Positions 1-64,000 of a stretch of 64,000 nucleotides of DNA are shown here, piece by piece. A model generated the notes under the pieces. That model was not told where the DNA came from. It saw nothing but the letters and a program-made list of their open reading frames with translations, and searched no databases. A program made the position numbers and the translations under genes. Within the stretch, counting starts at the first letter, position 1. Every line of letters starts with the position of its first letter. The DNA is from Pantoea sp. WMus005 (GTDB taxonomy: Bacteria > Pseudomonadota > Gammaproteobacteria > Enterobacterales > Enterobacteriaceae), in the NCBI RefSeq assembly GCF_013415305.1, contig NZ_JACBXU010000006.1, positions 62,001 to 126,000 of the forward strand, in the 5' to 3' direction.

Positions 1-332
1 AGCATCGCCAGATGCAGTTCTGTCTGCTCATCCAGCGGCGCGATGGCGCGCGGCTGTTCGCTGACGGCGGGCAGCTGACGCGAGGCGGGCCGCTGCGAGG
101 CAACAAAAAAGCCCGATTTTGGACGGGCGACGGCGTAGCGCTCATCTTCCAGCGTGCGCAGTGTTTTCAGGGCGGTGGTGAGGCTGACATTGTACTGTGT
201 TGCCAGCGTCCGCACCGACGGCAGACGGCTGTCGGGTGCCAGTGAACCGCCGTGAATGGCCTGCTTAATCTGTTCTGCGATCTGGCGGTAACGACTGTTC
301 TGACTCTCCTGTTCCCCGATAATATCGGCCAT
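1..332 (-). CDS. GntR-family transcriptional regulator, N-terminal part (cut by window edge)
   Basis: Reading the minus strand from an ATG at 332, preceded by a G-rich ribosome site, gives about 110 residues of a GntR-type winged helix-turn-helix: an amphipathic helix with RYRQIAEQIKQAI, then a recognition segment LPSVRTLA and a wing ending KSGFFVA. The window ends before the effector domain, so whether this is a MocR type (aminotransferase-like C-terminus) cannot be seen; the linker after the wing is compatible with one. It is divergent from the six-gene operon starting at 499, with 166 bp between, so it is the natural candidate regulator of that operon. The family is certain; target and effector are inference. 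Confidence 0.85.
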   Translation of the reverse strand, partial: MADIIGEQESQNSRYRQIAEQIKQAIHGGSLAPDSRLPSVRTLATQYNVSLTTALKTLRTLEDERYAVARPKSGFFVASQRPASRQLPAVSEQPRAIAPLDEQTELHLAM

Positions 333-365
333 CTGTTCCACCCCATATCGGGCTGATCTGTGCAT

Positions 366-385
366 ATTCAACAGAGTACATTCAA
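366..385. promoter_or_regulatory. Candidate GntR operator: direct repeat of ATTCAA
   Basis: ATTCAA occurs at 366-371 and again at 380-385, same orientation, 14 bp apart, between the divergent GntR gene and the biosynthetic operon. MocR-type GntR regulators often bind direct repeats. The assignment rests on position and spacing only; no clear sigma-70 promoter was identified next to it. Confidence 0.25.
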
Positions 386-498
386 AGTAGTTTAGGCTGC
401 ATCTCTTAATTATTCATGACGCTAAACGGCCCGACGCCCCGTCAGCCGCCGGCTTCAGGCCATAAAGTGATACTGTTCAACTGAGGGAAACGTGAAAA

Positions 499-1965
499 AT
501 GAACAATCTGCCCGCCATGATGAAGGAGATTGAAGCGTATCTGTCGCCCGCCATCATTGAATCGGCTCAGCGCTGCTCTGTTCGCCTGCTGGCGGCGTTG
601 CCGGATCAGCAGACGCTGGAAAATAACCGCGTTCTGCTCGCCTATGGCGGCGGAAAAGACAGTAGCTACATGGTGGCTTACGTGCGTTACCTTCAGGGGC
701 TGATCTGGCTGCAGCAGGGCAGCACGTTTCATCTGCGGGTCAGTACTAACCGTCATGCGGCGATGAATCAGAGCGTGATGGAGAACATCCACCGCGTTTA
801 TCAGGCGCTGGCGATGCATGACGATGAACGGGCGGAATGTCTGGTGGTGGATGGCCTGCTGATCCGACCGTTTGCCCGCGACCTGACGATTCCTGAGAGC
901 GTACGGCAGCAGAACCGCAATGACGTGCTGATGAATGGCCACCGTTTTCGCGCTGATGCGCGCTCGACCTTCTGCAACGCCTGTAATCTCAGCATGGTGA
1001 ATTCCTTTGGCCTGGCGGCAGACTACAACGGCGGCGTGGATCTGATTATCACCGGCGACTCGCCGCAGGAGCAGGCCGCCTATGTCGCCTGGGCGAGACA
1101 CCTTTCCCGGCTGTTTGATGCGCCGGTAGCGGACAAAAGCCGGGGCTTCAGCGGATTTCTCCAGACGCTGGACGGTGTGGCAGAGCGCTACTTCAGCGAT
1201 GTTTACGGTGCCGATCAGCTGACACCTGCGCACCGCATCACCCACCAGCTCGCACGCGACCCGCTGTTTTTCAACATCTATCAGGACACCGCCTATGAAG
1301 CGGGCGCGCACTGGGCGCTGCTCAGCGAATTTATGCGCTTCCGTTTTGATGAACTGATGTTCAGCTTTTCCGAGTCCGACTGCGGTAATCCAACGCTGAT
1401 GGCGCATCTGCGCGGATTGCGGGCTGAAACGCTGCTGCAGCGCCACTATGCCGAAGGGATCCGCGAGTATGTGCGCTTCGCGCTGGGGCTGATGGTGAAG
1501 AAAGATTTTCCACCTGCGCTCATTAATGAGATGGCGGCGCGCTATCAGGACGACGATGCCATCCGGCAGCAGCGGCAGCGCGCGGCAGATTTCGCCATGC
1601 AGGCGTTTAACCTCAGTGAAGATCAGCTGATCTGCATGATCTACTCACCGTTCCTGGCGCAGGGAGCACAGCTCGGCCACTGGCTGTCGCAGCAACAGAT
1701 TGCGCTGGATGAAATAGCCATTCGCGACCTGCTTGAGCAGCGCAGTGAGGATCTCGCGCTGGCACAGCAGTTAACGCAGCTCTCCGGTATGACGCTGATG
1801 CAGATACGGCACTGCTGGCAGAGCAGGCCGGTGAGTTCGCTGCTGGAGGGCAAAAGCAGCGATCCGCTGTCGCGCGTGCTGCGTTTTGATCCTCACAAAG
1901 CGGTGATTCAGGTCAATAACGGTGTGCTCAATGACATCGTGACAGAAATTATTTCCGGGCGTTGA
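499..1965 (+). CDS. PP-loop (N-type ATP pyrophosphatase) enzyme of an unrecognised biosynthetic operon
   Basis: 488 residues. A PP-loop signature YGGGKDSS sits at residues 49-56 after a short helical N-terminus, as in adenylating enzymes that activate a carbonyl or carboxylate (asparagine synthetase, N-acetyl sugar amidotransferase, tRNA thiolases). A CNAC pair (Cys159, Cys162) follows and could bind metal, then an LIITGDSPQEQ segment typical of the alpha-hydrolase fold. The C-terminal 200 residues look helical and I do not recognise them. First gene of the operon, with a GAGGG ribosome site 8 nt before the ATG. A class II glutaminase lies two genes downstream, so the pair may act as a split asparagine-synthetase-like amidotransferase. 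Substrate unknown. A long antisense frame at 442-1446 is a codon-bias shadow. Confidence 0.85.
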   Translation: MNNLPAMMKEIEAYLSPAIIESAQRCSVRLLAALPDQQTLENNRVLLAYGGGKDSSYMVAYVRYLQGLIWLQQGSTFHLRVSTNRHAAMNQSVMENIHRVYQALAMHDDERAECLVVDGLLIRPFARDLTIPESVRQQNRNDVLMNGHRFRADARSTFCNACNLSMVNSFGLAADYNGGVDLIITGDSPQEQAAYVAWARHLSRLFDAPVADKSRGFSGFLQTLDGVAERYFSDVYGADQLTPAHRITHQLARDPLFFNIYQDTAYEAGAHWALLSEFMRFRFDELMFSFSESDCGNPTLMAHLRGLRAETLLQRHYAEGIREYVRFALGLMVKKDFPPALINEMAARYQDDDAIRQQRQRAADFAMQAFNLSEDQLICMIYSPFLAQGAQLGHWLSQQQIALDEIAIRDLLEQRSEDLALAQQLTQLSGMTLMQIRHCWQSRPVSSLLEGKSSDPLSRVLRFDPHKAVIQVNNGVLNDIVTEIISGR

Positions 1966-1982
1966 CCCGGTAAGGCGAGGCG

Positions 1983-3257
1983 ATGCAAAAGATTTTCCTG
2001 CAAATTGGCGCCACCCGCGACGGACAAAACCCCTACTGCGCGGTGGCGAAGCGCGACGGCTATTTTACCGTGCTGGCGGAAATGGGCGATTTTGTCGATT
2101 ACCAGTCGTTAAGCCTGGCCCTGCCGTTTGATTTGATCATTCGCCTCGACCGCCCTGAGAATCCGTGGGAGGTGATGCAGGCTTATCTGCATGCCGGTTT
2201 ACTTGCGCATCCGCTGGTGGTGCTGGCGGGCTTTGAAGCCTATAACGCCAGTGCCGGCCGGCTGCGCGAGATGCTGGCCGGGCCCGACGCGCCCGCCGCC
2301 TTTATTCCGCTGGATAAATATGCGCAGCGCATGGCGCTGAAAAAAGCCTGGCCGCGCTTCCCGCAGCCGGAGTTCCGCTTTTTCGCTTCACCGCTCAGTA
2401 TTCTGGATGCGGAACAGGCGCTGATCTATCCCTGCGTCGTCAAACCGGTAGATGGCGGTGGCGGGCTGGGCATCTGGCTGATTGAGCGCGCCGATCAGCT
2501 GCACAGCGTGGTGAAAAAACTGGTGCAGACCATGAACTACGGCGGACGCAGCTTCAGCGGCTTTATTGTGGAGAATGTGCTGGCCGGCGATGAGTTTTCG
2601 TTGCAGGGCGTGGTGCATCAGGGACATCCCCAGGCGCTGACCTGCTGCCAGAAGGTGATTGAGCAGCATCGGGATGCGGAGGGCTGCATCAGCTTTTATG
2701 AATCAGGCCATGTGGCGATGGCGGCAGCCGCTCTGCCGGCATCGTTCAGCAGCCTGATGAAATTCTGTTGTGAATCCTTTGGCTATCGGCAGGGCGCCTT
2801 TCATATCGATTTTATTGTGGTCAACGGCGTGCCGCATTTCCTGGAGATGGGGTTCCGGCTCTCCGGCATGGGCGTAGCGACGCTGGTGCAGGAGGCGACG
2901 GGCATCAACTGGGCGGAAGTCACCTTCCGGCTGGAAGCGGGCGACGCACTGCCCACCTTTGCCTTCACCACACCCGGTGCGGTCGGTCAGCTGCGTTTAC
3001 GGCAACCGGCGCAGCTGCAGGCGGCCGAACGCTGGATCGATCAGCATCAGCAGGGCGCGCTGTTACCACCACTCAGATTACCTGCATTGCAGGTTTCGCC
3101 CCGCTCCTCGCTTTATGCCGATCTGACCCGTCACGCAGGCATTCTTGCCACCTTCAGCCTGACGGCCACGACGCGTGAGCCGATCATGAGCACGTTTCAG
3201 CAGGTGATTGCCGCGCAATCCGTCACAGCCGGGAGAGACAAAGTATGTGCAGGATGA
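1983..3257 (+). CDS. ATP-grasp ligase of the same operon
   Basis: 424 residues. ATP-grasp features: VVKPVDGGGGLG around residues 152-162 (adenine/phosphate loop, Lys154), IVENVLAGDEFSLQG around 195-209, and the metal-binding stretch FHIDFIVVNG...FLEMGFRLSG (Asp276, Glu288). The family forms acyl-phosphates and joins them to amines, commonly making dipeptide-like products. Starts 17 nt after the PP-loop gene with an AGGCGAGG ribosome site, and its last 13 nt overlap the glutaminase gene, indicating coupled translation. The C-terminal 110 residues after the grasp core are less conserved-looking. Family assignment is strong; substrate and product are not deducible. It is not close to carbamoyl-phosphate synthase or D-Ala ligase that I can tell. 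Confidence 0.87.
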   Translation: MQKIFLQIGATRDGQNPYCAVAKRDGYFTVLAEMGDFVDYQSLSLALPFDLIIRLDRPENPWEVMQAYLHAGLLAHPLVVLAGFEAYNASAGRLREMLAGPDAPAAFIPLDKYAQRMALKKAWPRFPQPEFRFFASPLSILDAEQALIYPCVVKPVDGGGGLGIWLIERADQLHSVVKKLVQTMNYGGRSFSGFIVENVLAGDEFSLQGVVHQGHPQALTCCQKVIEQHRDAEGCISFYESGHVAMAAAALPASFSSLMKFCCESFGYRQGAFHIDFIVVNGVPHFLEMGFRLSGMGVATLVQEATGINWAEVTFRLEAGDALPTFAFTTPGAVGQLRLRQPAQLQAAERWIDQHQQGALLPPLRLPALQVSPRSSLYADLTRHAGILATFSLTATTREPIMSTFQQVIAAQSVTAGRDKVCAG

Positions 3258-3952
3258 TTCTGGCACATGGCCAGTTCGACAGCGCACAGGTTTTAGAGGC
3301 GGCGCGCGCCATGAGCTGCGGTGAAGGTGCTGAACACGATGGCCCCATCAAGTCACATCCTAACGGCTGGGGCTGCCTGTGGCTGGAAGAGGGCGAGATT
3401 CGGACTCTGCACGGCACCGGTCCGTTCGCAGAGGCCCTGCCGGGCATTGATGTGGATCGCCTGCGCAGCCGGTTTCTGGCGGTGCATGTACGTCACGCCA
3501 CATTGAGTAAAAATCAGGGGCTGGCGTTTTCGCATCCGCTGTGGCGCAACAGCGCCGGACATCAGTGGTACATGATGCATAACGGTTTTCTGCCGACGAT
3601 TTATCGCCATCTTGGCCTGGCGGAATCGCGCTTCGATTCTGAAGAGTATCTGCGCTATCTGGTGGATCAGACTACGCCTGCCGATTTCACCCGCGACTTT
3701 CTGCGCGCAAAGATGGCGCAGGTTGAGCCCGGCGGCAGTGCAGGCAATGCCATTATCGTCACCCGCGACAAAGCCTGGGCGTGGCAGTGGTATCCGCACG
3801 ACACCCCCTGGCCCGACTATTTTACGATGCATGTTCGGCAACAGGAGGATTGCACGCTGATCGCCTCTGAACCCGTGACAATACCCGGCAGCGCCGGTAG
3901 CTGGCGGCGAATGAACAATCATGAACTCTATGAAATACCGTTTAGGGAGTGA
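3245..3952 (+). CDS. Class II glutamine amidotransferase (Ntn-hydrolase glutaminase)
   Basis: 235 residues starting MCRM, so removal of Met would expose the catalytic Cys2 nucleophile of class II glutaminases. Other hallmarks are GWG at 41-43, VRHAT at 82-86 (substrate Arg83) and HNGF at 112-115 (oxyanion Asn113-Gly114). This domain releases ammonia from glutamine. The protein is a free-standing glutaminase with no synthetase domain, like EgtC or YafJ, so it needs a partner. The PP-loop enzyme at 499-1965 and the ATP-grasp at 1983-3257 are the two candidates. Overlaps the ATP-grasp gene by 13 nt. An alternative is a gamma-glutamyl hydrolase role as in EgtC. Confidence 0.88.
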   Translation: MCRMILAHGQFDSAQVLEAARAMSCGEGAEHDGPIKSHPNGWGCLWLEEGEIRTLHGTGPFAEALPGIDVDRLRSRFLAVHVRHATLSKNQGLAFSHPLWRNSAGHQWYMMHNGFLPTIYRHLGLAESRFDSEEYLRYLVDQTTPADFTRDFLRAKMAQVEPGGSAGNAIIVTRDKAWAWQWYPHDTPWPDYFTMHVRQQEDCTLIASEPVTIPGSAGSWRRMNNHELYEIPFRE

Positions 3953-3957
3953 TAAAC

Positions 3958-4758
3958 ATGGCTATTTTCAATCAGTTCCGCGTGATTAATCCCAACATGT
4001 TTGTGGAATCGACCTGGCTGGATGACATCGTCACTGCACGGGTGCCGCTGCTGGTGTTGCGTAATTTCCTGACGCCAGAGGTGCGGGAAGCGGTGGTGGC
4101 TGACCTTCAGCGCTGCCGGAAAAAGATCCGTGTCTCTCACTATCCCAATGGCGCGCTGACCACGCTTGGCCCCTATCTGGCACGCCATACGGCGGCACCT
4201 GATAACTATTTCACTGAGCTGCGCGATATCCAGCCAGCGTTGCCGACATCCCTGAACCAGCTGCGGGAACAGGTTTACCGCTGGGTGCAGCACGCGCTGC
4301 GGCTGGAGAGCTTAAACATCGCCCACGAACCGGGTTGTGGTGACTACGCCGGTTCTATCGTGCGCTTTCATGCCGATGGCGTCGCGAACCCGCTGCATAA
4401 CGACAACATCGTGCGCGACGCCGCAGCAACGTCGCTGATGGTGACGCAGATTCTGCATCAGCTCAGCTGCGTGGTCTGCCTGCAGGAGTGCAATGCGGGC
4501 GGAGCACTGCGCATCTACAACAAAAAGTGGACGCCGGAGGATGAGCAGTTCAAAACCGCCGGTGAGCTGGGTTATCGCAGTGGGGTGATTGAAAACAGCG
4601 AAATCTGTGAATTTTCACCGCGCAGCGGCGATATCTATCTGTTTAATCCTGCTTTTTATCATGAGATCGACCGGGTCGAAGGTGACACCCGCATCACCAT
4701 GGGGTTCTTTTTCGGGCTGACTGATAAAAAGATGAAACACGCTATCGCCTGGAGCTAA
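3958..4758 (+). CDS. Fe(II)/2-oxoglutarate-type oxygenase
   Basis: 266 residues from the ATG at 3958, 8 nt after an AGGGAG ribosome site; a GTG three codons earlier overlaps the glutaminase stop and is less likely. Non-haem iron triad: HND at residues 147-149, distal His235, with Arg245 ten residues later, the usual 2-oxoglutarate carboxylate anchor. The order HxD, beta strands, DIYLFNPAFYHEIDRV, R-TMGFFFG is that of the prolyl-hydroxylase/PhyH-like cupin fold. Likely hydroxylates or desaturates a small molecule or carrier-free amino acid made by the operon. Substrate unknown. Fifth-base spacing to the gene before suggests one transcript. Confidence 0.8.
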   Translation: MAIFNQFRVINPNMFVESTWLDDIVTARVPLLVLRNFLTPEVREAVVADLQRCRKKIRVSHYPNGALTTLGPYLARHTAAPDNYFTELRDIQPALPTSLNQLREQVYRWVQHALRLESLNIAHEPGCGDYAGSIVRFHADGVANPLHNDNIVRDAAATSLMVTQILHQLSCVVCLQECNAGGALRIYNKKWTPEDEQFKTAGELGYRSGVIENSEICEFSPRSGDIYLFNPAFYHEIDRVEGDTRITMGFFFGLTDKKMKHAIAWS

Positions 4759-4787
4759 GCCGGGTTATGACAGAAAAGGAGAAGGGG

Positions 4788-5288
4788 ATGACGGCATTTG
4801 AACAAATTACTGCGCTGCTGGATCAGCATCAGGCCAGTTACCGCGTGGTGGAGCATGAGGCGGTAGGGCAGACCGAGGAGATCAGCCAGATACGCGGCAA
4901 CGCGCTGGGTCAGGCGGCCAAAGCGATGGTACTGGAGGTCAGTATGCCGGACGGTGCGCCGTCGCGACAGCTACTGGCCATTGTGCCGGGTGACTGTCGG
5001 ATCAATTTTAAAAACGCGGCGCGCGCCATCGGCGGAAAAAAATCCTCTTTCGCCCCGCCGGAGCTGGCGCAGGCGCTGACCGGCTGTGTGATGGGTGCGG
5101 TGCCACCGTTTAGTTTTGATGACCGGCTGGCATTGCGGGTGGATACCCGGCTGCAACAGGTCGGCACGTTATGGTTTAACGCGGGCGAGCTGGAGAAGTC
5201 GATCGCGCTGGCTACAGATGATTATTTTCGCATCGTGGGTGAAGCGTGCTGTGCAGATATCGCATCCCCGATTGCGATCACCGCCTGA
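4788..5288 (+). CDS. YbaK/YeaK-family aminoacyl-tRNA deacylase (trans-editing)
   Basis: 166 residues from the ATG at 4788, chosen because an AAGGAG ribosome site lies 7 nt before it; an upstream ATG at 4767 lacks one. It aligns by eye with E. coli YeaK: RVVEHEAVG, IRGNALGQAAKAMVLEV with the conserved lysine, GGKKSSFAPPEL, TGCVMGAVPPFSF and FNAGELEKSI. The family hydrolyses mischarged aminoacyl-tRNA. A second copy inside a biosynthetic operon is unusual and suggests protection: clearing tRNA loaded with a non-protein amino acid made by the pathway. That role is inference. It could instead be a simple housekeeping copy, but the gene order argues against this. Confidence 0.85.
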   Translation: MTAFEQITALLDQHQASYRVVEHEAVGQTEEISQIRGNALGQAAKAMVLEVSMPDGAPSRQLLAIVPGDCRINFKNAARAIGGKKSSFAPPELAQALTGCVMGAVPPFSFDDRLALRVDTRLQQVGTLWFNAGELEKSIALATDDYFRIVGEACCADIASPIAITA

Positions 5289-5309
5289 CAGCGGGGCAAG
5301 GAGTTTCTG

Positions 5310-6221
5310 ATGTCGGTAAAAGATATGCTGTTAGCGCTGTGCGTGGTGGTGGCATGGGGCGTGAATTTTGTGGTGATCAAGCTGGGGCTGCAGGGCATGC
5401 CGCCTTTTTTACTGGCCGGACTGCGTTTTACCCTGGTCGCCTTTCCCGCCATTTTCTTTGTGCGACGCCCGCCGATTCCGCTGCGCTGGCTGGTGGTTTA
5501 CGGCATGACCATCAGTTTTGGTCAGTTTGCGTTTCTGTTCCTGGCAATCAAGCTGGGTATGCCAGCCGGTCTGGCCTCGCTGGTGCTTCAGGCGCAGGCA
5601 TTCTTTACCCTGTTGCTGGGCGCGCTGTTGCTGGCGGAGAAGCTGCGCTGGAATCATATCGTCGGGATTATTATCGCCACGCTGGGGATGTTTATGCTGG
5701 CGACAGCTGGAATGGAAGGGCAGACCAGCGCCGGGATTACGCTGACGACCATGATGCTCACGCTGTCGGCAGCGCTGTCTTGGGGACTGGGGAATATCAC
5801 CAATAAGATCATCATGCGAAACCGTAGCGTGCCGATCATGTCGCTGGTGGTCTGGAGCGCGCTCGTACCGATCATTCCTTTCTTTGCCTGTTCGCTGCTG
5901 TTTGATGGCCAGGCCGCTATTGTTAACAGTCTGCTGCATATCGGCCTGCAGACCGTGCTGGCGCTGATCTATCTGGCGTTTGTCGCCACCATTGTGGGCT
6001 ACGCTATCTGGGGAAACTTGCTGAGTCGCTACGAAACCTGGCGCGTCGCGCCGCTGTCGCTGCTGGTGCCGGTGGTGGGGTTGATGACCGCCGCGCTGGT
6101 GCTGGATGAGCGTCTCTCCGGGCAGCAGATGCTGGGAGCGGGGGTGATTATTCTGGGACTGCTGGTGAATGTGTTTGGCGGCGTGCTGGGTCAGCGTTTA
6201 GCGATGCGAACCCAGCTGTAA
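5310..6221 (+). CDS. EamA-family (DMT superfamily) exporter
   Basis: 303 residues with about ten hydrophobic helices in two homologous halves. Closely resembles E. coli EamA (YdeD), the O-acetylserine/cysteine exporter: VVAWGVNFVVIKLGL near the N-terminus, MPAGLASLVLQAQAFFTLLLGA in the middle and RYETWRVAPLSLLVPVVGL near the end. It is last in the operon, 21 nt after the deacylase gene with an AAGGAG ribosome site. Probable role here is export of the operon's amino-acid-like product or of a precursor. Because EamA itself occurs as a stand-alone gene elsewhere in enterics, membership is supported only by spacing and orientation. Confidence 0.87.
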   Translation: MSVKDMLLALCVVVAWGVNFVVIKLGLQGMPPFLLAGLRFTLVAFPAIFFVRRPPIPLRWLVVYGMTISFGQFAFLFLAIKLGMPAGLASLVLQAQAFFTLLLGALLLAEKLRWNHIVGIIIATLGMFMLATAGMEGQTSAGITLTTMMLTLSAALSWGLGNITNKIIMRNRSVPIMSLVVWSALVPIIPFFACSLLFDGQAAIVNSLLHIGLQTVLALIYLAFVATIVGYAIWGNLLSRYETWRVAPLSLLVPVVGLMTAALVLDERLSGQQMLGAGVIILGLLVNVFGGVLGQRLAMRTQL

Positions 6222-6249
6222 GGAAAAGCCTGGCTTCAGAGATAAGGGC

Positions 6250-6276
6250 AAAAAAAACGCCGCTAATGCGGCGTTT
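6250..6276 (-). terminator. Rho-independent terminator of ibpA
   Basis: Perfect 9-bp stem AAACGCCGC / GCGGCGTTT with a 4-nt loop at 6255-6276, followed on the minus strand by eight T. It directly follows the ibpA stop, so ibpA is monocistronic here. It may also stop plus-strand transcripts from the exporter gene, although that side lacks a long T run. Confidence 0.88.
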
Positions 6277-6283
6277 GTCAGGA

Positions 6284-6700
6284 TTACTTCAGAATCTCAA
6301 TACGGCGTGGTTTCGCCTCTTCCGGAACCAGGCGTTCAAGGTCGATGCTCAGCAGACCATTTTCAAGGCGGGCATCGCGTACCACAATGTGGTCGGCGAG
6401 CTGGAATTTACGCTCGAAGTTGCGCTCGGCAATCCCCTGATACAGGTATTTACGCTCGGCCTGCTCTTCAGGATGGGCACCCCGCACGATCAGCACGTTA
6501 TCATGCGCCGTGATATCCAGTTCGCTCTGAGAAAAACCGGCCACTGCAATGGTAATGCGATAGTGATTTTCATCGACCAGTTCAACGTTATAAGGAGGAT
6601 AGCCGCCATTACTCTGATTCTGATTAGATTCGAGCAGATTAAACAGGCGATCAAAACCGATAGCAGAGCGATAAAGTGGGGTGAGATCAAAATTACGCAT
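6284..6700 (-). CDS. ibpA: Small heat-shock protein IbpA
   Basis: 138 residues, starting [24 protein letters not shown] as in E. coli IbpA (137 residues). The alpha-crystallin domain spans residues 35-125 ([20 protein letters not shown]...LIVRG...[14 protein letters not shown]), with the C-terminal IEI motif (R-R-I-E-I-L-K) that docks between subunits. Holdase that binds aggregating proteins for DnaK/ClpB. The start at 6700 follows a TCAGGAGT ribosome site; a longer frame to 6766 runs through the thermometer leader and is not used. In E. coli ibpB lies immediately downstream; here a terminator does, so this locus carries only one gene. Confidence 0.97.
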
Positions 6701-6704
6701 ATTA

Positions 6705-6726
6705 AGACTCCTGAAGTTCAGCAAGT
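6705..6726 (-). promoter_or_regulatory. ROSE-type RNA thermometer hairpin before ibpA
   Basis: On the minus strand the leader contains TTGCT (6720-6724) followed after GAACTTC by the ribosome site AGGAGT (6707-6712). This is the conserved U-Y-GCU / AGGA pairing of ROSE elements, which hides the ribosome site at low temperature and melts on heat shock. Known for enterobacterial ibpA leaders; pairing read by eye, not folded. Confidence 0.75.
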
Positions 6727-6808
6727 TTTGGCAACCTTCCACTATTGGACAGGCTGGATACGGCACCTCACTGTCCCTTGCGGCAACGGTGAGTGCGTCC
6801 GTAAACTA

Positions 6809-6839
6809 AAAATGGGTGTCAGAAGAGGATTTTCAAGAG
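6809..6839 (-). promoter_or_regulatory. Sigma-32 heat-shock promoter of ibpA
   Basis: Minus strand reads CTCTTGAAA (6831-6839), a 13-15 nt spacer, then ACCCATTTT (6809-6817). This matches the sigma-32 consensus CTTGAAA / CCCCATnT closely. It lies about 110 bp upstream of the ibpA start, leaving room for the long thermometer leader. Confidence 0.8.
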
Positions 6840-6990
6840 GGCGAAATGCAATTTTTTTCGCCATATTGAGGAAATGACATACACTCAGAACTACTTTTGC
6901 CAGACCAGAACGGACTTCGCCTCAGAGTGTTGACGTTGTCTGGCAAGCCAACTCAGCCAGGCTTATGCCATGGCTGAAGGGATGATGATG

Positions 6991-7359
6991 ATGAAATTAA
7001 TGAAGACCTTACCTCTGGCTGGAATGGTGTGCTGCGCAATGGCAACAACCGGCTGTTCCAGCGTGATGTCTCACACTGGTGCGAGTCAGGGTTACTATCC
7101 CGGCACCCGTGCCAGCGCTGACATGCTGGCCGATGGTGGTACCAGTTGGGCATTGAAACCACTGGCGTTAATCGATCTTCCTTTCTCTGCCGTGCTGGAT
7201 ACGCTGCTGCTACCGTGGGACTACTACCGTAGCGACAAAGACAAAACTCTCGACTCCCCACGTGAACGCATCCTGCAGAGCGAAAGGCTGGCGCATACCA
7301 ACGAAAGCCTGGCACAGGCGCAGCCTATGCCTCTTGTGCGGTCGCAGCCGCAACTGTAA
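6991..7359 (+). CDS. yidQ: YidQ-family (YceK/YidQ) lipoprotein
   Basis: 122 residues from the ATG at 6991, 9 nt after AAGGG; four ATG codons in tandem (6982-6991) plus one at 6970 make the exact start uncertain. A hydrophobic signal segment ends TTGC, with the lipobox Cys about 22 residues in, followed by SSVMSHTG, YYPGTRASA and DLPFSAVLDTLLLPWD as in E. coli YidQ. Probably an outer- or inner-membrane-anchored lipoprotein of unknown function. Next to ibpA as in E. coli. Its last 35 nt overlap the convergent yidR gene, so the two messages share a complementary 3' end. Confidence 0.88.
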   Translation: MKLMKTLPLAGMVCCAMATTGCSSVMSHTGASQGYYPGTRASADMLADGGTSWALKPLALIDLPFSAVLDTLLLPWDYYRSDKDKTLDSPRERILQSERLAHTNESLAQAQPMPLVRSQPQL

Positions 7360-8593
7360 AGAGTTGCCGCCAGCCATTCACTTCACGCATAAAAGCAATC
7401 TGAGTACCGTCAGGTGACCAGACCACGGCGTCACCTGACGGCGCCTCTTCCGTTCTGCGGGTCAGCCGCTGACACGCGCCGCTCTCAACGTCACATCGCA
7501 TCACGCTGTTATCGCAGATAAAGGCAATCGCCTGGCCGTCAGGATGCCAGCTAAACGCAGACTGAATGCTGTGGCTGAGTCGGGTAATCTGACGCAGTTC
7601 GCCACCGTTGGGTGACACCATCCAGAGCTGGATAACCTCTGCGGCATCCGCCATCAGAAACGCGATCTGGCTGCCATCGGGTGCTGCACGCAGCCAGTGG
7701 CGCGGTTGCAGCGCCACGCCACGGCTGTGCGTCAGGCGACGCTGCTGCACGCCAGCCGGTGGCGCAGGTAACTGCTGGCTGCTGCCCTCCAGCGGCATCT
7801 CTCCGGCACGGGCATAATCCTCCAGCGCATCAGGCAGATCGACAATAAAGACTTCAGGCCGTTTCTCGCCCTGCGCCGTCAGCGTGTCGCCAACAAAGGC
7901 GATGGCCCAGCGCTGCCAGCTTCCATCCGGTTTCTGATAGCCGCGCTCACCCACCCAGCACTCTTCATAGGCACGATTAATCTGGTCACTATCTGGAACG
8001 GGTTCCGCATGCGTCCTGCTCACCAGCAGGCAGAAATAGCTGCCGTCGTACTCGCGCGGATGCTGCTTAATCGGCGTCACTGCATGCAGCGGCACCGCAA
8101 TGCCGACGTTGCGCAGATCGAGGCGGCGATCCAGCTCATGCATCACGTGGTCATTGTAGGTAAAACTCAGGCGTGAACCGTCAGGGCTAAAGACATGCAC
8201 ATGCGACCCGCCACGCAGTGCGCCAGGGGTAAACGGCGGCGTGATATCGCAGGCATCCAGATTCACTGCCGCGCCATTCTGAACGATCACACCGCGCCGA
8301 TGGTGGAAGTCATACTGCCAGCGGGTATCGGGATGTTCCGGGCCATGAATGCAGACGTAGCGCGGGGGCAGATCGGGGCTGACCGTGACGACGCCGACGT
8401 GTGCGCCGTGGTGGGCCTGATAGAGCACCTCCACCTCACCGGTTATTACATTCACCCGCTCAATGGTCTGGCTGGTAAACGACGCGCCTGAGGGACGGAC
8501 GTCAAACGCCAGCCACTGGCTGTCGGCAGTCCAGACATTGATATTGGTAAGCTGATGCTGACGGGCAGCAAAGGTGACCTGTTTTTCTGACAT
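7325..8593 (-). CDS. yidR: YidR, TolB-like beta-propeller protein (DUF3748)
   Basis: 422 residues from the ATG at 8593 (MSEKQVTFAARQHQLTNINVW); a longer frame to 8626 has no support. Several propeller repeats with the SPDG or HPDG turn are visible: FSPDGSRLSF, SWHPDGQAIAF, WSPDGTQIAFMRE. These resemble the TolB C-terminal propeller. There is no signal peptide, so a cytoplasmic protein is expected. Function unknown in E. coli as well. It overlaps yidQ tail to tail by 35 nt and runs in the same direction as yidA upstream. Confidence 0.88.
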   Translation of the reverse strand: MSEKQVTFAARQHQLTNINVWTADSQWLAFDVRPSGASFTSQTIERVNVITGEVEVLYQAHHGAHVGVVTVSPDLPPRYVCIHGPEHPDTRWQYDFHHRRGVIVQNGAAVNLDACDITPPFTPGALRGGSHVHVFSPDGSRLSFTYNDHVMHELDRRLDLRNVGIAVPLHAVTPIKQHPREYDGSYFCLLVSRTHAEPVPDSDQINRAYEECWVGERGYQKPDGSWQRWAIAFVGDTLTAQGEKRPEVFIVDLPDALEDYARAGEMPLEGSSQQLPAPPAGVQQRRLTHSRGVALQPRHWLRAAPDGSQIAFLMADAAEVIQLWMVSPNGGELRQITRLSHSIQSAFSWHPDGQAIAFICDNSVMRCDVESGACQRLTRRTEEAPSGDAVVWSPDGTQIAFMREVNGWRQLFTVAAATAQEA

Positions 8594-8675
8594 GATGAAA
8601 CCCGCGGAGAAAGAGTTGCCCGACAAATTACGCGATTCTGTTTTACGGTGCAGATTTTTTGCCGGGCCAGGGGAT

Positions 8676-8694
8676 CCGGGCCGCAGCGGCCCGG
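8676..8694. terminator. GC hairpin between yidA and yidR (possible weak terminator)
   Basis: CCGGGCC / GGCCCGG with a 5-nt loop. There is no T run directly after it on either strand, so intrinsic termination is doubtful; it may only slow polymerase or stabilise the end of the yidA message. Confidence 0.35.
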
Positions 8695-8709
8695 CAGAGA
8701 ACAGGACGA

Positions 8710-9519
8710 TTACAGCACTAACTCTTCGATGGCATGCGCGACGCCATCTTCCATATTGGTTTTGGTGATGAATTGCGCGATTTTCTTAACCGAATCAATG
8801 GCATTACCCATTGCGACGCCGGTTCCGGCATAGTCGATCATCGCCAGGTCATTCTCCTGATCGCCAATTGCCATGACCTCTTCCTGCTTCAGACCGAGCT
8901 TCTCAGCCAGCATTTTGACGCCCTGACCTTTATTCACCCGACGATCGAGGATTTCCAGGTAGTAAGGCGCGCTCTTCAGAATGGTGTAAGTCTGGTGAGC
9001 ATGTTCGGGCAGACGGGCAATTGCTGCGTCGAGCAAATCCGGACGGTCGATCATCATCAGTTTCGGGAAGCGCGTGGCGCGATCCATCTCTTCCACGGCG
9101 CGATAACGCACCGGAATACCGGTCAGGCTCGCCTCATGGATGGTGTATTCGCTGATATCTTTGTTGGGTGTGTAGAGATGGGATTTGTCGAACGCCTGGA
9201 AATGCACGCCAAGCTCACGTGCCAGATTTTCAATGTAGAGGTAGTCGTCAAAGGTCAGCGTCACTTCCGCCACGCACTCACCATCTTCGGCCTGATGAAC
9301 CAGCGCACCATTGTTGCTGATCGCATACTGACCGGGCGCCTGCATATCCAGCTCCATCAGATAGCGCTGGATACCCACAAAGGGCCGACCGGTGGTCAGC
9401 ACAATCGACACGCCCTTCTGGCGGGCGCGATCCAGGGCAGATTTCACCCCCGGCGTGATCTCATGTTGCGGGTTGAGCAGGGTGCCATCCATGTCGATAG
9501 CGATCAATTTAATAGCCAT
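8710..9519 (-). CDS. yidA: Sugar-phosphate phosphatase YidA (HAD family, Cof type)
   Basis: 269 residues (E. coli 270). HAD motifs: DMDGTLL at 9-15 (nucleophile Asp and general acid Asp), TTGRP as motif II, a conserved Lys in NKGQGVKML, and GDQENDLAMI as motif III/IV. The C2-type cap lies between. Dephosphorylates sugar phosphates such as alpha-D-glucose 1-phosphate in E. coli. In E. coli it lies close to gyrB; here a YhcH-family gene is between them. Confidence 0.95.
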   Translation of the reverse strand: MAIKLIAIDMDGTLLNPQHEITPGVKSALDRARQKGVSIVLTTGRPFVGIQRYLMELDMQAPGQYAISNNGALVHQAEDGECVAEVTLTFDDYLYIENLARELGVHFQAFDKSHLYTPNKDISEYTIHEASLTGIPVRYRAVEEMDRATRFPKLMMIDRPDLLDAAIARLPEHAHQTYTILKSAPYYLEILDRRVNKGQGVKMLAEKLGLKQEEVMAIGDQENDLAMIDYAGTGVAMGNAIDSVKKIAQFITKTNMEDGVAHAIEELVL

Positions 9520-9618
9520 AGAGTCCTCGTAGCGTCTGGGTTTTATTCAATGCTAGCGCGATTCAGCGCACATTGACCAGTTCCATGGCAGGCGATAACG
9601 GTCAGCTGGCCAGCAGGT

Positions 9619-10098
9619 TCAGGCGGTGAAGAGATCGCGGTGGATTTTAATCACAGCTTTTCGGATAGTTGCCGGTTCGCCTGGCGCGCAGCAGGGACGA
9701 TGAATATCGTGCGGGAAAAAGAGTGCGAACATGCCCGGCATCAGCGTAATCACTGACTCATTCAATATCTTCTGATAAAAAACGACGTCGCGCTCCTGGG
9801 CGAAATCTTCGGTGATGTGTTGATCGGGATGAGCCCGGGCCACGCCAATATTTTCGCTGCCTGCCAGCAGATACTGAATATCGATGTAGTTGAAATGAGA
9901 CTCCGCACGACGCGCGCTGGCTGGTTCGGTCATCATCTCCTGCACCAGACAGAACATCATATTGTCGGGCAGTATCTCAACTTTTCCGGTTTCCAGCTGG
10001 CTGAAATCTGTTCTGGCAATCCAGCTTATCGCCTGATCGACTACCGGATGAAAGGCGTGACGTTCTCTGTCCCAGTCGAGACGATCGCAAACTATCAT
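9619..10098 (-). CDS. YhcH/YjgK/YiaL-family cupin protein
   Basis: 159 residues from the ATG at 10098, preceded by GGGAG; the longer frame to 10140 has no ribosome site. Family hallmarks are ESHFNYIDIQYLLAGSE (metal-binding Glu/His of the cupin barrel), FFPHDIHRP and KAVIKI near the end. Members are beta-barrel proteins linked with sugar-acid or sialic acid metabolism and biofilm traits, with unclear chemistry. There is no sugar operon beside it, so no specific role can be assigned. It replaces the yidB position known next to gyrB in E. coli. Confidence 0.85.
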   Translation of the reverse strand: MIVCDRLDWDRERHAFHPVVDQAISWIARTDFSQLETGKVEILPDNMMFCLVQEMMTEPASARRAESHFNYIDIQYLLAGSENIGVARAHPDQHITEDFAQERDVVFYQKILNESVITLMPGMFALFFPHDIHRPCCAPGEPATIRKAVIKIHRDLFTA

Positions 10099-10241
10099 GG
10101 TGACACTCCCTGTAATAAACAGTGCGCCGGAATAACGCAAAGAGAGGCAAGAGTAAGGGAGCTGACCGGGGTAAAACGTGATCGCGATCCCAGCATTTGG
10201 GCAGGAAAGCGCGGCTCGCCGGGTTTCCGCCCGTAACGCAC

Positions 10242-10273
10242 AAAAAAAAAGGCCATCACCTGAGTGATGGCCT
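10242..10273 (-). terminator. Rho-independent terminator of gyrB
   Basis: Perfect 10-bp stem AGGCCATCAC / GTGATGGCCT (10250-10273, loop CTGA) followed on the minus strand by nine T. Placed 18 bp after the gyrB stop, it ends the dnaA-dnaN-recF-gyrB transcription unit. Confidence 0.92.
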
Positions 10274-10290
10274 GTTACGTCCGCTGCCGG

Positions 10291-12717
<2,427 letters not shown>

Positions 12718-13803
12718 TTAATCTTCAGGTTGAACCGCTATTTTACCCTGTTCCACGCGGAACATCTTGCCCTTTTCGTCAGTCATGTCGATTACATGTC
12801 CGGCAGAAATTGCGCTGACAAACACCTGCGCCTGAGTGGCTTTTAACCGGTCCGCCAGCAGGCGTCGTCGGCTCTCATCCAGCTCAGAAGCAAAGTCATC
12901 AATGAGGTAAATACAGCGGCGTCCGCTCTGGCTTGTCAGGAACTCGCCCTGTGCCAGACGCAATGCACACATCAGCAGTTTTAACTGCCCGCGTGAGAGT
13001 AAATCTTCTACCGGCGTCCCTTCAGCCCGAATACGAAAATCGGCTTTATGGGGGCCGCTGGCGGTATAGGTCAGCGCGCGATCACGCTCGAAGTTACGTT
13101 CCAGCAGTTCGGCGTAGTCGCTTTCTTTATCCCAGCCACGCTGGAAGGAGAAGCGCAGCTCAAATTCCGGCAAAAACTGGCCACAGGTGGCGGTAATCTC
13201 GGTGGAAATCGCCGCACTGTATTCCGCCCGCCACTGGCTGATCTGTTCCGCCAGCGGAACCAGCTCCTGATCCCAGGGACGAATCTGGCTGTAGCGGGAG
13301 ACCTGGCGCAGCGCCGCGTTCCGCTGTTTAAGCAGGCGACGCATGTTGTTCCAGGCATTAAAGAAGCCGGGTGTGTTATGGAAACAGCCCCAGTCGACAT
13401 AGGCCCGACGGTATTTGGGACCGCCATTCAGCAGACTAAAACCTTCCGGCGTGATTAACTGCATCGGCAGCAGCTGCGCCAGCTCCGCGACCTTGTGACC
13501 ATCGCTGCCATCAATGCGCACTTTGCTGTCACCGGCCCGGTTTTTGGTCAGCCCGACTGAAATTTCACGCTCTTTGTTTTCCAGACGTCCGTGCAGCACA
13601 AACGCTGCCTCGTCGTGACGGATTACGCGCCCGGCCTGCAAGCTGCGAAACGATCGGCCATGCCCCAGCGTGTGAATCGCCTCTAAAACGCTGGTTTTCC
13701 CACTGCCGTTGGCTCCCACCAAGAAATTAAAGCCGGGTGCCAGTTGCAGGTCAGCCTGCTCAATATTACGAAAATCTTTGATAAGAAGGCGGGTTAAAGC
13801 CAT
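12718..13803 (-). CDS. recF: DNA replication and repair protein RecF
   Basis: 361 residues. Walker [10 protein letters not shown] at 30-38, ABC-ATPase signature LSRGQLKLL near 265-275, and Walker B with DDFASELDE near 300. Loads RecA at gaps together with RecO and RecR. In E. coli the recF ATG overlaps the dnaN stop; here 241 bp separate them, filled largely by an ERIC-like repeat, so translational coupling to dnaN is lost. No strong Shine-Dalgarno was noted in front of the ATG. Confidence 0.98.
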
Positions 13804-13935
13804 GAATCAATCCAGCGTGAAGGGCAATGATCGGGATGACATAGTAAAAACTCAGGACTTGCCTTTAGCAATCCAGGGCGTCGACGGCAAAGCAGGTTTG
13901 CCCGACATCCCAGTCACCAGGCCGTCGGCGTCGCC

Positions 13936-14022
13936 GCCAGTCTGGTTCCGGCCAGCGCGCAGAACCTGGGAGCATACTGAAGTATGTGACCAGGAGCGAG
14001 CACTGCCCGGAATCAGAATGGC
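13936..14022. repeat. ERIC-like imperfect palindrome inserted between dnaN and recF
   Basis: Nested inverted repeats: outer arms 13936-13953 and 14005-14022 pair at 15 of 18 positions, then CCTGG (13965-13969) with CCAGG (13990-13994), then CATACT (13973-13978) with AGTATG (13981-13986). The centre, GGAGCATAC..GAAGTATGTGAC, matches the enterobacterial repetitive intergenic consensus GGAGCTTACATAAGTAAGTGAC at most positions. About 80 further bases of the 241-bp spacer (13804-13935) are not explained. ERIC elements are non-coding, probably transposed in trans, and often affect mRNA processing. Confidence 0.7.
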
Positions 14023-14044
14023 AAGTAAGCCAGGCCGATATTTT

Positions 14045-15145
14045 CTACAAGCGCATGGGCATGACGACGTAAGCGGCTGCCGGACTCGCCACATCCTCGA
14101 TCTGTACGCTCGACACTGAATCCGTCAGCAGCAGGCGGACGTTTTCGCATTTCAGCGCGTTCAGCACATCCAGCACATAACTGACGTTGAAGCCAATTTC
14201 CAGTTCCGTGCCGTTGTAGCTGACATCCAGCATCTCTTCCGCTTCTTCCTGTTCAGGGTTGTTGGCGGTGATTTTCAGCTGATTTTCGGTGATATAGAGA
14301 CGAACGCCACGGAACTTCTCGTTAGAGAGGATCGCCGCACGGGCAAAAGCCTGTTTGAGCAGATCGCAGCCCGCTTCCAGTGCTTTGTCGGGATTCTTCG
14401 GCAATACGCGGCGATAATCCGGGAAACGGCCATCAACCAGCTTGGAGGTAAAGATGTAGTCGCCGACGTGCGCGCGAATATTGCTGCCGCCAATCCGGAC
14501 CTGCAGGGGCGTATCACCGCCATCCAGCAGACGCAGCAGCTCAATGACGCCTTTACGCGGCACGATCACCGAGTGACTCGGTAGCGCCTGACCAATCGGC
14601 ATCGAACAGACAGCCAGACGGTGACCGTCAGTCGCGACGGTACGCAGCTCTTCCCCTTCGGTTTCAAACATCATGCCGTTGAGGTAATAACGCACATCCT
14701 GATGCGCCATCGAGAACTGGGTCGCTTCGATCAGCCGTTTCAGGGTCGCCTGCGGCAGGGTGAATTCAACTTCACTCTGCCAGTCGTCGAGATTCGGGAA
14801 GTCACTGGCGGGCAGGGTCGACAGCGAAAAACGGCTGCGACCAGAGCGAACCAGCATGCGATCGCCTTCCAGCGCCAGCGTGATTTCTGCGCCATCCGGC
14901 AATCCACGACAGATATCGAGGAATTTGCGCGCCGGAACGGTGGTGGAGCCAGGCTCATGTGGCTGAGTCAGCGCCACGCGTGCGACCATCTCCATTTCCA
15001 GATCGGTACCGGTCAGCAACAGCGAACCTTCTGTTACCTGCAGCAGCAGGTTTCCGAGGATCGGCAGTGTCGGACGACCACCCAGGGGGCCACTTACTTG
15101 TTGCAGCGGCTTCAGCAGCTGCTCACGTTCAACAATAAATTTCAT
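14045..15145 (-). CDS. dnaN: DNA polymerase III beta subunit (sliding clamp)
   Basis: 366 residues, the E. coli length, from MKFIVEREQLLKPLQQVSGPLGGRPTLPIL to VVMPMRL. Three repeated clamp domains and the hydrophobic partner-binding cleft (the C-terminal MPMRL is part of it). A frame running upstream to 15280 lies inside dnaA and is not used. It starts 4 nt after the dnaA stop, so it is coupled with dnaA. Downstream, the usual overlap with recF is replaced by a 241-bp spacer. Confidence 0.99.
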   Translation of the reverse strand: MKFIVEREQLLKPLQQVSGPLGGRPTLPILGNLLLQVTEGSLLLTGTDLEMEMVARVALTQPHEPGSTTVPARKFLDICRGLPDGAEITLALEGDRMLVRSGRSRFSLSTLPASDFPNLDDWQSEVEFTLPQATLKRLIEATQFSMAHQDVRYYLNGMMFETEGEELRTVATDGHRLAVCSMPIGQALPSHSVIVPRKGVIELLRLLDGGDTPLQVRIGGSNIRAHVGDYIFTSKLVDGRFPDYRRVLPKNPDKALEAGCDLLKQAFARAAILSNEKFRGVRLYITENQLKITANNPEQEEAEEMLDVSYNGTELEIGFNVSYVLDVLNALKCENVRLLLTDSVSSVQIEDVASPAAAYVVMPMRL

Positions 15146-15149
15146 AGCG

Positions 15150-16565
15150 TCAGGAAGATAATGTTCTGATGAGATTAGAGAAATCTTCTTTGATATCGTG
15201 GCTCTCTTCACGCAACTGCTCAATCTTGCGGCAGGCATGAAGCACCGTTGTGTGGTCGCGACCCCCAAAAGCATCGCCAATTTCTGGCAAGCTGTGGTTC
15301 GTCAACTCTTTCGCCATCGCCATCGCCATCTGGCGCGGACGTGCCACTGAGCGCGAACGGCGCTTGGAAAGCAGATCCGCTACCTTAATCTTGTAGTACT
15401 CAGCCACGGTCTTCTGAATATTATCGATGGTGACCAGCTTTTCCTGCAGCGCCAGCAGATCGCGTAGCGCTTCGCGCACGAAATCGATGGTGATCGCCCG
15501 GCCGGTAAAGTTGGCGTTGGCGATCACGCGATTCAGCGCGCCTTCCAGCTCACGCACATTAGAGCGTAAACGCTTGGCAATAAAGAAGGCGACTTCACCC
15601 GGCAGACGGATATCGTTCTCATCCGCTTTTTTCATCAGGATCGCCACTCGCGTTTCCAGCTCAGGCGGCTCGATCGCTACCGTTAAACCCCAGCCGAAGC
15701 GTGATTTGAGACGATCTTCCACCCCGTTGATCTCTTTTGGATAGCGATCCGAGGTGAGGATGATCTGCTGATTGCCTTCTAATAAGGCATTAAAGGTGTG
15801 GAAGAACTCTTCCTGCGATCGCTCTTTATTCGCAAAGAACTGAATGTCATCGATCAGCAGCGCATCGACAGAACGGTAATAGCGTTTGAACTCTTCAATC
15901 GCATTGTTCTGCAGCGCTTTAACCATGTCCTGAACAAAGCGCTCAGAGTGCATGTAAACCACTTTTGCATTCGGTTTACGGGCAATGATGCCATTGCCTA
16001 CCGCGTGCAGCAGGTGCGTTTTCCCGAGACCGGTGCCGCCATACAGAAACAGCGGGTTATAAGCGCCGCCTGGATTATCCGCCACCTGACGTGCCGCCGC
16101 GCGCGCCAGCTGGTTGGATTTACCCTCAACGAAATTATCGAAGTTATGACGGTTATTCACATTCGAGCGATAAGTGACGTCGGCCGGTGCCGGGACATTA
16201 TCCCAGCTGGGACGCATGATCTGCGTCGGGGCCGGACGGATGTGACTCTGTACAGGCATCACGGGCGCGCTGACGCTGGCCATGACCGGCTGGTTGAACG
16301 CTGCCGTCTGCTGCTGAACCGGGCGTGTACCCACTTCAAAACGCAGTGCTGGCACGTTTGGTCCGCAGAATTCATTCAGCAGCGCATTGATACTATTAAG
16401 GTATTTGTCCCGAACCCAGTCGAGTACGAAGCGATTTGGAGCATACAAGGCAAGCGTATTGTCGTTTAACTCAGCCTGCAGTGGACGAATCCACATGCTG
16501 AATTCGGTGGCAGGAAGCTCATCCTGCAAACGGGCAAGACACTGTTGCCAAAGCGTAAGTGACAC
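15150..16565 (-). CDS. dnaA: Chromosomal replication initiator DnaA
   Basis: 471 residues from a GTG at 16565 ([26 protein letters not shown]), with GGAGT about 7 nt upstream; the GTG four codons earlier would destroy this ribosome site's use. Domain I (1-90), flexible domain II with Pro/Gln-rich sequence, AAA+ domain III ([11 protein letters not shown] Walker A, DDIQFF Walker B), and domain IV with the DNA-binding signature [15 protein letters not shown]. Conserved through domains III-IV almost to identity with E. coli. A DnaA box about 205 bp upstream indicates autoregulation. Confidence 0.99.
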
Positions 16566-16770
16566 GGCGGACTCCACTCGTACAAATTCGAAAAGAATAG
16601 TAGGCGTTACTCTAAGAAACGTTCATTTTTGACACAGACGCTAAGAAAGCGCCTGCGACCGCTATCAGCGGTTTTCCGTCCTGCAATCACCGGAGGATCG
16701 TCAGCGGAAGGGCGGATCATAGCGCAAAGCGAGGCAGAGATCTTCCCTTTCTACACAGTTTCGATCCTTT

Positions 16771-16779
16771 TTATCCACA
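16771..16779 (+). promoter_or_regulatory. DnaA box
   Basis: Exact consensus TTATCCACA, about 205 bp upstream of the dnaA start, the position and sequence of the autoregulatory box in the E. coli dnaA promoter region. Confidence 0.85.
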
Positions 16780-16920
16780 GGCCAGAGACGCGCAAAGAAG
16801 TTTACGCCAGTTGCGGGAAAAACCAGCAGGGATCTGACGCAATGCATGAAATTTTCGGGCGACATCTCATTTTATCCCCAGGATTGGGCAAGCCGATCGC
16901 AATAAGATCCCGTACGATCC

Positions 16921-16948
16921 TTGCGCTTTGGAACGGAGCCCGTATAAT
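16921..16948 (+). promoter_or_regulatory. Sigma-70 promoter, rpmH-rnpA (distal)
   Basis: TTGCGC (16921-16926), 16-bp spacer, perfect TATAAT (16943-16948), upstream of rpmH by about 215 bp. Confidence 0.7.
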
Positions 16949-17036
16949 CCTTCACCCGACATTATGCTGTAAGGCGCAACGTCGGGACTCAGCGGGCTGT
17001 ATGCGGGTTTTCAGGTACTACAACACGCGAAGTAAA

Positions 17037-17065
17037 TTGACTCGGGACTGTACAATTATTACAAT
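17037..17065 (+). promoter_or_regulatory. Sigma-70 promoter, rpmH-rnpA (proximal)
   Basis: TTGACT (17037-17042), 17-bp spacer, TACAAT (17060-17065): five of six matches in each hexamer at ideal spacing, about 98 bp before the rpmH start. Probably the main promoter. Confidence 0.8.
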
Positions 17066-17150
17066 CCCGCCTCTTTATTAAAGACACATTGAGGCGTAGG
17101 TCGATTTATTGGCCCGAAACGCGTCATCCAGTGAAAATTTTCAAGTTTAG

Positions 17151-17303
<153 letters not shown>

Positions 17304-17317
17304 TAAAGCAAGCCCTG

Positions 17318-17677
17318 ATGGGTAAGCTCGCATTTCCCAGGGAGTTACGTTTGTTAACTCCCACTCATTTCACTTTCGTCTTCCAGCAGCCACAACGGGC
17401 TGGCACGCCGCAAATTACTATTCTCGGCCGCCTTAACGCGCTGGGGCATCCCCGCATCGGTCTCACCGTCGCTAAAAAACATGTGAAACGCGCTCATGAA
17501 CGCAACCGGATCAAGCGATTGACCCGCGAAAGCTTTCGTCTGCGTCAACATGAACTGCCGTCGATGGACTTCGTGGTGGTCGCGAAGAAGGGGGTTGCCG
17601 ATCTGGATAACCGTATGCTGGCGGAAGCGTTGGAGAAACTATGGCGTCGTCACTGTCGCCTGGCGCGCGGCTCCTGA
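17318..17677 (+). CDS. rnpA: Ribonuclease P protein component
   Basis: 119 residues, identical in length to E. coli and nearly identical in sequence. The RNR motif ([18 protein letters not shown]) binds the RNA subunit; GVADLDNR and [12 protein letters not shown] close the protein. Helps the RNase P ribozyme cleave tRNA 5' leaders. Starts with ATG where E. coli has GTG. Its end overlaps yidD by 37 nt in another frame. Confidence 0.99.
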
Positions 17678-17898
17678 TCGTCCTGATACGCGTCTATCAA
17701 CGCGGTATTAGTCCATTACTGGGACCACACTGTCGGTTTCACCCGACCTGCTCTCATTACGGAATTGAGGCATTACGCAGGTTCGGCCTGATAAAAGGCA
17801 GTTGGTTGACATTAAAACGCGTATTAAAATGCCACCCTTTGAACCCGGGTGGTGACGATCCTGTGCCGCCAAAAACCTTTGATACCAGAGAACATTAA
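17641..17898 (+). CDS. yidD: Membrane protein insertion efficiency factor YidD
   Basis: 85 residues. Short hydrophobic/amphipathic helix ([24 protein letters not shown]) followed by the cysteine-bearing family signature [12 protein letters not shown], then [14 protein letters not shown]. Assists YidC-dependent insertion. It begins inside rnpA and ends 2 bp before yidC, the arrangement seen throughout enterics. Confidence 0.98.
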
Positions 17899-17900
17899 CG

Positions 17901-19547
17901 ATGGATTCGCAACGCAATCTCTTTCTCATCGCTTTTCTGTTCGTGACCTTTATGATCTGGCAAGCCTGGCAGACGGACCACGCTCCGCAGCCACAGCAGA
18001 CGCAGACCACACAAGGCACTAACAGCGTAGCGGGTGATACCGCCAGTCAGGGTGTACCGGCCAGCGGTCAGGGCCAGACGATCACCGTTAAGACTGATGT
18101 CCTGTCATTGAATATCAACACCCGAGGCGGTGATGTTGAACAAGCACAGCTGCTGACTTTCCCGGACAAACTGGGTTCCAGTCAGCCGTTCCAGCTGCTT
18201 GAAACAACCCCAGCGTTCCTTTATCAGGCACAGAGCGGTTTAACCGGTCGTAATGGCCCGGATAACCCGAACAACGGCGCGCGTCCGCTGTTCAACGCTG
18301 CCCAGGATCACTTCGAGATGGCAGATGGCCAGTCCGAACTGCGTGTGCCGATGACCTATACCGCTGAAAATGGCGTGGTTTACACCAAAACCTTCGTCTT
18401 CAAGCGTGGCGAATATGCCGTTAATGTCGATTATCATGTCAACAACACCACCCAGCAGCCGCTGGAAGTGTCGCTGTTTGGCCAGCTGAAGCAGACAATT
18501 GATCTGCCTAAGCATCGTGATACCGGCAGCAACAACTTTGCTCTGCACACCTTCCGTGGCGCGGCCTACTCCACCAGCGAGTCGAAATATGAGAAGTATA
18601 AATTCGATACTATCGCGGATAACGAGAACCTGAACGCGACAACCAGTAATGGCTGGGTTGCGATGCTGCAGCAGTATTTTGCGACGGCATGGGTTCCACG
18701 CACCGACGGCACCAACACCCTTTACACCAGCAACCTGGGTAATGGCGTAGCAGCGATTGGCTATAAATCTGCACCGGTCACCATTGCCGCGGGCGCACAG
18801 CAGAATCTGGGTGCAACGCTGTGGGTCGGCCCTGAAATTCAGGACAAGATGGCAGCGATTGCGCCGCACCTTGACCTGACCGTGGATTATGGCTGGTTGT
18901 GGTTTATCTCTCAGCCGCTGTTCAAACTGTTAAAATTCATCCACAGCTTCATCGGTAACTGGGGCTTCTCCATTATCGTGATCACCTTCATCGTGCGCGG
19001 CATCATGTACCCGCTGACCAAAGCGCAGTACACCTCGATGGCTAAGATGCGCATGCTGCAGCCGAAGATTCAGGCGATGCGTGAGCGTCTGGGTGATGAC
19101 AAGCAGAAGCAGAGCCAGGAAATGATGGCGCTGTATAAAGCAGAGAAAGTGAATCCGCTGGGTGGCTGTCTGCCGCTGGTGATTCAGATGCCAATCTTCC
19201 TGGCGCTCTACTATATGCTGTCAGGCTCGGTTGAACTGCGTCATGCGCCATTCGTTCTGTGGATCCATGACCTGTCAGCGCAGGACCCGTACTACATCCT
19301 GCCGATTCTGATGGGCATCACCATGTTCTTCATTCAGAAGATGTCACCGACCACCGTGACCGATCCGATGCAGCAGAAGATCATGACTTACATGCCGGTG
19401 ATTTTCACCGTGTTCTTCCTGTGGTTCCCGTCAGGTCTGGTGCTGTACTACATCGTCAGCAACCTGGTCACCATTCTCCAGCAGCAGCTGATTTATCGCG
19501 GGCTGGAAAAACGTGGTCTGCATAGCCGCGACAAGAAGAAAGCGTAA
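17901..19547 (+). CDS. yidC: Membrane protein insertase YidC
   Basis: 548 residues. N-terminal membrane anchor ([18 protein letters not shown]), large periplasmic beta domain to about residue 330, then the conserved five-helix core with [38 protein letters not shown], the cytoplasmic coiled hairpin ([26 protein letters not shown]) and a basic tail (SRDKKKA). Inserts and folds inner-membrane proteins alone or with SecYEG. The periplasmic domain carries a Gln/Thr-rich linker after the anchor. Confidence 0.99.
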
Positions 19548-19591
19548 GCGATCTAAAGCGGGAGTAATCCCGCCCTAAAATAGTCTATTCT

Positions 19592-19622
19592 CAGGCGGTC
19601 AAAGCGACCGCCTGTGTTTTTT
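19592..19622 (+). terminator. Rho-independent terminator after yidC
   Basis: CAGGCGGTC / GACCGCCTG, 9-bp stem with a 5-nt loop, followed by GTGTTTTTT. A smaller hairpin GCGGGA/TCCCGC lies just before it. Ends the rpmH-rnpA-yidD-yidC unit; mnmE starts 18 bp later, so either its promoter overlaps or read-through feeds it. Confidence 0.82.
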
Positions 19623-19639
19623 GTAGCGAGAGAAAATTT

Positions 19640-21004
19640 ATGAGCCACAGCGATACCATTGTTGCCCAGGCAACGCCACCCGGACGCGGCGGCGTAGGCA
19701 TTCTGCGCGTCTCTGGCGCGAAGGCGGCAGAGGTCGCCCGCCAGCTGCTGGGTAAACTGCCTAAGCCGCGTTACGCCGATTATCTGCCGTTCACCGATAG
19801 CGACGGCAGCGTGCTGGATCAGGGCATTGCGCTGTGGTTTCCCGGTCCTAACTCTTTTACCGGCGAAGATGTGCTGGAGCTGCAGGGCCACGGCGGCCCG
19901 GTGATCCTCGATCTGCTGCTGAAGCGCATCGTGGCGCTGCCTGGCGTGCGTATCGCCCAGCCGGGTGAGTTTTCTGAGCGGGCGTTTCTGAATGACAAGC
20001 TCGATCTGGCGCAGGCCGAAGCGATTGCCGACCTGATTGATGCCAGCTCTGAGCAGGCGGCGCGTTCGGCGGTTAACTCATTGCAGGGCGCGTTCTCCAC
20101 CCGCATCAATCATCTTGTGGAAGCACTCACTCACCTGCGGATCTATGTCGAAGCCGCTATCGACTTCCCGGATGAGGAGATCGATTTCCTCTCTGACGGC
20201 AGAATCGAAGGGCAGCTGAATACGGTGATCGGGGACCTGGATGCCGTCCGTGCCGAAGCGCGTCAGGGCAGCCTGCTGCGTGAAGGGATGAAAGTGGTGA
20301 TTGCGGGCCGGCCTAATGCGGGCAAATCGAGCCTGCTGAATGCGCTGGCGGGCCGTGATGCCGCCATCGTCACAGATATCGCAGGCACCACCCGTGACGT
20401 ACTGCGTGAGCATATTCATATCGATGGTATGCCACTGCATATCATCGACACCGCCGGTCTGCGCGAAGCCAGCGACGAAGTGGAGCGTATCGGTATTGAG
20501 CGCGCCTGGCAGGAGATCGAACAGGCCGACTGCGTACTGTTTATGGTGGACGGCACCACCACCGATGCCACCGAAGCGGCGGCTATCTGGCCCGATTTCG
20601 TCTCCCGTCTGCCGCCGGAACTGCCGATTACCGTGGTTCGCAACAAGGCGGATGTCACTGGCGAAACACCCGGCCTGTCAGAAGTAAATGGTCACTCACT
20701 GATTCGCCTGTCGGCACGAACCAGCGAAGGCGTCGATGAGCTGCGGGATCACCTGAAGCAGAGCATGGGTTTCGCGGGCAACATGGAAGGCGGCTTTCTG
20801 GCTCGTCGTCGTCACCTGCAGGCGCTGGAGTTAGCGGCCACACATCTGCAGCAGGGTAAAGCGCAACTGCTTGGTGCCCGAGCCGGTGAGTTACTGGCAG
20901 AAGAGCTGCGTGTCGCTCAGCAGGCGTTAAGCGAGATCACCGGCGAGTTCACCTCTGACGATCTGCTGGGTCGTATCTTTTCCAGCTTCTGTATCGGTAA
21001 ATAA
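19640..21004 (+). CDS. mnmE: tRNA uridine-5-carboxymethylaminomethyl GTPase MnmE
   Basis: 454 residues as in E. coli. N-terminal formyl-THF-binding domain ([22 protein letters not shown]), helical domain, inserted G domain ([10 protein letters not shown]1, DIAGTTRD G2, DTAGL G3, NKAD G4) and the C-terminal CIGK whose Cys is conserved. With MnmG it makes the cmnm5 modification at the wobble uridine. Follows yidC as in E. coli. Confidence 0.99.
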
Positions 21005-21009
21005 CCGTG

Positions 21010-21040
21010 CAGGCCTGACGGCAACGCGCTGTCAGGCCTG
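21010..21040 (+). terminator. Hairpin after mnmE (probable terminator)
   Basis: Perfect 10-bp stem CAGGCCTGAC / GTCAGGCCTG with an 11-nt loop, starting 6 nt after the mnmE stop. The T tract is short (ATTTC), so termination may be partial. Confidence 0.5.
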
Positions 21041-21267
21041 ATTTCCCGCCACACTGTCTCTCCTGATTCCTGTCTGCGCGATGATTCTTGCTGATATGTT
21101 ATTTTGCGGCGGCACAGCATTGTCGTATAACGGTTGAAGCGCCGATCTGACGTGCGGCAACGGATTGCGGTGAATACCCCCGCCTCAGCACGCCGCGTCT
21201 GACCGGACGCAAACCCACTACGTGAACACCATTGGGCGAACCTTTTCGCCTGAAACAGGAGAGTTGC

Positions 21268-21858
21268 ATGAGTACACCGCTCGATACTGCCGCACTGGAC
21301 ACGCTATTTAATGACGCCCGTACCCACAGTTACTGGCAGGCGAAGCCCGTCGATAACGCTCTGCTGGAACAGCTCTATGCCCTGACGGCCCTGGGCCCGA
21401 CCTCGGCGAACTGCTCGCCTGCGCGTTTTGTTTTCGTCACGTCTGCGGAAGGCAAAGAGAAGCTGAAACCGGCACTCTCTTCCGGCAATCTGGACAAAAC
21501 CATGAGCGCGCCGGTCACAGTAATTGTGGCCTGGGACCGCGAGTTCTATGAGCAGCTGCCCGCGCTGTTCCCGCATGCGGATGCGCGTAGCTGGTTTACG
21601 GGCAGCCCGGAAGCGGCAAAAGAGACCGCTTTCCGTAACAGCAGCCTGCAGGCGGGCTACCTGATTCTGGCGGCCCGCTCGCTGGGTCTGGATGCCGGTC
21701 CGATGTCCGGTTTTGATCCGGCCAAAGTCAATGACGCCTTTTTCCCCGACGGTCAGTATCAGGTTAACCTGCTGATTAACCTCGGCTATGGAGAGGCATC
21801 GAAACTGCATCCGCGCCTGCCGCGCCTGAGCTTTGAGCAGGCGAGCCGCTTCGCCTGA
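21268..21858 (+). CDS. rutE: RutE-type malonic semialdehyde reductase (nitroreductase family)
   Basis: 196 residues from the ATG at 21268, 7 nt after AGGAGAG; the longer frame to 21232 is not supported. Nearly the RutE pattern throughout: [65 protein letters not shown] and [16 protein letters not shown]. Flavin oxidoreductase reducing malonic semialdehyde to 3-hydroxypropionate in E. coli pyrimidine breakdown. No other rut genes are near, so it probably acts on toxic aldehydes or other substrates as a stand-alone enzyme. The symbol follows similarity rather than context. Confidence 0.85.
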
Positions 21859-21864
21859 TGCTGT

Positions 21865-21900
21865 CCGCGTCGCGATTCGGTTCGCGACGCGGATTATCTT
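21865..21900 (+). terminator. Terminator after the rutE-like gene
   Basis: Perfect 10-bp stem CCGCGTCGCG / CGCGACGCGG, 8-nt loop, followed by ATTATCTTATT. Strong stem, imperfect T tract. Confidence 0.6.
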
Positions 21901-21928
21901 ATTAGCAGATAGCCACCATACGAACCGC

Positions 21929-22396
21929 TCAGCGGCGAAGCATTTTTTGTAGTCGCTTTTGCTGCCAGCGCTGTGTCAGCCCACGAAAAACAAAGGTCCG
22001 CATTGCCCGGACAATCAGCAGTGCTCCCCAGATTGCCGCGACCCAGAGCGACCAGTTAGTATCCGGCGCAGTCACATGATTAAGAATAAACAGCAGTCCG
22101 CAAACCACCACCGCAGTAATCAGTGAACGGTAAAGGCGTGCTTCTCTGGCAATTCTGCTGCGCGCATCAACAATCCGCTGATCCAGCGCCTGATCTTCCC
22201 CGTTCTGTGGACCGGTCAGATCAGCAACGTTCACTTTAAAGACGGCAGCCAGCGCACTCAGGGTTTCCAGCCCCGGCCGCTCGCCATTTTCAATCCGCTG
22301 CACGGTGCGGGTGCTCAGTCCCGCCATTTCTGCCAGTTGTTCCTGTGACCACGCCCGGGCCAGTCGATGTTCTTTGAATCTGTTGATGCTGTTCAT
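21929..22396 (-). CDS. XRE-family helix-turn-helix protein with two membrane helices
   Basis: 155 residues. Residues 8-62 are a Cro/C1-type helix-turn-helix (LARAWSQEQLAEMAGLSTRTVQRIENGERPGLETLSALAAVF). A helical linker follows, then two hydrophobic helices (about 92-108 and 115-130) and a basic tail. This is the widespread HTH plus 2TM-domain architecture, a membrane-tethered regulator of unknown signal. The start has GGAGAA before it. The neighbour upstream on the same strand is an NTF2-like gene. Target unknown. Confidence 0.8.
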   Translation of the reverse strand: MNSINRFKEHRLARAWSQEQLAEMAGLSTRTVQRIENGERPGLETLSALAAVFKVNVADLTGPQNGEDQALDQRIVDARSRIAREARLYRSLITAVVVCGLLFILNHVTAPDTNWSLWVAAIWGALLIVRAMRTFVFRGLTQRWQQKRLQKMLRR

Positions 22397-22509
22397 TCAC
22401 ATTCTCCGTAGTAACAGACAGGAAGGAAAAGTGTGCGGCGAAACGTCCGGCAGTAACACGATCCTGACCCGACAGCAGCCTGACAGCATTGTCACAGCTC
22501 AGCTCGTTG

Positions 22510-22893
22510 TCAGTAATGAGAATAATCAGGCTCACGGATAAAATCCGGTTCAGTTGCAGGCGTTCCCTGATGAAACACCATTTGCCAGTTCTTACCCTCG
22601 CGTAGCCAGTGTGACGCACGCAGTGCGGCCCGACTGCCATCGGCATCACAGCTCTGGTAATGCAGTATCAGACTCATCTCGCCCGTGCTCACCACCTGAA
22701 AGTTACTACTGAGCATGTCAGGCAGCGTTTCTTCTTCTATCAGCGCCGCAATGGTCTGCGCGCGAGTGACTAATTGCCCTGAACGGGTTATCTCACAAAA
22801 GTCAGGATGGAGTATCTGCTCCAGCCACGCCAGTTGGCGGCGTCTGACACCGTGCAGGCTGCGCTCTCGTTTCACCATTTCGTCCAGCAGCAT
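22510..22893 (-). CDS. NTF2-like (DUF4440/SnoaL-type) protein
   Basis: 127 residues. The pattern of an N-terminal helix pair with RQLAWLEQILHPDFCEITRSGQLVTRAQTIAAL followed by alternating strands (FQVVSTGEMSLILHYQSC, LRASHWLREGKNWQMVFHQGTP) is that of the NTF2-like cone fold used in DUF4440 proteins. Such proteins are ketosteroid-isomerase-like small-molecule binders or enzymes; nothing visible fixes a substrate. Strong AGGAGG ribosome site 7 nt before the ATG at 22893. Same strand as the HTH gene, 113 bp upstream of it. Confidence 0.75.
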   Translation of the reverse strand: MLLDEMVKRERSLHGVRRRQLAWLEQILHPDFCEITRSGQLVTRAQTIAALIEEETLPDMLSSNFQVVSTGEMSLILHYQSCDADGSRAALRASHWLREGKNWQMVFHQGTPATEPDFIREPDYSHY

Positions 22894-23111
22894 GGCTTAT
22901 CCTCCTGTTGTTCTGTGCTGACAGGCAGCGACAATCATTCCGTTAAGCGGTTGAGGGTGTCATTTTGGCGGAGTGTCTGGTTTGCCATCCCTCACGACTC
23001 CGTTCATCTAATTCCGAATTTAACCTAATCTTTGCGTTGCCGGGTGCATTCCGATAAGAAAATTCCTACAATGCATCTGATGATTATCTGACCATTTTCA
23101 CGGAGCGACAG

Positions 23112-23861
23112 ATGGCTGGTCATTTTGTACGCTGGACGGGCGATCCCGGCTTCCCGGTTAATGATTTACGCATTCCCCAGGCTATCACCGACACGGCACA
23201 GCAGTTTGCTGACAAACGCCGTGGGCGATTTCTTGCCGCACGTACCCTGCTGGCGCAACTGATGCTGCGGGTTTATGGCATTAGTGAGCTGCCGGGTCTG
23301 GTTATCCAGAGCAATGGACGCCCCGCATTTGCTGACAGTGATCTGCCCGATTTCAGCATCGCCTATGCGGGCAATACGGTGGGTGTGCTGCTGGCCGAAG
23401 AGGGAGGACGTGCGGGTCTGGATATGGAGATTGTACATGCGCGCAGTCGTCAGACTCAGGAGCAGCTGATTCAGGGATTAACCTCGGGCGAGATCGCCTG
23501 GATCAATGCCCAGCAGGATGCCATGGAAGCGGTGACGCAAATCTGGACGTTGCGCCAGAGCATTCTCAAGCTGACGGGACAGGTTGATCAGGGACTGGAT
23601 TCGCTGCGTCTGTTGCCGGGAGCGGGTCGGCTGCGATCGTCACTCTATCCTGATATTCAGGTGGTCTGTGATGCGGAGCCTGTGCTGGTCTGGTCGTGCG
23701 CGCTGTCATCTGCGACCCAGCGTCTGCATCTCTGGGAGATGGATAGTACCTTTCAGTGGCGCGCATTACGTGAAATGGAGATGGGTAAGCCCAACATCGG
23801 GCCTCATGCCCTGCGGCTGACCAGTCTGCCCAGCGAGCGCAGTCTGCATCCTGAAATGTAA
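23112..23861 (+). CDS. yieE: YieE, 4'-phosphopantetheinyl-transferase-like protein
   Basis: 249 residues, the E. coli YieE length, and just upstream of adeP as in E. coli (where yieF intervenes). Residues 30-106 show the first transferase half with FSIAYAGNTVGV and the Mg-binding GLDME (Asp104, Glu106). The second signature, normally W-x-x-K-E-x-x-x-K, reads W145-T-L-R148-Q149-S-I-L-K153: the Lys-Glu pair is Arg-Gln. E. coli YieE as I recall also lacks it, so the family may be catalytically altered. It would otherwise transfer phosphopantetheine to carrier proteins. No carrier-protein gene is nearby. Confidence 0.85.
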   Translation: MAGHFVRWTGDPGFPVNDLRIPQAITDTAQQFADKRRGRFLAARTLLAQLMLRVYGISELPGLVIQSNGRPAFADSDLPDFSIAYAGNTVGVLLAEEGGRAGLDMEIVHARSRQTQEQLIQGLTSGEIAWINAQQDAMEAVTQIWTLRQSILKLTGQVDQGLDSLRLLPGAGRLRSSLYPDIQVVCDAEPVLVWSCALSSATQRLHLWEMDSTFQWRALREMEMGKPNIGPHALRLTSLPSERSLHPEM

Positions 23862-23886
23862 AAAGCCGCAACCCGGAGGTTGCGGC
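23860..23886 (-). terminator. Bidirectional terminator between yieE and adeP
   Basis: Perfect 9-bp stem GCCGCAACC / GGTTGCGGC with a 4-nt loop; five T follow on the minus strand, ending the adeP message. The same hairpin starts 3 bp after the yieE stop. Confidence 0.8.
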
Positions 23887-23897
23887 CCTGAAAGCGC

Positions 23898-25211
23898 TTA
23901 GTGCGCGTCGATAAAGACAATCTTCAGCACAAACAGCAGGGCAACAATCACCACGCAGGGGCTGATTTCACGCCAGCGGCCGGTGCCCAGCTTCATGACG
24001 CAGTAAGCGATAAACCCCAGCGCAATGCCTTCGGTGATGGAAAAGCTGAAGGGCATCATGGCAGTGGTCACAAACGCCGGCACGGCTTCGGTTAAATCAT
24101 CCCAGCGCACGCGCGACAGGCTGGCGGTCATCAAAACGCCAACGTAAATCAGTGCGCCCGCAGCAGCATAGGATGGCACCATCGCGGCCAGCGGTGACAG
24201 GAAGGTCACCAGCAGGAACAGCAGGCCGGTCACCACGGCCATCAGGCCGGTTCGGCCGCCAATCGCTACGCCCGAGGTACTTTCAATATAGGCGGTCACG
24301 GATGACGTCCCCGCCAGCGCGCCACTCACTGAACTGATGCTGTCGACATAAAGCGCCTGCTGCATACGCGGGAAGGTGCCGGTTTCATCGGTCAGTCCCG
24401 CTTTGTCAGTGACGCCGATCAGTGTGCCGGAGGAGTCGAACAGATTCACCAGCATAAAGGAGAAGATCACGCCCGCCATACCAATGTTAAAGGCACCTTT
24501 GATATCGACCTGACCCACGACAGACGTAATGGAGGGTGGCGCAGAAAACAGGCCGACAAATTTCACGTCGCCCAGCATCCAGCCAATCGCTGTGGTGATG
24601 ACCATTGAGATAAGCACCGCCGCGTGGATATTACGTGATGCCAGAATGGCGATAATAAAGAAGCCCAGTGCGCCCAGCAGCACACTGTGTGAGGTCAGAT
24701 TCCCCACCGCCACCAGGGTATCGGGATTCGGCACGATAATGCCGGCATTTTTCAGCCCCATCATGGCAATAAACAGGCCGATACCGGCGGTGATGCCGAC
24801 GCGCAGGCTCAGCGGGATATTGGCAATCATCCAGTAGCGAACCCGCAGCAGCGTCAGGATCAACAGGCCGACTGCACCCCAGAAGATTGCGCCCATACCG
24901 ACCTGCCACGAATAGCCCATCGCCCCGACCACCACAAAGGCGAAGAAGGCATTCAGGCCCATTGCGGGTGCCAGCGCCACCGGCAGATTAGCAAACAGTC
25001 CCATCAGAATGCTGCCGAAGGCGGCAATCAGGCAGGTGGTCACAAACACCGCCTGGGTATCCATGCCGGCGACGCCGAGGATCTGCGGATTGACGAAGAC
25101 GATATAGACCATCGTCAGAAAAGTGGTGATACCCGCGATCACTTCGGTGCGCACCGTGGTGCCATGTTCCTGCAGCCTGAAGATGCGCTGCAAAACGCCT
25201 TGCTTGCTCAT
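23898..25211 (-). CDS. adeP: Adenine permease AdeP (YieG), NCS2 family
   Basis: 437 residues from the ATG at 25211; ATG 25220 (three codons earlier) is equally possible, while the frame to 25337 crosses the operator and is not used. About 12-14 membrane helices. Family sequence is nearly E. coli YieG: HGTTVRTEVIAGITTFLTMVYIVFVNPQILG, NLPVALAPAMGLNAFFAFVVV, VNLFDSSGTLIGVTDKAGL, GTSSVTAYIESTSGVAIGGRTGL, and the terminal LKIVFIDAH. High-affinity proton-adenine symporter. Divergent from yieH with a PurR-like box between. Confidence 0.95.
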   Translation of the reverse strand: MSKQGVLQRIFRLQEHGTTVRTEVIAGITTFLTMVYIVFVNPQILGVAGMDTQAVFVTTCLIAAFGSILMGLFANLPVALAPAMGLNAFFAFVVVGAMGYSWQVGMGAIFWGAVGLLILTLLRVRYWMIANIPLSLRVGITAGIGLFIAMMGLKNAGIIVPNPDTLVAVGNLTSHSVLLGALGFFIIAILASRNIHAAVLISMVITTAIGWMLGDVKFVGLFSAPPSITSVVGQVDIKGAFNIGMAGVIFSFMLVNLFDSSGTLIGVTDKAGLTDETGTFPRMQQALYVDSISSVSGALAGTSSVTAYIESTSGVAIGGRTGLMAVVTGLLFLLVTFLSPLAAMVPSYAAAGALIYVGVLMTASLSRVRWDDLTEAVPAFVTTAMMPFSFSITEGIALGFIAYCVMKLGTGRWREISPCVVIVALLFVLKIVFIDAH

Positions 25212-25281
25212 GCCATCCATCCAGAAGAAAAAATCATCGGCGCGTATCCTGGCGATTTTACCGGGCCAATACAATGATTTT

Positions 25282-25297
25282 TCGCAACCGATTGCCA
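25282..25297. promoter_or_regulatory. PurR operator in the adeP-yieH divergent region
   Basis: TCGCAACCGATTGCCA fits the PurR consensus AnGCAAnCGnTTnCnT at 10 of 12 specified positions, with both central half-sites intact. E. coli adeP is a PurR target, so purine repression of adeP is expected here. Confidence 0.65.
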
Positions 25298-25363
25298 GTC
25301 TCGCAATCTGCGCTGAGTGCGGTAGAGTGTGGAGCACACCCCTGAATCGAAGGATAGAGTCTG

Positions 25364-26023
25364 ATGTCAGTTGAATGCGTCTTTTTTGATTGCGATGGCA
25401 CGCTGGTGGACAGTGAGTTGCTCTGCACCCAGGCCTACGTCAACACCTTTGCCCGTTACGGCCTGGAGCTCTCGTTGCAGCAGATGTTTGAGAAGTATAA
25501 GGGCGTCAAACTCTACGATATCATTCGTGACGTGGGCGATGCCCATCAGGTGTCGCTGCCGATGGAAGAGGTGGAAACCGCCTACCGCGCAGAAGTTGCG
25601 CGACTGTTCGATCTGCAGCTGCAGCCCATTCCGGGTGCGAAAGCGCTGGTTGAGCAAATCAAAGTGCCGATGTGCGTGGTCTCAAACGGGACGGTAAAAA
25701 AGATGCAGCACTCGCTGGGCTTAACCGGCATGCTGCCGCTGTTTGAAGAGCACCTCTACAGCGGCTATGACATTCTGCACTGGAAGCCTGATCCGGAACT
25801 GATGTACCACGCGGCGGAACAGATGCAGGTGCCGATTGAGCGCTGCATTCTGGTGGATGACTCCGAAGCGGGCGCCCGCGCCGGTATCGCCGCCGGGATC
25901 CCGGTCTACTACTACTGCGCTGACCCGCACAACCCCGAACTGGATCATCCGCTGGTGACGCGCTTCGACGACATGGCGCAACTGCCTGCGCTGTGGCGCG
26001 CCCGTGGCTGGGATCTGGTGTAG
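25364..26023 (+). CDS. yieH: 6-phosphogluconate phosphatase YieH (HAD family)
   Basis: 219 residues. HAD motifs DCDGTLVDSE at 9-18, VSNGT (motif II), KPDPELM (motif III lysine) and VDDSEAG (motif IV). The C1 helical cap between residues 15 and 90 is beta-phosphoglucomutase-like. E. coli YieH acts on 6-phosphogluconate and other sugar phosphates. Position next to adeP is conserved with E. coli. It is followed 11 bp later by the GlxA-family regulator. Confidence 0.93.
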   Translation: MSVECVFFDCDGTLVDSELLCTQAYVNTFARYGLELSLQQMFEKYKGVKLYDIIRDVGDAHQVSLPMEEVETAYRAEVARLFDLQLQPIPGAKALVEQIKVPMCVVSNGTVKKMQHSLGLTGMLPLFEEHLYSGYDILHWKPDPELMYHAAEQMQVPIERCILVDDSEAGARAGIAAGIPVYYYCADPHNPELDHPLVTRFDDMAQLPALWRARGWDLV

Positions 26024-26034
26024 CGCGGGCCAGC

Positions 26035-26967
26035 ATGACATACACCGTCTGGTTTTTAACCCTGCCGGGCGTGATGGCGCTGGATCTCACCGGCCCGGCC
26101 GAGACGCTGAAGCTGGCGGACGATCGCTTTACGCTGCGCTACATCGGCCCGCAGCCGGAAGTGGTCTGCTCCACCGGCATGACCATTGGTAGCATCGAAC
26201 CCTTACCGGAGCAGTTGCCCGCCGGGAGCCTTCTGGTGGTGCCTGGCGTTTATGATTCGCAGATCTGTTATGCCACACCGCAGGCCGCAGAAGCACGCGA
26301 ATGGCTGATGCGTCAGCAGGCCGCGCTGCGCGCGCAGACCTTTATGCTGGTCTGCGTCTGTTCGGGCGCGCTGCTGGCTGCGCAGGCGGGCATGCTGGAT
26401 GACGTACTCTGCACCACTCATCATGATGTGATTGCCCGCCTGAAAGCGGCCGCTCCGCGCGCACGGGTGCAGGAGAACCGGGTGTTTGTCGGGCATGAGA
26501 ATATCTGGACCAGCGCGGGCATCACGGCGGGCATCGATCTGGCACTGCATCTGATCACTCAGCTCTGTGATACGCCCACGGCACTGGCTGTGGCACGGGA
26601 AATGGTGGTCTGGTTCCGCCGCGCCGGTGACGACCCACAACTTTCACCCTGGCTGCGTTACCGCAATCACATGCATCCGGCCATTCACCGCGCACAGGAT
26701 CTGATGATTGCCCATCCTGAGCACGGCTGGACACTGATCGAGCTGGCCGGACGCACCCATGTCAGCAGCCGCCATCTGGCGCGGCTGTTTCGTCAGCATC
26801 TGGGGATCAGCGTGCGGGAATATCATGAGCAGCTGCGGGTTGGCGTGGCGCGCCAGCGTCAGCAGCAGGGTGAATCTGCCGAAAAAGCGGCGCTGGCGGC
26901 GGGGTTTTCATCGGCGCGCCAGCTACGACGCGCACGCCAGCGCGAAACCGATCAGCTGACAAAGTGA
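26035..26967 (+). CDS. GlxA-family transcriptional regulator (DJ-1/PfpI plus AraC domains)
   Basis: 310 residues from the ATG at 26035; the longer frame from 25993 lies in yieH. N-terminal class I glutaminase-like domain with the nucleophile-elbow region VCVCSGALLAAQAG (about 112-125), then an AraC-type DNA-binding domain (LIELAGRTHVSSRHLARLFRQHLGISVREY and the second HTH AALAAGFSSARQLRRA). Regulators of this class sense small molecules without glutaminase activity. Target not evident; its neighbours are core genes. The last 16 nt overlap the convergent wecH. Confidence 0.88.
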   Translation: MTYTVWFLTLPGVMALDLTGPAETLKLADDRFTLRYIGPQPEVVCSTGMTIGSIEPLPEQLPAGSLLVVPGVYDSQICYATPQAAEAREWLMRQQAALRAQTFMLVCVCSGALLAAQAGMLDDVLCTTHHDVIARLKAAAPRARVQENRVFVGHENIWTSAGITAGIDLALHLITQLCDTPTALAVAREMVVWFRRAGDDPQLSPWLRYRNHMHPAIHRAQDLMIAHPEHGWTLIELAGRTHVSSRHLARLFRQHLGISVREYHEQLRVGVARQRQQQGESAEKAALAAGFSSARQLRRARQRETDQLTK

Positions 26968-27947
26968 CGGGTATCGACACGTTTCAGTGCCATTCCCAGC
27001 AGCAGGCTGCCGCCCAGCGTCAGCCCGAACACCCAGGGCAGGTCGAGCCACGGACGCGACATATCATCGTAATGATGCGTGCGCAGATAGTGAATGAACA
27101 GCGCATGAAAGCCGTAGATGGGCAGTGAATAGCGTGCAATCAGCGTAAAACCGGGAAGGGTGCGCTGGTTCAGGCTGTTTTTAAACACGATCAGCAGGCT
27201 GATCGCGGCGATAAACACCAGCGGTCCGCAGTAGAGATACCAGGTGTCATTAAACGCCCCGTTGACGATCAGCGCCTTTTTCGTCCCTAACGTAATGCCA
27301 ACCACACAGGCGATAAACAGCCCGGCAGCCAGCGGTGTCAGGCCGCGTCGGCTGGTCTCCATGGTGCCAATCGCCCGTCCCAGCAGCGCATAGAGCAGGT
27401 AGTAAATACTGTCGCCGCTGACATAGAGATTAACCGGCAGAAAATGAAACGGGCCCAGCGACTGGCTGACCGTATTGGGATTGGCGAGCACCGCCAGCAC
27501 CAGCACCAGCAGCGCCACGTAACGCGCCTGCACGGTTTTCACCTGAATCAGTGGCGACATCAGATAGATGCCAATCAGCGCAAAGAAGAACCACAGGTGA
27601 TAGAAAACGGGCTTCTGTAGCATCCTGAGGATCGAACGGCCTTCGCTAATCGGCGTCAGCCAGGTGATATAGGCCAGCGAGACCGCGCTGTAAAACAGCA
27701 GACAGAGTACCAGCCGGAGCATATGGCGCGGCTGGGCGCTGCGTTCGCCGAAAAACAGATAGCCGGAGATCATAAAGAACAGCGGAACACAGACGCGTGA
27801 TGCCGAGTTCAGCAGGTTCGCCACATCCCAGGTGGCGCCGGTCACCGCCATCGGTCCGGTGATATACCAGGTGGTGGTATGAATCACGATCACCATCAGG
27901 CAGGCAACCGCACGTAAATTATCGATCCAGTAAATCTTTTGCGGCAT
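26952..27947 (-). CDS. wecH: Acyltransferase WecH (acyltransferase-3 family)
   Basis: 331 residues with about ten membrane helices. N-terminal IDNLRAVACLMVIVIHTTTWY carries the catalytic-type His of acyltransferase-3 enzymes; SRVCVPLFFMISGYLFF follows, then a helix-rich core and LPIYGFHALFIHYL near the end. E. coli WecH O-acetylates enterobacterial common antigen and sits upstream of glyQS, the same position as here. The ysaB gene found between wecH and glyQ in E. coli is not present. Convergent overlap of 16 nt with the GlxA-type gene. Confidence 0.9.
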   Translation of the reverse strand: MPQKIYWIDNLRAVACLMVIVIHTTTWYITGPMAVTGATWDVANLLNSASRVCVPLFFMISGYLFFGERSAQPRHMLRLVLCLLFYSAVSLAYITWLTPISEGRSILRMLQKPVFYHLWFFFALIGIYLMSPLIQVKTVQARYVALLVLVLAVLANPNTVSQSLGPFHFLPVNLYVSGDSIYYLLYALLGRAIGTMETSRRGLTPLAAGLFIACVVGITLGTKKALIVNGAFNDTWYLYCGPLVFIAAISLLIVFKNSLNQRTLPGFTLIARYSLPIYGFHALFIHYLRTHHYDDMSRPWLDLPWVFGLTLGGSLLLGMALKRVDTRHFVS

Positions 27948-28167
27948 GGCGTCCTCTTGCGCATCGCTCCGTGCGCAAGAGGGTAGTCAAATGCGACCAG
28001 CGCAACAACTGCTGCCAGCAGGATTCGGAGCCATCTGTATGCCAGCGCCCGGAATCGCCGCTTAAACGCGCCGGCACCGCCTGGGATTTACGGCTGCACA
28101 TCGCGCGGTCAAAGGGTATACTGTCGGCCTCTTTTTTTAATCTAACCGAAGCGCGTGCACACTCAAC

Positions 28168-29079
28168 ATGCAAAAGTTTGATACCAAAACCTTTCAGGGG
28201 CTGATCCTGACCTTGCAGGATTACTGGGCGCGTCAGGGCTGCACCATTGTCCAACCGCTGGACATGGAAGTGGGCGCTGGCACTTCACACCCGATGACCT
28301 GCCTGCGCGCACTCGGCCCGGAGCCGATTGCTGCCGCTTACGTGCAGCCATCACGCCGTCCTACCGATGGCCGCTACGGTGAAAACCCGAACCGTCTGCA
28401 ACACTATTACCAGTTCCAGGTAATCATCAAACCGTCACCGGACAACATTCAGGAGCTCTACCTTGGCTCGCTGAAAGAGCTGGGTATGGATCCGACGGTG
28501 CATGACATTCGCTTCGTGGAAGATAACTGGGAAAACCCGACGCTGGGTGCCTGGGGACTCGGCTGGGAAGTGTGGCTCAACGGCATGGAAGTGACGCAGT
28601 TCACCTACTTCCAGCAGGTTGGCGGCCTGGAGTGTAAGCCGGTAACCGGTGAGATCACTTACGGTCTGGAGCGTCTGGCGATGTATATCCAGGGCGTCGA
28701 CAGCGTTTACGATCTGGTCTGGAGCGATGGCCCGCTGGGCAAAACCACCTACGGCGACGTGTTCCATCAGAACGAAGTGGAGCAATCCACCTATAACTTC
28801 GAATACGCCGACGTCGATTTCCTCTTTACCTGCTTTGAGCAGTACGAGAAAGAGGCGCAGCATCTGCTGGCGCTGGAAAAACCGCTGCCACTGCCCGCCT
28901 ACGAACGCATTCTGAAAGCGGCACACAGCTTCAACCTGCTGGATGCCCGCAAAGCAATCTCGGTAACAGAGCGTCAGCGCTATATTCTGCGCATTCGTAC
29001 CCTGACCAAAGCCGTGGCTGAAGCTTACTACGCCTCTCGCGAGGCAATGGGCTTCCCGATGTGCAATAACAAAAAGTAA
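28168..29079 (+). CDS. glyQ: Glycyl-tRNA synthetase alpha subunit
   Basis: 303 residues, the E. coli length. Class II catalytic core with [31 protein letters not shown] (motif 2 region) and [13 protein letters not shown], and [11 protein letters not shown] as motif 3. Forms an alpha2beta2 enzyme with GlyS that charges tRNA-Gly. A TATACT -10 element lies about 50 bp upstream at 28117-28122, with a weak -35. Confidence 0.99.
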
Positions 29080-29088
29080 GAGGCAGCC

Positions 29089-31158
29089 ATGACTGAACAA
29101 ACCTTCCTGGTGGAGATCGGCACCGAAGAGCTGCCACCAAAAGCCCTGCGCAGCCTGGCAGAAGCCTTTGCCGCGCAGGTGACCGCTGAACTGGATGCGG
29201 CCAACCTGAACCACGGCGAGGTCAGCTGGTTTGCTGCGCCGCGTCGTCTGGCGCTGAAAGTCGCAAACCTGAGCGCTTCACAACCCGATCGGGAAGTGGA
29301 GAAGCGCGGTCCGGCGTTCGCTGCGGCGTTTGACGCTGACGGCAACGCCACTAAAGCTGCTGAAGGCTGGGCGCGTGGTAACGGCATTACTGTCGATCAG
29401 GCTGAACGCCTCGCCACCGATAAAGGCGAATGGCTGGTTTATCGCGCCCAGGTCAAAGGCGAAGCGGCTCAGTCACTGCTGCCAGCGATGATTGCGACCG
29501 CACTCAGCAAGCTGCCAGTGCCAAAACTGATGCGCTGGGGCGACAGCGATGTGCAGTTCGTTCGCCCGGTTCACACCGTGACGATGCTGCTGGGCGATGA
29601 GCTGATTCCTGGCACCATTCTGGGCATTAAGTCAGATCGCGTTATTCGTGGTCACCGCTTTATGGGTGAAAGCGAAATTACGCTCGACAACGCCGATCAG
29701 TACCCTGATGTGCTGGAAAAACGCGGCCAGGTCATTGCCGACTATCAGGTCCGCAAAGCGATGATTAAAGCTGATGCCGAAGCGGCCGCACGTCGCTTAG
29801 GCGGTAACGCCGATATCAGCGACAGCCTGCTGGAAGAGGTGACGTCGCTGGTGGAGTGGCCGGTGGTCCTGACCGCGACTTTTGAAGAGAAATTCCTCAA
29901 AGTGCCAGCGGAAGCGCTGGTCTACACCATGAAAGGCGATCAGAAATATTTCCCGGTGTATGACAATGACGGCAACCTGATGCCTAACTTCATTTTCGTC
30001 ACCAACATCGAATCCAGCGATCCGCGCCAGATTATCTCCGGCAACGAGAAAGTGGTACGCCCACGCCTGGCCGATGCGGAGTTCTTCTTTAATACCGACC
30101 GCAAAAAGCGTCTGGAAGATCACCTGCCGCGTCTGGAAACCGTCCTGTTCCAGAAAGAGCTGGGTACGCTGCGTGATAAAACCGATCGCATTCAGGCCCT
30201 GGCGGGCTGGATTGCCGGTGAAATTGGCGCCGATGTGAATCATGCGACCCGCGCAGGTCTGCTGTCGAAGTGTGACCTGATGACCAACATGGTCTTCGAG
30301 TTCACCGACACGCAGGGCGTGATGGGCATGCACTATGCGCGTCACGACGGCGAAGCCGAAGATGTGGCGGTTGCGCTGAACGAGCAGTATCAGCCGCGCT
30401 TTGCCGGTGACGAGCTGCCGTCCAGCCCGGTCGCCTGTGCGCTGGCGATTGCTGATAAAATGGATACGCTGGCCGGGATTTTCGGCATTGGTCAGCATCC
30501 AAAAGGCGACAAAGATCCGTTCGCACTGCGTCGTGCGGCGCTGGGCGTGCTGCGTATCATTGTTGAGAAGAACCTGCCGCTCGATCTGCAAACCCTGACC
30601 GAAGAAGCGGTGCGCCTGTATGGCAGCAAGCTGAGCAACGCCCGCGTGGTGGATGATGTGATCGACTTTATGCTGGGTCGCTTCCGCGCCTGGTATCAGG
30701 AAGAGGGTCACAGCATCGATACGCTGCAGGCAGTCCTGGCGCGTCGTCCGACCCGTCCGGCTGACTTTGATGCACGTATGAAAGCGGTGTCGCATTTCCG
30801 TTCCCTGGAGGCCGCTGCAGCACTGGCGGCGGCGAACAAGCGCGTCTCTAACATTCTGGCGAAATCGACTGAAACGCTGAATGAGAGCGTGCAGGCGTCA
30901 CTGCTGAAAGAGAACGAAGAGATCCAGCTGGCGACGTTTGTCACCGCGCTGAGCAGCAAGCTGCAGCCTTACTTCGCTGAAGGCCGCTATCAGGATGCGC
31001 TGGTCGAACTGGCGCAACTGCGTACTGCGGTAGACAACTTCTTCGATAAAGTGATGGTTAACGCCGACGATCAGGCGGTGCGGGTTAATCGCCTGACGCT
31101 GCTGTCAAAACTGCGTGAGCTGTTCCTGCAGGTCGCGGATATCTCGCTGCTGCAGTAA
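29089..31158 (+). CDS. glyS: Glycyl-tRNA synthetase beta subunit
   Basis: 689 residues (E. coli 689). Starts [24 protein letters not shown]3/4-like editing segment, an HD-type domain around residues 330-420 ([26 protein letters not shown]), then the DALR anticodon-binding helix bundle. Recognises tRNA-Gly for GlyQ. Begins 9 nt after glyQ with AAGAGGCAG upstream. Confidence 0.99.
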
Positions 31159-31176
31159 TGCTATTCGCTGTGCGGA

Positions 31177-31204
31177 AAAGGGACGAGCAATCGTCCCTTT
31201 TTTT
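31177..31204 (+). terminator. Rho-independent terminator of glyQS
   Basis: AAAGGGACGA / TCGTCCCTTT perfect stem with GCAA loop and seven further T, 18 bp past the glyS stop. Confidence 0.93.
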
Positions 31205-31563
31205 ATGGAATTTTTTGGGCCGGGATAGCCTGAGTACACGGACGCTTTTTCGTAAAACCGGGGGGTTAAGAAACCGCCCGAAAAATAGCCAACCTTCTTG
31301 TTTTTCCCCTTTCCGGATGGATAATTCGCCGAACGTTACACCGCGTTATAATTAGTGAAATGGAATTTTCATGAAAAGGATTTGTTTATCGCTCTGGCAT
31401 CCGCCAGAACGTCTTCTCGCCATGGTGGCCGTCGCGCGAGCGCGTGCTGCAACAGCAGAATGCGCCGCAGGCGAATGAACATCTTCCCCGTCCTGATAGT
31501 CGATTGCCCGGTTATCCAGCCAGACACCATTGTCCCTCTTAAGGGGGCTGGCTCAGAACTCAA
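31205..31563. other. Intergenic stretch without a recognised gene
   Basis: 359 bp between the glyS terminator and yibF. Contains a TATAAT at about 31347-31352 and a 35-codon frame (31371-31478) without a ribosome site, which I do not call. The right half is GC-rich and reads like non-coding or decayed sequence. E. coli has hokA, an insertion sequence and cspA downstream of glyS; none of them is visible here. Confidence 0.6.
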
Positions 31564-32175
31564 TCACGCCGCAGGCGGCGTCGTGCGCGCAAAACTCTCG
31601 CGCGCAAACAGCGTTTCCGCCAGCTTCACCAGCGCCGGACGTTCGACACACCAGTTAGGGACCACGCGGCGGAAATTGAGGTAGCCAATCATGCAGCCGG
31701 CGGCGATATCCGCCAGATTGAGCTGGCCGTTGTTAAGCCATTTTCCCTCAGCGGCCACGGCTTCCAGCATATCGAGGCTGCGCTGAATCTTTTCACGATT
31801 GCGCAGCAACACTTCTTCCGACTGTTGGTCACCCGGTCGCATCTGCTCGCGCACGATCACCAGCGCGGCATCGCTAACGCCATCCGCCAGCTTCTCCAGC
31901 TGACGGATATTAAGCGACTCAAGCGGATCGGCAGGCAACAGAGCGGGCTCCTCGCCGCGCAGTTCCAGAAACCCGGCGATGATGCTGGAGTCGAACCAGA
32001 TTTGCTTATCGTCAGCAACCAGCGCCGGAACTTTGCCCAGCGGATTGTAGTGCGGCACGTGGCTGTCATCGCTGTAAGGCGATGCGTTAACGAATTCAAA
32101 TGTAATGCCTTTTTCCAGCATGATAATCGAAATCTTACGCACAAACGGGCTGGTATAGCTGCCAATCAGTTTCAT
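31564..32175 (-). CDS. yibF: Glutathione S-transferase family protein YibF
   Basis: 203 residues, matching E. coli YibF over its length: [27 protein letters not shown] (cis-Pro loop), an SS pair that binds the glutathione gamma-glutamyl group ([12 protein letters not shown]) and the helical domain ending [16 protein letters not shown]. It lies 21 bp downstream of fdhE on the same strand, probably one transcript with fdoGHI-fdhE. In E. coli yibF follows selA-selB instead; those are missing here, in line with the Cys-type FdoG. Confidence 0.93.
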
Positions 32176-32196
32176 CGGGTTCTCCGGATTCAGTGA

Positions 32197-33120
32197 CTAT
32201 TCGCCAGGAAACATAAAAGGATTGAGACTGCTGCGCGCGAAGCCTTCCTGCTCCATTCTGGCATCCAGTATCAGCGACGCCAGGTCATCGGCCACCGGTT
32301 CAATAGCCGGATCTTTCTCCTGATAGAGCATCTTCAGGTAGGTGCCGCAGTCGCCACAGCTCTCCGCCTTGACCGCCGCCTTTTCGCTGTCGAGCGACCA
32401 GTAGTGCAGATCACGGGACTGTTCGCACTGGGTACATTTGCTGCGCACCACATGCCATTCACTTTCGCACAGATTGCAGTGCAGATAGCGCGCGCCTTCA
32501 TGGCTGCCCATATGCACCACGCTGGCGACCGGCATGCTGGCGCAGACCGGACAGAACTGACGCTGATCGCCCATCTCGGCGCGTGCTTTGCCCGGGATCA
32601 GGGCCGCCATCTGCGCCCAGTAGAGCGAAAGTGCTGCCCAGATAAAGGGCGCTTTGTCGCTGCTGACCAGCGCATACTCGCCGGTAAAAAGCGCGCTGGC
32701 CAGCGTCTCCAGCTCGGTGGCGGATGCCTTCTCCAGATTCTCCAGCACCGCCAGCGCCTGTCCGCTCATCTCCGGCTTCAGCTCGGCAATCAGCGAGTGC
32801 AGCAGCCGTTGCCAGTGCGGATCACGCGGCAGGGTATGAATATTCAGTGGCGGCTTGCCCTCGCTGGCGCTCTGCGTCAGTCGGGCATGCAGGTCGATGT
32901 GCAGGGGATGGTCATACAGCACAATCTCCTGCGCTTCAGCGATCACCGCCGCAAAGCGCAGATAATCGCCGAGTGGATTTTTCGCCGCCAGGTCGCGCAG
33001 TCGCGCGGCACGACGACTGTATAAATTTTTCAGCCGTGGAAAAAGTAACGGCGGAATCATCTCCGCCGTAGTCTTTTCGCCTTTCTCCAGCTGGTCCTGC
33101 GGGATTATGCGAATACTCAT
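32197..33120 (-). CDS. fdhE: Formate dehydrogenase accessory protein FdhE
   Basis: 307 residues. C-terminal half has four CxxC pairs in two rubredoxin-like zinc/iron ribbons: CPVC, CNLC, CTQC, CGDC, with the [13 protein letters not shown] linker. FdhE is a cytoplasmic iron protein needed to mature the periplasmic formate dehydrogenases. Its ATG overlaps the fdoI stop by one base (TGATG), indicating coupling. Confidence 0.98.
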
Positions 33121-33761
33121 CAGGGGCGTTTTTCCTGTTTTATTGGCGGATTACGCTGCTCACGATACCAGCGAGGATGATGCTGTCTGGCCCATTCAGA
33201 GCTGACCCAGCCTTCTACCATCGCGGTCAGTGTGCCTTTGACCCACAATGCAGCATAAATATGCACCATAATGACGATGATCAGCGCCACCGCTGACACC
33301 GAATGCACAATCAGCGCCAGACGAATCAGCGGAATGGCAAAGGCATCAGCAAAGTAAGGTCGCCAGATGACAATGCCACTGGCAAGCAGCAATACTAAGC
33401 TGATGATAGCAGCCCAGAACACACACTTCTGACCAAAGTTATATTTACCGGTATCTCCCACCTCTTCATTCATCGCAATCCGGTGAATATTTCTGGCCCA
33501 GTAAAGGTCATCGCGAGTGATCAGGTTATGTTTCCAGTAACGCAAAAACATCAGCATAAAAGCGGCAAACATCACCACACCGACAAACGGATGCAGAATA
33601 CGCGCCAGCTGTGGCGTGCCAAATATCTGCATCAGCCAGTTGAATGACGGAAAGAAAAACCCTAATCCGCTTAATGCGGCCATGACAAAGCAAATCGCGA
33701 CGATCCAGTGATTGATGCGTTCAGGTGCGCGGTAACGCACCAGGTGATCGGGCTTTTTCAT
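33120..33761 (-). CDS. fdoI: Formate dehydrogenase-O cytochrome b556 subunit
   Basis: 213 residues with four membrane helices. Haem-ligating His positions are visible in [48 protein letters not shown]. Passes electrons from the FdoH clusters to quinone. The start overlaps the fdoH stop (TAATG) and the sequence is close to E. coli FdoI, e.g. [29 protein letters not shown]. Confidence 0.97.
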
Positions 33762-34660
33762 TATTGGTGCTCCTCAGGCTGATCGTCGTTCTCGTCGTGC
33801 GCTTCAGTGACGCGATTCGGGCCAACGCCAACATAGTGGAAGATCGAGGCGGCGAACGTCGCGGCAAAACCCACCGCTGCCAGCGGTTTCCAGATCCCCT
33901 TCCAGAAGGTCACGGTCGGACTGATGCACGGATTAGCAGGCAGGCCGTGATAGAGCTGAGGCTTGTCAGCATGATGCAGCACATACATCACATGGGTGCC
34001 GCCCACGCCTTCCGGGTTGTAGAGGCCAGCCTGCGCAAACCCACGTGACTTCAGCTCTGCCACGCGTTCCTCCGCCAGCGTCAGCATGTCGCTTTTGCTG
34101 CCGAAATGAATGGCACCGGTCGGACAGGTCTTCACACAGGCGGGTTCCTGGCCGACGCTGACGCGATCCACACACAAGGTGCATTTATAGGCGCGATTAT
34201 CCTCTTTGTTGAGCCGTGGCACGTTGAACGGGCAACCCGCAATGCAGTAGCCGCAGCCGATGCACTGCTCAGACTGGAAATCGACGATGCCGTTGGCGTA
34301 CTGAATGATAGCGCCAGCCGACGGGCAGGCTTTCAGGCAGCCAGGATCGGCGCAGTGCATACAGCCATCTTTGCGAATCAGCCAGGCCAGCTTGCCGTTC
34401 TCTTCAACTTCCGAAAAGCGCATCACCGTCCAGGATTTGGCGGTCAGATCGACAGGATTGTCATAGACCCCGATGTTGTGGCCGACTTCATCGCGGATGT
34501 CGTTCCACTCGGAGCAGGCGACCTGGCAGCCTTTGCAGCCGATACAGGTGGTGACGTCGATAAGTTTCGCCACTTCGCGCTGATGATCGCGCGCCTGCGG
34601 CGGTGGGGTAAAGCCGTTGGTCGCTGAGCGACGGATAATATCTTGTGATTGATAAGCCAT
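33761..34660 (-). CDS. fdoH: Formate dehydrogenase-O iron-sulfur subunit
   Basis: 299 residues from the ATG at 34660 ([17 protein letters not shown]); an ATG two codons earlier is less well placed from the ribosome site. Four [4Fe-4S] binding groups: [39 protein letters not shown]...CVKTC. A single C-terminal membrane helix ([22 protein letters not shown]) anchors it on the periplasmic side. Twelve bases separate it from fdoG. The tail is acidic ([10 protein letters not shown]). Confidence 0.97.
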
Positions 34661-34672
34661 TGTCATCTACCG

Positions 34673-37600
34673 TTACGCTTTTTCCACTTTCACTAAAAAT
34701 CCCTTGTACTCCGGGGTCTGCGAGTTGGCATCGCCAACTGAAGGCGTCAGCGTATTGGCGAGGAAGCCTTTACGCGTGGTGCCCTCAAAGCCCCAGTGAC
34801 AGGGAATGCCCACGGTATCGACCGGCTTGCCATCTATCATCAGACGTGGCAGACGACGTGTTACCACCGCTTTGGCTTTGATATAGCCACGGCGCGACGA
34901 GACTTTGACGCTGTCTCCGGCCTGAATGCCTTTCTCCTCTGCCAGTTCTGTGCCGATTTCAACAAACTGCTCCGGCTGCGCAATCGCGTTCAGCAGGGCA
35001 TGCTTGGTCCAGTGGCGGAACAGTTCGGTGATGGAATAGGTGGTGGCGACGCAGGGATAATCAGCGGCCTCGCCCATTTGCGCAGCGTCGCTGCTGAACA
35101 GGCGAACGACCGGGCTATGGCGCTGATGCGGATGCAGAGGGTTGTCAGCGAGCGGGCTTTCCATCGGTTCGTAATGTTCCGGGAAGGGGCCATCTGCCAT
35201 CTTATCGAGCGCAAACAGGTGGCCGAGGCCATCAGGCTGCATGATAAACGGACCGGCCTGCTGCTGCGGCGACAGCGTTACCGGATAATCCGGTACGTCG
35301 ATGCCGTGCCAGCGTGTGCCATCCCACTCAATCAGCCGGCGATTCGGATCCCATGCTTTACCCTGCGCATCAGCGGAGGCGCGATTGTAGAGAATGCGGC
35401 GGTTAGCGGGCCAGGCCCAGGCCCAGCCGGAGACCGCGCCCAACCCCGATGGGTCGGCGTTGTCACGTCGTGCCATCTGGTTGCCTTCCGGCGTCCAGCT
35501 GCCGCTGTAGATCCAGCAGGCACTGGCGGTGGTGCCGTCGTTACGCAGCTCTGAGAAGCCGTTGAGCTGCTGGCCTTTTTTCAGCAGCAGCTTGCCGCTG
35601 GCGTCGTAAATGTCGGTCAGCGCCTGGCCGTTGTTCTCCTGCGCGACCTCTTCCGGCTCAGGATTAGACGGATCGCGATAGTCCCAGCGCATCGCCATCA
35701 GCGGCTCAGGCGTTGCACCGCCTTCGTCGCGATAAAGCGCGCGCAGACGCATGAACAGATTGCCAAGGATTTTACCGTCGTGCAGGGCTTCCGCAGGGGG
35801 TTCGGCGGCAGCCCAGTGCCACTGTAGCCAGCGTGACGAGTTCGCCACCGAGCCTGACTCTTCCGCGAAGCAGGAAGAGGGCAGGCGAAACACTTCGGTC
35901 TGAATTTTAGCTGGATCGACGTCGTTGAACTCGTCGTGATGCTGCCAGAAGCTGGCGGTTTCCGTGCGCAGCGGATCGATCACCACCATAAATTTGAGGC
36001 GCGACAGTGCCCGGACCGCTTTGTTTTTGTCCGGGAAGGCGGCCAGCAGGTTGAAACCCTGAATCAGACAGCCGTTCAGCGCCCCCTGCTCCATCATCTC
36101 CGCCTGCGCCATGCAGTCGTAGCTTTTGTCCCACTTCGGCAGCCAGTCGTAGCCCCACTGATTTTCTGCCGTGGCGTTATCGCCGTAGAAACTCTTCATC
36201 AGACTGACGAAAAATTTGTCGGTGTTCTGCCAGTAGTTGACCTGACCTGGCAGCGGTGAAACCGGCGTGGCCTGCTGCAGATACGTTGCCAGTGTAGTCA
36301 TCTTCTCGGAGGGCAGAGGAAGATAGCCTGGCAGGCTCTGCGCCAGCAGACCGAGATCGGTATAACCCTGTACGTTAGAGTGGCCACGCAGTGCATTGAT
36401 GCCGCCGCCTGGCATACCGATATTGCCCAGCAGCAGCTGGATCATTGCTGCCGTGCGGATAATCTGGGAGCCGTTAGTGTGGTGGGTCCAGCCCAGCGCA
36501 TAGAGGATGGTTGCGGTGCGATTCGGCACACAGGTGGAAGCGAGCTGCTCGCACACCGCAATAAAGGACTCCTGCGACGTGCCGCACAGGCGCGTCACCA
36601 TTTCCGGGGTGTAACGGCTGGCGTGGGTTTTCAGCAGATTCAGCACGCAGCGGGGATGAGTGAAGCTCTCATCGCGTCGCGCATGGCCGTTTTCATCCAG
36701 CTCATAGTGCCAGCTCTGGCGATCGTACTGACGGGTTTCAGCATTGTAGCCGCTGAACAACCCGTCGCTGAAGCTAAAGCCTTCGCTGACGATCAGTGCA
36801 GCATTGGTGAAGGCGCGAACATATTCCTGCTGAATCTGATTGTGTTGCAGCAGATAGTTGATCACCCCCATCAGGAACACCACATCACTGCCCGCACGCA
36901 GTGGCGCGTAGAGATCGGCGACGGCCGCAGAGCGATTAAAGCGCGGATCGACCACGATGACCTGCGCATTGTTATGGGTTTTAGCTTCAATCACCCATTT
37001 AAAGCCAACCGGATGCGCCTCGGCGGGGTTGCCGCCCATGATCATCACCACGTTAGCGTTTTTGATGTCATTCCAGTTGTTGGTCATCGCACCGCGCCCA
37101 AAGCTGGGGGCCAGCGCAGCCACGGTCGGGCCATGACACAGGCGAGCCTGGTTTTCCAGCGCCAGAATACCCAGCGCGCGGGCAAATTTCTGATCGAGCA
37201 GGCCAGTCTCATTACTGGCGGCAGAGGAGCAGAGCATGGCGGTGGTGGGCCAGCGGTTAACCGTGACGCCAGCGGCGTTGGTGGCCTGGAAATGGGCATC
37301 GCGATCCTCCTTCATCAGGCGGGCAATGCGCTCAAAGGCCTCATCCCAGCTGATGCGCTGCCACTTATCAGAACCTGGCGCGCGGTATTCCGGGTACTTC
37401 AGTCGCTGTTCGCTGTGAATAAAGTCGAGCACGCCTGCGCCTTTAGGGCAGAGCGAGCCGCGACTGACCGGATGGTCAGGATCGCCTTCAATATGGTAAA
37501 TCGAGGCGCAGCTATTTTTTGCGCTATCACCCAGGCTGTAAATCAGCATGCCGCAGCCGACTGAACAGTAGGTGCAGTTATTACGGGTTTCTCTGGCGCG

Positions 37601-37723
37601 AATGAGTTTGAATTCTCGGACGCTGGCTAAGGCTGTGGTGGGGGCAAAACCAAGTAACGTCGCACTGGTGCCCGCCAACCCGCCAGCACAGATTTTGAAA
37701 AAACGCCGTCTGTTCATTTGCAT
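34673..37723 (-). CDS. fdoG: Formate dehydrogenase-O major subunit, cysteine form
   Basis: 1016 residues, the same as E. coli FdoG, from the ATG at 37723; the frame open to 37816 is leader. Twin-arginine signal NRRRFFKICAGG, then [4Fe-4S] ligands CTYCSVGCGML...CPKGAG, then the molybdopterin domains. At codon 196 (37136-37138, minus-strand TGT) the motif reads NQARLC-HGPTVA, where E. coli has selenocysteine (TGA). The active-site metal would be coordinated by Cys, so no SelA/SelB needed. Catalyses periplasmic formate oxidation feeding the quinone pool in aerobic or nitrate respiration. No in-frame stop exists in the gene. Confidence 0.97.
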   Translation of the reverse strand: MQMNRRRFFKICAGGLAGTSATLLGFAPTTALASVREFKLIRARETRNNCTYCSVGCGMLIYSLGDSAKNSCASIYHIEGDPDHPVSRGSLCPKGAGVLDFIHSEQRLKYPEYRAPGSDKWQRISWDEAFERIARLMKEDRDAHFQATNAAGVTVNRWPTTAMLCSSAASNETGLLDQKFARALGILALENQARLCHGPTVAALAPSFGRGAMTNNWNDIKNANVVMIMGGNPAEAHPVGFKWVIEAKTHNNAQVIVVDPRFNRSAAVADLYAPLRAGSDVVFLMGVINYLLQHNQIQQEYVRAFTNAALIVSEGFSFSDGLFSGYNAETRQYDRQSWHYELDENGHARRDESFTHPRCVLNLLKTHASRYTPEMVTRLCGTSQESFIAVCEQLASTCVPNRTATILYALGWTHHTNGSQIIRTAAMIQLLLGNIGMPGGGINALRGHSNVQGYTDLGLLAQSLPGYLPLPSEKMTTLATYLQQATPVSPLPGQVNYWQNTDKFFVSLMKSFYGDNATAENQWGYDWLPKWDKSYDCMAQAEMMEQGALNGCLIQGFNLLAAFPDKNKAVRALSRLKFMVVIDPLRTETASFWQHHDEFNDVDPAKIQTEVFRLPSSCFAEESGSVANSSRWLQWHWAAAEPPAEALHDGKILGNLFMRLRALYRDEGGATPEPLMAMRWDYRDPSNPEPEEVAQENNGQALTDIYDASGKLLLKKGQQLNGFSELRNDGTTASACWIYSGSWTPEGNQMARRDNADPSGLGAVSGWAWAWPANRRILYNRASADAQGKAWDPNRRLIEWDGTRWHGIDVPDYPVTLSPQQQAGPFIMQPDGLGHLFALDKMADGPFPEHYEPMESPLADNPLHPHQRHSPVVRLFSSDAAQMGEAADYPCVATTYSITELFRHWTKHALLNAIAQPEQFVEIGTELAEEKGIQAGDSVKVSSRRGYIKAKAVVTRRLPRLMIDGKPVDTVGIPCHWGFEGTTRKGFLANTLTPSVGDANSQTPEYKGFLVKVEKA

Positions 37724-38118
37724 TTTATCGTTCTTCTTTATTGGCTCCATTGCGAAGCCTTGCAAAATAGCAGCACTCTTTGCCTGTAAGTTGACCAGGG
37801 TCAACAGGTTAGTCATTAGTAATTCTTTTTCTCAATTTTGTTAAAAACCCTCGCTAACGGATCGGCGCTGCAAGCAGATTTTCAGACGGCCCAGATGATT
37901 ACTGTTGTTTTATGCTTACCGATGTTAACGCGTAAAAGATAACTATTCGCATTGTCTTCGCCAGCAGGCGTGGCTACGCCTTTTGGGGAAGAGAACCGCA
38001 TGAATTGCTCCGCTGTTTATTTGCGCTGAATGGGTCTAAAAGGCAGAATCAGGGCTCGTCAGTGCTGTGCCGCATCGGGCACTGAATGACATAATTTGTT
38101 AACAACGGGTCGTAAATT
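37724..38118. promoter_or_regulatory. Divergent control region of fdoG and fdhD
   Basis: 395 bp without a gene. Rather AT-rich near both ends. A 19-mer at 37938-37956 (GATAACTATTCGCATTGTC) matches the Fur-box consensus at 13 of 19 positions; no clean sigma-70 promoter was pinned down. A GGCGTGG..ACGCC small palindrome occurs near 37967-37981. Confidence 0.35.
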
Positions 38119-38943
38119 TTGAAAGCTTTCCAGCCTGCTTCAGGCGAAGATTTAACAACTCAGGCTGGCGTCAGCAAGACGCAGGTGTGGCAGCGTGCTG
38201 ATCTGACTGATGCACAGGATGACTGGCTGGCGGACGAAGTTCCGGTGGCGCTGGTCTACAACGGTATCTCTCACGTGGTGATGATGACCACACCCAAAGA
38301 TCTGGAGGCGTTTGCGCTGGGTTTTTCGCTGTCAGAGGGCATCATCGACGCGCCTGGCGACATTTTCGGCATGGACATCGTGCCGGGCTGTCACGGTATT
38401 GAGGTTCAGATTGAGCTATCCAGCCGCCGCTTTATGGCGCTGAAAGCGCAGCGTCGCGCGCTGGCGGGCCGGACTGGCTGCGGTGTGTGTGGCGTTGAAC
38501 AGCTGGACCAGATCGGTAAGCCACTCTCTCCGCTGCCGTTTACCCAGACCTTCGCGCTGGACCAGCTGGATCGGGCCCTGGGTCAGCTGAAAGATTATCA
38601 GCCTGTGGGACAAAAAACCGGCTGCACCCATGCGGCCGCATGGATCCAGCCCGATGGTCAGCTGGCTGGTGGCTGTGAAGATGTGGGTCGCCATGTGGCG
38701 CTGGATAAGCTGCTGGGGTATCGCAGCCAGTCAGAGTGGGGACCGGGCGCGGTGCTGGTCTCCAGCCGCGCCAGCTATGAAATGGTGCAGAAGTCCGCCA
38801 TGTGCGGCGTCGAGATCCTGTTCGCGGTCTCAGCCGCGACCCGCCTGGCGGTTGAGGTTGCTGAGCGTTGCAATCTGACGCTGGTCGGGTTCAGTAAACC
38901 TGGCCGCGCCACGGTCTACAGCCATCCTCAGCGACTGCGTTAA
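38119..38943 (+). CDS. fdhD: Formate dehydrogenase sulfurtransferase FdhD
   Basis: 274 residues. Passes sulfur from IscS to the molybdenum cofactor of formate dehydrogenases via the CxxC in [12 protein letters not shown]. Also conserved: [63 protein letters not shown]. Start is a TTG at 38119: a stop lies two codons upstream, there is no ATG in frame before the conserved part, and the N-terminal length from here agrees with E. coli. No good ribosome site, so weak translation is expected. Confidence 0.93.
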
Positions 38944-39713
38944 ACCACCATCACCTCTGGCAGCGTCTGCTGTAATGCCTCAAGAGCGTCACCCTCGCCG
39001 CCGCTGTCGGTAATCAGCAGGGAGATTGCCTGCGGCGGCGCGTAAACCGTGCGGCTGACCACGCCAAGTTTGGTGTAATCGGCCAGCAGATAGCAGGCAG
39101 CGGATTGCTGCACCATCGCCCTGGCGATAGCCGCTTCATGCGGGTGAAAACTGCTGGCACCGTTACCCGCTTCAATGCCCACCGGCGACAGCAGCGCAAC
39201 ATCAGCACGATAGCGGATGATCTCGCCCACGGTAATTTCGCCGCGCGTCTGTTGCGCACCCGCCGACATCATCCCGCCCAGCAAAATAATCTGATTATTC
39301 AGCGGCTGATCTTCTTCTCCGGCGCTCAGCGCCAGCGCGGCCTGCAGGCTGTTGGTCACTATGGTCAGGCCAGAAAGAGCATGTAGCTCCTCCGCCAGCA
39401 GTGTGGTGGTGCTGCCCGCATCCAGAAACAGCGTCTGTCCGGGCTGCAGCAACTGCGCAGCGGCGCGGGCGATGGTGCGCTTTTCGCGGGTCTGGGTGCT
39501 GCGGCGTTCCGTTAGCGGCGGTTCAGCCGCCGTTTCAATCGCCACCAGTCCGCCATGAACGCGGCGCGCCAGACCCCGTGCTTCAAGCTCAATGATGTCG
39601 CGGCGCGCGGTTTCGCGAGACACCCCCAGCTCCCTGATAATGCGCTCAGTACTCACCTGATTAAGTCGGGTCAGTAAGGCACGGATGCGATGAAGGCGCG
39701 TTTCCTGCAGCAT
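38940..39713 (-). CDS. DeoR/GlpR-family transcriptional repressor
   Basis: 257 residues. N-terminal DeoR HTH ([47 protein letters not shown]) and a DeoRC sugar-phosphate-binding domain ([52 protein letters not shown]). Represses catabolic operons until a phosphorylated ligand binds. Divergent from a class III aminotransferase gene, the likely target. Its end overlaps the fdhD stop by 4 nt. Ribosome site AAGGA precedes the ATG. Confidence 0.9.
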
Positions 39714-39817
39714 AGAGTTTTCCTTTTAAAGCGCGAAGAGCCTGGATGATACGCCACTGAAGCGAAAGATTCCGTCTGAATCAGAGGCAAGCTTAACGCG
39801 GTCATTGGTCTGCGTCA

Positions 39818-39844
39818 TGTGTATTTTATTGTGTTTGTGTATTT
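39818..39844. promoter_or_regulatory. Candidate DeoR-type operator: direct repeats TGTGTATTT
   Basis: TGTGTATTT at 39818-39826 and again at 39836-39844, 18 bp apart, with an intervening TGTGTTTG. Lies between the divergent DeoR and aminotransferase genes, just upstream of a TTGCAT / CATGAT promoter-like pair (39846-39873). Function inferred from position. Confidence 0.35.
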
Positions 39845-39919
39845 GGTTGCATTTTAGATTCAGGCAGGCATGATACAAGGGTCAGCTCTTCCTCCTTCAT
39901 CCTTGTAACGGGAGTCATT

Positions 39920-41260
39920 ATGGCCACGCGTTCCACTATTATGGATACCAACAGTTTCCGCGCCGAACATGCCGATGCGCTCGACAGCGACACGCGCAAA
40001 CTGACCGATAAACGCAGTAAAGTGCTTGGCGAATCCTATCGCCTGTTCTACCGCAAACCGGTTCATCTGGTGCGGGGTGAAGGGCAATATCTGTGGGACG
40101 CGGCGGGCGATAAATATCTCGACGTCTACAACAACGTAGCGAGCATCGGTCATTGCCATCCGGCCGTGATTGAAGCGGTGACGCAGCAAATGAAAATGCT
40201 GAACACCCACACCCGTTATCTGCATGAAAATATTCTGGATTACAGCGAAGCGCTGCTGGCGACCACGCCTGAGGCGATCGATCGCGCGATGTACATGTGC
40301 ACCGGCTCGGAAGCCAATGACCTGGCGATCCGCGTGGCGCGTGCTTTCAGCGGCGGAACCGGCATTATTGTCAGTAAAGAGGCCTATCACGGCACCAGTG
40401 AACTGACCTCTGGCGCGTCTCCGGCGCTGGGCAGTGGACAGCCGCTGGCTCCGACTACGCGGCTGGTGATGCCGCCGGATGCTTATCGTGTGGATGCGCC
40501 TGACCTGGGCGACTGGTTCGCTGACCAGATTCAGCAGCAGATTGATGACATGGCGGCGCACGGCATTAAATTTGCCGGTTTCCTGGCGGACTCGATCTTC
40601 TCATCAGATGGGGTGCTGCCTAATCCGCGCGGCTTCCTGAAACAAGCAGTCGAGGTGGTGCATGCCAACGGCGGCATCTTTATTGCTGATGAAGTTCAGC
40701 CTGGCTTTGGCCGTACCGGCGACGCGTTCTGGGGCTTTGGCCGTCACGATGTGGTGCCTGATGTCATCACCACCGGCAAGCCAATGGGCAACGGCATTCC
40801 GGTTTCCGGACTGCTGGCAAAAAGTGACGTGCTGGCTGCCTTCAGTGACTCAATTCCTTACTTCAATACCTTTGGTGGCAATCCGGTCGCGATGGCGGCG
40901 GCCCAGGCAGTGCTGAAAGTGATCACTGAAGAGGGATTACAGGAGCACAGTCGCGTGGTCGGCGCGAAGTTACTGGCTGAGCTACGAACTCTGATGGACC
41001 GCTATGAGTGCGTAGGCGATGTGCGCGGGGCCGGGCTATTTATCGGCTTTGAACTGGTCACCGATCGTCACAGCAAAACGCCGGACAAAACGCTGGCGCT
41101 GAACCTGATCGAGAAGCTGCGTGAACATCGTGTGCTGACTTCAGTTGCCGGTCCGTATGGGAATGTGCTGAAACTGCGTCCGCCATTGGCTTTCCAGGAG
41201 AGCGACATCGACTGGCTGGTTGGTGCACTCGACAATGCTCTGCGCGAGCTGGGTCAGTAA
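39920..41260 (+). CDS. Class III pyridoxal-phosphate aminotransferase
   Basis: 446 residues. Fold-type I features: YLDVYNNVASIGHCHP (substrate/cofactor region), MYMCTGSEANDLAIRVAR, FIADEVQPGFGRTG (Asp contacting the pyridine N) and TTGKPMGNG with the Schiff-base Lys. This group includes alanine-glyoxylate and omega-aminotransferases; annotation is usually 'aspartate aminotransferase family'. A DeoR repressor is divergent, so a catabolic role (amino alcohol or omega-amino acid) is possible. GGGAG ribosome site before the ATG. Specific substrate not deducible. Confidence 0.85.
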   Translation: MATRSTIMDTNSFRAEHADALDSDTRKLTDKRSKVLGESYRLFYRKPVHLVRGEGQYLWDAAGDKYLDVYNNVASIGHCHPAVIEAVTQQMKMLNTHTRYLHENILDYSEALLATTPEAIDRAMYMCTGSEANDLAIRVARAFSGGTGIIVSKEAYHGTSELTSGASPALGSGQPLAPTTRLVMPPDAYRVDAPDLGDWFADQIQQQIDDMAAHGIKFAGFLADSIFSSDGVLPNPRGFLKQAVEVVHANGGIFIADEVQPGFGRTGDAFWGFGRHDVVPDVITTGKPMGNGIPVSGLLAKSDVLAAFSDSIPYFNTFGGNPVAMAAAQAVLKVITEEGLQEHSRVVGAKLLAELRTLMDRYECVGDVRGAGLFIGFELVTDRHSKTPDKTLALNLIEKLREHRVLTSVAGPYGNVLKLRPPLAFQESDIDWLVGALDNALRELGQ

Positions 41261-41370
41261 CGCCCAGGGCAGGGCAGACGCGGCGTCCGGGCGGGAGGCG
41301 TGCTGGCTGGCAGCCTGACCTCTGCGCGCCGCGTTCCCGGTCAGATGAGGCAGAAAAGGCCGATTCAGCA

Positions 41371-41389
41371 ACTGCACACTGAAAAAACA
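41371..41389. promoter_or_regulatory. Candidate SoxS/MarA box upstream of sodA
   Basis: ACTGCACACTGAAAAAACA matches the marbox AYnGCACnnWnnRYYAAAY in its whole left half and partly in the right. sodA is a SoxRS regulon member in enterics. Distance to the sodA -10 is about 80 bp. Confidence 0.35.
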
Positions 41390-41447
41390 ACGGGTTGCTA
41401 ATGCCGGGTTTCGCAAATCCTTAGGGTTAATAGGGCATTGATTACCC

Positions 41448-41475
41448 TTTTACGCTACATGAATTTAACTATAAT
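41448..41475 (+). promoter_or_regulatory. sodA promoter
   Basis: Perfect TATAAT at 41470-41475 with a weak TTTTAC 16 bp before. The stretch TTTAACTATAATGA followed by CTGCTTACGCGGCA is near-identical to the E. coli sodA promoter, where Fur and ArcA sites overlap the -10. Confidence 0.6.
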
Positions 41476-41542
41476 GATTCGACTGCTTACGCGGCACGTC
41501 CCGAATTCGTCGTGCTGCTCAAACTAAATGGAGAGGAAGAAC

Positions 41543-42160
41543 ATGAGTTATTCACTGCCATCCCTGCCTTACGCATACGACGCACTGGAACCGCATTTCG
41601 ACAAGCAGACGATGGAGATCCATCACACCAAACACCACCAGACCTATGTGAACAACGCGAACGCGGCGCTGGAAGGTACTGAATTTGCTAATCTGCCGGT
41701 AGAAGAGCTGATCACCAAACTGGATCAGCTGCCAGCAGACAAAAAAGGCCCACTGCGTAACAACGCAGGCGGTCACGCTAACCACAGCCTGTTCTGGAAA
41801 GGCCTGAAAATCGGCACCACGCTGCAGGGCGACCTGAAAGCGGCTATCGAGAAAGATTTCGGTAGCGTTGAAAAATTCCAGGAAGAGTTCGAGAAAGCCG
41901 CTGCGACCCGTTTCGGTTCTGGCTGGGCATGGCTGGTTAAGAAAGGCGACAAACTGGCTGTGGTTTCTACCGCAAACCAGGATAACCCGCTGATGGGTGA
42001 AGCGGTTGCTGGCGTTTCTGGCTTCCCGATCATCGGTCTGGATGTGTGGGAACACGCTTATTACCTGAAGTATCAGAACAAGCGTCCTGACTACATCAAA
42101 GCGTTCTGGAACGTCGTTAACTGGGACGAAGCGGCAGCCCGCTTCGCTTCTGCTAAATAA
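41543..42160 (+). CDS. sodA: Manganese superoxide dismutase
   Basis: 205 residues from the ATG at 41543 with GAGAGGAAG before it. Metal ligands are visible in [24 protein letters not shown] and [11 protein letters not shown]. The Gln in STANQDNPL (C-terminal half) is the Mn-type outer-sphere residue. Dismutates superoxide in the cytoplasm. Single gene with its own terminator. Confidence 0.99.
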
Positions 42161-42187
42161 GTTAACCAAACGTAAACGCAATGAAGA

Positions 42188-42221
42188 TAAACCGGTGAAA
42201 TTTATTTCGCCGGTTTTTTTT
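42188..42221 (+). terminator. Rho-independent terminator of sodA
   Basis: AACCGG-GAAAT / ATTTC-CCGGTT stem followed by TTTTTTTT, 28 bp after the stop. Confidence 0.9.
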
Positions 42222-42362
42222 ATCTCTATTTTGTGCCTTACCAAAATGTACCAGAAATCGTCAATTATCAGTTTATATGTTATTCCACATTAACCTGCCG
42301 TTGATATTGGCTATGTTATGTTCGCTGACATTCCTTGCTTAACTCACAGTGTGTCGCTGACT

Positions 42363-43331
42363 ATGTCAATTATAACTACTCAGGAAAATACGACTGAATC
42401 CTCTGCATCGCTATTTTTTCAGTTAATTAGTGGGAAAACCGTTCCGGATAAACTCTGGCGGAGTAAACGTTTTCGCCTGAAATTTGTATTAAGAACGTTA
42501 ATATCGCCGCTGACGACGCTGCGTTACCTGAATGCGCTGTCGCACTTACCGCAACTCCCCTTGTTGATGAGCACGCAGGGATTGCTGCCAGCCAAGCTGC
42601 ACCGGCCCTATCTGCGTTCAGGGCTGAGCATTGCTGCCCGTGCGCAGGCGATAATTGATCATTACAGCCTGATGAATAATCTGGACAATCCCCTGCTGCG
42701 TCAGTTGCTGCAAAGCGCCACGGATAATGTGCTGGCTACACTGACCGGTAAAAATGGTGAGACCTTTATCCTCTCCTGTAGCTCAGGTTATTTCGACAGG
42801 GAAGGGGAAGTGACGCTGGTATTGCGTTATAATGACGAAATTATTGCTTCGCTCTCATTTTCTATTCTCAACGAGAATAACCAGCGCACGCTGTTAATTG
42901 GCGGATTACAGGGACCGCGTAAACATATCAATAATGAAATGATCCGCGAGGCGACTAAAGCGGCTCACGGTCTCTTTCCGAAACGCCTATTAATGGAAGC
43001 AGTATTTATTGTTGCTAAGCAGTGCGGCGTGGAAAGTATTCAGGCGGTGGGCGATGAGACGCATGTATTTCGCAGCCTGCGTTATCGTCACAGCAAAGGG
43101 GATAAGTTCTTTGCCAGCTACAGTGAGTTCTGGCTGTCGCTGAGTGGTGAAGCGCGCAAAGATGGGATGTTTACACTGCCGCTGAGCCTGCCGCGTAAAA
43201 CGCTGGAGGAGATCGCCAGTAAGAAGCGGGCAGAGTATCGCCGCCGTTATGAACTGCTGGATGCGCTGGCGGAGCAGGTGTATGCCGCCGCCGGCGAACG
43301 CAAAGCCGATGTCGATCAGGCTGCTGCCTGA
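42363..43331 (+). CDS. VirK/YbjX-family protein (DUF535)
   Basis: 322 residues from the ATG at 42363; an ATG at 42318 in frame would add 15 residues, and neither has a clear ribosome site. Family features are VLRYNDEIIASLSFSI, LLIGGLQGPRK, EATKAAHGLFPKRLLMEAVFIVAKQCGVESIQAVGDETHVFRSLRYRHSKGDKFFASYSEFW, and a basic helical tail. VirK/YbjX proteins are linked with outer-membrane remodelling and resistance to antimicrobial peptides in pathogens, often PhoP-controlled. The first 150 bp are distinctly AT-rich, as in horizontally moved or xenogeneically silenced genes. No operon partner. Confidence 0.82.
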   Translation: MSIITTQENTTESSASLFFQLISGKTVPDKLWRSKRFRLKFVLRTLISPLTTLRYLNALSHLPQLPLLMSTQGLLPAKLHRPYLRSGLSIAARAQAIIDHYSLMNNLDNPLLRQLLQSATDNVLATLTGKNGETFILSCSSGYFDREGEVTLVLRYNDEIIASLSFSILNENNQRTLLIGGLQGPRKHINNEMIREATKAAHGLFPKRLLMEAVFIVAKQCGVESIQAVGDETHVFRSLRYRHSKGDKFFASYSEFWLSLSGEARKDGMFTLPLSLPRKTLEEIASKKRAEYRRRYELLDALAEQVYAAAGERKADVDQAAA

Positions 43332-43340
43332 TCGACCCCG

Positions 43341-43703
43341 TCAGAATGCGGTTTTAGCGAAGCCGGTCATCGCCTTCAGACCCATCTCACGTCCCAGCGC
43401 GGTCATTGGATGCACCACCACCAGGCCGCGCACGCTTTTCTTCAGCGCACCCAGATTTGCCTGCTCTTTCTTGGTAATTTCGCGGCTGAAGCCCATTTTT
43501 TGCAGCTTCTGCGCTTCAGCACTGAGTTTTTCAACCCGCTGACCGCGCAGACGCTCAATCTCAATGACCAGCGCTTCTTTCTCTTTCAGCAACGCGCCCA
43601 GTTTCTCGACATCACCCGATTCGAGTAACTGCGGCTCTTTGCGGTTCAAAGCGTCCAGCTTATCGCTGAGAAGTTTGATTTCGTTCTTTTCTTGCTCTTT
43701 CAT
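43341..43703 (-). CDS. yibL: Ribosome-associated protein YibL
   Basis: 120 residues from the ATG at 43703, the E. coli length. Charged coiled-coil N-terminal half ([18 protein letters not shown]...[25 protein letters not shown]), then the conserved [11 protein letters not shown] and [28 protein letters not shown]. Associates with the ribosome in E. coli; exact role unknown. Placed downstream of mtlR as in E. coli (there with yibT between). Convergent with the VirK-type gene 9 bp away. Confidence 0.93.
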
Positions 43704-43776
43704 GACAACAACTCGTTGAGGAAAACAGGGCAAGGATACACCAAATCTGGCGCATATTCCCGCTCAGGTTAAGACG

Positions 43777-43799
43777 AAAAAGGCGCCGTGATGGCGCCT
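43777..43799 (-). terminator. Rho-independent terminator of the mtlADR operon
   Basis: AGGCGCC / GGCGCCT stem, loop GTGAT, five T on the minus strand, 7 bp after the mtlR stop. Confidence 0.85.
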
Positions 43800-43806
43800 G
43801 AAAGGA

Positions 43807-44409
43807 TTAGCTGCCGGACTTTTTAAACGCCTGCTTCATACTGATGCGGGCAATCAGTTCGGTGAGTGACAGGACCATAGTGGATCGCACCATCTGCAGA
43901 TAGCGCTGCTGCTGCATGCTGCGCAGCTCTGCATCTTCGGTGTGAAACACCGGCGCGGGCGGCCAGGCGGTGACACAGTGCAGCTCACCAAATGGACCAA
44001 GGATTTCATCGTCAGTAAAACGATAATCGCCGCTGTCGTGATTCAACTCTTCGCGCAGCGCCAGCAGCAGTTCACCATCTTCATATTCATGGCGACTGAT
44101 GACGCCAAGTCCGTAAATGAGCTTCAGGCGAACCGACAGTTCGCCCAGAGGACCATTGCCCAGCAGCAGTGGCTCTACCGCATATTTGACCGCATAGTCA
44201 TCTTTGCGGAACACCTGCAGCACCAGCAAATTGACGGCTTCAGCCAATAGCTCAACAGCGGCGATCAGAAAGCTTCTCACCGAACGACCGGCGTTCAGGC
44301 GCTCAAGCACCCGGTTCTCAAAAGCCTGCTTCTCTTCCATTATTGCCTGCATGGGTTTTATACCGCCGTTGGGCGCAGGCGAACTGCGCCCGGCTTGCGT
44401 CACTAACAC
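43807..44409 (-). CDS. mtlR: Mannitol operon repressor MtlR
   Basis: 200 residues from a GTG at 44409, 7 nt past the mtlD stop. The N-terminal stretch is then as long as in E. coli (195 residues); ATG 44352 or 44340 are alternatives. Core nearly E. coli: FENRVLERLNAGRSVRSFLIAAVELLAEAVNLLVLQVFRKDDYAVKYAVEPLLL and FTDDEILGPFGELHCV. All-helical, with no classical HTH; moderates mannitol operon expression, possibly through a partner protein. Last gene of mtlADR. Confidence 0.93.
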   Translation of the reverse strand: MLVTQAGRSSPAPNGGIKPMQAIMEEKQAFENRVLERLNAGRSVRSFLIAAVELLAEAVNLLVLQVFRKDDYAVKYAVEPLLLGNGPLGELSVRLKLIYGLGVISRHEYEDGELLLALREELNHDSGDYRFTDDEILGPFGELHCVTAWPPAPVFHTEDAELRSMQQQRYLQMVRSTMVLSLTELIARISMKQAFKKSGS

Positions 44410-44416
44410 GCGCGCA

Positions 44417-45565
44417 TTATGCCATAGCGTGCCAGGCGCTCACCACAGAAGCCACGACTTCGCTGTCGGCATCCAGTCCTGAAATTTCAGCCAGCGTCGC
44501 CTGTGGGCCTTTTTCTGCCAGCAGCGCGGCCAGCTCCTGCGCCTGAGGGTCCTGATCGCTGTGATAGCGCATCGCGGCGGCAATACCCTGCACCAGGCTG
44601 GCGTGCGGTAAACCATATTCCAGCGTACCCAGCGTCGGCTTGATCAGGCGATCGCCTGCGCTGAGTTTACGCAGCGGCTGACGGCCTACGCGCTCAACAT
44701 CATCTTTCAGGTACGGATTTTCAAAACGACCCAGAATCTTCTGGATGTAGGCCGCATGTTTATCCGCGTCAAAACCGTAACGCTTAATCAGCACCGCGCC
44801 GCTCTCTTCCATCGCGCCTTTCACGACGGCCCGGATTTTTTCGTCGAGGATAGCGTCACGAATAGTCTGATGACCGGCCAGCTGGCCGAGGTAGGCGGTA
44901 ATGGCATGGCCGGTATTCAGGGTGAAGAGTTTACGCTCAACAAACGCCATCAGATTATCGGTCAGTTCCATGCCCGGAATGGTCGGCAGGTCGCCCTTAA
45001 ACTGGGTTTTATCGACGATCCACTCGCTGAAAGTCTCAACAGTCACTTCCAGTGGATCGGTGCTGCCCGCGTCAGAAGGGGGCACGATGCGATCGACAGC
45101 GGAATCCACAAAGCCGACATGCTGTTCCAGCCAGGCGTGATAGTGCTCCGGCAGCGCCTTCAGCACATGCTGTTTTAGCTGGCTGGTGCCGCGCACCATA
45201 TTCTCACAGGCAATGATATTTAACGGGCGGGTATTGCCGTTGTCGCTGCGTTTTGCCAGACCTTTTGCCACACTGCCGGCAATACGCTCCAGAATCTGCG
45301 GACCCACGGCGGTAGTGACCAGATCGACTTCAGAGACCAGAGTGATGATCTCATCGCCGGTGCTGTTGACCGCACTGACCCCTTTAACCATTTCCACTTT
45401 GGCCTGCTCGCCAACCACATGAACGGGATACTCATGACGCGCGTTCAGTGCATCCAGCACCGTCTGATTCACATCAGCAAAAACCAGTTCGATACCTGCA
45501 TCAGCCAGTAATTTGCCGATAAAGCCGCGACCAATGTTTCCTGCTCCGAAATGTAACGCTTTCAT
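44417..45565 (-). CDS. mtlD: Mannitol-1-phosphate 5-dehydrogenase
   Basis: 382 residues. Rossmann motif [13 protein letters not shown] at 5-17 binds [31 protein letters not shown] and [12 protein letters not shown] are conserved through the long-chain polyol dehydrogenase family. Converts mannitol 1-phosphate to fructose 6-phosphate in the cytoplasm after uptake by MtlA. Weak ribosome site, preceded by two intercistronic hairpins. Confidence 0.98.
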
Positions 45566-45592
45566 AATTTTTGACCCATATCAAATGACGAT

Positions 45593-45640
45593 GGGGCGGG
45601 CAAACCCGCCCCAGGAAATCGGGACGGGCATGACCGCCCC
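45593..45640 (-). repeat. Two tandem GC hairpins between mtlA and mtlD (REP-like)
   Basis: GGGGCGGG-CAAA-CCCGCCCC at 45593-45612 is perfect; GGGACGG-GCATGA-CCGCCCC at 45621-45640 has one mismatch. They form successive hairpins in the mtl message between the permease and dehydrogenase cistrons. E. coli has a REP element in this gap. Expected to protect the upstream mtlA part from 3' decay and give unequal expression. Confidence 0.6.
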
Positions 45641-45661
45641 AGGGAAAATAATTGCTCTGAA

Positions 45662-47596
45662 TTACGCGATCGCAGGCTTACCTGACAGCAGATCCAGAAC
45701 TTCCTGCACGCTGGTGGTGTTCGCCAGCTTCTCAATCACGCTGTCATCATCCAGCGCATTGGTCAGGCTGGTGATCACCTGGATGTGCTCGTTGTTACGG
45801 GCAGCAATACCAATCACCAGGCGCGCGACATCGTCCGGCTCTTCGCCAAACAGAACACCTGCCGGATACTGACAGAACACCACGCCGGTTTTCAGCACGC
45901 GATCTTTTGCTTCGACGGTACCGTGCGGCACTGCAATCGACTCACCGAGGTAGGTTGGCGTCAGTTTTTCACGCGCCAGCATCGCTTCAACATATTCAGG
46001 CTCAACGTAACCGCCTTTCACCAGTTGCTCACCGGCAAAGCGAATCGCCTGTTCTTTGTTGCTGGCGGTCAGGCCGAGGAAGACGTTATCCGCACCCAGT
46101 TTGAACAGGTGCGCATTACCTTCGTCGTAGCTATCGGACAGGGCGGTATTCACCGTTGCGCGATGCACGTCACTGCGGTTAGCGGCGACCAGACGTTCGG
46201 TCAGCGTGCTGTAGAGTGCGCTGTCGAGGAAGTTGTTCAGCGAGATATGCTGCGCATGCGGGGCCTGACGAATGGCGCGTTCGGTCAGGTCACGGTGAGT
46301 AATGACCAGATCAACATCACCCGGCAGGGCATTGATCGCGGTATTCGTTACCGACACACTGCTGAGACCGGCATCCTGCACTTTCTTACGCAGCACGCCT
46401 GCACCCATTGCACTGGAACCCATACCGGCATCACAGGCGACGATGATTTTACGCACGTGGTGCAGTTCAACGCTCATGGCATCGCTGGCGATTGCTGCAC
46501 CCGCCACGCCCTGACCTTTAGACTGCGCTTTCATCTCGTGCATGCGCTGAGTCGCGGCTTCGATATCGTCATCTTCTTTGACTTTGCTGGTTTTCAGCAG
46601 GATAGCGGACACGACAAAGGAGACAGCGAAAGCAGCGGCGATCGCGGCGATGTTCGCGAAGTAGGCACCCTTTGGTGTCATCGCCAGCACGGCCAGGATG
46701 GACCCCGGTGAGGCTGGTGAGACCAGGCCGCCGTTCAGTACGGTCAGCGTGAAGACGCCGGTCATACCGCCCAGGATTACCGCCAGCAGGAGGCGAGGAG
46801 CCATCAGCACATACGGGAAGTAGATCTCATGGATGCCGCCGAGGAAGTGGATAATTGCCGCACCACCCGCAGACTGTTTAGCACTGCCACGACCAAAGAA
46901 CATGTAGGCCATCAGCACGCCCATACCCGGACCCGGGTTGGCTTCGATCAGGAAGAAGATTGACTTACCTGCTTCACTCGCCTGCTGAATACCCAGCGGT
47001 GAGAAGATGCCGTGGTTAATGGCGTTGTTCAGGAACAGGATTTTCGCCGGTTCGACAAAGATTGAGGTTAGCGGCAGCAGGTTGTTCTGCACCATCAAAT
47101 TCACGCCTGCGGCGAGAATGTGTGACAGACCTTCAACCAGCGGACCGATCGCCAGGAACGCCAGCAGTGCCAGGATCATCCCGATAATACCGGCCGAGAA
47201 GTTGTTAACAAGCATCTCGAAGCCGCTTTTGACTTTGCCGTCAATCGCCCGGTCAAACGACTTTATTGCCCAGCCGCCCAGCGGACCAGCAATCATCGCG
47301 CCGAGGAACATCGGCATATCGGCACCGACAATCACACCCATGGTCGTAATTGCACCGACCACGCCACCGCGATCGCCGCCCACCAGACGCCCACCGGTGA
47401 AACCAATCAGCAGTGGCAGCAGGTAGGTGATCATTGGGCCAACCAGTTTGGCCAGCGTTTCGTTCGGGATCCAGCCAGTTGGAATAAACAGCGCGGTGAT
47501 GATACCCCAGGCGATAAACGCCCCGATGTTTGGCATCACCATATTACTCAGAAAGCGACCAAAGCTCTGTACTTTGACCTTAACTGATGAGGACAT
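45662..47596 (-). CDS. mtlA: Mannitol-specific PTS permease IICBA
   Basis: 644 residues from the ATG at 47596 (SSSVKVKVQSFGRFLSNMVMPNIGAFIAWGIITALFI). IIC membrane domain to about residue 345, IIB with the phosphorylated Cys in VACDAGMGSSAMG near 395, and IIA with His in ESIAVPHGT near 560. Imports mannitol as mannitol 1-phosphate. First gene of mtlADR, behind a control region with four good CRP sites. Confidence 0.97.
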   Translation of the reverse strand: MSSSVKVKVQSFGRFLSNMVMPNIGAFIAWGIITALFIPTGWIPNETLAKLVGPMITYLLPLLIGFTGGRLVGGDRGGVVGAITTMGVIVGADMPMFLGAMIAGPLGGWAIKSFDRAIDGKVKSGFEMLVNNFSAGIIGMILALLAFLAIGPLVEGLSHILAAGVNLMVQNNLLPLTSIFVEPAKILFLNNAINHGIFSPLGIQQASEAGKSIFFLIEANPGPGMGVLMAYMFFGRGSAKQSAGGAAIIHFLGGIHEIYFPYVLMAPRLLLAVILGGMTGVFTLTVLNGGLVSPASPGSILAVLAMTPKGAYFANIAAIAAAFAVSFVVSAILLKTSKVKEDDDIEAATQRMHEMKAQSKGQGVAGAAIASDAMSVELHHVRKIIVACDAGMGSSAMGAGVLRKKVQDAGLSSVSVTNTAINALPGDVDLVITHRDLTERAIRQAPHAQHISLNNFLDSALYSTLTERLVAANRSDVHRATVNTALSDSYDEGNAHLFKLGADNVFLGLTASNKEQAIRFAGEQLVKGGYVEPEYVEAMLAREKLTPTYLGESIAVPHGTVEAKDRVLKTGVVFCQYPAGVLFGEEPDDVARLVIGIAARNNEHIQVITSLTNALDDDSVIEKLANTTSVQEVLDLLSGKPAIA

Positions 47597-47738
47597 AAAC
47601 CCACCCCTTATTGAGACGCGCTTCAATAGGAGAGCGCGCTTGTTTTTGTTTAGCCACCCCGACGCATTGCCGGTGGTATTACTGTATGCACGCGGACTCT
47701 ATCACGCGAATTTGACACTGCGTAGCGCACGGAATAAG

Positions 47739-47754
47739 TGTGATCTATATCACT
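47739..47754. promoter_or_regulatory. CRP site 1
   Basis: TGTGA-TCTATA-TCACT, nine of ten consensus half-site positions. Confidence 0.75.
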
Positions 47755-47782
47755 CATTCAGGGTGGGGGCAGGGGTAGTTAT

Positions 47783-47798
47783 CGTGACTGAGATCACA
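47783..47798. promoter_or_regulatory. CRP site 2
   Basis: CGTGA-CTGAGA-TCACA, nine of ten consensus half-site positions. Confidence 0.7.
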
Positions 47799-47855
47799 CT
47801 TTTACAGGCGTAAGCGGTTGTTTTGCCGTTTTTTTAAGCAGGATGGGCGGTTGTC

Positions 47856-47871
47856 TGTGAGGTAGATCACA
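47856..47871. promoter_or_regulatory. CRP site 3
   Basis: TGTGA-GGTAGA-TCACA, all ten consensus half-site positions. Confidence 0.8.
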
Positions 47872-47899
47872 CTGAGCTGTGGGGTATTTGTTATATAAA

Positions 47900-47915
47900 T
47901 GTGACTTAGATCACA
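47900..47915. promoter_or_regulatory. CRP site 4
   Basis: TGTGA-CTTAGA-TCACA, all ten consensus half-site positions. Confidence 0.8.
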
Positions 47916-47990
47916 AACTATTTTTGGTCAAAAATGCGCCAGATCACACTTCATTCAGCGGGTGATGGGGGGAGCGAAAAAAGCAGAAGA

Positions 47991-48018
47991 GACGGGCAGA
48001 CGATCAACGCCTGCCCGT
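47991..48018 (-). terminator. Probable terminator of yiaF
   Basis: Minus strand: ACGGGCAG / CTGCCCGT stem with an 11-nt loop, T6 tract only after a 9-nt gap. Moderate support. Confidence 0.5.
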
Positions 48019-48027
48019 AAAGCGAGT

Positions 48028-48744
48028 TTACTGCAGACCACCCTGAACGGCAGCCTGTGCCTGAGGAAGCGCCTGCGAATTGGCGGATAAGGTGCTCATC
48101 AGCGCGTTATATTGCGACGCCTGATCCTGAGTCGGGAACTGGACACCGCCATCATTGAAGCTGACACGGGTTCCCTGTGTTTGCAGGAAATCGCCAGCCT
48201 GCACCGCGCCCTGGCTTAGCGCCTGGAGTTTTGGCAGCAGCGGAATCAGCTGATTGGCGGGCACCGTTACCACTTTGTTGTAAGCGGTGTCGTAGACTTT
48301 TTTCAGGTCATCCGACTGCTTCAGGGCCGCTTTACTGCTGTCAGCCTGCATTTTTGCGCTTTCAATCTGCTGGGTGACGATCACCAGTGCGCTGTTAGCC
48401 TGCCGCAGGGAGTCACGACGAGTGAGGTAATCCTGCGGAACGCGAATGGCAGAAAGCTCATCCACCACCGGACGCATACCCTGTTCAACTGCTTTGTTCG
48501 CCTGCTGCGAGAAGCCATACATGATGGCGTAATCGCTGGCGAAGTTACCAAAGCTCTGCTTCTGATTTTCGCTGAGGCTGGGAAGATGTTCGCCGCTGCG
48601 CATCACGGTGTTCTGGAGAAAATCGATAAATGCTTTGCGCTGCTCGCCTTCTTTATCACCACATGCGGTGAGTTGCAGCACGATCAGCGCGCCAGCGAGC
48701 ATAATACCGCCACGTGCCATAAGGCGTGTAAGTCCTGAAGCCAT
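48028..48744 (-). CDS. yiaF: YiaF, DUF3053 lipoprotein
   Basis: 238 residues. Signal peptide with lipobox LQLTAC, Cys about residue 28, then DKEGEQRKAFIDFLQNTVMRSGEHLPSL, SDYAIMYGFSQQ, RPVVDELSAIRVPQDYLTRRDSL and GVQFPTQDQASQYN as in E. coli YiaF. Mostly helical periplasmic domain; function unknown. AGGAG ribosome site before the ATG. Conserved near mtl and yiaG. Confidence 0.92.
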   Translation of the reverse strand: MASGLTRLMARGGIMLAGALIVLQLTACGDKEGEQRKAFIDFLQNTVMRSGEHLPSLSENQKQSFGNFASDYAIMYGFSQQANKAVEQGMRPVVDELSAIRVPQDYLTRRDSLRQANSALVIVTQQIESAKMQADSSKAALKQSDDLKKVYDTAYNKVVTVPANQLIPLLPKLQALSQGAVQAGDFLQTQGTRVSFNDGGVQFPTQDQASQYNALMSTLSANSQALPQAQAAVQGGLQ

Positions 48745-48947
48745 TGGGTCAACTCCTGTCGGTGAAACTGTCTGATGTCCAGGTAGGAATGGCCTAAAGA
48801 ATAGAACAAACCGCCGTCACGGCACAATGTGAAACCACCTGTGAAACAGATGCTTTCTTCAACACCGGTTACACAATGGCATCGCCTGCGCGTTAAAGCA
48901 CGTACCTGAACGTAACGTTTAACAGCCTGAGGCTCGCTGCCACACCC

Positions 48948-50546
48948 TTAAAACACCACCGCCTGACCATCTTTACGACTCTCGCTGGCTGCAATATAGA
49001 AACCCTGCGGATCGCGCACTATCGCCTGTGCGCCGCCAAAGTTGTAATTGCTCAGGGGATCTTCCAGTACCACGTTGTGACCCATGCGGCGCAGTGTGCT
49101 CAGGGTATTGCGATCGAGTGTGGATTCAAATACCACCTCGCGTCCCTGCACCACGCGCCAGCGCGGCGCATCAATCGCGGCCTGCGGATTCTGACGGTGC
49201 AGCATAATTCGCAGCGCCAGCTGGACATGTCCCTGCGCCTGCATCGGTCCGCCCATCACGCCAAACGCCATCAGCGGCTGGCCCTGTTCATCCCGCGCAA
49301 AGGCCGGGATGATGGTGTGGAAAGGGCGCTTACCGCCTGCCACGATGTTGGGATGTTCCGGATCGAGTGAAAAACCCGCGCCACGGTTCTGCAGGCTGAT
49401 GCCGGTGTCGGGTACTACCACGCCGGAGCCAAATCCCATGTAATTAGACTGGATGAATGAGACCATCATACCGCTGGCATCGGCCGTCGCGACATACACT
49501 GTGCCGCTCTGCTGGGGTGATCCAAAGCGGAAATCTCCCGCCTTGTCCGGATCAATTAACGCTGCCCGCTGGCGGATATAGTCTTTACTCAGCAGTAACT
49601 CAGCCGGAAACCTGAGGTGATCTTCATCGGTGACGTGATGCTCCAGATCGACCAGCGCCAGTTTCATTGCCTCTATGGAGAGATGCAGCCACTGAGACGA
49701 ATCGGGCGCATAGCGGTGAATCTCCCACTGTTCCAGAATGCCAAGCGCAATTAAGGTCGCAATGCCCTGACCGTTAGGCGGTAACTCCTGGACCGACCCC
49801 CCGGCAAAGGGATGTGACAGCAGGGTAACCCAGTCGGCGCGATGGTTTTTCAGATCCTCCAGCGTCAGCGCCGCGCCATGCTCACGGGCGAACGCCGTTA
49901 TCTTCTCTGCCAGTGCGCCGCGATAAAAGCTTTCGCCCCGGGTCTCAGCGATCTCCTGCAGGGTGCGGGCCTGAGCCGGATTGCAGAACAGCTCGCCTGT
50001 GCAGGGTGGTCGCCCCTGCGGCGCAAAGCAGTCGATGAAGCCTGGCTGATCCCGCAGCTTGTCATAGCCGCGTTGCCAGAGCTGACCAATCAGTGGTGAT
50101 ACCGGAAAGCCGTCGCGCGCATACTCAATTGCCGGTTGCGCCAGCGTGGTCAGGGGTAAAGTTCCGAAGCGCTGCGCCAGTGTGACCCATGCCGAGACGG
50201 CCCCTGGCACGGTAACGGACTCCCAGCCGGTTTCAGGCATCGCACTCAAACCCGTGAAGCGCTCAGGATGCCAGGCGGCAGGCGAGCGGCCTGAGGCGTT
50301 TAATCCATGCAATTCGCTGCCGTCCCAGACAATGGCAAACGCATCGCTGCCGATGCCGTTTCCTGTTGGCTCCAGCACGGTTAAAGCGATGGCGGTGGCG
50401 ATCGCCGCATCCACGGCGTTCCCGCCCTGCTGCAGCATCCGTAAACCCGCCTGTGCCGCCAGCGGTTGTGAGGTCGCGACGGCATTACGGCCCATCATCG
50501 GGACGCGATGAGAAGGGTAGCCAACGTTAAAATCTGTTTCTCGCAT
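48948..50546 (-). CDS. Gamma-glutamyltransferase family protein (YwrD-like, cytoplasmic)
   Basis: 532 residues. Ntn-hydrolase precursor: the autoprocessing nucleophile is probably Thr349 in QQSGTVYVATAD, splitting a large and a small subunit. NASGRSP in the large subunit and a late FGVMGGPMQAQGHVQ are family features. No signal peptide is present, unlike Ggt of E. coli, so it works in the cytoplasm, like B. subtilis YwrD-type members. May act on gamma-glutamyl compounds, cephalosporin-like acyl amides or related peptides. Isolated gene with GGATGAAG ribosome site. Confidence 0.87.
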   Translation of the reverse strand: MRETDFNVGYPSHRVPMMGRNAVATSQPLAAQAGLRMLQQGGNAVDAAIATAIALTVLEPTGNGIGSDAFAIVWDGSELHGLNASGRSPAAWHPERFTGLSAMPETGWESVTVPGAVSAWVTLAQRFGTLPLTTLAQPAIEYARDGFPVSPLIGQLWQRGYDKLRDQPGFIDCFAPQGRPPCTGELFCNPAQARTLQEIAETRGESFYRGALAEKITAFAREHGAALTLEDLKNHRADWVTLLSHPFAGGSVQELPPNGQGIATLIALGILEQWEIHRYAPDSSQWLHLSIEAMKLALVDLEHHVTDEDHLRFPAELLLSKDYIRQRAALIDPDKAGDFRFGSPQQSGTVYVATADASGMMVSFIQSNYMGFGSGVVVPDTGISLQNRGAGFSLDPEHPNIVAGGKRPFHTIIPAFARDEQGQPLMAFGVMGGPMQAQGHVQLALRIMLHRQNPQAAIDAPRWRVVQGREVVFESTLDRNTLSTLRRMGHNVVLEDPLSNYNFGGAQAIVRDPQGFYIAASESRKDGQAVVF

Positions 50547-51280
50547 CGCTCTTCATCCTTTCAGGGGACAGGTGTCTTTTTGCCGGTTATCAGATTGCTA
50601 TTATTTGGCCGCACTTTTAACGCGCATCAGCGCGATAAATAACAGGTTTCTGCACCGGTATGAGGCGTCAGCCGTTTCGTTAAGGTGATTGCTGATTTAT
50701 CTGACCAAATAACGGCGTCCAGAATAAAAGAATTCCCCGCATTGCACTGTGAGCCGCAGCGCGCCAGGGCTCAGAGCCAAACCAGGACTATTCTTAAATT
50801 AATCAGAACTGTGAATATAAGTGTTCATGAAGTAAACCATTGGCGTATATTTTGCAATCACTACCTGAACAGGTGTAGTGCTCACAGAAATGAGAATCTG
50901 CCAGCAAAAAACTTGATGGCATCCACATAAATAGCAAACATCATTTGATTTTTTTGCCCGCTATGTAAGGACAAAAATCAACTGCCTCAGCAGGTTAGAG
51001 GTGCTGGAACCTTTCCGGCTAACGATAGTTAAAAAAATAATTATAAATTGCGCGGCAAATAGTCAGGTCTCTATCCATACTTAGTCTCCCGGCATTTGTT
51101 GCATTGAACTGACATCTTTAAAGCAATGCACCGCAGGCTGAGTCCCGTAATGGTTTTTCTCATAACAAAAACAAACCCTTGTGGGATCCAGCCTGAACAG
51201 GCCCGGTTTCAGAGTCCTGACTTCAGGCTCGTACCTCTCTACTTTCACGTGCTTCATAGCGAGTTTTTAAGGAGTTCTCT
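50547..51280. other. Long intergenic region before yiaG
   Basis: 734 bp, AT-rich for this genome, with no convincing gene. A plus-strand frame at 50685-50930 lacks a ribosome site and any family pattern. The part from about 51060 to 51270 is presumably the yiaG promoter and leader. In E. coli cspA occupies this neighbourhood; no cold-shock protein sequence was found here. Confidence 0.6.
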
Positions 51281-51577
51281 ATGGAATTAAAAGACCCGAT
51301 GTTTGAATTGCTCAGCAGCCTTGAGCAGATTGTTTTGACACGTGATGATCGCGCCGCCGAGTTACTTATTCAGCGTCAGCAACCCGCCCAGCCAGAGCCG
51401 CAGCGTCTGCGTGAGATGACAGGCATGCAGGTTGATGAGTTTGCAAAAGTAATGGGCGTGAGCGTTTCTTCCGTGAAAAGCTGGGAAGCCCGGCGTACCC
51501 GTCCTTCCGCGACGGCGCAGAAACTGATGAAGTTATTACAGGCGAACCCTTATCTGGGACGCCAGTTGCTTGAGTAA
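51281..51577 (+). CDS. yiaG: YiaG, helix-turn-helix regulator (HigA/MqsA-antitoxin-like fold)
   Basis: 98 residues, E. coli YiaG length class. Short N-terminal helix (DPMFELLSSLEQIVLTRDDRAAELLIQRQ), then a Cro-type HTH with LREMTGMQVDEFAKVMGVSVSSVKSWEARRTRPSATAQKLMKLL. The pattern is that of antitoxin-type XRE proteins without an adjacent toxin. AAGGAG ribosome site 7 nt upstream. Function unknown; stationary or cold responses are suggested for E. coli but not shown here. Confidence 0.9.
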   Translation: MELKDPMFELLSSLEQIVLTRDDRAAELLIQRQQPAQPEPQRLREMTGMQVDEFAKVMGVSVSSVKSWEARRTRPSATAQKLMKLLQANPYLGRQLLE

Positions 51578-51594
51578 CCAGACATCCCGAAAAG

Positions 51595-51617
51595 AACCCG
51601 CCATTGGCGGGTTTTTT
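51595..51617 (+). terminator. Rho-independent terminator of yiaG
   Basis: AACCCGCC / GGCGGGTT stem, 3-nt loop, then TTTTT. Its T tract touches the stop codon of the convergent HD-domain gene, so one hairpin serves both ends. Confidence 0.9.
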
Positions 51618-52212
51618 ATGCGTGTCTTTCGCTGTATTTAGCGGCCTGTTTGACAAACCAGCTCTCCGGCACGCTGTAGGGCGGCTCCCGCAGCTGAGCA
51701 AGCCCGCTTTCAATGATTGTCGAAGCCTGCTGCCACAACTGTGCATCGCCCTGCTTCAGCAACTCAATCTGTATCTGCTTTTCCACCAGATAAACCCGCG
51801 CAAAGTCAGGATCAAAACGCACAATCGCGCGGGTGTTGTCGATGATGTCCGCCAGTTTGATGGTCTGGGCCTCAGGACTGGCGCTGGCCGTATGGCGGAA
51901 GTGCGCCAGTTTACGGGCCGCCCGATTTTTTGCCGCTGCGGGTGTGCTGTCGGTCAGCATCTCTACCAGGCTGGCCACGCGCGCGCCAAAGTGGGCTTCG
52001 ATATCATGCCGGGTAGTCGAGGTATCTTCTACGGTATCATGCAGCCAGGCTGCCGCTAATAATGCATCGTCATGGCTGACGCTGCGCACCAGTTCCACCA
52101 CTGCTGCCGGATGAACAATATAAGGCTCATCGGTATATTTGCGGCGCTGTCCGGCACTGGCATGTGCCTCGGTGGCGAAGCGACGCGCCTGTTCTTCCAG
52201 TGAATCCTGCAT
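51616..52212 (-). CDS. MESH1-like HD-domain hydrolase (possible small alarmone hydrolase)
   Basis: 198 residues. SpoT/MESH1-type HD motifs in order: YIVHPAAVVELV, AAAWLHDTVEDTST (HD...ED), and IKLADIIDNTRAI (D...N). No synthetase, TGS or ACT domain follows; the second half is a helical extension. MESH1 enzymes hydrolyse (p)ppGpp or NADPH. A stand-alone hydrolase besides core SpoT would be a small alarmone hydrolase. The activity is inferred from motifs only. Head-to-head with ohrR, 63 bp apart. Confidence 0.82.
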   Translation of the reverse strand: MQDSLEEQARRFATEAHASAGQRRKYTDEPYIVHPAAVVELVRSVSHDDALLAAAWLHDTVEDTSTTRHDIEAHFGARVASLVEMLTDSTPAAAKNRAARKLAHFRHTASASPEAQTIKLADIIDNTRAIVRFDPDFARVYLVEKQIQIELLKQGDAQLWQQASTIIESGLAQLREPPYSVPESWFVKQAAKYSERHA

Positions 52213-52239
52213 GCTTTTCTCCCCTGACTAAAAGTTTGC

Positions 52240-52268
52240 TTGCAATTATCTAGCGCGCTATCTATATT
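52240..52268 (+). promoter_or_regulatory. ohrR promoter with embedded palindromic operator
   Basis: TTGCAA (52240-52245), 17-bp spacer, TATATT (52263-52268). The spacer contains the perfect palindrome TAGCGCGCTA (52251-52260), well placed for autorepression by OhrR. The -10 ends 7 bp before the ATG, so the transcript is predicted leaderless. Confidence 0.65.
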
Positions 52269-52275
52269 AACTCCT

Positions 52276-52740
52276 ATGAACTCTGATCAAGATGACAAAA
52301 AAGTGAAACCGATGCCACTGTTGGTCGATCAGCAACTCTGCTTTGCGCTTTATTCTGCCAATCTGGCGATGAATAAAGTCTATCGCCAGTTGCTGAGCCA
52401 GCTCGACATTACCTATCCGCAATATCTGGTGATGCTGGTGTTGTGGCAGAAGGATGATGTTACGGTGTCAGAGATTGGCGAGCAGCTTTTTTTAGACTCT
52501 GCCACATTAACGCCACTGCTGAAGCGGCTGGAAAGCGCAGGTCTGATTAACCGACAGCGGACCCGTCAGGATGAACGTCAGGTCGCTGTGACGCTGACTG
52601 ACTCTGGCCGTGCGCTGCGCGTTAAGGCCGAAGCGATTCCTGAAGCGGTTAAATGTGCTACAGCCTGTGACGATGACGCCCTGCTGGCACTAAAATTACA
52701 GCTGGATGGGTTGCGGGATAACCTGAATCAGTCACGATAA
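52276..52740 (+). CDS. ohrR: OhrR, MarR-family organic hydroperoxide repressor
   Basis: 154 residues from the ATG at 52276; the frame's TTG at 52240 is the promoter's -35. MarR winged helix: reactive Cys near residue 20 in [12 protein letters not shown] (the peroxide-sensing Cys of OhrR), recognition helix [17 protein letters not shown], wing [15 protein letters not shown]. Represses ohr; oxidation of the Cys by organic peroxides releases DNA. No ribosome site upstream, in line with a leaderless message. Two further Cys (KCATAC) lie near the C-terminus. Confidence 0.92.
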
Positions 52741-52749
52741 ATATTGCTG

Positions 52750-52768
52750 ACGGGTGCGCTGCACCCGT
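52750..52768 (+). terminator. Hairpin between ohrR and ohr
   Basis: ACGGGTGC / GCACCCGT, 8-bp stem, 3-nt loop, no T tract. May be a partial terminator or an RNA stabiliser. Confidence 0.35.
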
Positions 52769-52778
52769 TGATCCTCAC

Positions 52779-52812
52779 CGCCTGATTACGTTTAAATAAG
52801 TAGCGGGCGATT
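52779..52812 (+). promoter_or_regulatory. Candidate ohr promoter/operator
   Basis: Between ohrR and ohr, around 52780-52815: TTACGT, 17-bp spacer, GATTAA, with TAGCGGGCGA in the spacer resembling the TAGCGCGCTA palindrome of the ohrR promoter. Coordinates are approximate; weak hexamers. Confidence 0.35.
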
Positions 52813-52835
52813 AAATAGCGTAACGGAGAAATGTC

Positions 52836-53264
52836 ATGTCTTTAGAACAAGTGGTTTACCGCGCCAAAGCCAAAGCAACCGGTGGTCGTGATGGCCGTGC
52901 AACCTCTTCTGACGGTGTACTGGACGTGAAACTGGGCGTGCCAAAAGAGATGGGCGGTGCAGGCGGCGAAGTGACTAACCCTGAGCAGCTGTTTGCTGCG
53001 GGCTACTCTGCCTGCTTCATCGGTGCGATGAAGTTTGTTGCCGGCCGCGACAAAATTGCTATGCCGAAAGACGCCTGGATCGAAGGCGAAGTGGGTATCG
53101 GCCCGATCCCTGATGGTTTTGGTATCGAAGCGACGCTGAACATTCATCTGCCAGGAATGGACGAAGCCGACGCGCAGAAGCTGGTTGATGCGGCGCATAT
53201 CGTGTGTCCTTACTCAAACGCGACCCGCAACAACATCGACGTCACGCTGAACATCATTCGTTAA
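52836..53264 (+). CDS. ohr: Organic hydroperoxide resistance protein Ohr
   Basis: 142 residues. OsmC/Ohr fold with the two catalytic cysteines in [13 protein letters not shown] (about residue 60) and [12 protein letters not shown] (about 124), and the Arg/Glu partners in the N-terminal half ([11 protein letters not shown]). Lipoamide-dependent thiol peroxidase reducing organic and fatty-acid hydroperoxides. Next to ohrR, which controls it. Confidence 0.97.
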
Positions 53265-53270
53265 GTATGC

Positions 53271-53302
53271 TGCGGGCCTGAAATCATCAGGCCCGCACTT
53301 TT
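53271..53302 (+). terminator. Rho-independent terminator of ohr
   Basis: TGCGGGCCTGA / TCAGGCCCGCA, 11-bp perfect stem, 5-nt loop, followed by CTTTT. Confidence 0.85.
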
Positions 53303-53583
53303 GCCTGTTATTAAATCTTTTCACTCCCGCCTCACTGCGTCAGCATGTCCGGTCATACTTCCCGCTACGTACAAAAAATGTGCTAATCAGATCGACAACG
53401 ATTATTATCTGGTCTATGAAACCCACCCATGTTTTACTGAGCCACCTCGCGTTATAGCCTGTAAATCCGTTCAGAATTTTCCTTCATCTTGTCCGGTCCG
53501 CTTATTCAGCGAACTCTGCCGCGTTTCGGCAGTCACATAAAAGATTTGGTCAAGCGCTTCACACCGGAGAAACACCTTTTTTC
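53303..53583. promoter_or_regulatory. Upstream region of eptB
   Basis: 281 bp with no gene. eptB is controlled by sigma-E and the sRNA MgrR in E. coli; no clear sigma-E promoter was spotted. A GGAG ribosome site precedes the eptB ATG. Confidence 0.4.
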
Positions 53584-55275
53584 ATGAATTACATTAAAAC
53601 CCTGACTCAGCAAAAGTTATCGCTATTGCTGGCGCTCTATCTCGGTATCTTACTGAATTTACCGATTTTCTATCGTCGATTCGATGGTTTTCTTAAGCAC
53701 TCTACGATAACGAACTGGCTGACTGCCGTGACGGAAGTGGTAGCCATTGTGCTGCTGACTTTCTTCCTGATGCGGCTGCTGTCGCTGGGTGGAAAGTGGT
53801 TTTATCGCGTGCTGGCCACACTGATAGTGCTTATTTCTGTTGCTGCTGCCTATTACATGGCGTTTTTTAACGTCGTGATTGGCTACGGCATTGTTGCTTC
53901 GGTAATGACCACCGACACTGATCTCTCTAAAGAAGTGATTGGCTACCATTTTATTCTGTGGATGGTGCTGGTCAGCGCGCTGCCGCTACTGATGATCTGG
54001 TATAATAAGCTGAGCATGACGCTGAATGAACAGTTGCGTACGCCGGGACAGCGTCTCAAGCCAACCGTGATCATGCTGCTTTGCGTGGCGCTGGTCTGGC
54101 TGCCGATTCGTTTTCTGGACAAGCTGCAGAAGCATAATGAAGAGATCACCAACATTGATCTGCCGAGCTATGGCGGTGTGGTGGCACACTCTTATCTGCC
54201 TTCGAACTGGCTGGCGGCTGTGGGCCTGTTTGCCTGGACTCGCATGGATGAGTCGCTGAATAGCGAGGAACTGCTGGATCCGGCGAAGAAGTTTACCTAC
54301 GTTGCCCCTGCCGGACTGGACGACACCTATGTGGTGTTTGTGATTGGCGAGACCACCCGCTGGGATCACATGGGGATGCTCGGCTACGAGCGTGATACAA
54401 CGCCAAAGCTGTCGAAAGAGAAGAACCTGGTGGCGTTCCGGGGCGAGTCCTGTGATACCGCGACCAAGCTGTCGCTGCGTTGCATGTTCGTGCGCGAAGG
54501 CGGCACCATGGATAACCCTGGCCGCACGCTGAAAGAGCAGAACGTGTTTGCGGTGATGAGAGAGCTGGGCTTCACCTCTGAGCTGTTTGCGATGCAGAGC
54601 GAAGTCTGGTTCTACGACAACATCAATGCCAACAACTTTGCCTTCCGTGAGCAGATTGGTTCAGAGAAGCGTAATCAGGGCAAATCGGTGGATGACATGC
54701 TGCTGGTGCCAGAGATGAAAGCGTCACTGGATCGTTTTCCGAAAGGTAAACACCTGATCGTGTTGCACACCAAAGGGTCGCACTACCTCTACTCACAGCG
54801 TTATCCGCGCAGCTTCGCGAAGTATCAGCCGGAGTGTATGGGCGTCGATGAGACCTGCAGTAAAGCGCAGTTGATCAACGCTTATGACAACTCGGTGCTG
54901 TATGTCGATAGTATGCTGGATAGCGTACTGGATCAGCTGCGTGATAAAAAGGCGATCGTTTTCTATGCCGCCGACCACGGTGAGTCGATTAGTGAGAATA
55001 TGCACCTGCACGGCACGCCGCGTGAGATGGCTCCGCCTGAGCAGTTCCGCGTACCGATGATGGTCTGGGCGTCAGATAAGTATCTGGAAGACAGTCAGAA
55101 CCGCAGCAACTTTGAGCGTCTGCAGGCACAGCAGCGTGTAGGCCGGACTCATCGCCACGTTGAGTTGTACGATACCATTCTGGGCTGTCTGGGTTATACC
55201 TCGCCAGATGGCGGCATTAACCCGGCCAATAACTGGTGTCAGGCACCCGCTAAAGACCAGGCTAAAGCGCTGTAA
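53584..55275 (+). CDS. eptB: Kdo2-lipid A phosphoethanolamine 7''-transferase EptB
   Basis: 563 residues (E. coli 563). Five N-terminal membrane helices (to about residue 175), then a periplasmic sulfatase-fold domain: IGETTRWDHMGMLGY with the catalytic Thr for phosphoethanolamine, ESCDTATKLSLRCMF, LHTKGSHYLYSQRYP, and YAADHGESISE with metal ligands. Adds phosphoethanolamine to the outer Kdo of lipopolysaccharide. Position next to a tRNA-Pro gene and dpp is as in E. coli. Confidence 0.96.
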   Translation: MNYIKTLTQQKLSLLLALYLGILLNLPIFYRRFDGFLKHSTITNWLTAVTEVVAIVLLTFFLMRLLSLGGKWFYRVLATLIVLISVAAAYYMAFFNVVIGYGIVASVMTTDTDLSKEVIGYHFILWMVLVSALPLLMIWYNKLSMTLNEQLRTPGQRLKPTVIMLLCVALVWLPIRFLDKLQKHNEEITNIDLPSYGGVVAHSYLPSNWLAAVGLFAWTRMDESLNSEELLDPAKKFTYVAPAGLDDTYVVFVIGETTRWDHMGMLGYERDTTPKLSKEKNLVAFRGESCDTATKLSLRCMFVREGGTMDNPGRTLKEQNVFAVMRELGFTSELFAMQSEVWFYDNINANNFAFREQIGSEKRNQGKSVDDMLLVPEMKASLDRFPKGKHLIVLHTKGSHYLYSQRYPRSFAKYQPECMGVDETCSKAQLINAYDNSVLYVDSMLDSVLDQLRDKKAIVFYAADHGESISENMHLHGTPREMAPPEQFRVPMMVWASDKYLEDSQNRSNFERLQAQQRVGRTHRHVELYDTILGCLGYTSPDGGINPANNWCQAPAKDQAKAL

Positions 55276-55361
55276 TAGTGAGCAAAAAGGGCAGGGCAGG
55301 CGGTTAATTTCCGGTAACCGCATGCTTTCCAGGCGATTGAGGGCAAAAACATAAAAAGCGG

Positions 55362-55390
55362 TTGACGCTGATCGGGGGTAGCAGTAACAT
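55362..55390 (+). promoter_or_regulatory. tRNA-Pro promoter
   Basis: TTGACG (55362-55367), 17-bp spacer, TAACAT (55385-55390), then the GC-rich discriminator GCGCCCCC (55391-55398), which is the mark of growth-rate- and ppGpp-controlled stable RNA promoters. Confidence 0.75.
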
Positions 55391-55400
55391 GCGCCCCCAT

Positions 55401-55477
55401 CGGCGAGTAGCGCAGCTTGGTAGCGCAACTGGTTTGGGACCAGTGGGTCGGAGGTTCGAATCCTCTCTCGCCGACCA
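55401..55477 (+). tRNA. proM: tRNA-Pro, anticodon UGG
   Basis: 77 nt with CCA encoded. Acceptor CGGCGAG / CTCGCCG, D-arm GCGC-AGCTTGGTA-GCGC, anticodon stem ACTGG / CCAGT with loop TTTGGGA (anticodon TGG), T-arm GGAGG-TTCGAAT-CCTCT, then ACCA. The sequence equals E. coli proM (tRNA-Pro UGG) as I recall it, but in E. coli this locus between eptB and dppA holds proK (anticodon CGG). The symbol therefore follows sequence rather than location. Confidence 0.95.
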
Positions 55478-55520
55478 TATTTAAGAAACCTGTCTGAAAA
55501 GACAGGTTTTTTTTCGTCTG
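55459..55520 (+). repeat. 62-bp direct repeat, copy 1 (tRNA 3' end plus terminator)
   Basis: Runs from the T-loop of the tRNA through its CCA end and terminator to CGTCTG. An identical copy starts 164 bp later at 55623. Confidence 0.9.
55486..55514 (+). terminator. Rho-independent terminator of tRNA-Pro
   Basis: AAACCTGTCT / AGACAGGTTT stem, 4-nt loop, T8 tract. Confidence 0.9.
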
Positions 55521-55544
55521 TAGAAAAAGAGGATGAGAACCGAC

Positions 55545-55630
55545 AGAGGAGGTTTGAGCCGAGCGCAGCGAGACAACGTTGCTTCAGCAACGGCCCGAAG
55601 GGCGCTGCTCGAAGAGCAGGGTAATCCTCT
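55545..55630 (+). other. Structured insert: stem enclosing three successive hairpins
   Basis: AGAGGA (55545-55550) can pair with TCCTCT (55625-55630). Inside are CGTTGC-TTCA-GCAACG (55577-55592), GCCC-GAA-GGGC (55593-55603) and CTGCTC-GAA-GAGCAG (55605-55619), back to back. GGAGGTTTGAG before and TAATCCTC after resemble a T-arm whose loop has been split, and the downstream part is the second copy of the tRNA 3' end. Coding potential none. Function unknown. Confidence 0.6.
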
Positions 55631-55684
55631 CTCGCCGACCATATTTAAGAAACCTGTCTGAAAAGACAGGTTTTTTTTCGTCTG
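55623..55684 (+). repeat. 62-bp direct repeat, copy 2 (tRNA tail and terminator duplicated)
   Basis: Exact copy of 55459-55520, including CTCTCGCCGACCA and the full terminator hairpin with T8. It is not preceded by an intact tRNA. Confidence 0.9.
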
Positions 55685-56499
55685 AAGAAAAGTGATTTGC
55701 AGGCAAAGAATTAGCGCTGTTCAAGCTTCAGGGAGCATACGCCTGCAGCAAAGCATCACGGGCCAGGGATGAGCCGCGCCGAGCATGGCAGGGAGGGTTT
55801 AAGCGCCTTTCCGATCTGTTCGTGTTCCCAAAGCAATCTCCATCTTAATGCCACTCTCGCTTGCCATCTTTTGTTGCCCGCCCCGATACCTTCCAGAAAG
55901 TTCCAGTAAATTCCATTCGTCGTACATTTCGCTTACTCCCGTGATTATCACTGCGTTTACGCCGTCAGGCCTTGCCACAGAAGAGATGCGATCATAATTC
56001 GCGACACATTCTTCTTATGACCGAAAGCGGCAACATGCTGATTTCTTATGCTTCTTTGCCAGCATATTCCTCTGGGTGAACGTCATAACGCACGGTGAAT
56101 CGTTCAGTTATTCAACATTTGCCGGTAAAAGCTTTAAGTTTTTTAGCGGTGAGAATCACTAGTGATAGAACGGCAATCCAGCATAATCCACGGAATTCAG
56201 GCCAGTGGCGCTGTGCATTGTATGGCTTTTGAGCTGAAAGAGTTTTTATTACCGTTGCATGCTATCCCTCACACTCTGTGTAAATAACTAACAGTTGTAT
56301 TGACGTTCTTTGCAACTGTTGACAAATTGATGCGTCAATAAACACGCAGTTACGGAATTTTCTGAATGCATCATCTGCATCGGGAAAAACAAAAAAACGT
56401 CGCGCGTGTTAACCACCTGTTCGGTGGTACGCCTGAACCGCATAAAAAAATCAGAGGTCAGGCAATACACACAACATCACATCACAATGGAGCAAAAGC
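55685..56499. other. Long intergenic region upstream of dppA
   Basis: 815 bp with no convincing gene; a minus-strand frame at 56288-56470 has no family pattern. The first 120 bp are GC-rich with imperfect repeats of CAGGGA (around 55730-55800) and may be more repeat debris. The final 150 bp are the dppA promoter and leader: TTGACA at about 56318-56323 and a CA-rich leader just before the gene. Confidence 0.6.
56464..56487 (+). promoter_or_regulatory. CA-rich leader, probable GcvB sRNA target
   Basis: The dppA leader has ATACACACAACATCACATCAC immediately before the GGAG ribosome site. The GU-rich region of GcvB pairs with such CA repeats in E. coli and Salmonella dppA, blocking ribosome binding. 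GcvB itself is not in the window. Confidence 0.55.
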
Positions 56500-58110
56500 A
56501 TGATCAACTCCCTGGCTAAATCCGGGATGCTGAAGGTCGGTCTGAGCCTGATTGCTATGACTGTCGCCGCCGGTGTTCAGGCAAAAACCCTCGTTTACTG
56601 TTCTGAAGGTTCTCCGGAAGGCTTCAACCCGCAGTTGTTCACCTCGGGCACCACCTACGATGCCAGCTCACGTCAGATCTACAACCGACTGGTTGAGTTC
56701 ACTATCGGCACCACCGAACTGCACGCTGCACTGGCAGAGAAGTGGGATGTCAGTGAAGACGGTAAGACCTACACCTTCCACCTGCGTAAAGGCGTGAAGT
56801 GGCAGACCACCAAAGATTTCAAACCGACGCGCGACTTCAACGCGGATGATGTGGTGTTTACCTTTGAGCGCCAGCTGGATAAAAACAACGCCTATCATGG
56901 CGTCTCCGGCGGCAGCTATGAATATTTCGAAGGCATGGACATGCCTAAGCTGATCAGCAAAATTGAGAAAGTGGACGACAACACCGTTCGCTTCGTGCTG
57001 ACCCGTCCTGAATCGCCGTTCCTCGCCGACCTCGGCATGGATTTCGCCTCGATTCTGTCGAAAGAGTACGCAGACAACATGCTGAAAGCGGGCACCCCGC
57101 AAAACGTCGACCTGAACCCGGTCGGTACGGGCCCGTTCCAGCTGCTGCAATACCAGAAAGATTCGCGCATCCTTTACAAAGCTAACCCGAATTACTGGGG
57201 CACCAAACCAAAAATCGATCGCTTAGTCTTCTCCATCACCCCGGACGCGTCGGTGCGTTACGCCAAGCTGCAGAAGGGCGAATGTCAGGTAATGCCGTAT
57301 CCAAACCCGGCTGACATCGCGCGTATGAAGCAGGACAAAAATATCAACCTGTATGAGCAGGCTGGCCTGAACGTCGGCTATCTGTCGTACAACGTTGAGA
57401 AAAAACCGCTGGATAACCTGAAAGTGCGTCAGGCACTGACCATGGCGGTCAACAAAAAGGCAATTATCGAAGCCGTTTATCAGGGTGCAGGTCAGCCTGC
57501 TAAAAACCTGATCCCACCAACGATGTGGGGCTATAACGACGAAGTGAAAGACTACGCTTACGATCCTGAGAAAGCCAAAGCGCTGCTGAAAGAAGCGGGC
57601 ATGGCGGAAGGTTTCTCAATCGATCTGTGGGCGATGCCGGTTCAGCGTCCTTACAACCCGAATGCACGCCGCATGGCTGAGATGATCCAGAGCGACTGGG
57701 CGAAGATTGGCGTGAAAGCCAAAATCGTGACCTACGAGTGGGGCGAATATCTGAAGCGCGCCAAAGCAGGCGAGCACCAGACCGTCATGATGGGCTGGAC
57801 CGGCGACAATGGGGATCCGGATAACTTCCTGGCCACCCTGTTCAGCTGTTCAGCGGCTAAAGATGGCTCTAACTACTCACGCTGGTGTGATAAATCCTTC
57901 GAGGACCAGATCCAGCCAGCACGTGCTACTGCCGATCAGGCGAAGCGCATTGAGTACTACAAACAGGCACAGGTTGTAATGCATGACCAGGTACCGGCGC
58001 TGATGATCGCGCACTCAACGGTATACGAACCGGTCAGCAAGAAAGTCTCCGGGTATAAAGTCGATCCGCTGGGCGGACACTACTTTGCTCAGGTAGACAT
58101 TAAAGAATAA
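56500..58110 (+). CDS. dppA: Dipeptide-binding periplasmic protein DppA
   Basis: 536 residues. Sec signal peptide to VQA-K (cleavage after residue 28), then KTLVYCSEGSPEGFNPQLFTSGTTYDASS and the bilobal SBP family 5 fold, with LNPVGTGPFQLLQYQKDSRILYKANPNYWG. Binds dipeptides and haem-type ligands for the Dpp permease, and in E. coli also mediates peptide chemotaxis with Tap. First and probably most highly expressed gene of dppABCDF; 171 bp with a hairpin separate it from dppB. Confidence 0.98.
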   Translation: MINSLAKSGMLKVGLSLIAMTVAAGVQAKTLVYCSEGSPEGFNPQLFTSGTTYDASSRQIYNRLVEFTIGTTELHAALAEKWDVSEDGKTYTFHLRKGVKWQTTKDFKPTRDFNADDVVFTFERQLDKNNAYHGVSGGSYEYFEGMDMPKLISKIEKVDDNTVRFVLTRPESPFLADLGMDFASILSKEYADNMLKAGTPQNVDLNPVGTGPFQLLQYQKDSRILYKANPNYWGTKPKIDRLVFSITPDASVRYAKLQKGECQVMPYPNPADIARMKQDKNINLYEQAGLNVGYLSYNVEKKPLDNLKVRQALTMAVNKKAIIEAVYQGAGQPAKNLIPPTMWGYNDEVKDYAYDPEKAKALLKEAGMAEGFSIDLWAMPVQRPYNPNARRMAEMIQSDWAKIGVKAKIVTYEWGEYLKRAKAGEHQTVMMGWTGDNGDPDNFLATLFSCSAAKDGSNYSRWCDKSFEDQIQPARATADQAKRIEYYKQAQVVMHDQVPALMIAHSTVYEPVSKKVSGYKVDPLGGHYFAQVDIKE

Positions 58111-58122
58111 TTGTCGCCTTTT

Positions 58123-58154
58123 CCGGGGCGGCTGCGCGTCGCCCCGGCTTTTTC
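58123..58154 (+). terminator. Attenuating hairpin between dppA and dppB
   Basis: CCGGGGCG / CGCCCCGG, 8-bp GC stem with a 9-nt loop, then CTTTTTC. Likely a partial terminator that lets DppA be made in excess of the membrane subunits. Confidence 0.65.
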
Positions 58155-58281
58155 TCCCTGTTTTACTGGAAACGGTAGAGGCGCGGCCTGTCTGCGTCGC
58201 GGTCGGGCCTACCCGATCGTCAGATGTAAGCAATAACTACCCTCGCGGCGACGGTCGCGCGGACAAGAGAGAACCCGGATT

Positions 58282-59301
58282 ATGCTGCAGTTCATACTCC
58301 GACGTCTGGGCCTTGTCATCCCAACGTTTATCGGCATTACATTACTCACCTTCGCATTTGTTCACATGATTCCCGGCGATCCGGTACTGATCATGGCGGG
58401 CGAACGCGGTATTTCTCCTGAACGCCATGCACAGTTAATGGCGCTGTTAGGTCTGGATCAGCCGCTGTGGAAACAGTACCTGCACTATATTAACGGCGTA
58501 TTACATGGCGACCTGGGCATTTCACTCAAGAGTCGCATCCCGGTGTGGGATGAGTTTGTTCCGCGTTTCAAAGCGACGCTGGAACTCGGCATCTGCGCCA
58601 TGATTTTTGCCGTCGCCATTGGCATCCCGGTTGGGGTTCTGGCGGCGGTGAAGCGCGGGTCAATTTTCGATCACACCGCTGTGGGTATCTCGCTGACCGG
58701 CTACTCCATGCCGATCTTCTGGTGGGGCATCATGCTGATTATGCTGGTCTCGGTTCAGTTCAACCTGACACCGGTTTCCGGGCGGGTCGGCGACACCGTC
58801 TTCCTGGATGACACCATGCCGCTGACCGGCTTTATGCTGATCGACACCTTCTTCTGGGGTGAGCCGGGCGACTTCCACGATGCGGTGATGCACATGATTC
58901 TGCCTGCCATCGTGCTAGGCACCATTCCGCTGGCGGTGATTGTGCGTATGACGCGATCGGCGATGCTCGAAGTACTGGGTGAAGATTACATCCGTACGGC
59001 GCGCGCCAAAGGCCTGACGCGGATGCGCGTCATCGTCGTGCATGCGTTGCGAAACGCCATGCTGCCGGTGGTGACGGTGATCGGCCTGCAGGTCGGCACG
59101 TTGCTGGCTGGAGCGATTCTGACCGAAACCATCTTCTCGTGGCCGGGTCTGGGCCGCTGGCTGATTGAAGCGTTGCAGCGCCGTGACTATCCGGTGGTGC
59201 AGGGCGGGGTGCTGCTGACAGCAGTACTGATTATTGTGGTCAACCTGCTGGTTGATCTGCTGTATGGCGTGGTTAACCCGCGCATACGTCACAAGAAATA
59301 A
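58282..59301 (+). CDS. dppB: Dipeptide ABC transporter permease DppB
   Basis: 339 residues, E. coli length. Six membrane helices; the permease EAA loop is RTARAKGLTRMRVIVVHALRNAMLP. N-terminus LQFILRRLGLVIPTFIGITLLTFAFVHMIPGDPV is the family standard. Pairs with DppC to form the pore. The start is set by the ATG at 58282. Confidence 0.98.
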   Translation: MLQFILRRLGLVIPTFIGITLLTFAFVHMIPGDPVLIMAGERGISPERHAQLMALLGLDQPLWKQYLHYINGVLHGDLGISLKSRIPVWDEFVPRFKATLELGICAMIFAVAIGIPVGVLAAVKRGSIFDHTAVGISLTGYSMPIFWWGIMLIMLVSVQFNLTPVSGRVGDTVFLDDTMPLTGFMLIDTFFWGEPGDFHDAVMHMILPAIVLGTIPLAVIVRMTRSAMLEVLGEDYIRTARAKGLTRMRVIVVHALRNAMLPVVTVIGLQVGTLLAGAILTETIFSWPGLGRWLIEALQRRDYPVVQGGVLLTAVLIIVVNLLVDLLYGVVNPRIRHKK

Positions 59302-59310
59302 GGGGGCATC

Positions 59311-60213
59311 ATGTCTGTTGTTGATCCCGGCAGCGTTACCGTTGCACCCAAGCCGATGACCCCGTTTCAGGAATTCTGGCACTACTTCAAACGTAACAAA
59401 GGCGCCGTCGTGGGCCTGGTCTACATCATCATTGTGTTGCTGTGCGCCATTTTTGCCGATGTGCTGGCCCCGCATGCACCTGCTGAGCAGTTCCGCGATG
59501 CGCTGCTGCATCCGCCGGTCTGGCAGGAAGGCGGTAACTGGAGCTACATTCTGGGCACCGACGACGTGGGCCGCGATGTGCTGTCGCGTCTGATGTACGG
59601 TGCGCGCCTGTCGCTGCTGGTGGGTTGTCTGGTGGTGGTGCTGTCACTGATTTTCGGCGTGATATTTGGCCTGCTGGCCGGTTATCTCGGCGGCGTGGTC
59701 GATGCCATCATCATGCGTGTGGTCGACATCATGCTGGCGCTGCCAAGTCTGCTGCTGGCGCTGGTGCTGGTTGCTATCTTTGGCCCCTCGATCGTTAACG
59801 CCTCCATTGCGCTGACCTTTGTGGCACTGCCGCACTATATCCGTCTGACACGCGCGGCGGTGCTGGTGGAAGTGAACCGCGACTATGTGACCGCGTCCGG
59901 CGTGGCTGGCGCCGGTATGCTGCGCCAGATGTTCGTGAATATTCTGCCTAACTGCCTTGCACCGCTGATCGTGCAGGCGTCATTAGGTTTCTCCAATGCC
60001 ATTCTCGATATGGCGGCGTTGGGCTTTCTCGGTATGGGTGCGCAACCGCCAACGCCGGAGTGGGGCACCATGCTCTCCGACGTTCTGCAGTATGCGCAAA
60101 GTGCCTGGTGGGTGGTGACCTTCCCTGGATTGGTCATTCTGCTTACCGTGCTGGCATTTAACCTCATGGGCGATGGTTTGCGTGATGCCCTCGACCCGAA
60201 ACTCAAGCAGTAA
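59311..60213 (+). CDS. dppC: Dipeptide ABC transporter permease DppC
   Basis: 300 residues. N-terminal OppC-type cytoplasmic segment (FQEFWHYFKRNKGAVVGLVYIII), six membrane helices, DDVGRDVLSRLMYGARLSL, and the EAA loop YVTASGVAGAGMLRQMFVNILPN. Begins 9 nt after dppB. Confidence 0.98.
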   Translation: MSVVDPGSVTVAPKPMTPFQEFWHYFKRNKGAVVGLVYIIIVLLCAIFADVLAPHAPAEQFRDALLHPPVWQEGGNWSYILGTDDVGRDVLSRLMYGARLSLLVGCLVVVLSLIFGVIFGLLAGYLGGVVDAIIMRVVDIMLALPSLLLALVLVAIFGPSIVNASIALTFVALPHYIRLTRAAVLVEVNRDYVTASGVAGAGMLRQMFVNILPNCLAPLIVQASLGFSNAILDMAALGFLGMGAQPPTPEWGTMLSDVLQYAQSAWWVVTFPGLVILLTVLAFNLMGDGLRDALDPKLKQ

Positions 60214-60225
60214 AGAGGCACCGAG

Positions 60226-61212
60226 ATGGCGTTATTAAATGTAGACAAACTATCGGTGCATTTCGGCGACGATAAAGCACCGTTCCGTGCGGTTGACCGC
60301 ATCAGTTATCAGGTTGAGCAGGGCCAGGTTGTCGGTATTGTGGGCGAGTCCGGATCCGGTAAATCAGTGAGTTCACTGGCAATCATGGGCCTGATCGATT
60401 TCCCCGGCAAAGTGATGGCTGAAAAGCTGGAGTTTAACCAGCGCGACCTGCAACACATCTCCGAACGCGAGCGCCGCCAGCTGGTGGGCGCTGAAGTGGC
60501 GATGATTTTTCAGGACCCGATGACCAGCCTGAATCCCTGCTACACCGTGGGTTTCCAGATCATGGAAGCGATCAAGGTGCATCAGGGCGGCAATAAACGC
60601 ACCCGGCGTCAGCGGGCAATCGATCTACTGAATCAGGTCGGTATTCCTGATCCTGCGTCACGTCTTGATGTCTATCCGCACCAGCTGTCGGGCGGCATGA
60701 GCCAGCGAGTGATGATTGCGATGGCAATCGCCTGCCGGCCAAAGCTGCTGATCGCCGATGAGCCAACGACGGCACTCGACGTGACTATCCAGGCGCAGAT
60801 CATCGAACTGCTGCTGGAGTTACAGCGGCAGGAGAACATGGCGCTGATCCTGATTACGCACGATCTGGCGTTAGTGGCAGAGGCGGCGCACCACATTATC
60901 GTGATGTATGCCGGTCAGGTAGTGGAGAGCGGCAAAGCGACCGATATCTTTAAAGCGCCGCGCCATCCCTATACGCAGGCGTTGCTGCGCGCGCTGCCGG
61001 AGTTTGCGGCGGATAAAGCCCGTCTGGCTTCACTGCCGGGCGTGGTGCCGGGCAAGTATGATCGCCCGGTTGGCTGTCTGCTAAATCCACGCTGTCCTTA
61101 TGCAACTGACCTTTGTCGTCAGGAAGAACCCGAACTGCGCACTATTCCAGGACGCCAGTCCAAGTGTCACTATCCGCTGGACGATGCCGGGAGACCCACT
61201 TATGAGTCATGA
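60226..61212 (+). CDS. dppD: Dipeptide ABC transporter ATPase DppD
   Basis: 328 residues. Walker [10 protein letters not shown]-loop [10 protein letters not shown], signature LSGGMSQR, Walker [13 protein letters not shown], His switch ITHDL. The C-terminal oligopeptide domain has the [14 protein letters not shown] cysteines of a [4Fe-4S]-type motif. Works as heterodimer with DppF. Overlaps dppF by 11 nt. Confidence 0.98.
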
Positions 61213-62224
61213 AATCAAGAAAGATCAGTTCCTGTTACAGGCGATTGATCTGAAGAAGCACTACCCGGTGAAAAAGGGGCTGTTTGGTCAGGAACGTCTG
61301 GTCAAAGCGCTGGATGGCGTCTCTTTTGATCTGGAACGCGGCAAAACGCTGGCGGTCGTTGGCGAGTCAGGCTGTGGTAAATCTACGCTGGGTCGCCTGC
61401 TGACCATGATTGAAACCCCGACCGAAGGGCAGCTCTACTGGCATGGCCAGGATCTGCTGAAACACGATCCCCAGGCGCAGAAGCTGCGTCGCCAGAAAAT
61501 CCAGATCGTGTTCCAGAACCCGTATGGCTCACTCAATCCGCGTAAAAAAGTGAGCCAGATTCTGGAAGAGCCACTGGTGATCAATACCCAGCTGACCCGC
61601 GCGGAACGCCGGGAGAAGACGCTGGAGATGATGGCGAAAGTCGGCCTGAAAACTGAGCATTACGACCGCTATCCGCACATGTTCTCAGGCGGCCAGCGTC
61701 AGCGTATCGCTATCGCGCGTGGGCTGATGCTCGATCCGGACGTACTGATAGCCGATGAGCCTGTTTCAGCGCTCGACGTGTCGGTGCGTGCTCAGGTGCT
61801 GAACCTGATGATGGATCTGCAGCAGGATATGGGACTTTCATACGTCTTTATCTCGCATGATTTGTCGGTGGTGGAACACATTGCCGATGAGGTGATGGTG
61901 ATGTACCTCGGCCGTTGTGTCGAGAAGGGCAGCAAAGAGGCGATTTTCGCCAATCCGCGTCATCCTTATACGCAGGCTTTACTGTCAGCGACGCCGCGTC
62001 TTAATCCTGATGACCGTCGCGAGCGCATTAAGCTGACCGGCGAGCTGCCCAGTCCGCTCAATCCGCCACCGGGCTGCGCCTTTAATGCGCGCTGCCACCG
62101 GCGTTTTAGCACCTGCGTGCAGTTGCAGCCGAAGCTGAAAAACTACGGCGGGCAGCAAATTGCCTGTTTCGCGGTTGATCAGGATGAGAATCAGCCAGTC
62201 GGTGTGGCAGAAAAAGTCAGCTAA
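61202..62224 (+). CDS. dppF: Dipeptide ABC transporter ATPase DppF
   Basis: 340 residues from the ATG at 61202 ([28 protein letters not shown]); the upstream frame lies in dppD. Walker [19 protein letters not shown], signature FSGGQRQR, Walker [23 protein letters not shown]-terminal [14 protein letters not shown] cysteines as in DppD. Last gene of the operon. Confidence 0.98.
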
Positions 62225-62247
62225 GCAATCACCTGACCCCCAGCTCA

Positions 62248-62272
62248 GGGCTCCTTTCTGGAGCCTTTTTTT
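62248..62272 (+). terminator. Rho-independent terminator of dppABCDF
   Basis: GGCTCC / GGAGCC stem, loop TTTCT, T7 tract; 24 bp after the dppF stop. Confidence 0.88.
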
Positions 62273-62742
62273 ATCTCAATTCAGCTGCAACCCGCACTGC
62301 TGGCGGGTCAGTCATCGTTTTCGTGTTATTCCCCATTTTCTTTCGTTATCAGGCTTAACCTGTTTTTTTGCAGGCGATATTTGCTGCTGAAAAAGTTAAA
62401 TATCATCCCGCTCTTATTGCAGTGTTAAGCGATTATCTCTGCGTGCAGCCGCTTTATTTTTTCTGAACCCTTTTTATAGTCGCCGGACTGGCTGTACCAG
62501 GCGCTGCCAGAGCGGCATTTTCTGAAAAATTATTAAAACAGTGCTAACTAATTTAACTTAAACATCACTTATTAATTATAAGGGGTAATGTCTCAATACT
62601 GCCGTAATTATGCCCTTAATGAATCTTTATGATTAAGTTGTTTTATTGAATATGCTTTTTTTGTAATCAGATTTTTCTGACTCACATTAAGGGGATGTGC
62701 TATATTCCTGGAAAATTCGCCCCTTGTTGCAGGCCACGACCA
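62273..62742 (+). promoter_or_regulatory. Upstream region of the cellulose operon
   Basis: 470 bp, AT-rich, without a gene. A promoter-like pair CTGACT (62677-62682), 18-bp spacer, TATATT (62701-62706) lies 37 bp before the bcsO start. No E. coli-type ldrD/rdlD toxin loci are seen. Confidence 0.4.
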
Positions 62743-63318
62743 ATGAAGAATAATTACGATGATTTGCAGCGTTTTAAAGAGAAAACGCAAACGCTCGACA
62801 TCGACTTTAAAGATATGTCTGGCCAGACGCAGGAAGCGGCGGAACACAGTAAATGGGCATTGATTCGCCAGCTGGCGAAAGAGGAACAACAGACGTCATT
62901 AGGTAGCGGGCAGCGCATTGACCTGCCGCAACCTCAGCCACTGCGCGGCGATGAGTTCACCTCTCCACCGCCTGAGGCACCGGCACGACACGTTACACTC
63001 AGTGTGCAACCGGCAATGGCTGCCCGCACGTCGATTCTCGATAGCCTGTCAGGCAGCAACCTGCCAGCAGCCAGTCCGGCTGAACGTGGCCCTTCGTCAC
63101 TTTTTCCGCCGTCGCCACGACAAAACGTGGCGGCGCCTTCACCGCGTGCTGAGCCCGTCCGGCCCGCCACGGTGGCGGATCTCCAGCCGGTTATTCCGCC
63201 CACCGCATCCCATTCTGATCCAGGGCGGTTTGGTGCGCTGTTCCGTTCGCGCGATATGACTCTGCCGAAAGAAACCTTACTCAAACCGCTACTGGAGAAG
63301 ATTGCGCTATGCCGTTAG
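62743..63318 (+). CDS. bcsO: Cellulose biosynthesis protein BcsO with BcsR-like N-terminus
   Basis: 191 residues from the ATG at 62743. Residues 1-50 (MKNNYDDLQRFKEKTQTL-DIDFKDMS...KWALIRQLAKE) resemble BcsR of E. coli, especially DIDY-x-DIS and the following helix with W-x-L. Residues 60-165 are Pro/Ser-rich and low in complexity, as in BcsO proteins of Erwiniaceae and Dickeya, ending in a helical DMTLPKETLLKPLLEKIALC. BcsR helps BcsQ and BcsE at the cellulose synthase. Overlaps bcsQ by 10 nt, so translation is coupled. Confidence 0.75.
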   Translation: MKNNYDDLQRFKEKTQTLDIDFKDMSGQTQEAAEHSKWALIRQLAKEEQQTSLGSGQRIDLPQPQPLRGDEFTSPPPEAPARHVTLSVQPAMAARTSILDSLSGSNLPAASPAERGPSSLFPPSPRQNVAAPSPRAEPVRPATVADLQPVIPPTASHSDPGRFGALFRSRDMTLPKETLLKPLLEKIALCR

Positions 63319-64000
63319 TTTGTGTGTGCTCGCCGAAGGGAGGTGTGGGAAAAACCACGCTGGCGGCGAATCTGGCCTGGAGTCTGGCGCGTTCCGGTAG
63401 CAAAGTTCTGGCCATCGATTTTGATGTGCAAAATGCACTGCGTCTTCACTTTGGCGTGCCACTTCATGATGGCCGTGGATTTGTGGCGCGATCAGATGAG
63501 CAGGCGGACTGGAGTCAGTCGATTCTCACCACCGGCGGCAATATTTTTGTCCTGCCTTATGGCGACGTCACCGAGCCCCAACGTGAACGGTTCGAAGAAA
63601 ACCTGATGAAAGATCCCCATTTTATTAAGCGCGGTCTGGATACGGTGCTCAATTATCCCGGCCTGGTGATTGTGGCTGATTTCCCGCCTGGCCCAGGCCC
63701 CGCCCTTAAAGCAATGACGGCGCTGGCCGATATGCATTTAGTGGTGATGTTAGCGGATACCGCGTCAGTGTCGTTATTACCGCAGATAGAAGAGAACCGG
63801 ATGACCGGTAAACCGCTTAATAATAAGCAGGGTCACTTTTTTATCCTCAATCAGTGTGACAACCGCCGGAATATTAATCGCGATGTTACCGCGTTTATGC
63901 AGCAGCGTCTGGGCGATAACTTACTGGGCGTGGTTCACCGTGATGAAAGCGTGGGTGAAGCCAATGCTTCCCAGCAGTCTGTTTACGATTTCAGTCCTGC
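63309..64000 (+). CDS. bcsQ: Cellulose biosynthesis ATPase BcsQ (cut by window end)
   Basis: First 230 residues, no stop before the window end. MinD/ParA-type: deviant Walker A CSPKGGVGKTT at 7-17, AIDFDVQNALRLHFG (switch I/Walker A' Asp), VIVADFPPGPGPA (Walker B), and FFILNQCDNRRNIN with the Asn/Asp of nucleotide specificity. In E. coli it localises the cellulose synthase at the pole and forms a complex with BcsR and BcsE. It begins inside bcsO; bcsA and bcsB are expected to follow. Confidence 0.95.
   Translation, partial: MPLVCVCSPKGGVGKTTLAANLAWSLARSGSKVLAIDFDVQNALRLHFGVPLHDGRGFVARSDEQADWSQSILTTGGNIFVLPYGDVTEPQRERFEENLMKDPHFIKRGLDTVLNYPGLVIVADFPPGPGPALKAMTALADMHLVVMLADTASVSLLPQIEENRMTGKPLNNKQGHFFILNQCDNRRNINRDVTAFMQQRLGDNLLGVVHRDESVGEANASQQSVYDFSP

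Follow-up and report, generated by a model that had tools for sequence, protein, structure and literature searches.

A tRNA-linked RtT repeat unit behind tRNA-Pro(TGG) of Pantoea sp. WMus005 and the match of arms in its family to the host tRNA

The DNA analysed in this study, a window of 64,000 nucleotides from Pantoea sp. WMus005, carries a structured repeat at the proK position, directly following a tRNA-Pro(TGG) gene. This repeat is almost certainly one RtT / tRNA-linked repeat (TLR) unit. The unit is ordinary for its kind and belongs to a known repeat class, because Rfam, the E. coli proK locus and the TLR literature all match. At the level of the sequences compared, the family was shown to consist of a shared hairpin core with host-specific arms. 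Our reading of these arms as a whole, to which we assign a probability of about 0.4, is that the RtT unit would be part of a read-through RNA in which the arm's choice of a partner could refold the unit's own tRNA.

The unit at the proK position

The host tRNA-Pro gene (anticodon TGG; positions 55401-55477, + strand) was recognised by tRNA and Rfam matches, and is preceded by a promoter-like site, TTGACG-17-TAACAT (55362-55390, +), which is a consensus match only. Self-comparison of the window revealed the exact 62-nt repeat that had been pointed out in the original prediction, with copies at 55459-55520 and 55623-55684 (both +) that start 164 nt apart and are separated by 102 nt. An exact repeat of this length is far beyond chance. 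In a wider comparison of 55459-55527 with 55623-55691, the 69 nt were 99% identical. Each copy comprises the last 19 nt of the tRNA, from the T-loop to the CCA, and a terminator hairpin with a T run. These hairpins lie at 55483-55512 (+; repeat comparison and visible letters) and at 55647-55676 (+; repeat comparison). A simple terminator scan detected none here, and the term ‘terminator’ rests on the visible hairpin and 8 T.

The covariance-model search that had been suggested as a check was run with Rfam, and the RtT model RF00391 matched positions 55512-55641 (+) over its whole length (model positions 1-130) with 89.2 bits, well above the cut-off of 45. By the curated cut-off, the unit is thus a member of RF00391. 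The hallmark of TLRs, as given in the consulted portion of PMC8144298, is that their 3′ 18-19 bp are the same, letter for letter, as the end of the tRNA or rRNA gene that precedes them. In the window, this identity amounts to 19 of 19 positions at +164, and the unit is located directly behind the tRNA gene, beginning 35 nt past its end.

Within the unit, arm a (AGAGGAT, 55528-55534, +), which was delimited by comparison of units, has complementarity to both tails, that of the tRNA and its copy in the unit. With ATCCTCT at 55624-55630 it forms the stem that encloses the insert. Arm a is followed by the junction UGAGAACC (55534-55541, +; letters, unit comparison and folding), the GA of which would face the G-A of the T-loop copy, and by arm b (CCGAC, 55540-55544, +), where CCTCC would be expected and the letters facing positions 51 and 50 are changed. 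Segment c (GGAGGTTTGA, 55548-55557, +) is a near copy of the 5′ strand of the host T-stem plus T-loop (GGAGGTTCGA). The core was predicted to fold into three contiguous hairpins, CGTTGC-TTCA-GCAACG (55577-55592, +), GCCC-GAA-GGGC (55593-55603, +; the CCCGAAGGG core) and CTGCTC-GAA-GAGCAG (55605-55619, +), and the unit ends with tail d (55623-55641, +), which in self-comparison repeats the final 19 nt of the host tRNA without a mismatch. This confirms the earlier description of three hairpins with GAA or TTCA loops at 55577-55619 inside an AGAGGA/TCCTCT stem, and the characterisation of the second copy as a T-arm with an insert in its loop (GGAGGTTTGA ... AATCCTCT) is a fair one. An additional small hairpin precedes the three, pairing GAACC (55537-55541) with GGTTT (55551-55555), and was absent from that description. 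The stability of the insert was ruled out as proof of structure: its fold energy of -40.1 kcal/mol corresponds to a z-score of only -1.21 and is unremarkable, 27 of 200 shuffled sequences being as low. From the tRNA through the second terminator, the fold z-score is an unusual -6.99, but this stretch includes the tRNA and two terminators.

The gene order around the window tRNA is that of eptB-proK-dppA in E. coli K-12. The upstream gene (53584-55275, +) is an ORF judged to be eptB-like by its position and by reading, and the downstream ORF (56500-58110, +) is dppA-like by position according to the E. coli gene order; both lie outside the unit. Behind proK, E. coli K-12 has one full unit with its tail copy at +168 and 0 of 19 tail mismatches, and all 5 of the listed E. 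coli records (the best 5 of 5380 matching) are labelled as RtT sRNA and tRNA-Pro under the match. The window unit was thereby shown to correspond to the RtT annotated at E. coli proK, with which it shares the neighbours eptB and dppA and a single full unit with an exact tail. The two differ in that the E. coli host has the anticodon CGG and the tail CCTCTATCACCG, whereas the window has the anticodon TGG and the tail CCTCTCTCGCCG, each tail following the local tRNA. In the genome of the window, three tRNA-Pro matches were found, TGG twice and GGG once, with no CGG among them, and both TGG and CGG occur among solo tRNA-Pro genes of same-genus genomes.

The unit also resembles the RtT of Rfam, that is E. 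coli rttR behind tyrV, in its position after a tRNA, its tail copy, its arm and its hairpin core. However, behind tyrV of E. coli K-12 the tail copy occurs three times with a spacing of 178 nt, whereas the window has a single unit of 164 nt behind tRNA-Pro(TGG). In E. coli K-12, an RtT-like core was additionally seen between tyrT and tyrV (locus L036). Compared with the E. coli TLRs, no distinguishing feature was found; in the window, the repeat extends through the terminator to 62 nt. The RrA, RrB and RrF elements between the two terminators of E. coli rrn operons likewise have a repeat of the upstream 3′ end, two terminators and a read-through RNA, but their host is 5S rRNA and CsrA binding has been reported for them, as described in the consulted portion of PMC8144298.

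Two of the explanations considered for the repeat found no support. A leftover of an integration event was rejected, since E. coli carries an equivalent unit at the equivalent locus and there is no room for a recombinase: the 102 nt between the repeats fit no recombinase, phage or plasmid gene, and none was recognised by reading the ORF list of the window. An assembly error was rejected because the same layout recurs in relatives. Elsewhere in the window, Rfam AsdA (antisense RNA of dnaA mRNA) matched positions 15963-16043 on the + strand with 76.1 bits, facing a dnaA-like ORF on the - strand (15150-16577).

According to the portion of PMC8144298 that was consulted, the repeat class was first described in 1978, is represented in E. 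coli by 22 TLR genes at ten loci, and has no known function; an early claim of a role in recovery from starvation was later withdrawn. The early literature named there comprises Egan and Landy 1978, Bosl and Kersten 1991 and 1994, and Rudd 1999. The consulted parts of other papers still cite a stringent-response role for RtT and report northern blots of an RtT transcript in A. pleuropneumoniae (PMC4986893), remark on the tandem GA in RtT (PMC7657543), place rttR among REP-holding sRNAs (PMC12306157), and compare rttR with BIMEs (PMC2965389). The suggestion of a structured RNA arising by read-through accords with what has thus been described for relatives, both for RtT and for RrB.

Occurrence of RtT-like units

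The idea that the repeat unit targets tRNA ends is borne out by copies behind other tRNAs in the same genome and in relatives, and the absence of other copies, which would have spoken against it, was not observed. In the genome of the window, three RtT matches exceeded the cut-off, namely the window unit and matches behind a Val-Val-Val-Lys cluster and behind a Lys-Lys-Lys cluster. The second tRNA-Pro(TGG) of this genome has the same type of terminator followed by a degenerate-looking, tail-less start of a unit (C38, L002 1539-1660, behind argX-hisR-leuT-proM); at this proM locus, there was no RtT match at E 1. Among 60 sampled same-genus genomes, 48 had an RtT match at E 0.001 and 42 had one over the cut-off, with 0 to 17 matches per genome. 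The hosts in this set were Tyr, Pro(TGG), Pro(CGG), Lys and Ser tRNAs, as judged from a chosen part of the matches (80 regions and the loci returned with the search).

Beyond the same-genus set, units were collected with patterns that required TGAGAA, GGTTYGA and CCCGNAGGG. A pattern scan of species genomes returned at least 118 loci, of which 80 were inspected, and Microbulbifer, Zhongshania, Alteromonas, Bowmanella, Luteimonas, Pseudoxanthomonas and Marinobacterium were among the matches listed. The hosts in this set include Val, Phe, Met, Glu, Arg and Trp tRNAs; altogether, RtT-like units occur behind tRNAs of 12 amino acids, also outside Enterobacterales. Matches in other phyla had no nearby tRNA and are probably due to chance. 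A second pattern was present in 44 of 369 genomes of the class, representing 39 of 272 genera, and the backward control gave 0 among the rows listed. The Rfam RtT model reached its cut-off in only 4 of 18 non-enterobacterial loci chosen from the at least 118, and the RtT family is therefore wider than the Rfam model.

Several individual arrangements may be mentioned here. For 31 of 91 pattern matches, there was no tRNA within 700 nt upstream. Some of these are clearly RtT-like, and L138, L148, L150, L185 and others combine an RtT-like unit with a weak Phe-like tail; such tRNA-less units are possibly orphan or mobile. On a Lacimicrobium contig (L155), tRNA-Glu genes and RtT-like units follow one another in turn, the pair of tRNA and unit being repeated as a whole, and in Saccharophagus (L178 5873-6530) four tandem RtT-like units follow a tRNA-Ser(gga) with no copy of the host tail. 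Lastly, many non-enterobacterial units (L117-L234) have GGA in predicted hairpin loops, as in CsrA/RsmA sites.

Match of tail and arms to the host tRNA

The tail copy follows the host. Among 158 units defined by a tail copy, at the sole position separating the tails of Pro(CGG) and Pro(TGG), the units behind the former had A in 6 of 6 cases and those behind the latter G in 48 of 48. In a set of 180 units, tail positions 5-15 were identical to those of the own tRNA at frequencies of 0.94-0.99, compared to 0.26-0.81 for other tRNAs, although this is partly a result of selection since units entered the set through a tail resembling that of the host (no more than 6 mismatches in 19). Tail position 11 reached an own-tRNA identity of 0.99 vs 0.31 even though it is hardly paired with arm a (0.33 vs 0.28). 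Among 129 first units, the 45 nt behind the tRNA and behind the tail were at least 90% alike in 59 and less than 70% alike in 39. We attribute the likeness of tail and terminator to recombination between direct repeats.

From 5′ to 3′, arm a comes first in the units, followed by UGAGAA, arm b and segment c (GGTTYGA). The stretch a-(A/G)TGAGAA-b closely resembles what a host T-arm and the adjoining acceptor strand give upon reverse complementation, namely rc(acceptor)-rc(T3)-ATTCGAA-rc(T5). Indeed, arm b was the exact reverse complement of T-stem positions 51-49 in 129 of 164 first units, covering 12 amino acids and 19 T-stem types. The letters facing positions 51 and 50 agreed with rc(T5) at frequencies of 0.95 and 0.93, compared to 0.25 and 0.31 for other hosts (128 first units). 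For 13 T-stem types, 61 of 65 consensus letters matched (permutations: mean 36.9, max 53, 0 of 200000 as high), and 466 of 540 b sites were Watson-Crick with the own T-stem (shuffling of types: mean 192.8, max 410, 0 of 10000 as high). The units are related and the shuffles treat T-stem types as exchangeable, which should be borne in mind for all of these statistics. The match was found in register (0.86, vs 0.19-0.42 when slid by 1-4) and also within single amino acids that have several T-stem types, where the own type fitted 2.42 of 3 sites and other types 1.41. Where host T-stem pairs are not Watson-Crick, b followed the 5′ strand in 39 of 41 cases and the 3′ strand in 0, though 16 of these 39 are Pro units in which c also explains b. 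Cores that were 85-89% alike behind Glu, Gln and Val tRNAs (L155, L253, L118) had an arm b that was exact for each host.

The sets used across the arm tests are overlapping but not identical. Loci that had been fetched twice (10-15), parses with a spurious TGAGAA (2, then 10), and units that had no CCA-ending tRNA, a T-loop not starting with TT, or a tRNA too far upstream were dropped.

Pairing inside the unit was considered as the cause of the host fit of b. A hairpin between a and b is ruled out, as b follows the 5′ strand of the T-stem where a and b cannot pair, and only 2 sites are explained by a alone. Pairing of b with c holds true for many same-genus units, but it fails for units with a gap of 7-8 nt, in which b was exact in 37 of 45 and a T-stem copy was present in c in 2. 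Excluding the sites at which c could serve as partner of b left 214 sites, of which 149 still fitted the host (shuffle mean 72.3, max 128). Of the 540 b sites, 56 were explained by the host T-stem only, 6 by c only, 2 by a only and 55 by none, the rest being shared. On the other hand, b failed to follow the host in 35 of 164 units, including the window's own (CCGAC instead of CCTCC), 4 Tyr units with the T-stem GGAGG (0 of 3 sites on average) and many Gln units. Several units, including that of the window, have lost part of the host match.

Some units lack a host tail within the following 180 nt, which allows the arms to be viewed apart from a tail copy. Among 31 first units of this kind, b was exact in 29, and 149 of 186 sites of a were paired with the tail of the host in a fixed register with no bulges (shuffles: mean 107.0, max 135, 0 of 5000 as high). 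Among the non-Watson-Crick sites between a and the host, 33 of 70 were G-U (null 22.0, sd 2.9, 1 of 20000 as high). This combination of fit and G-U excess points to pairing with the tRNA, but does not decide between pairing and copying. However, arm a of tail-bearing units showed no G-U excess (53 of 230 vs a null of 48.8), and neither did arm b (8 G-U and 50 mismatches in units with a tail). The G-U evidence for arm pairing is therefore mixed. Arm a could also pair in cis: its best partner in the next 180 nt matched 8.5 of 10 positions in tail-less units and 9.1 in units with a tail, each value being a maximum over many registers with no null. Where host and tail differ, a followed the host only in 12 cases, the tail only in 1, both in 6 and neither in 7, but this comparison is weak because fresh tail mutations would look the same.

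In the open-licence literature, we found no description of complementarity between the 5′ arm and the host T-arm; the founding papers may contain it.

Proposed refolding of the tRNA and competing explanations

In minimum free energy (MFE) folds of RNAs comprising tRNA and unit, the arm invaded the T-arm in 90 of 132 cases and the native T-stem was kept in 13. When the unit was shuffled with its tail kept, the T-arm was invaded in 0 of 396 folds and the T-stem was native in 260. A forced invaded fold lay below the forced native fold in 116 of 132 cases, with a median difference of -6.0 kcal/mol; for the window, the respective values were -101.7 and -92.3 kcal/mol. Exchanging b for the b of another T-stem type cost 3.9 kcal/mol on average. 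Pairing of the acceptor strand with the tail copy was ruled out as a special trait, because this switch was seen in 334 of 396 shuffled as well as in 117 of 132 real folds. Since MFE folding leaves out tRNA tertiary contacts and the order of folding, these energies show that refolding is possible, not that it occurs.

The course of events that we envisage is as follows. Polymerase would read through the first terminator, whereby the unit would be transcribed. Two partners would then be available to the arm. Pairing with c and d, the T-arm copy inside the unit, would result in a closed hairpin RNA, and pairing with the T-arm of the co-transcribed tRNA would unfold that T-arm. Most likely, it is for this choice between a closed unit and tRNA invasion that the arms are kept. 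Read-through would thus give a refoldable pre-tRNA that either fails to mature or does so in another way. The hairpin core would stay exposed for a protein, the identical CCA tail would preserve tRNA-like 3′ processing, and recombination within the array would keep the tail in step with the tRNA. We infer the origin by read-through at this locus, the strand exchange and the effect on tRNA maturation.

The main rival to this reading is a small RNA that is merely processed and has a protein-binding core. Pairing of its arms in cis (a to d, b to c) would close the RNA, its CCA tail would offer a tRNA-like 3′ end to RNase E, RNase P and exonucleases, and the core would do the work, for example as a CsrA/RsmA binder as reported for RrB. 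We regard this explanation as a serious possibility, albeit at less than even odds. It agrees with the annotated end of E. coli rttR, which is exactly the first tail copy, with the pairing of a and d, which follows the host (0.87 vs 0.41 at tail position 6), and with the reports on RrB in the consulted portion of PMC8144298, where northern blots and mapped ends are given for the read-through RNA, which is processed and binds Hfq and CsrA, and where the 3′ repeat is proposed as an RNase E site. It does not account for the fit of b to the T-stem at the 56 sites where the unit has no partner of its own (vs 6 for c and 2 for a), or for arms that match the host even in units with no tail copy. With regard to the core, GGA occurred in predicted hairpin loops 1.22 times per unit in 95 units from outside the genus, compared to 0.42 in shuffled sequences, but in the L001-L116 set (85 units) merely 0.48 vs 0.28 times. 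The three named hairpins of the window carry TTCA and GAA loops, and the CsrA-type prediction scores were below 0.01 for 19 TLRs of tRNA operons in the part of PMC8144298 consulted. CsrA binding of RtT-like units may be taken as a lead only.

Copying at the DNA level could produce host-like sequences with no selection on RNA pairing, the tail arising by recombination and arms a and b by quasi-palindrome template switching. Quasi-palindrome correction is template switching at inverted repeats. Such copying would explain why unpaired tail positions still equal the host, why the terminators behind tRNA and unit are so often at least 90% alike (the 59 of 129 mentioned above), and why single deviations in b were G-U in 11 and other in 12 cases (before 10 double parses were removed). 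Much of the arm-host match could indeed be copying, because the G-U excess is absent for b and for a of tail-bearing units. It is nevertheless an unlikely explanation for the whole, given the G-U excess for a in tail-less units and the state of the T-loop part. The 158 tail-defined units (at most 4 of 19 tail mismatches) comprise 143 with TGAGAA, 2 with N and 13 without TGAGAA, and in these 13 the T-loop part was never the exact complement, although copying should restore TTCGAA. Very improbable, finally, is the notion that the units are neutral tandem debris, or else a selfish repeat which moves from one tRNA end to another and is useless to the cell. This notion would fit the copy number of 0 to 17 among same-genus genomes, the 175-bp VNTR listed at rtT RNA in Salmonella in the consulted part of PMC2658671, and the proM loci, where the genome of the window has just a degenerate unit start and E. 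coli has none. It is at odds with the presence of a unit at the proK position in both E. coli and the window genome, and with the finding that arms match the host on cores whose sequences vary by 10-15% from one host to another.

The refolding reading may be extended to the class. RtT/TLR units would then be host-tuned antisense elements, with a shared hairpin core on an arm that mirrors the T-arm and acceptor strand of the respective host as their reverse complement, and a fixed UGAGAA tandem G-A step opposite the T-loop, for at least 12 amino acids across Gammaproteobacteria. Upon read-through, strand exchange would mask the T-arm of the own tRNA, and terminator efficiency would set the share of the tRNA transcript that can mature. 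We consider this generalisation tentative and, on balance, rather doubtful.

The unit in the window is a further copy of a known class, and its added interest lies in the arm rule. RtT/TLR elements are abundant beside enterobacterial tRNA genes and, by the account in the portion of PMC8144298 consulted, have been given no agreed function since 1978. If the wider occurrence holds true, the range of the known family extends beyond the reach of the Rfam model, and should the match between arms and host prove real and functional, RtT function would become directly testable via arm b.
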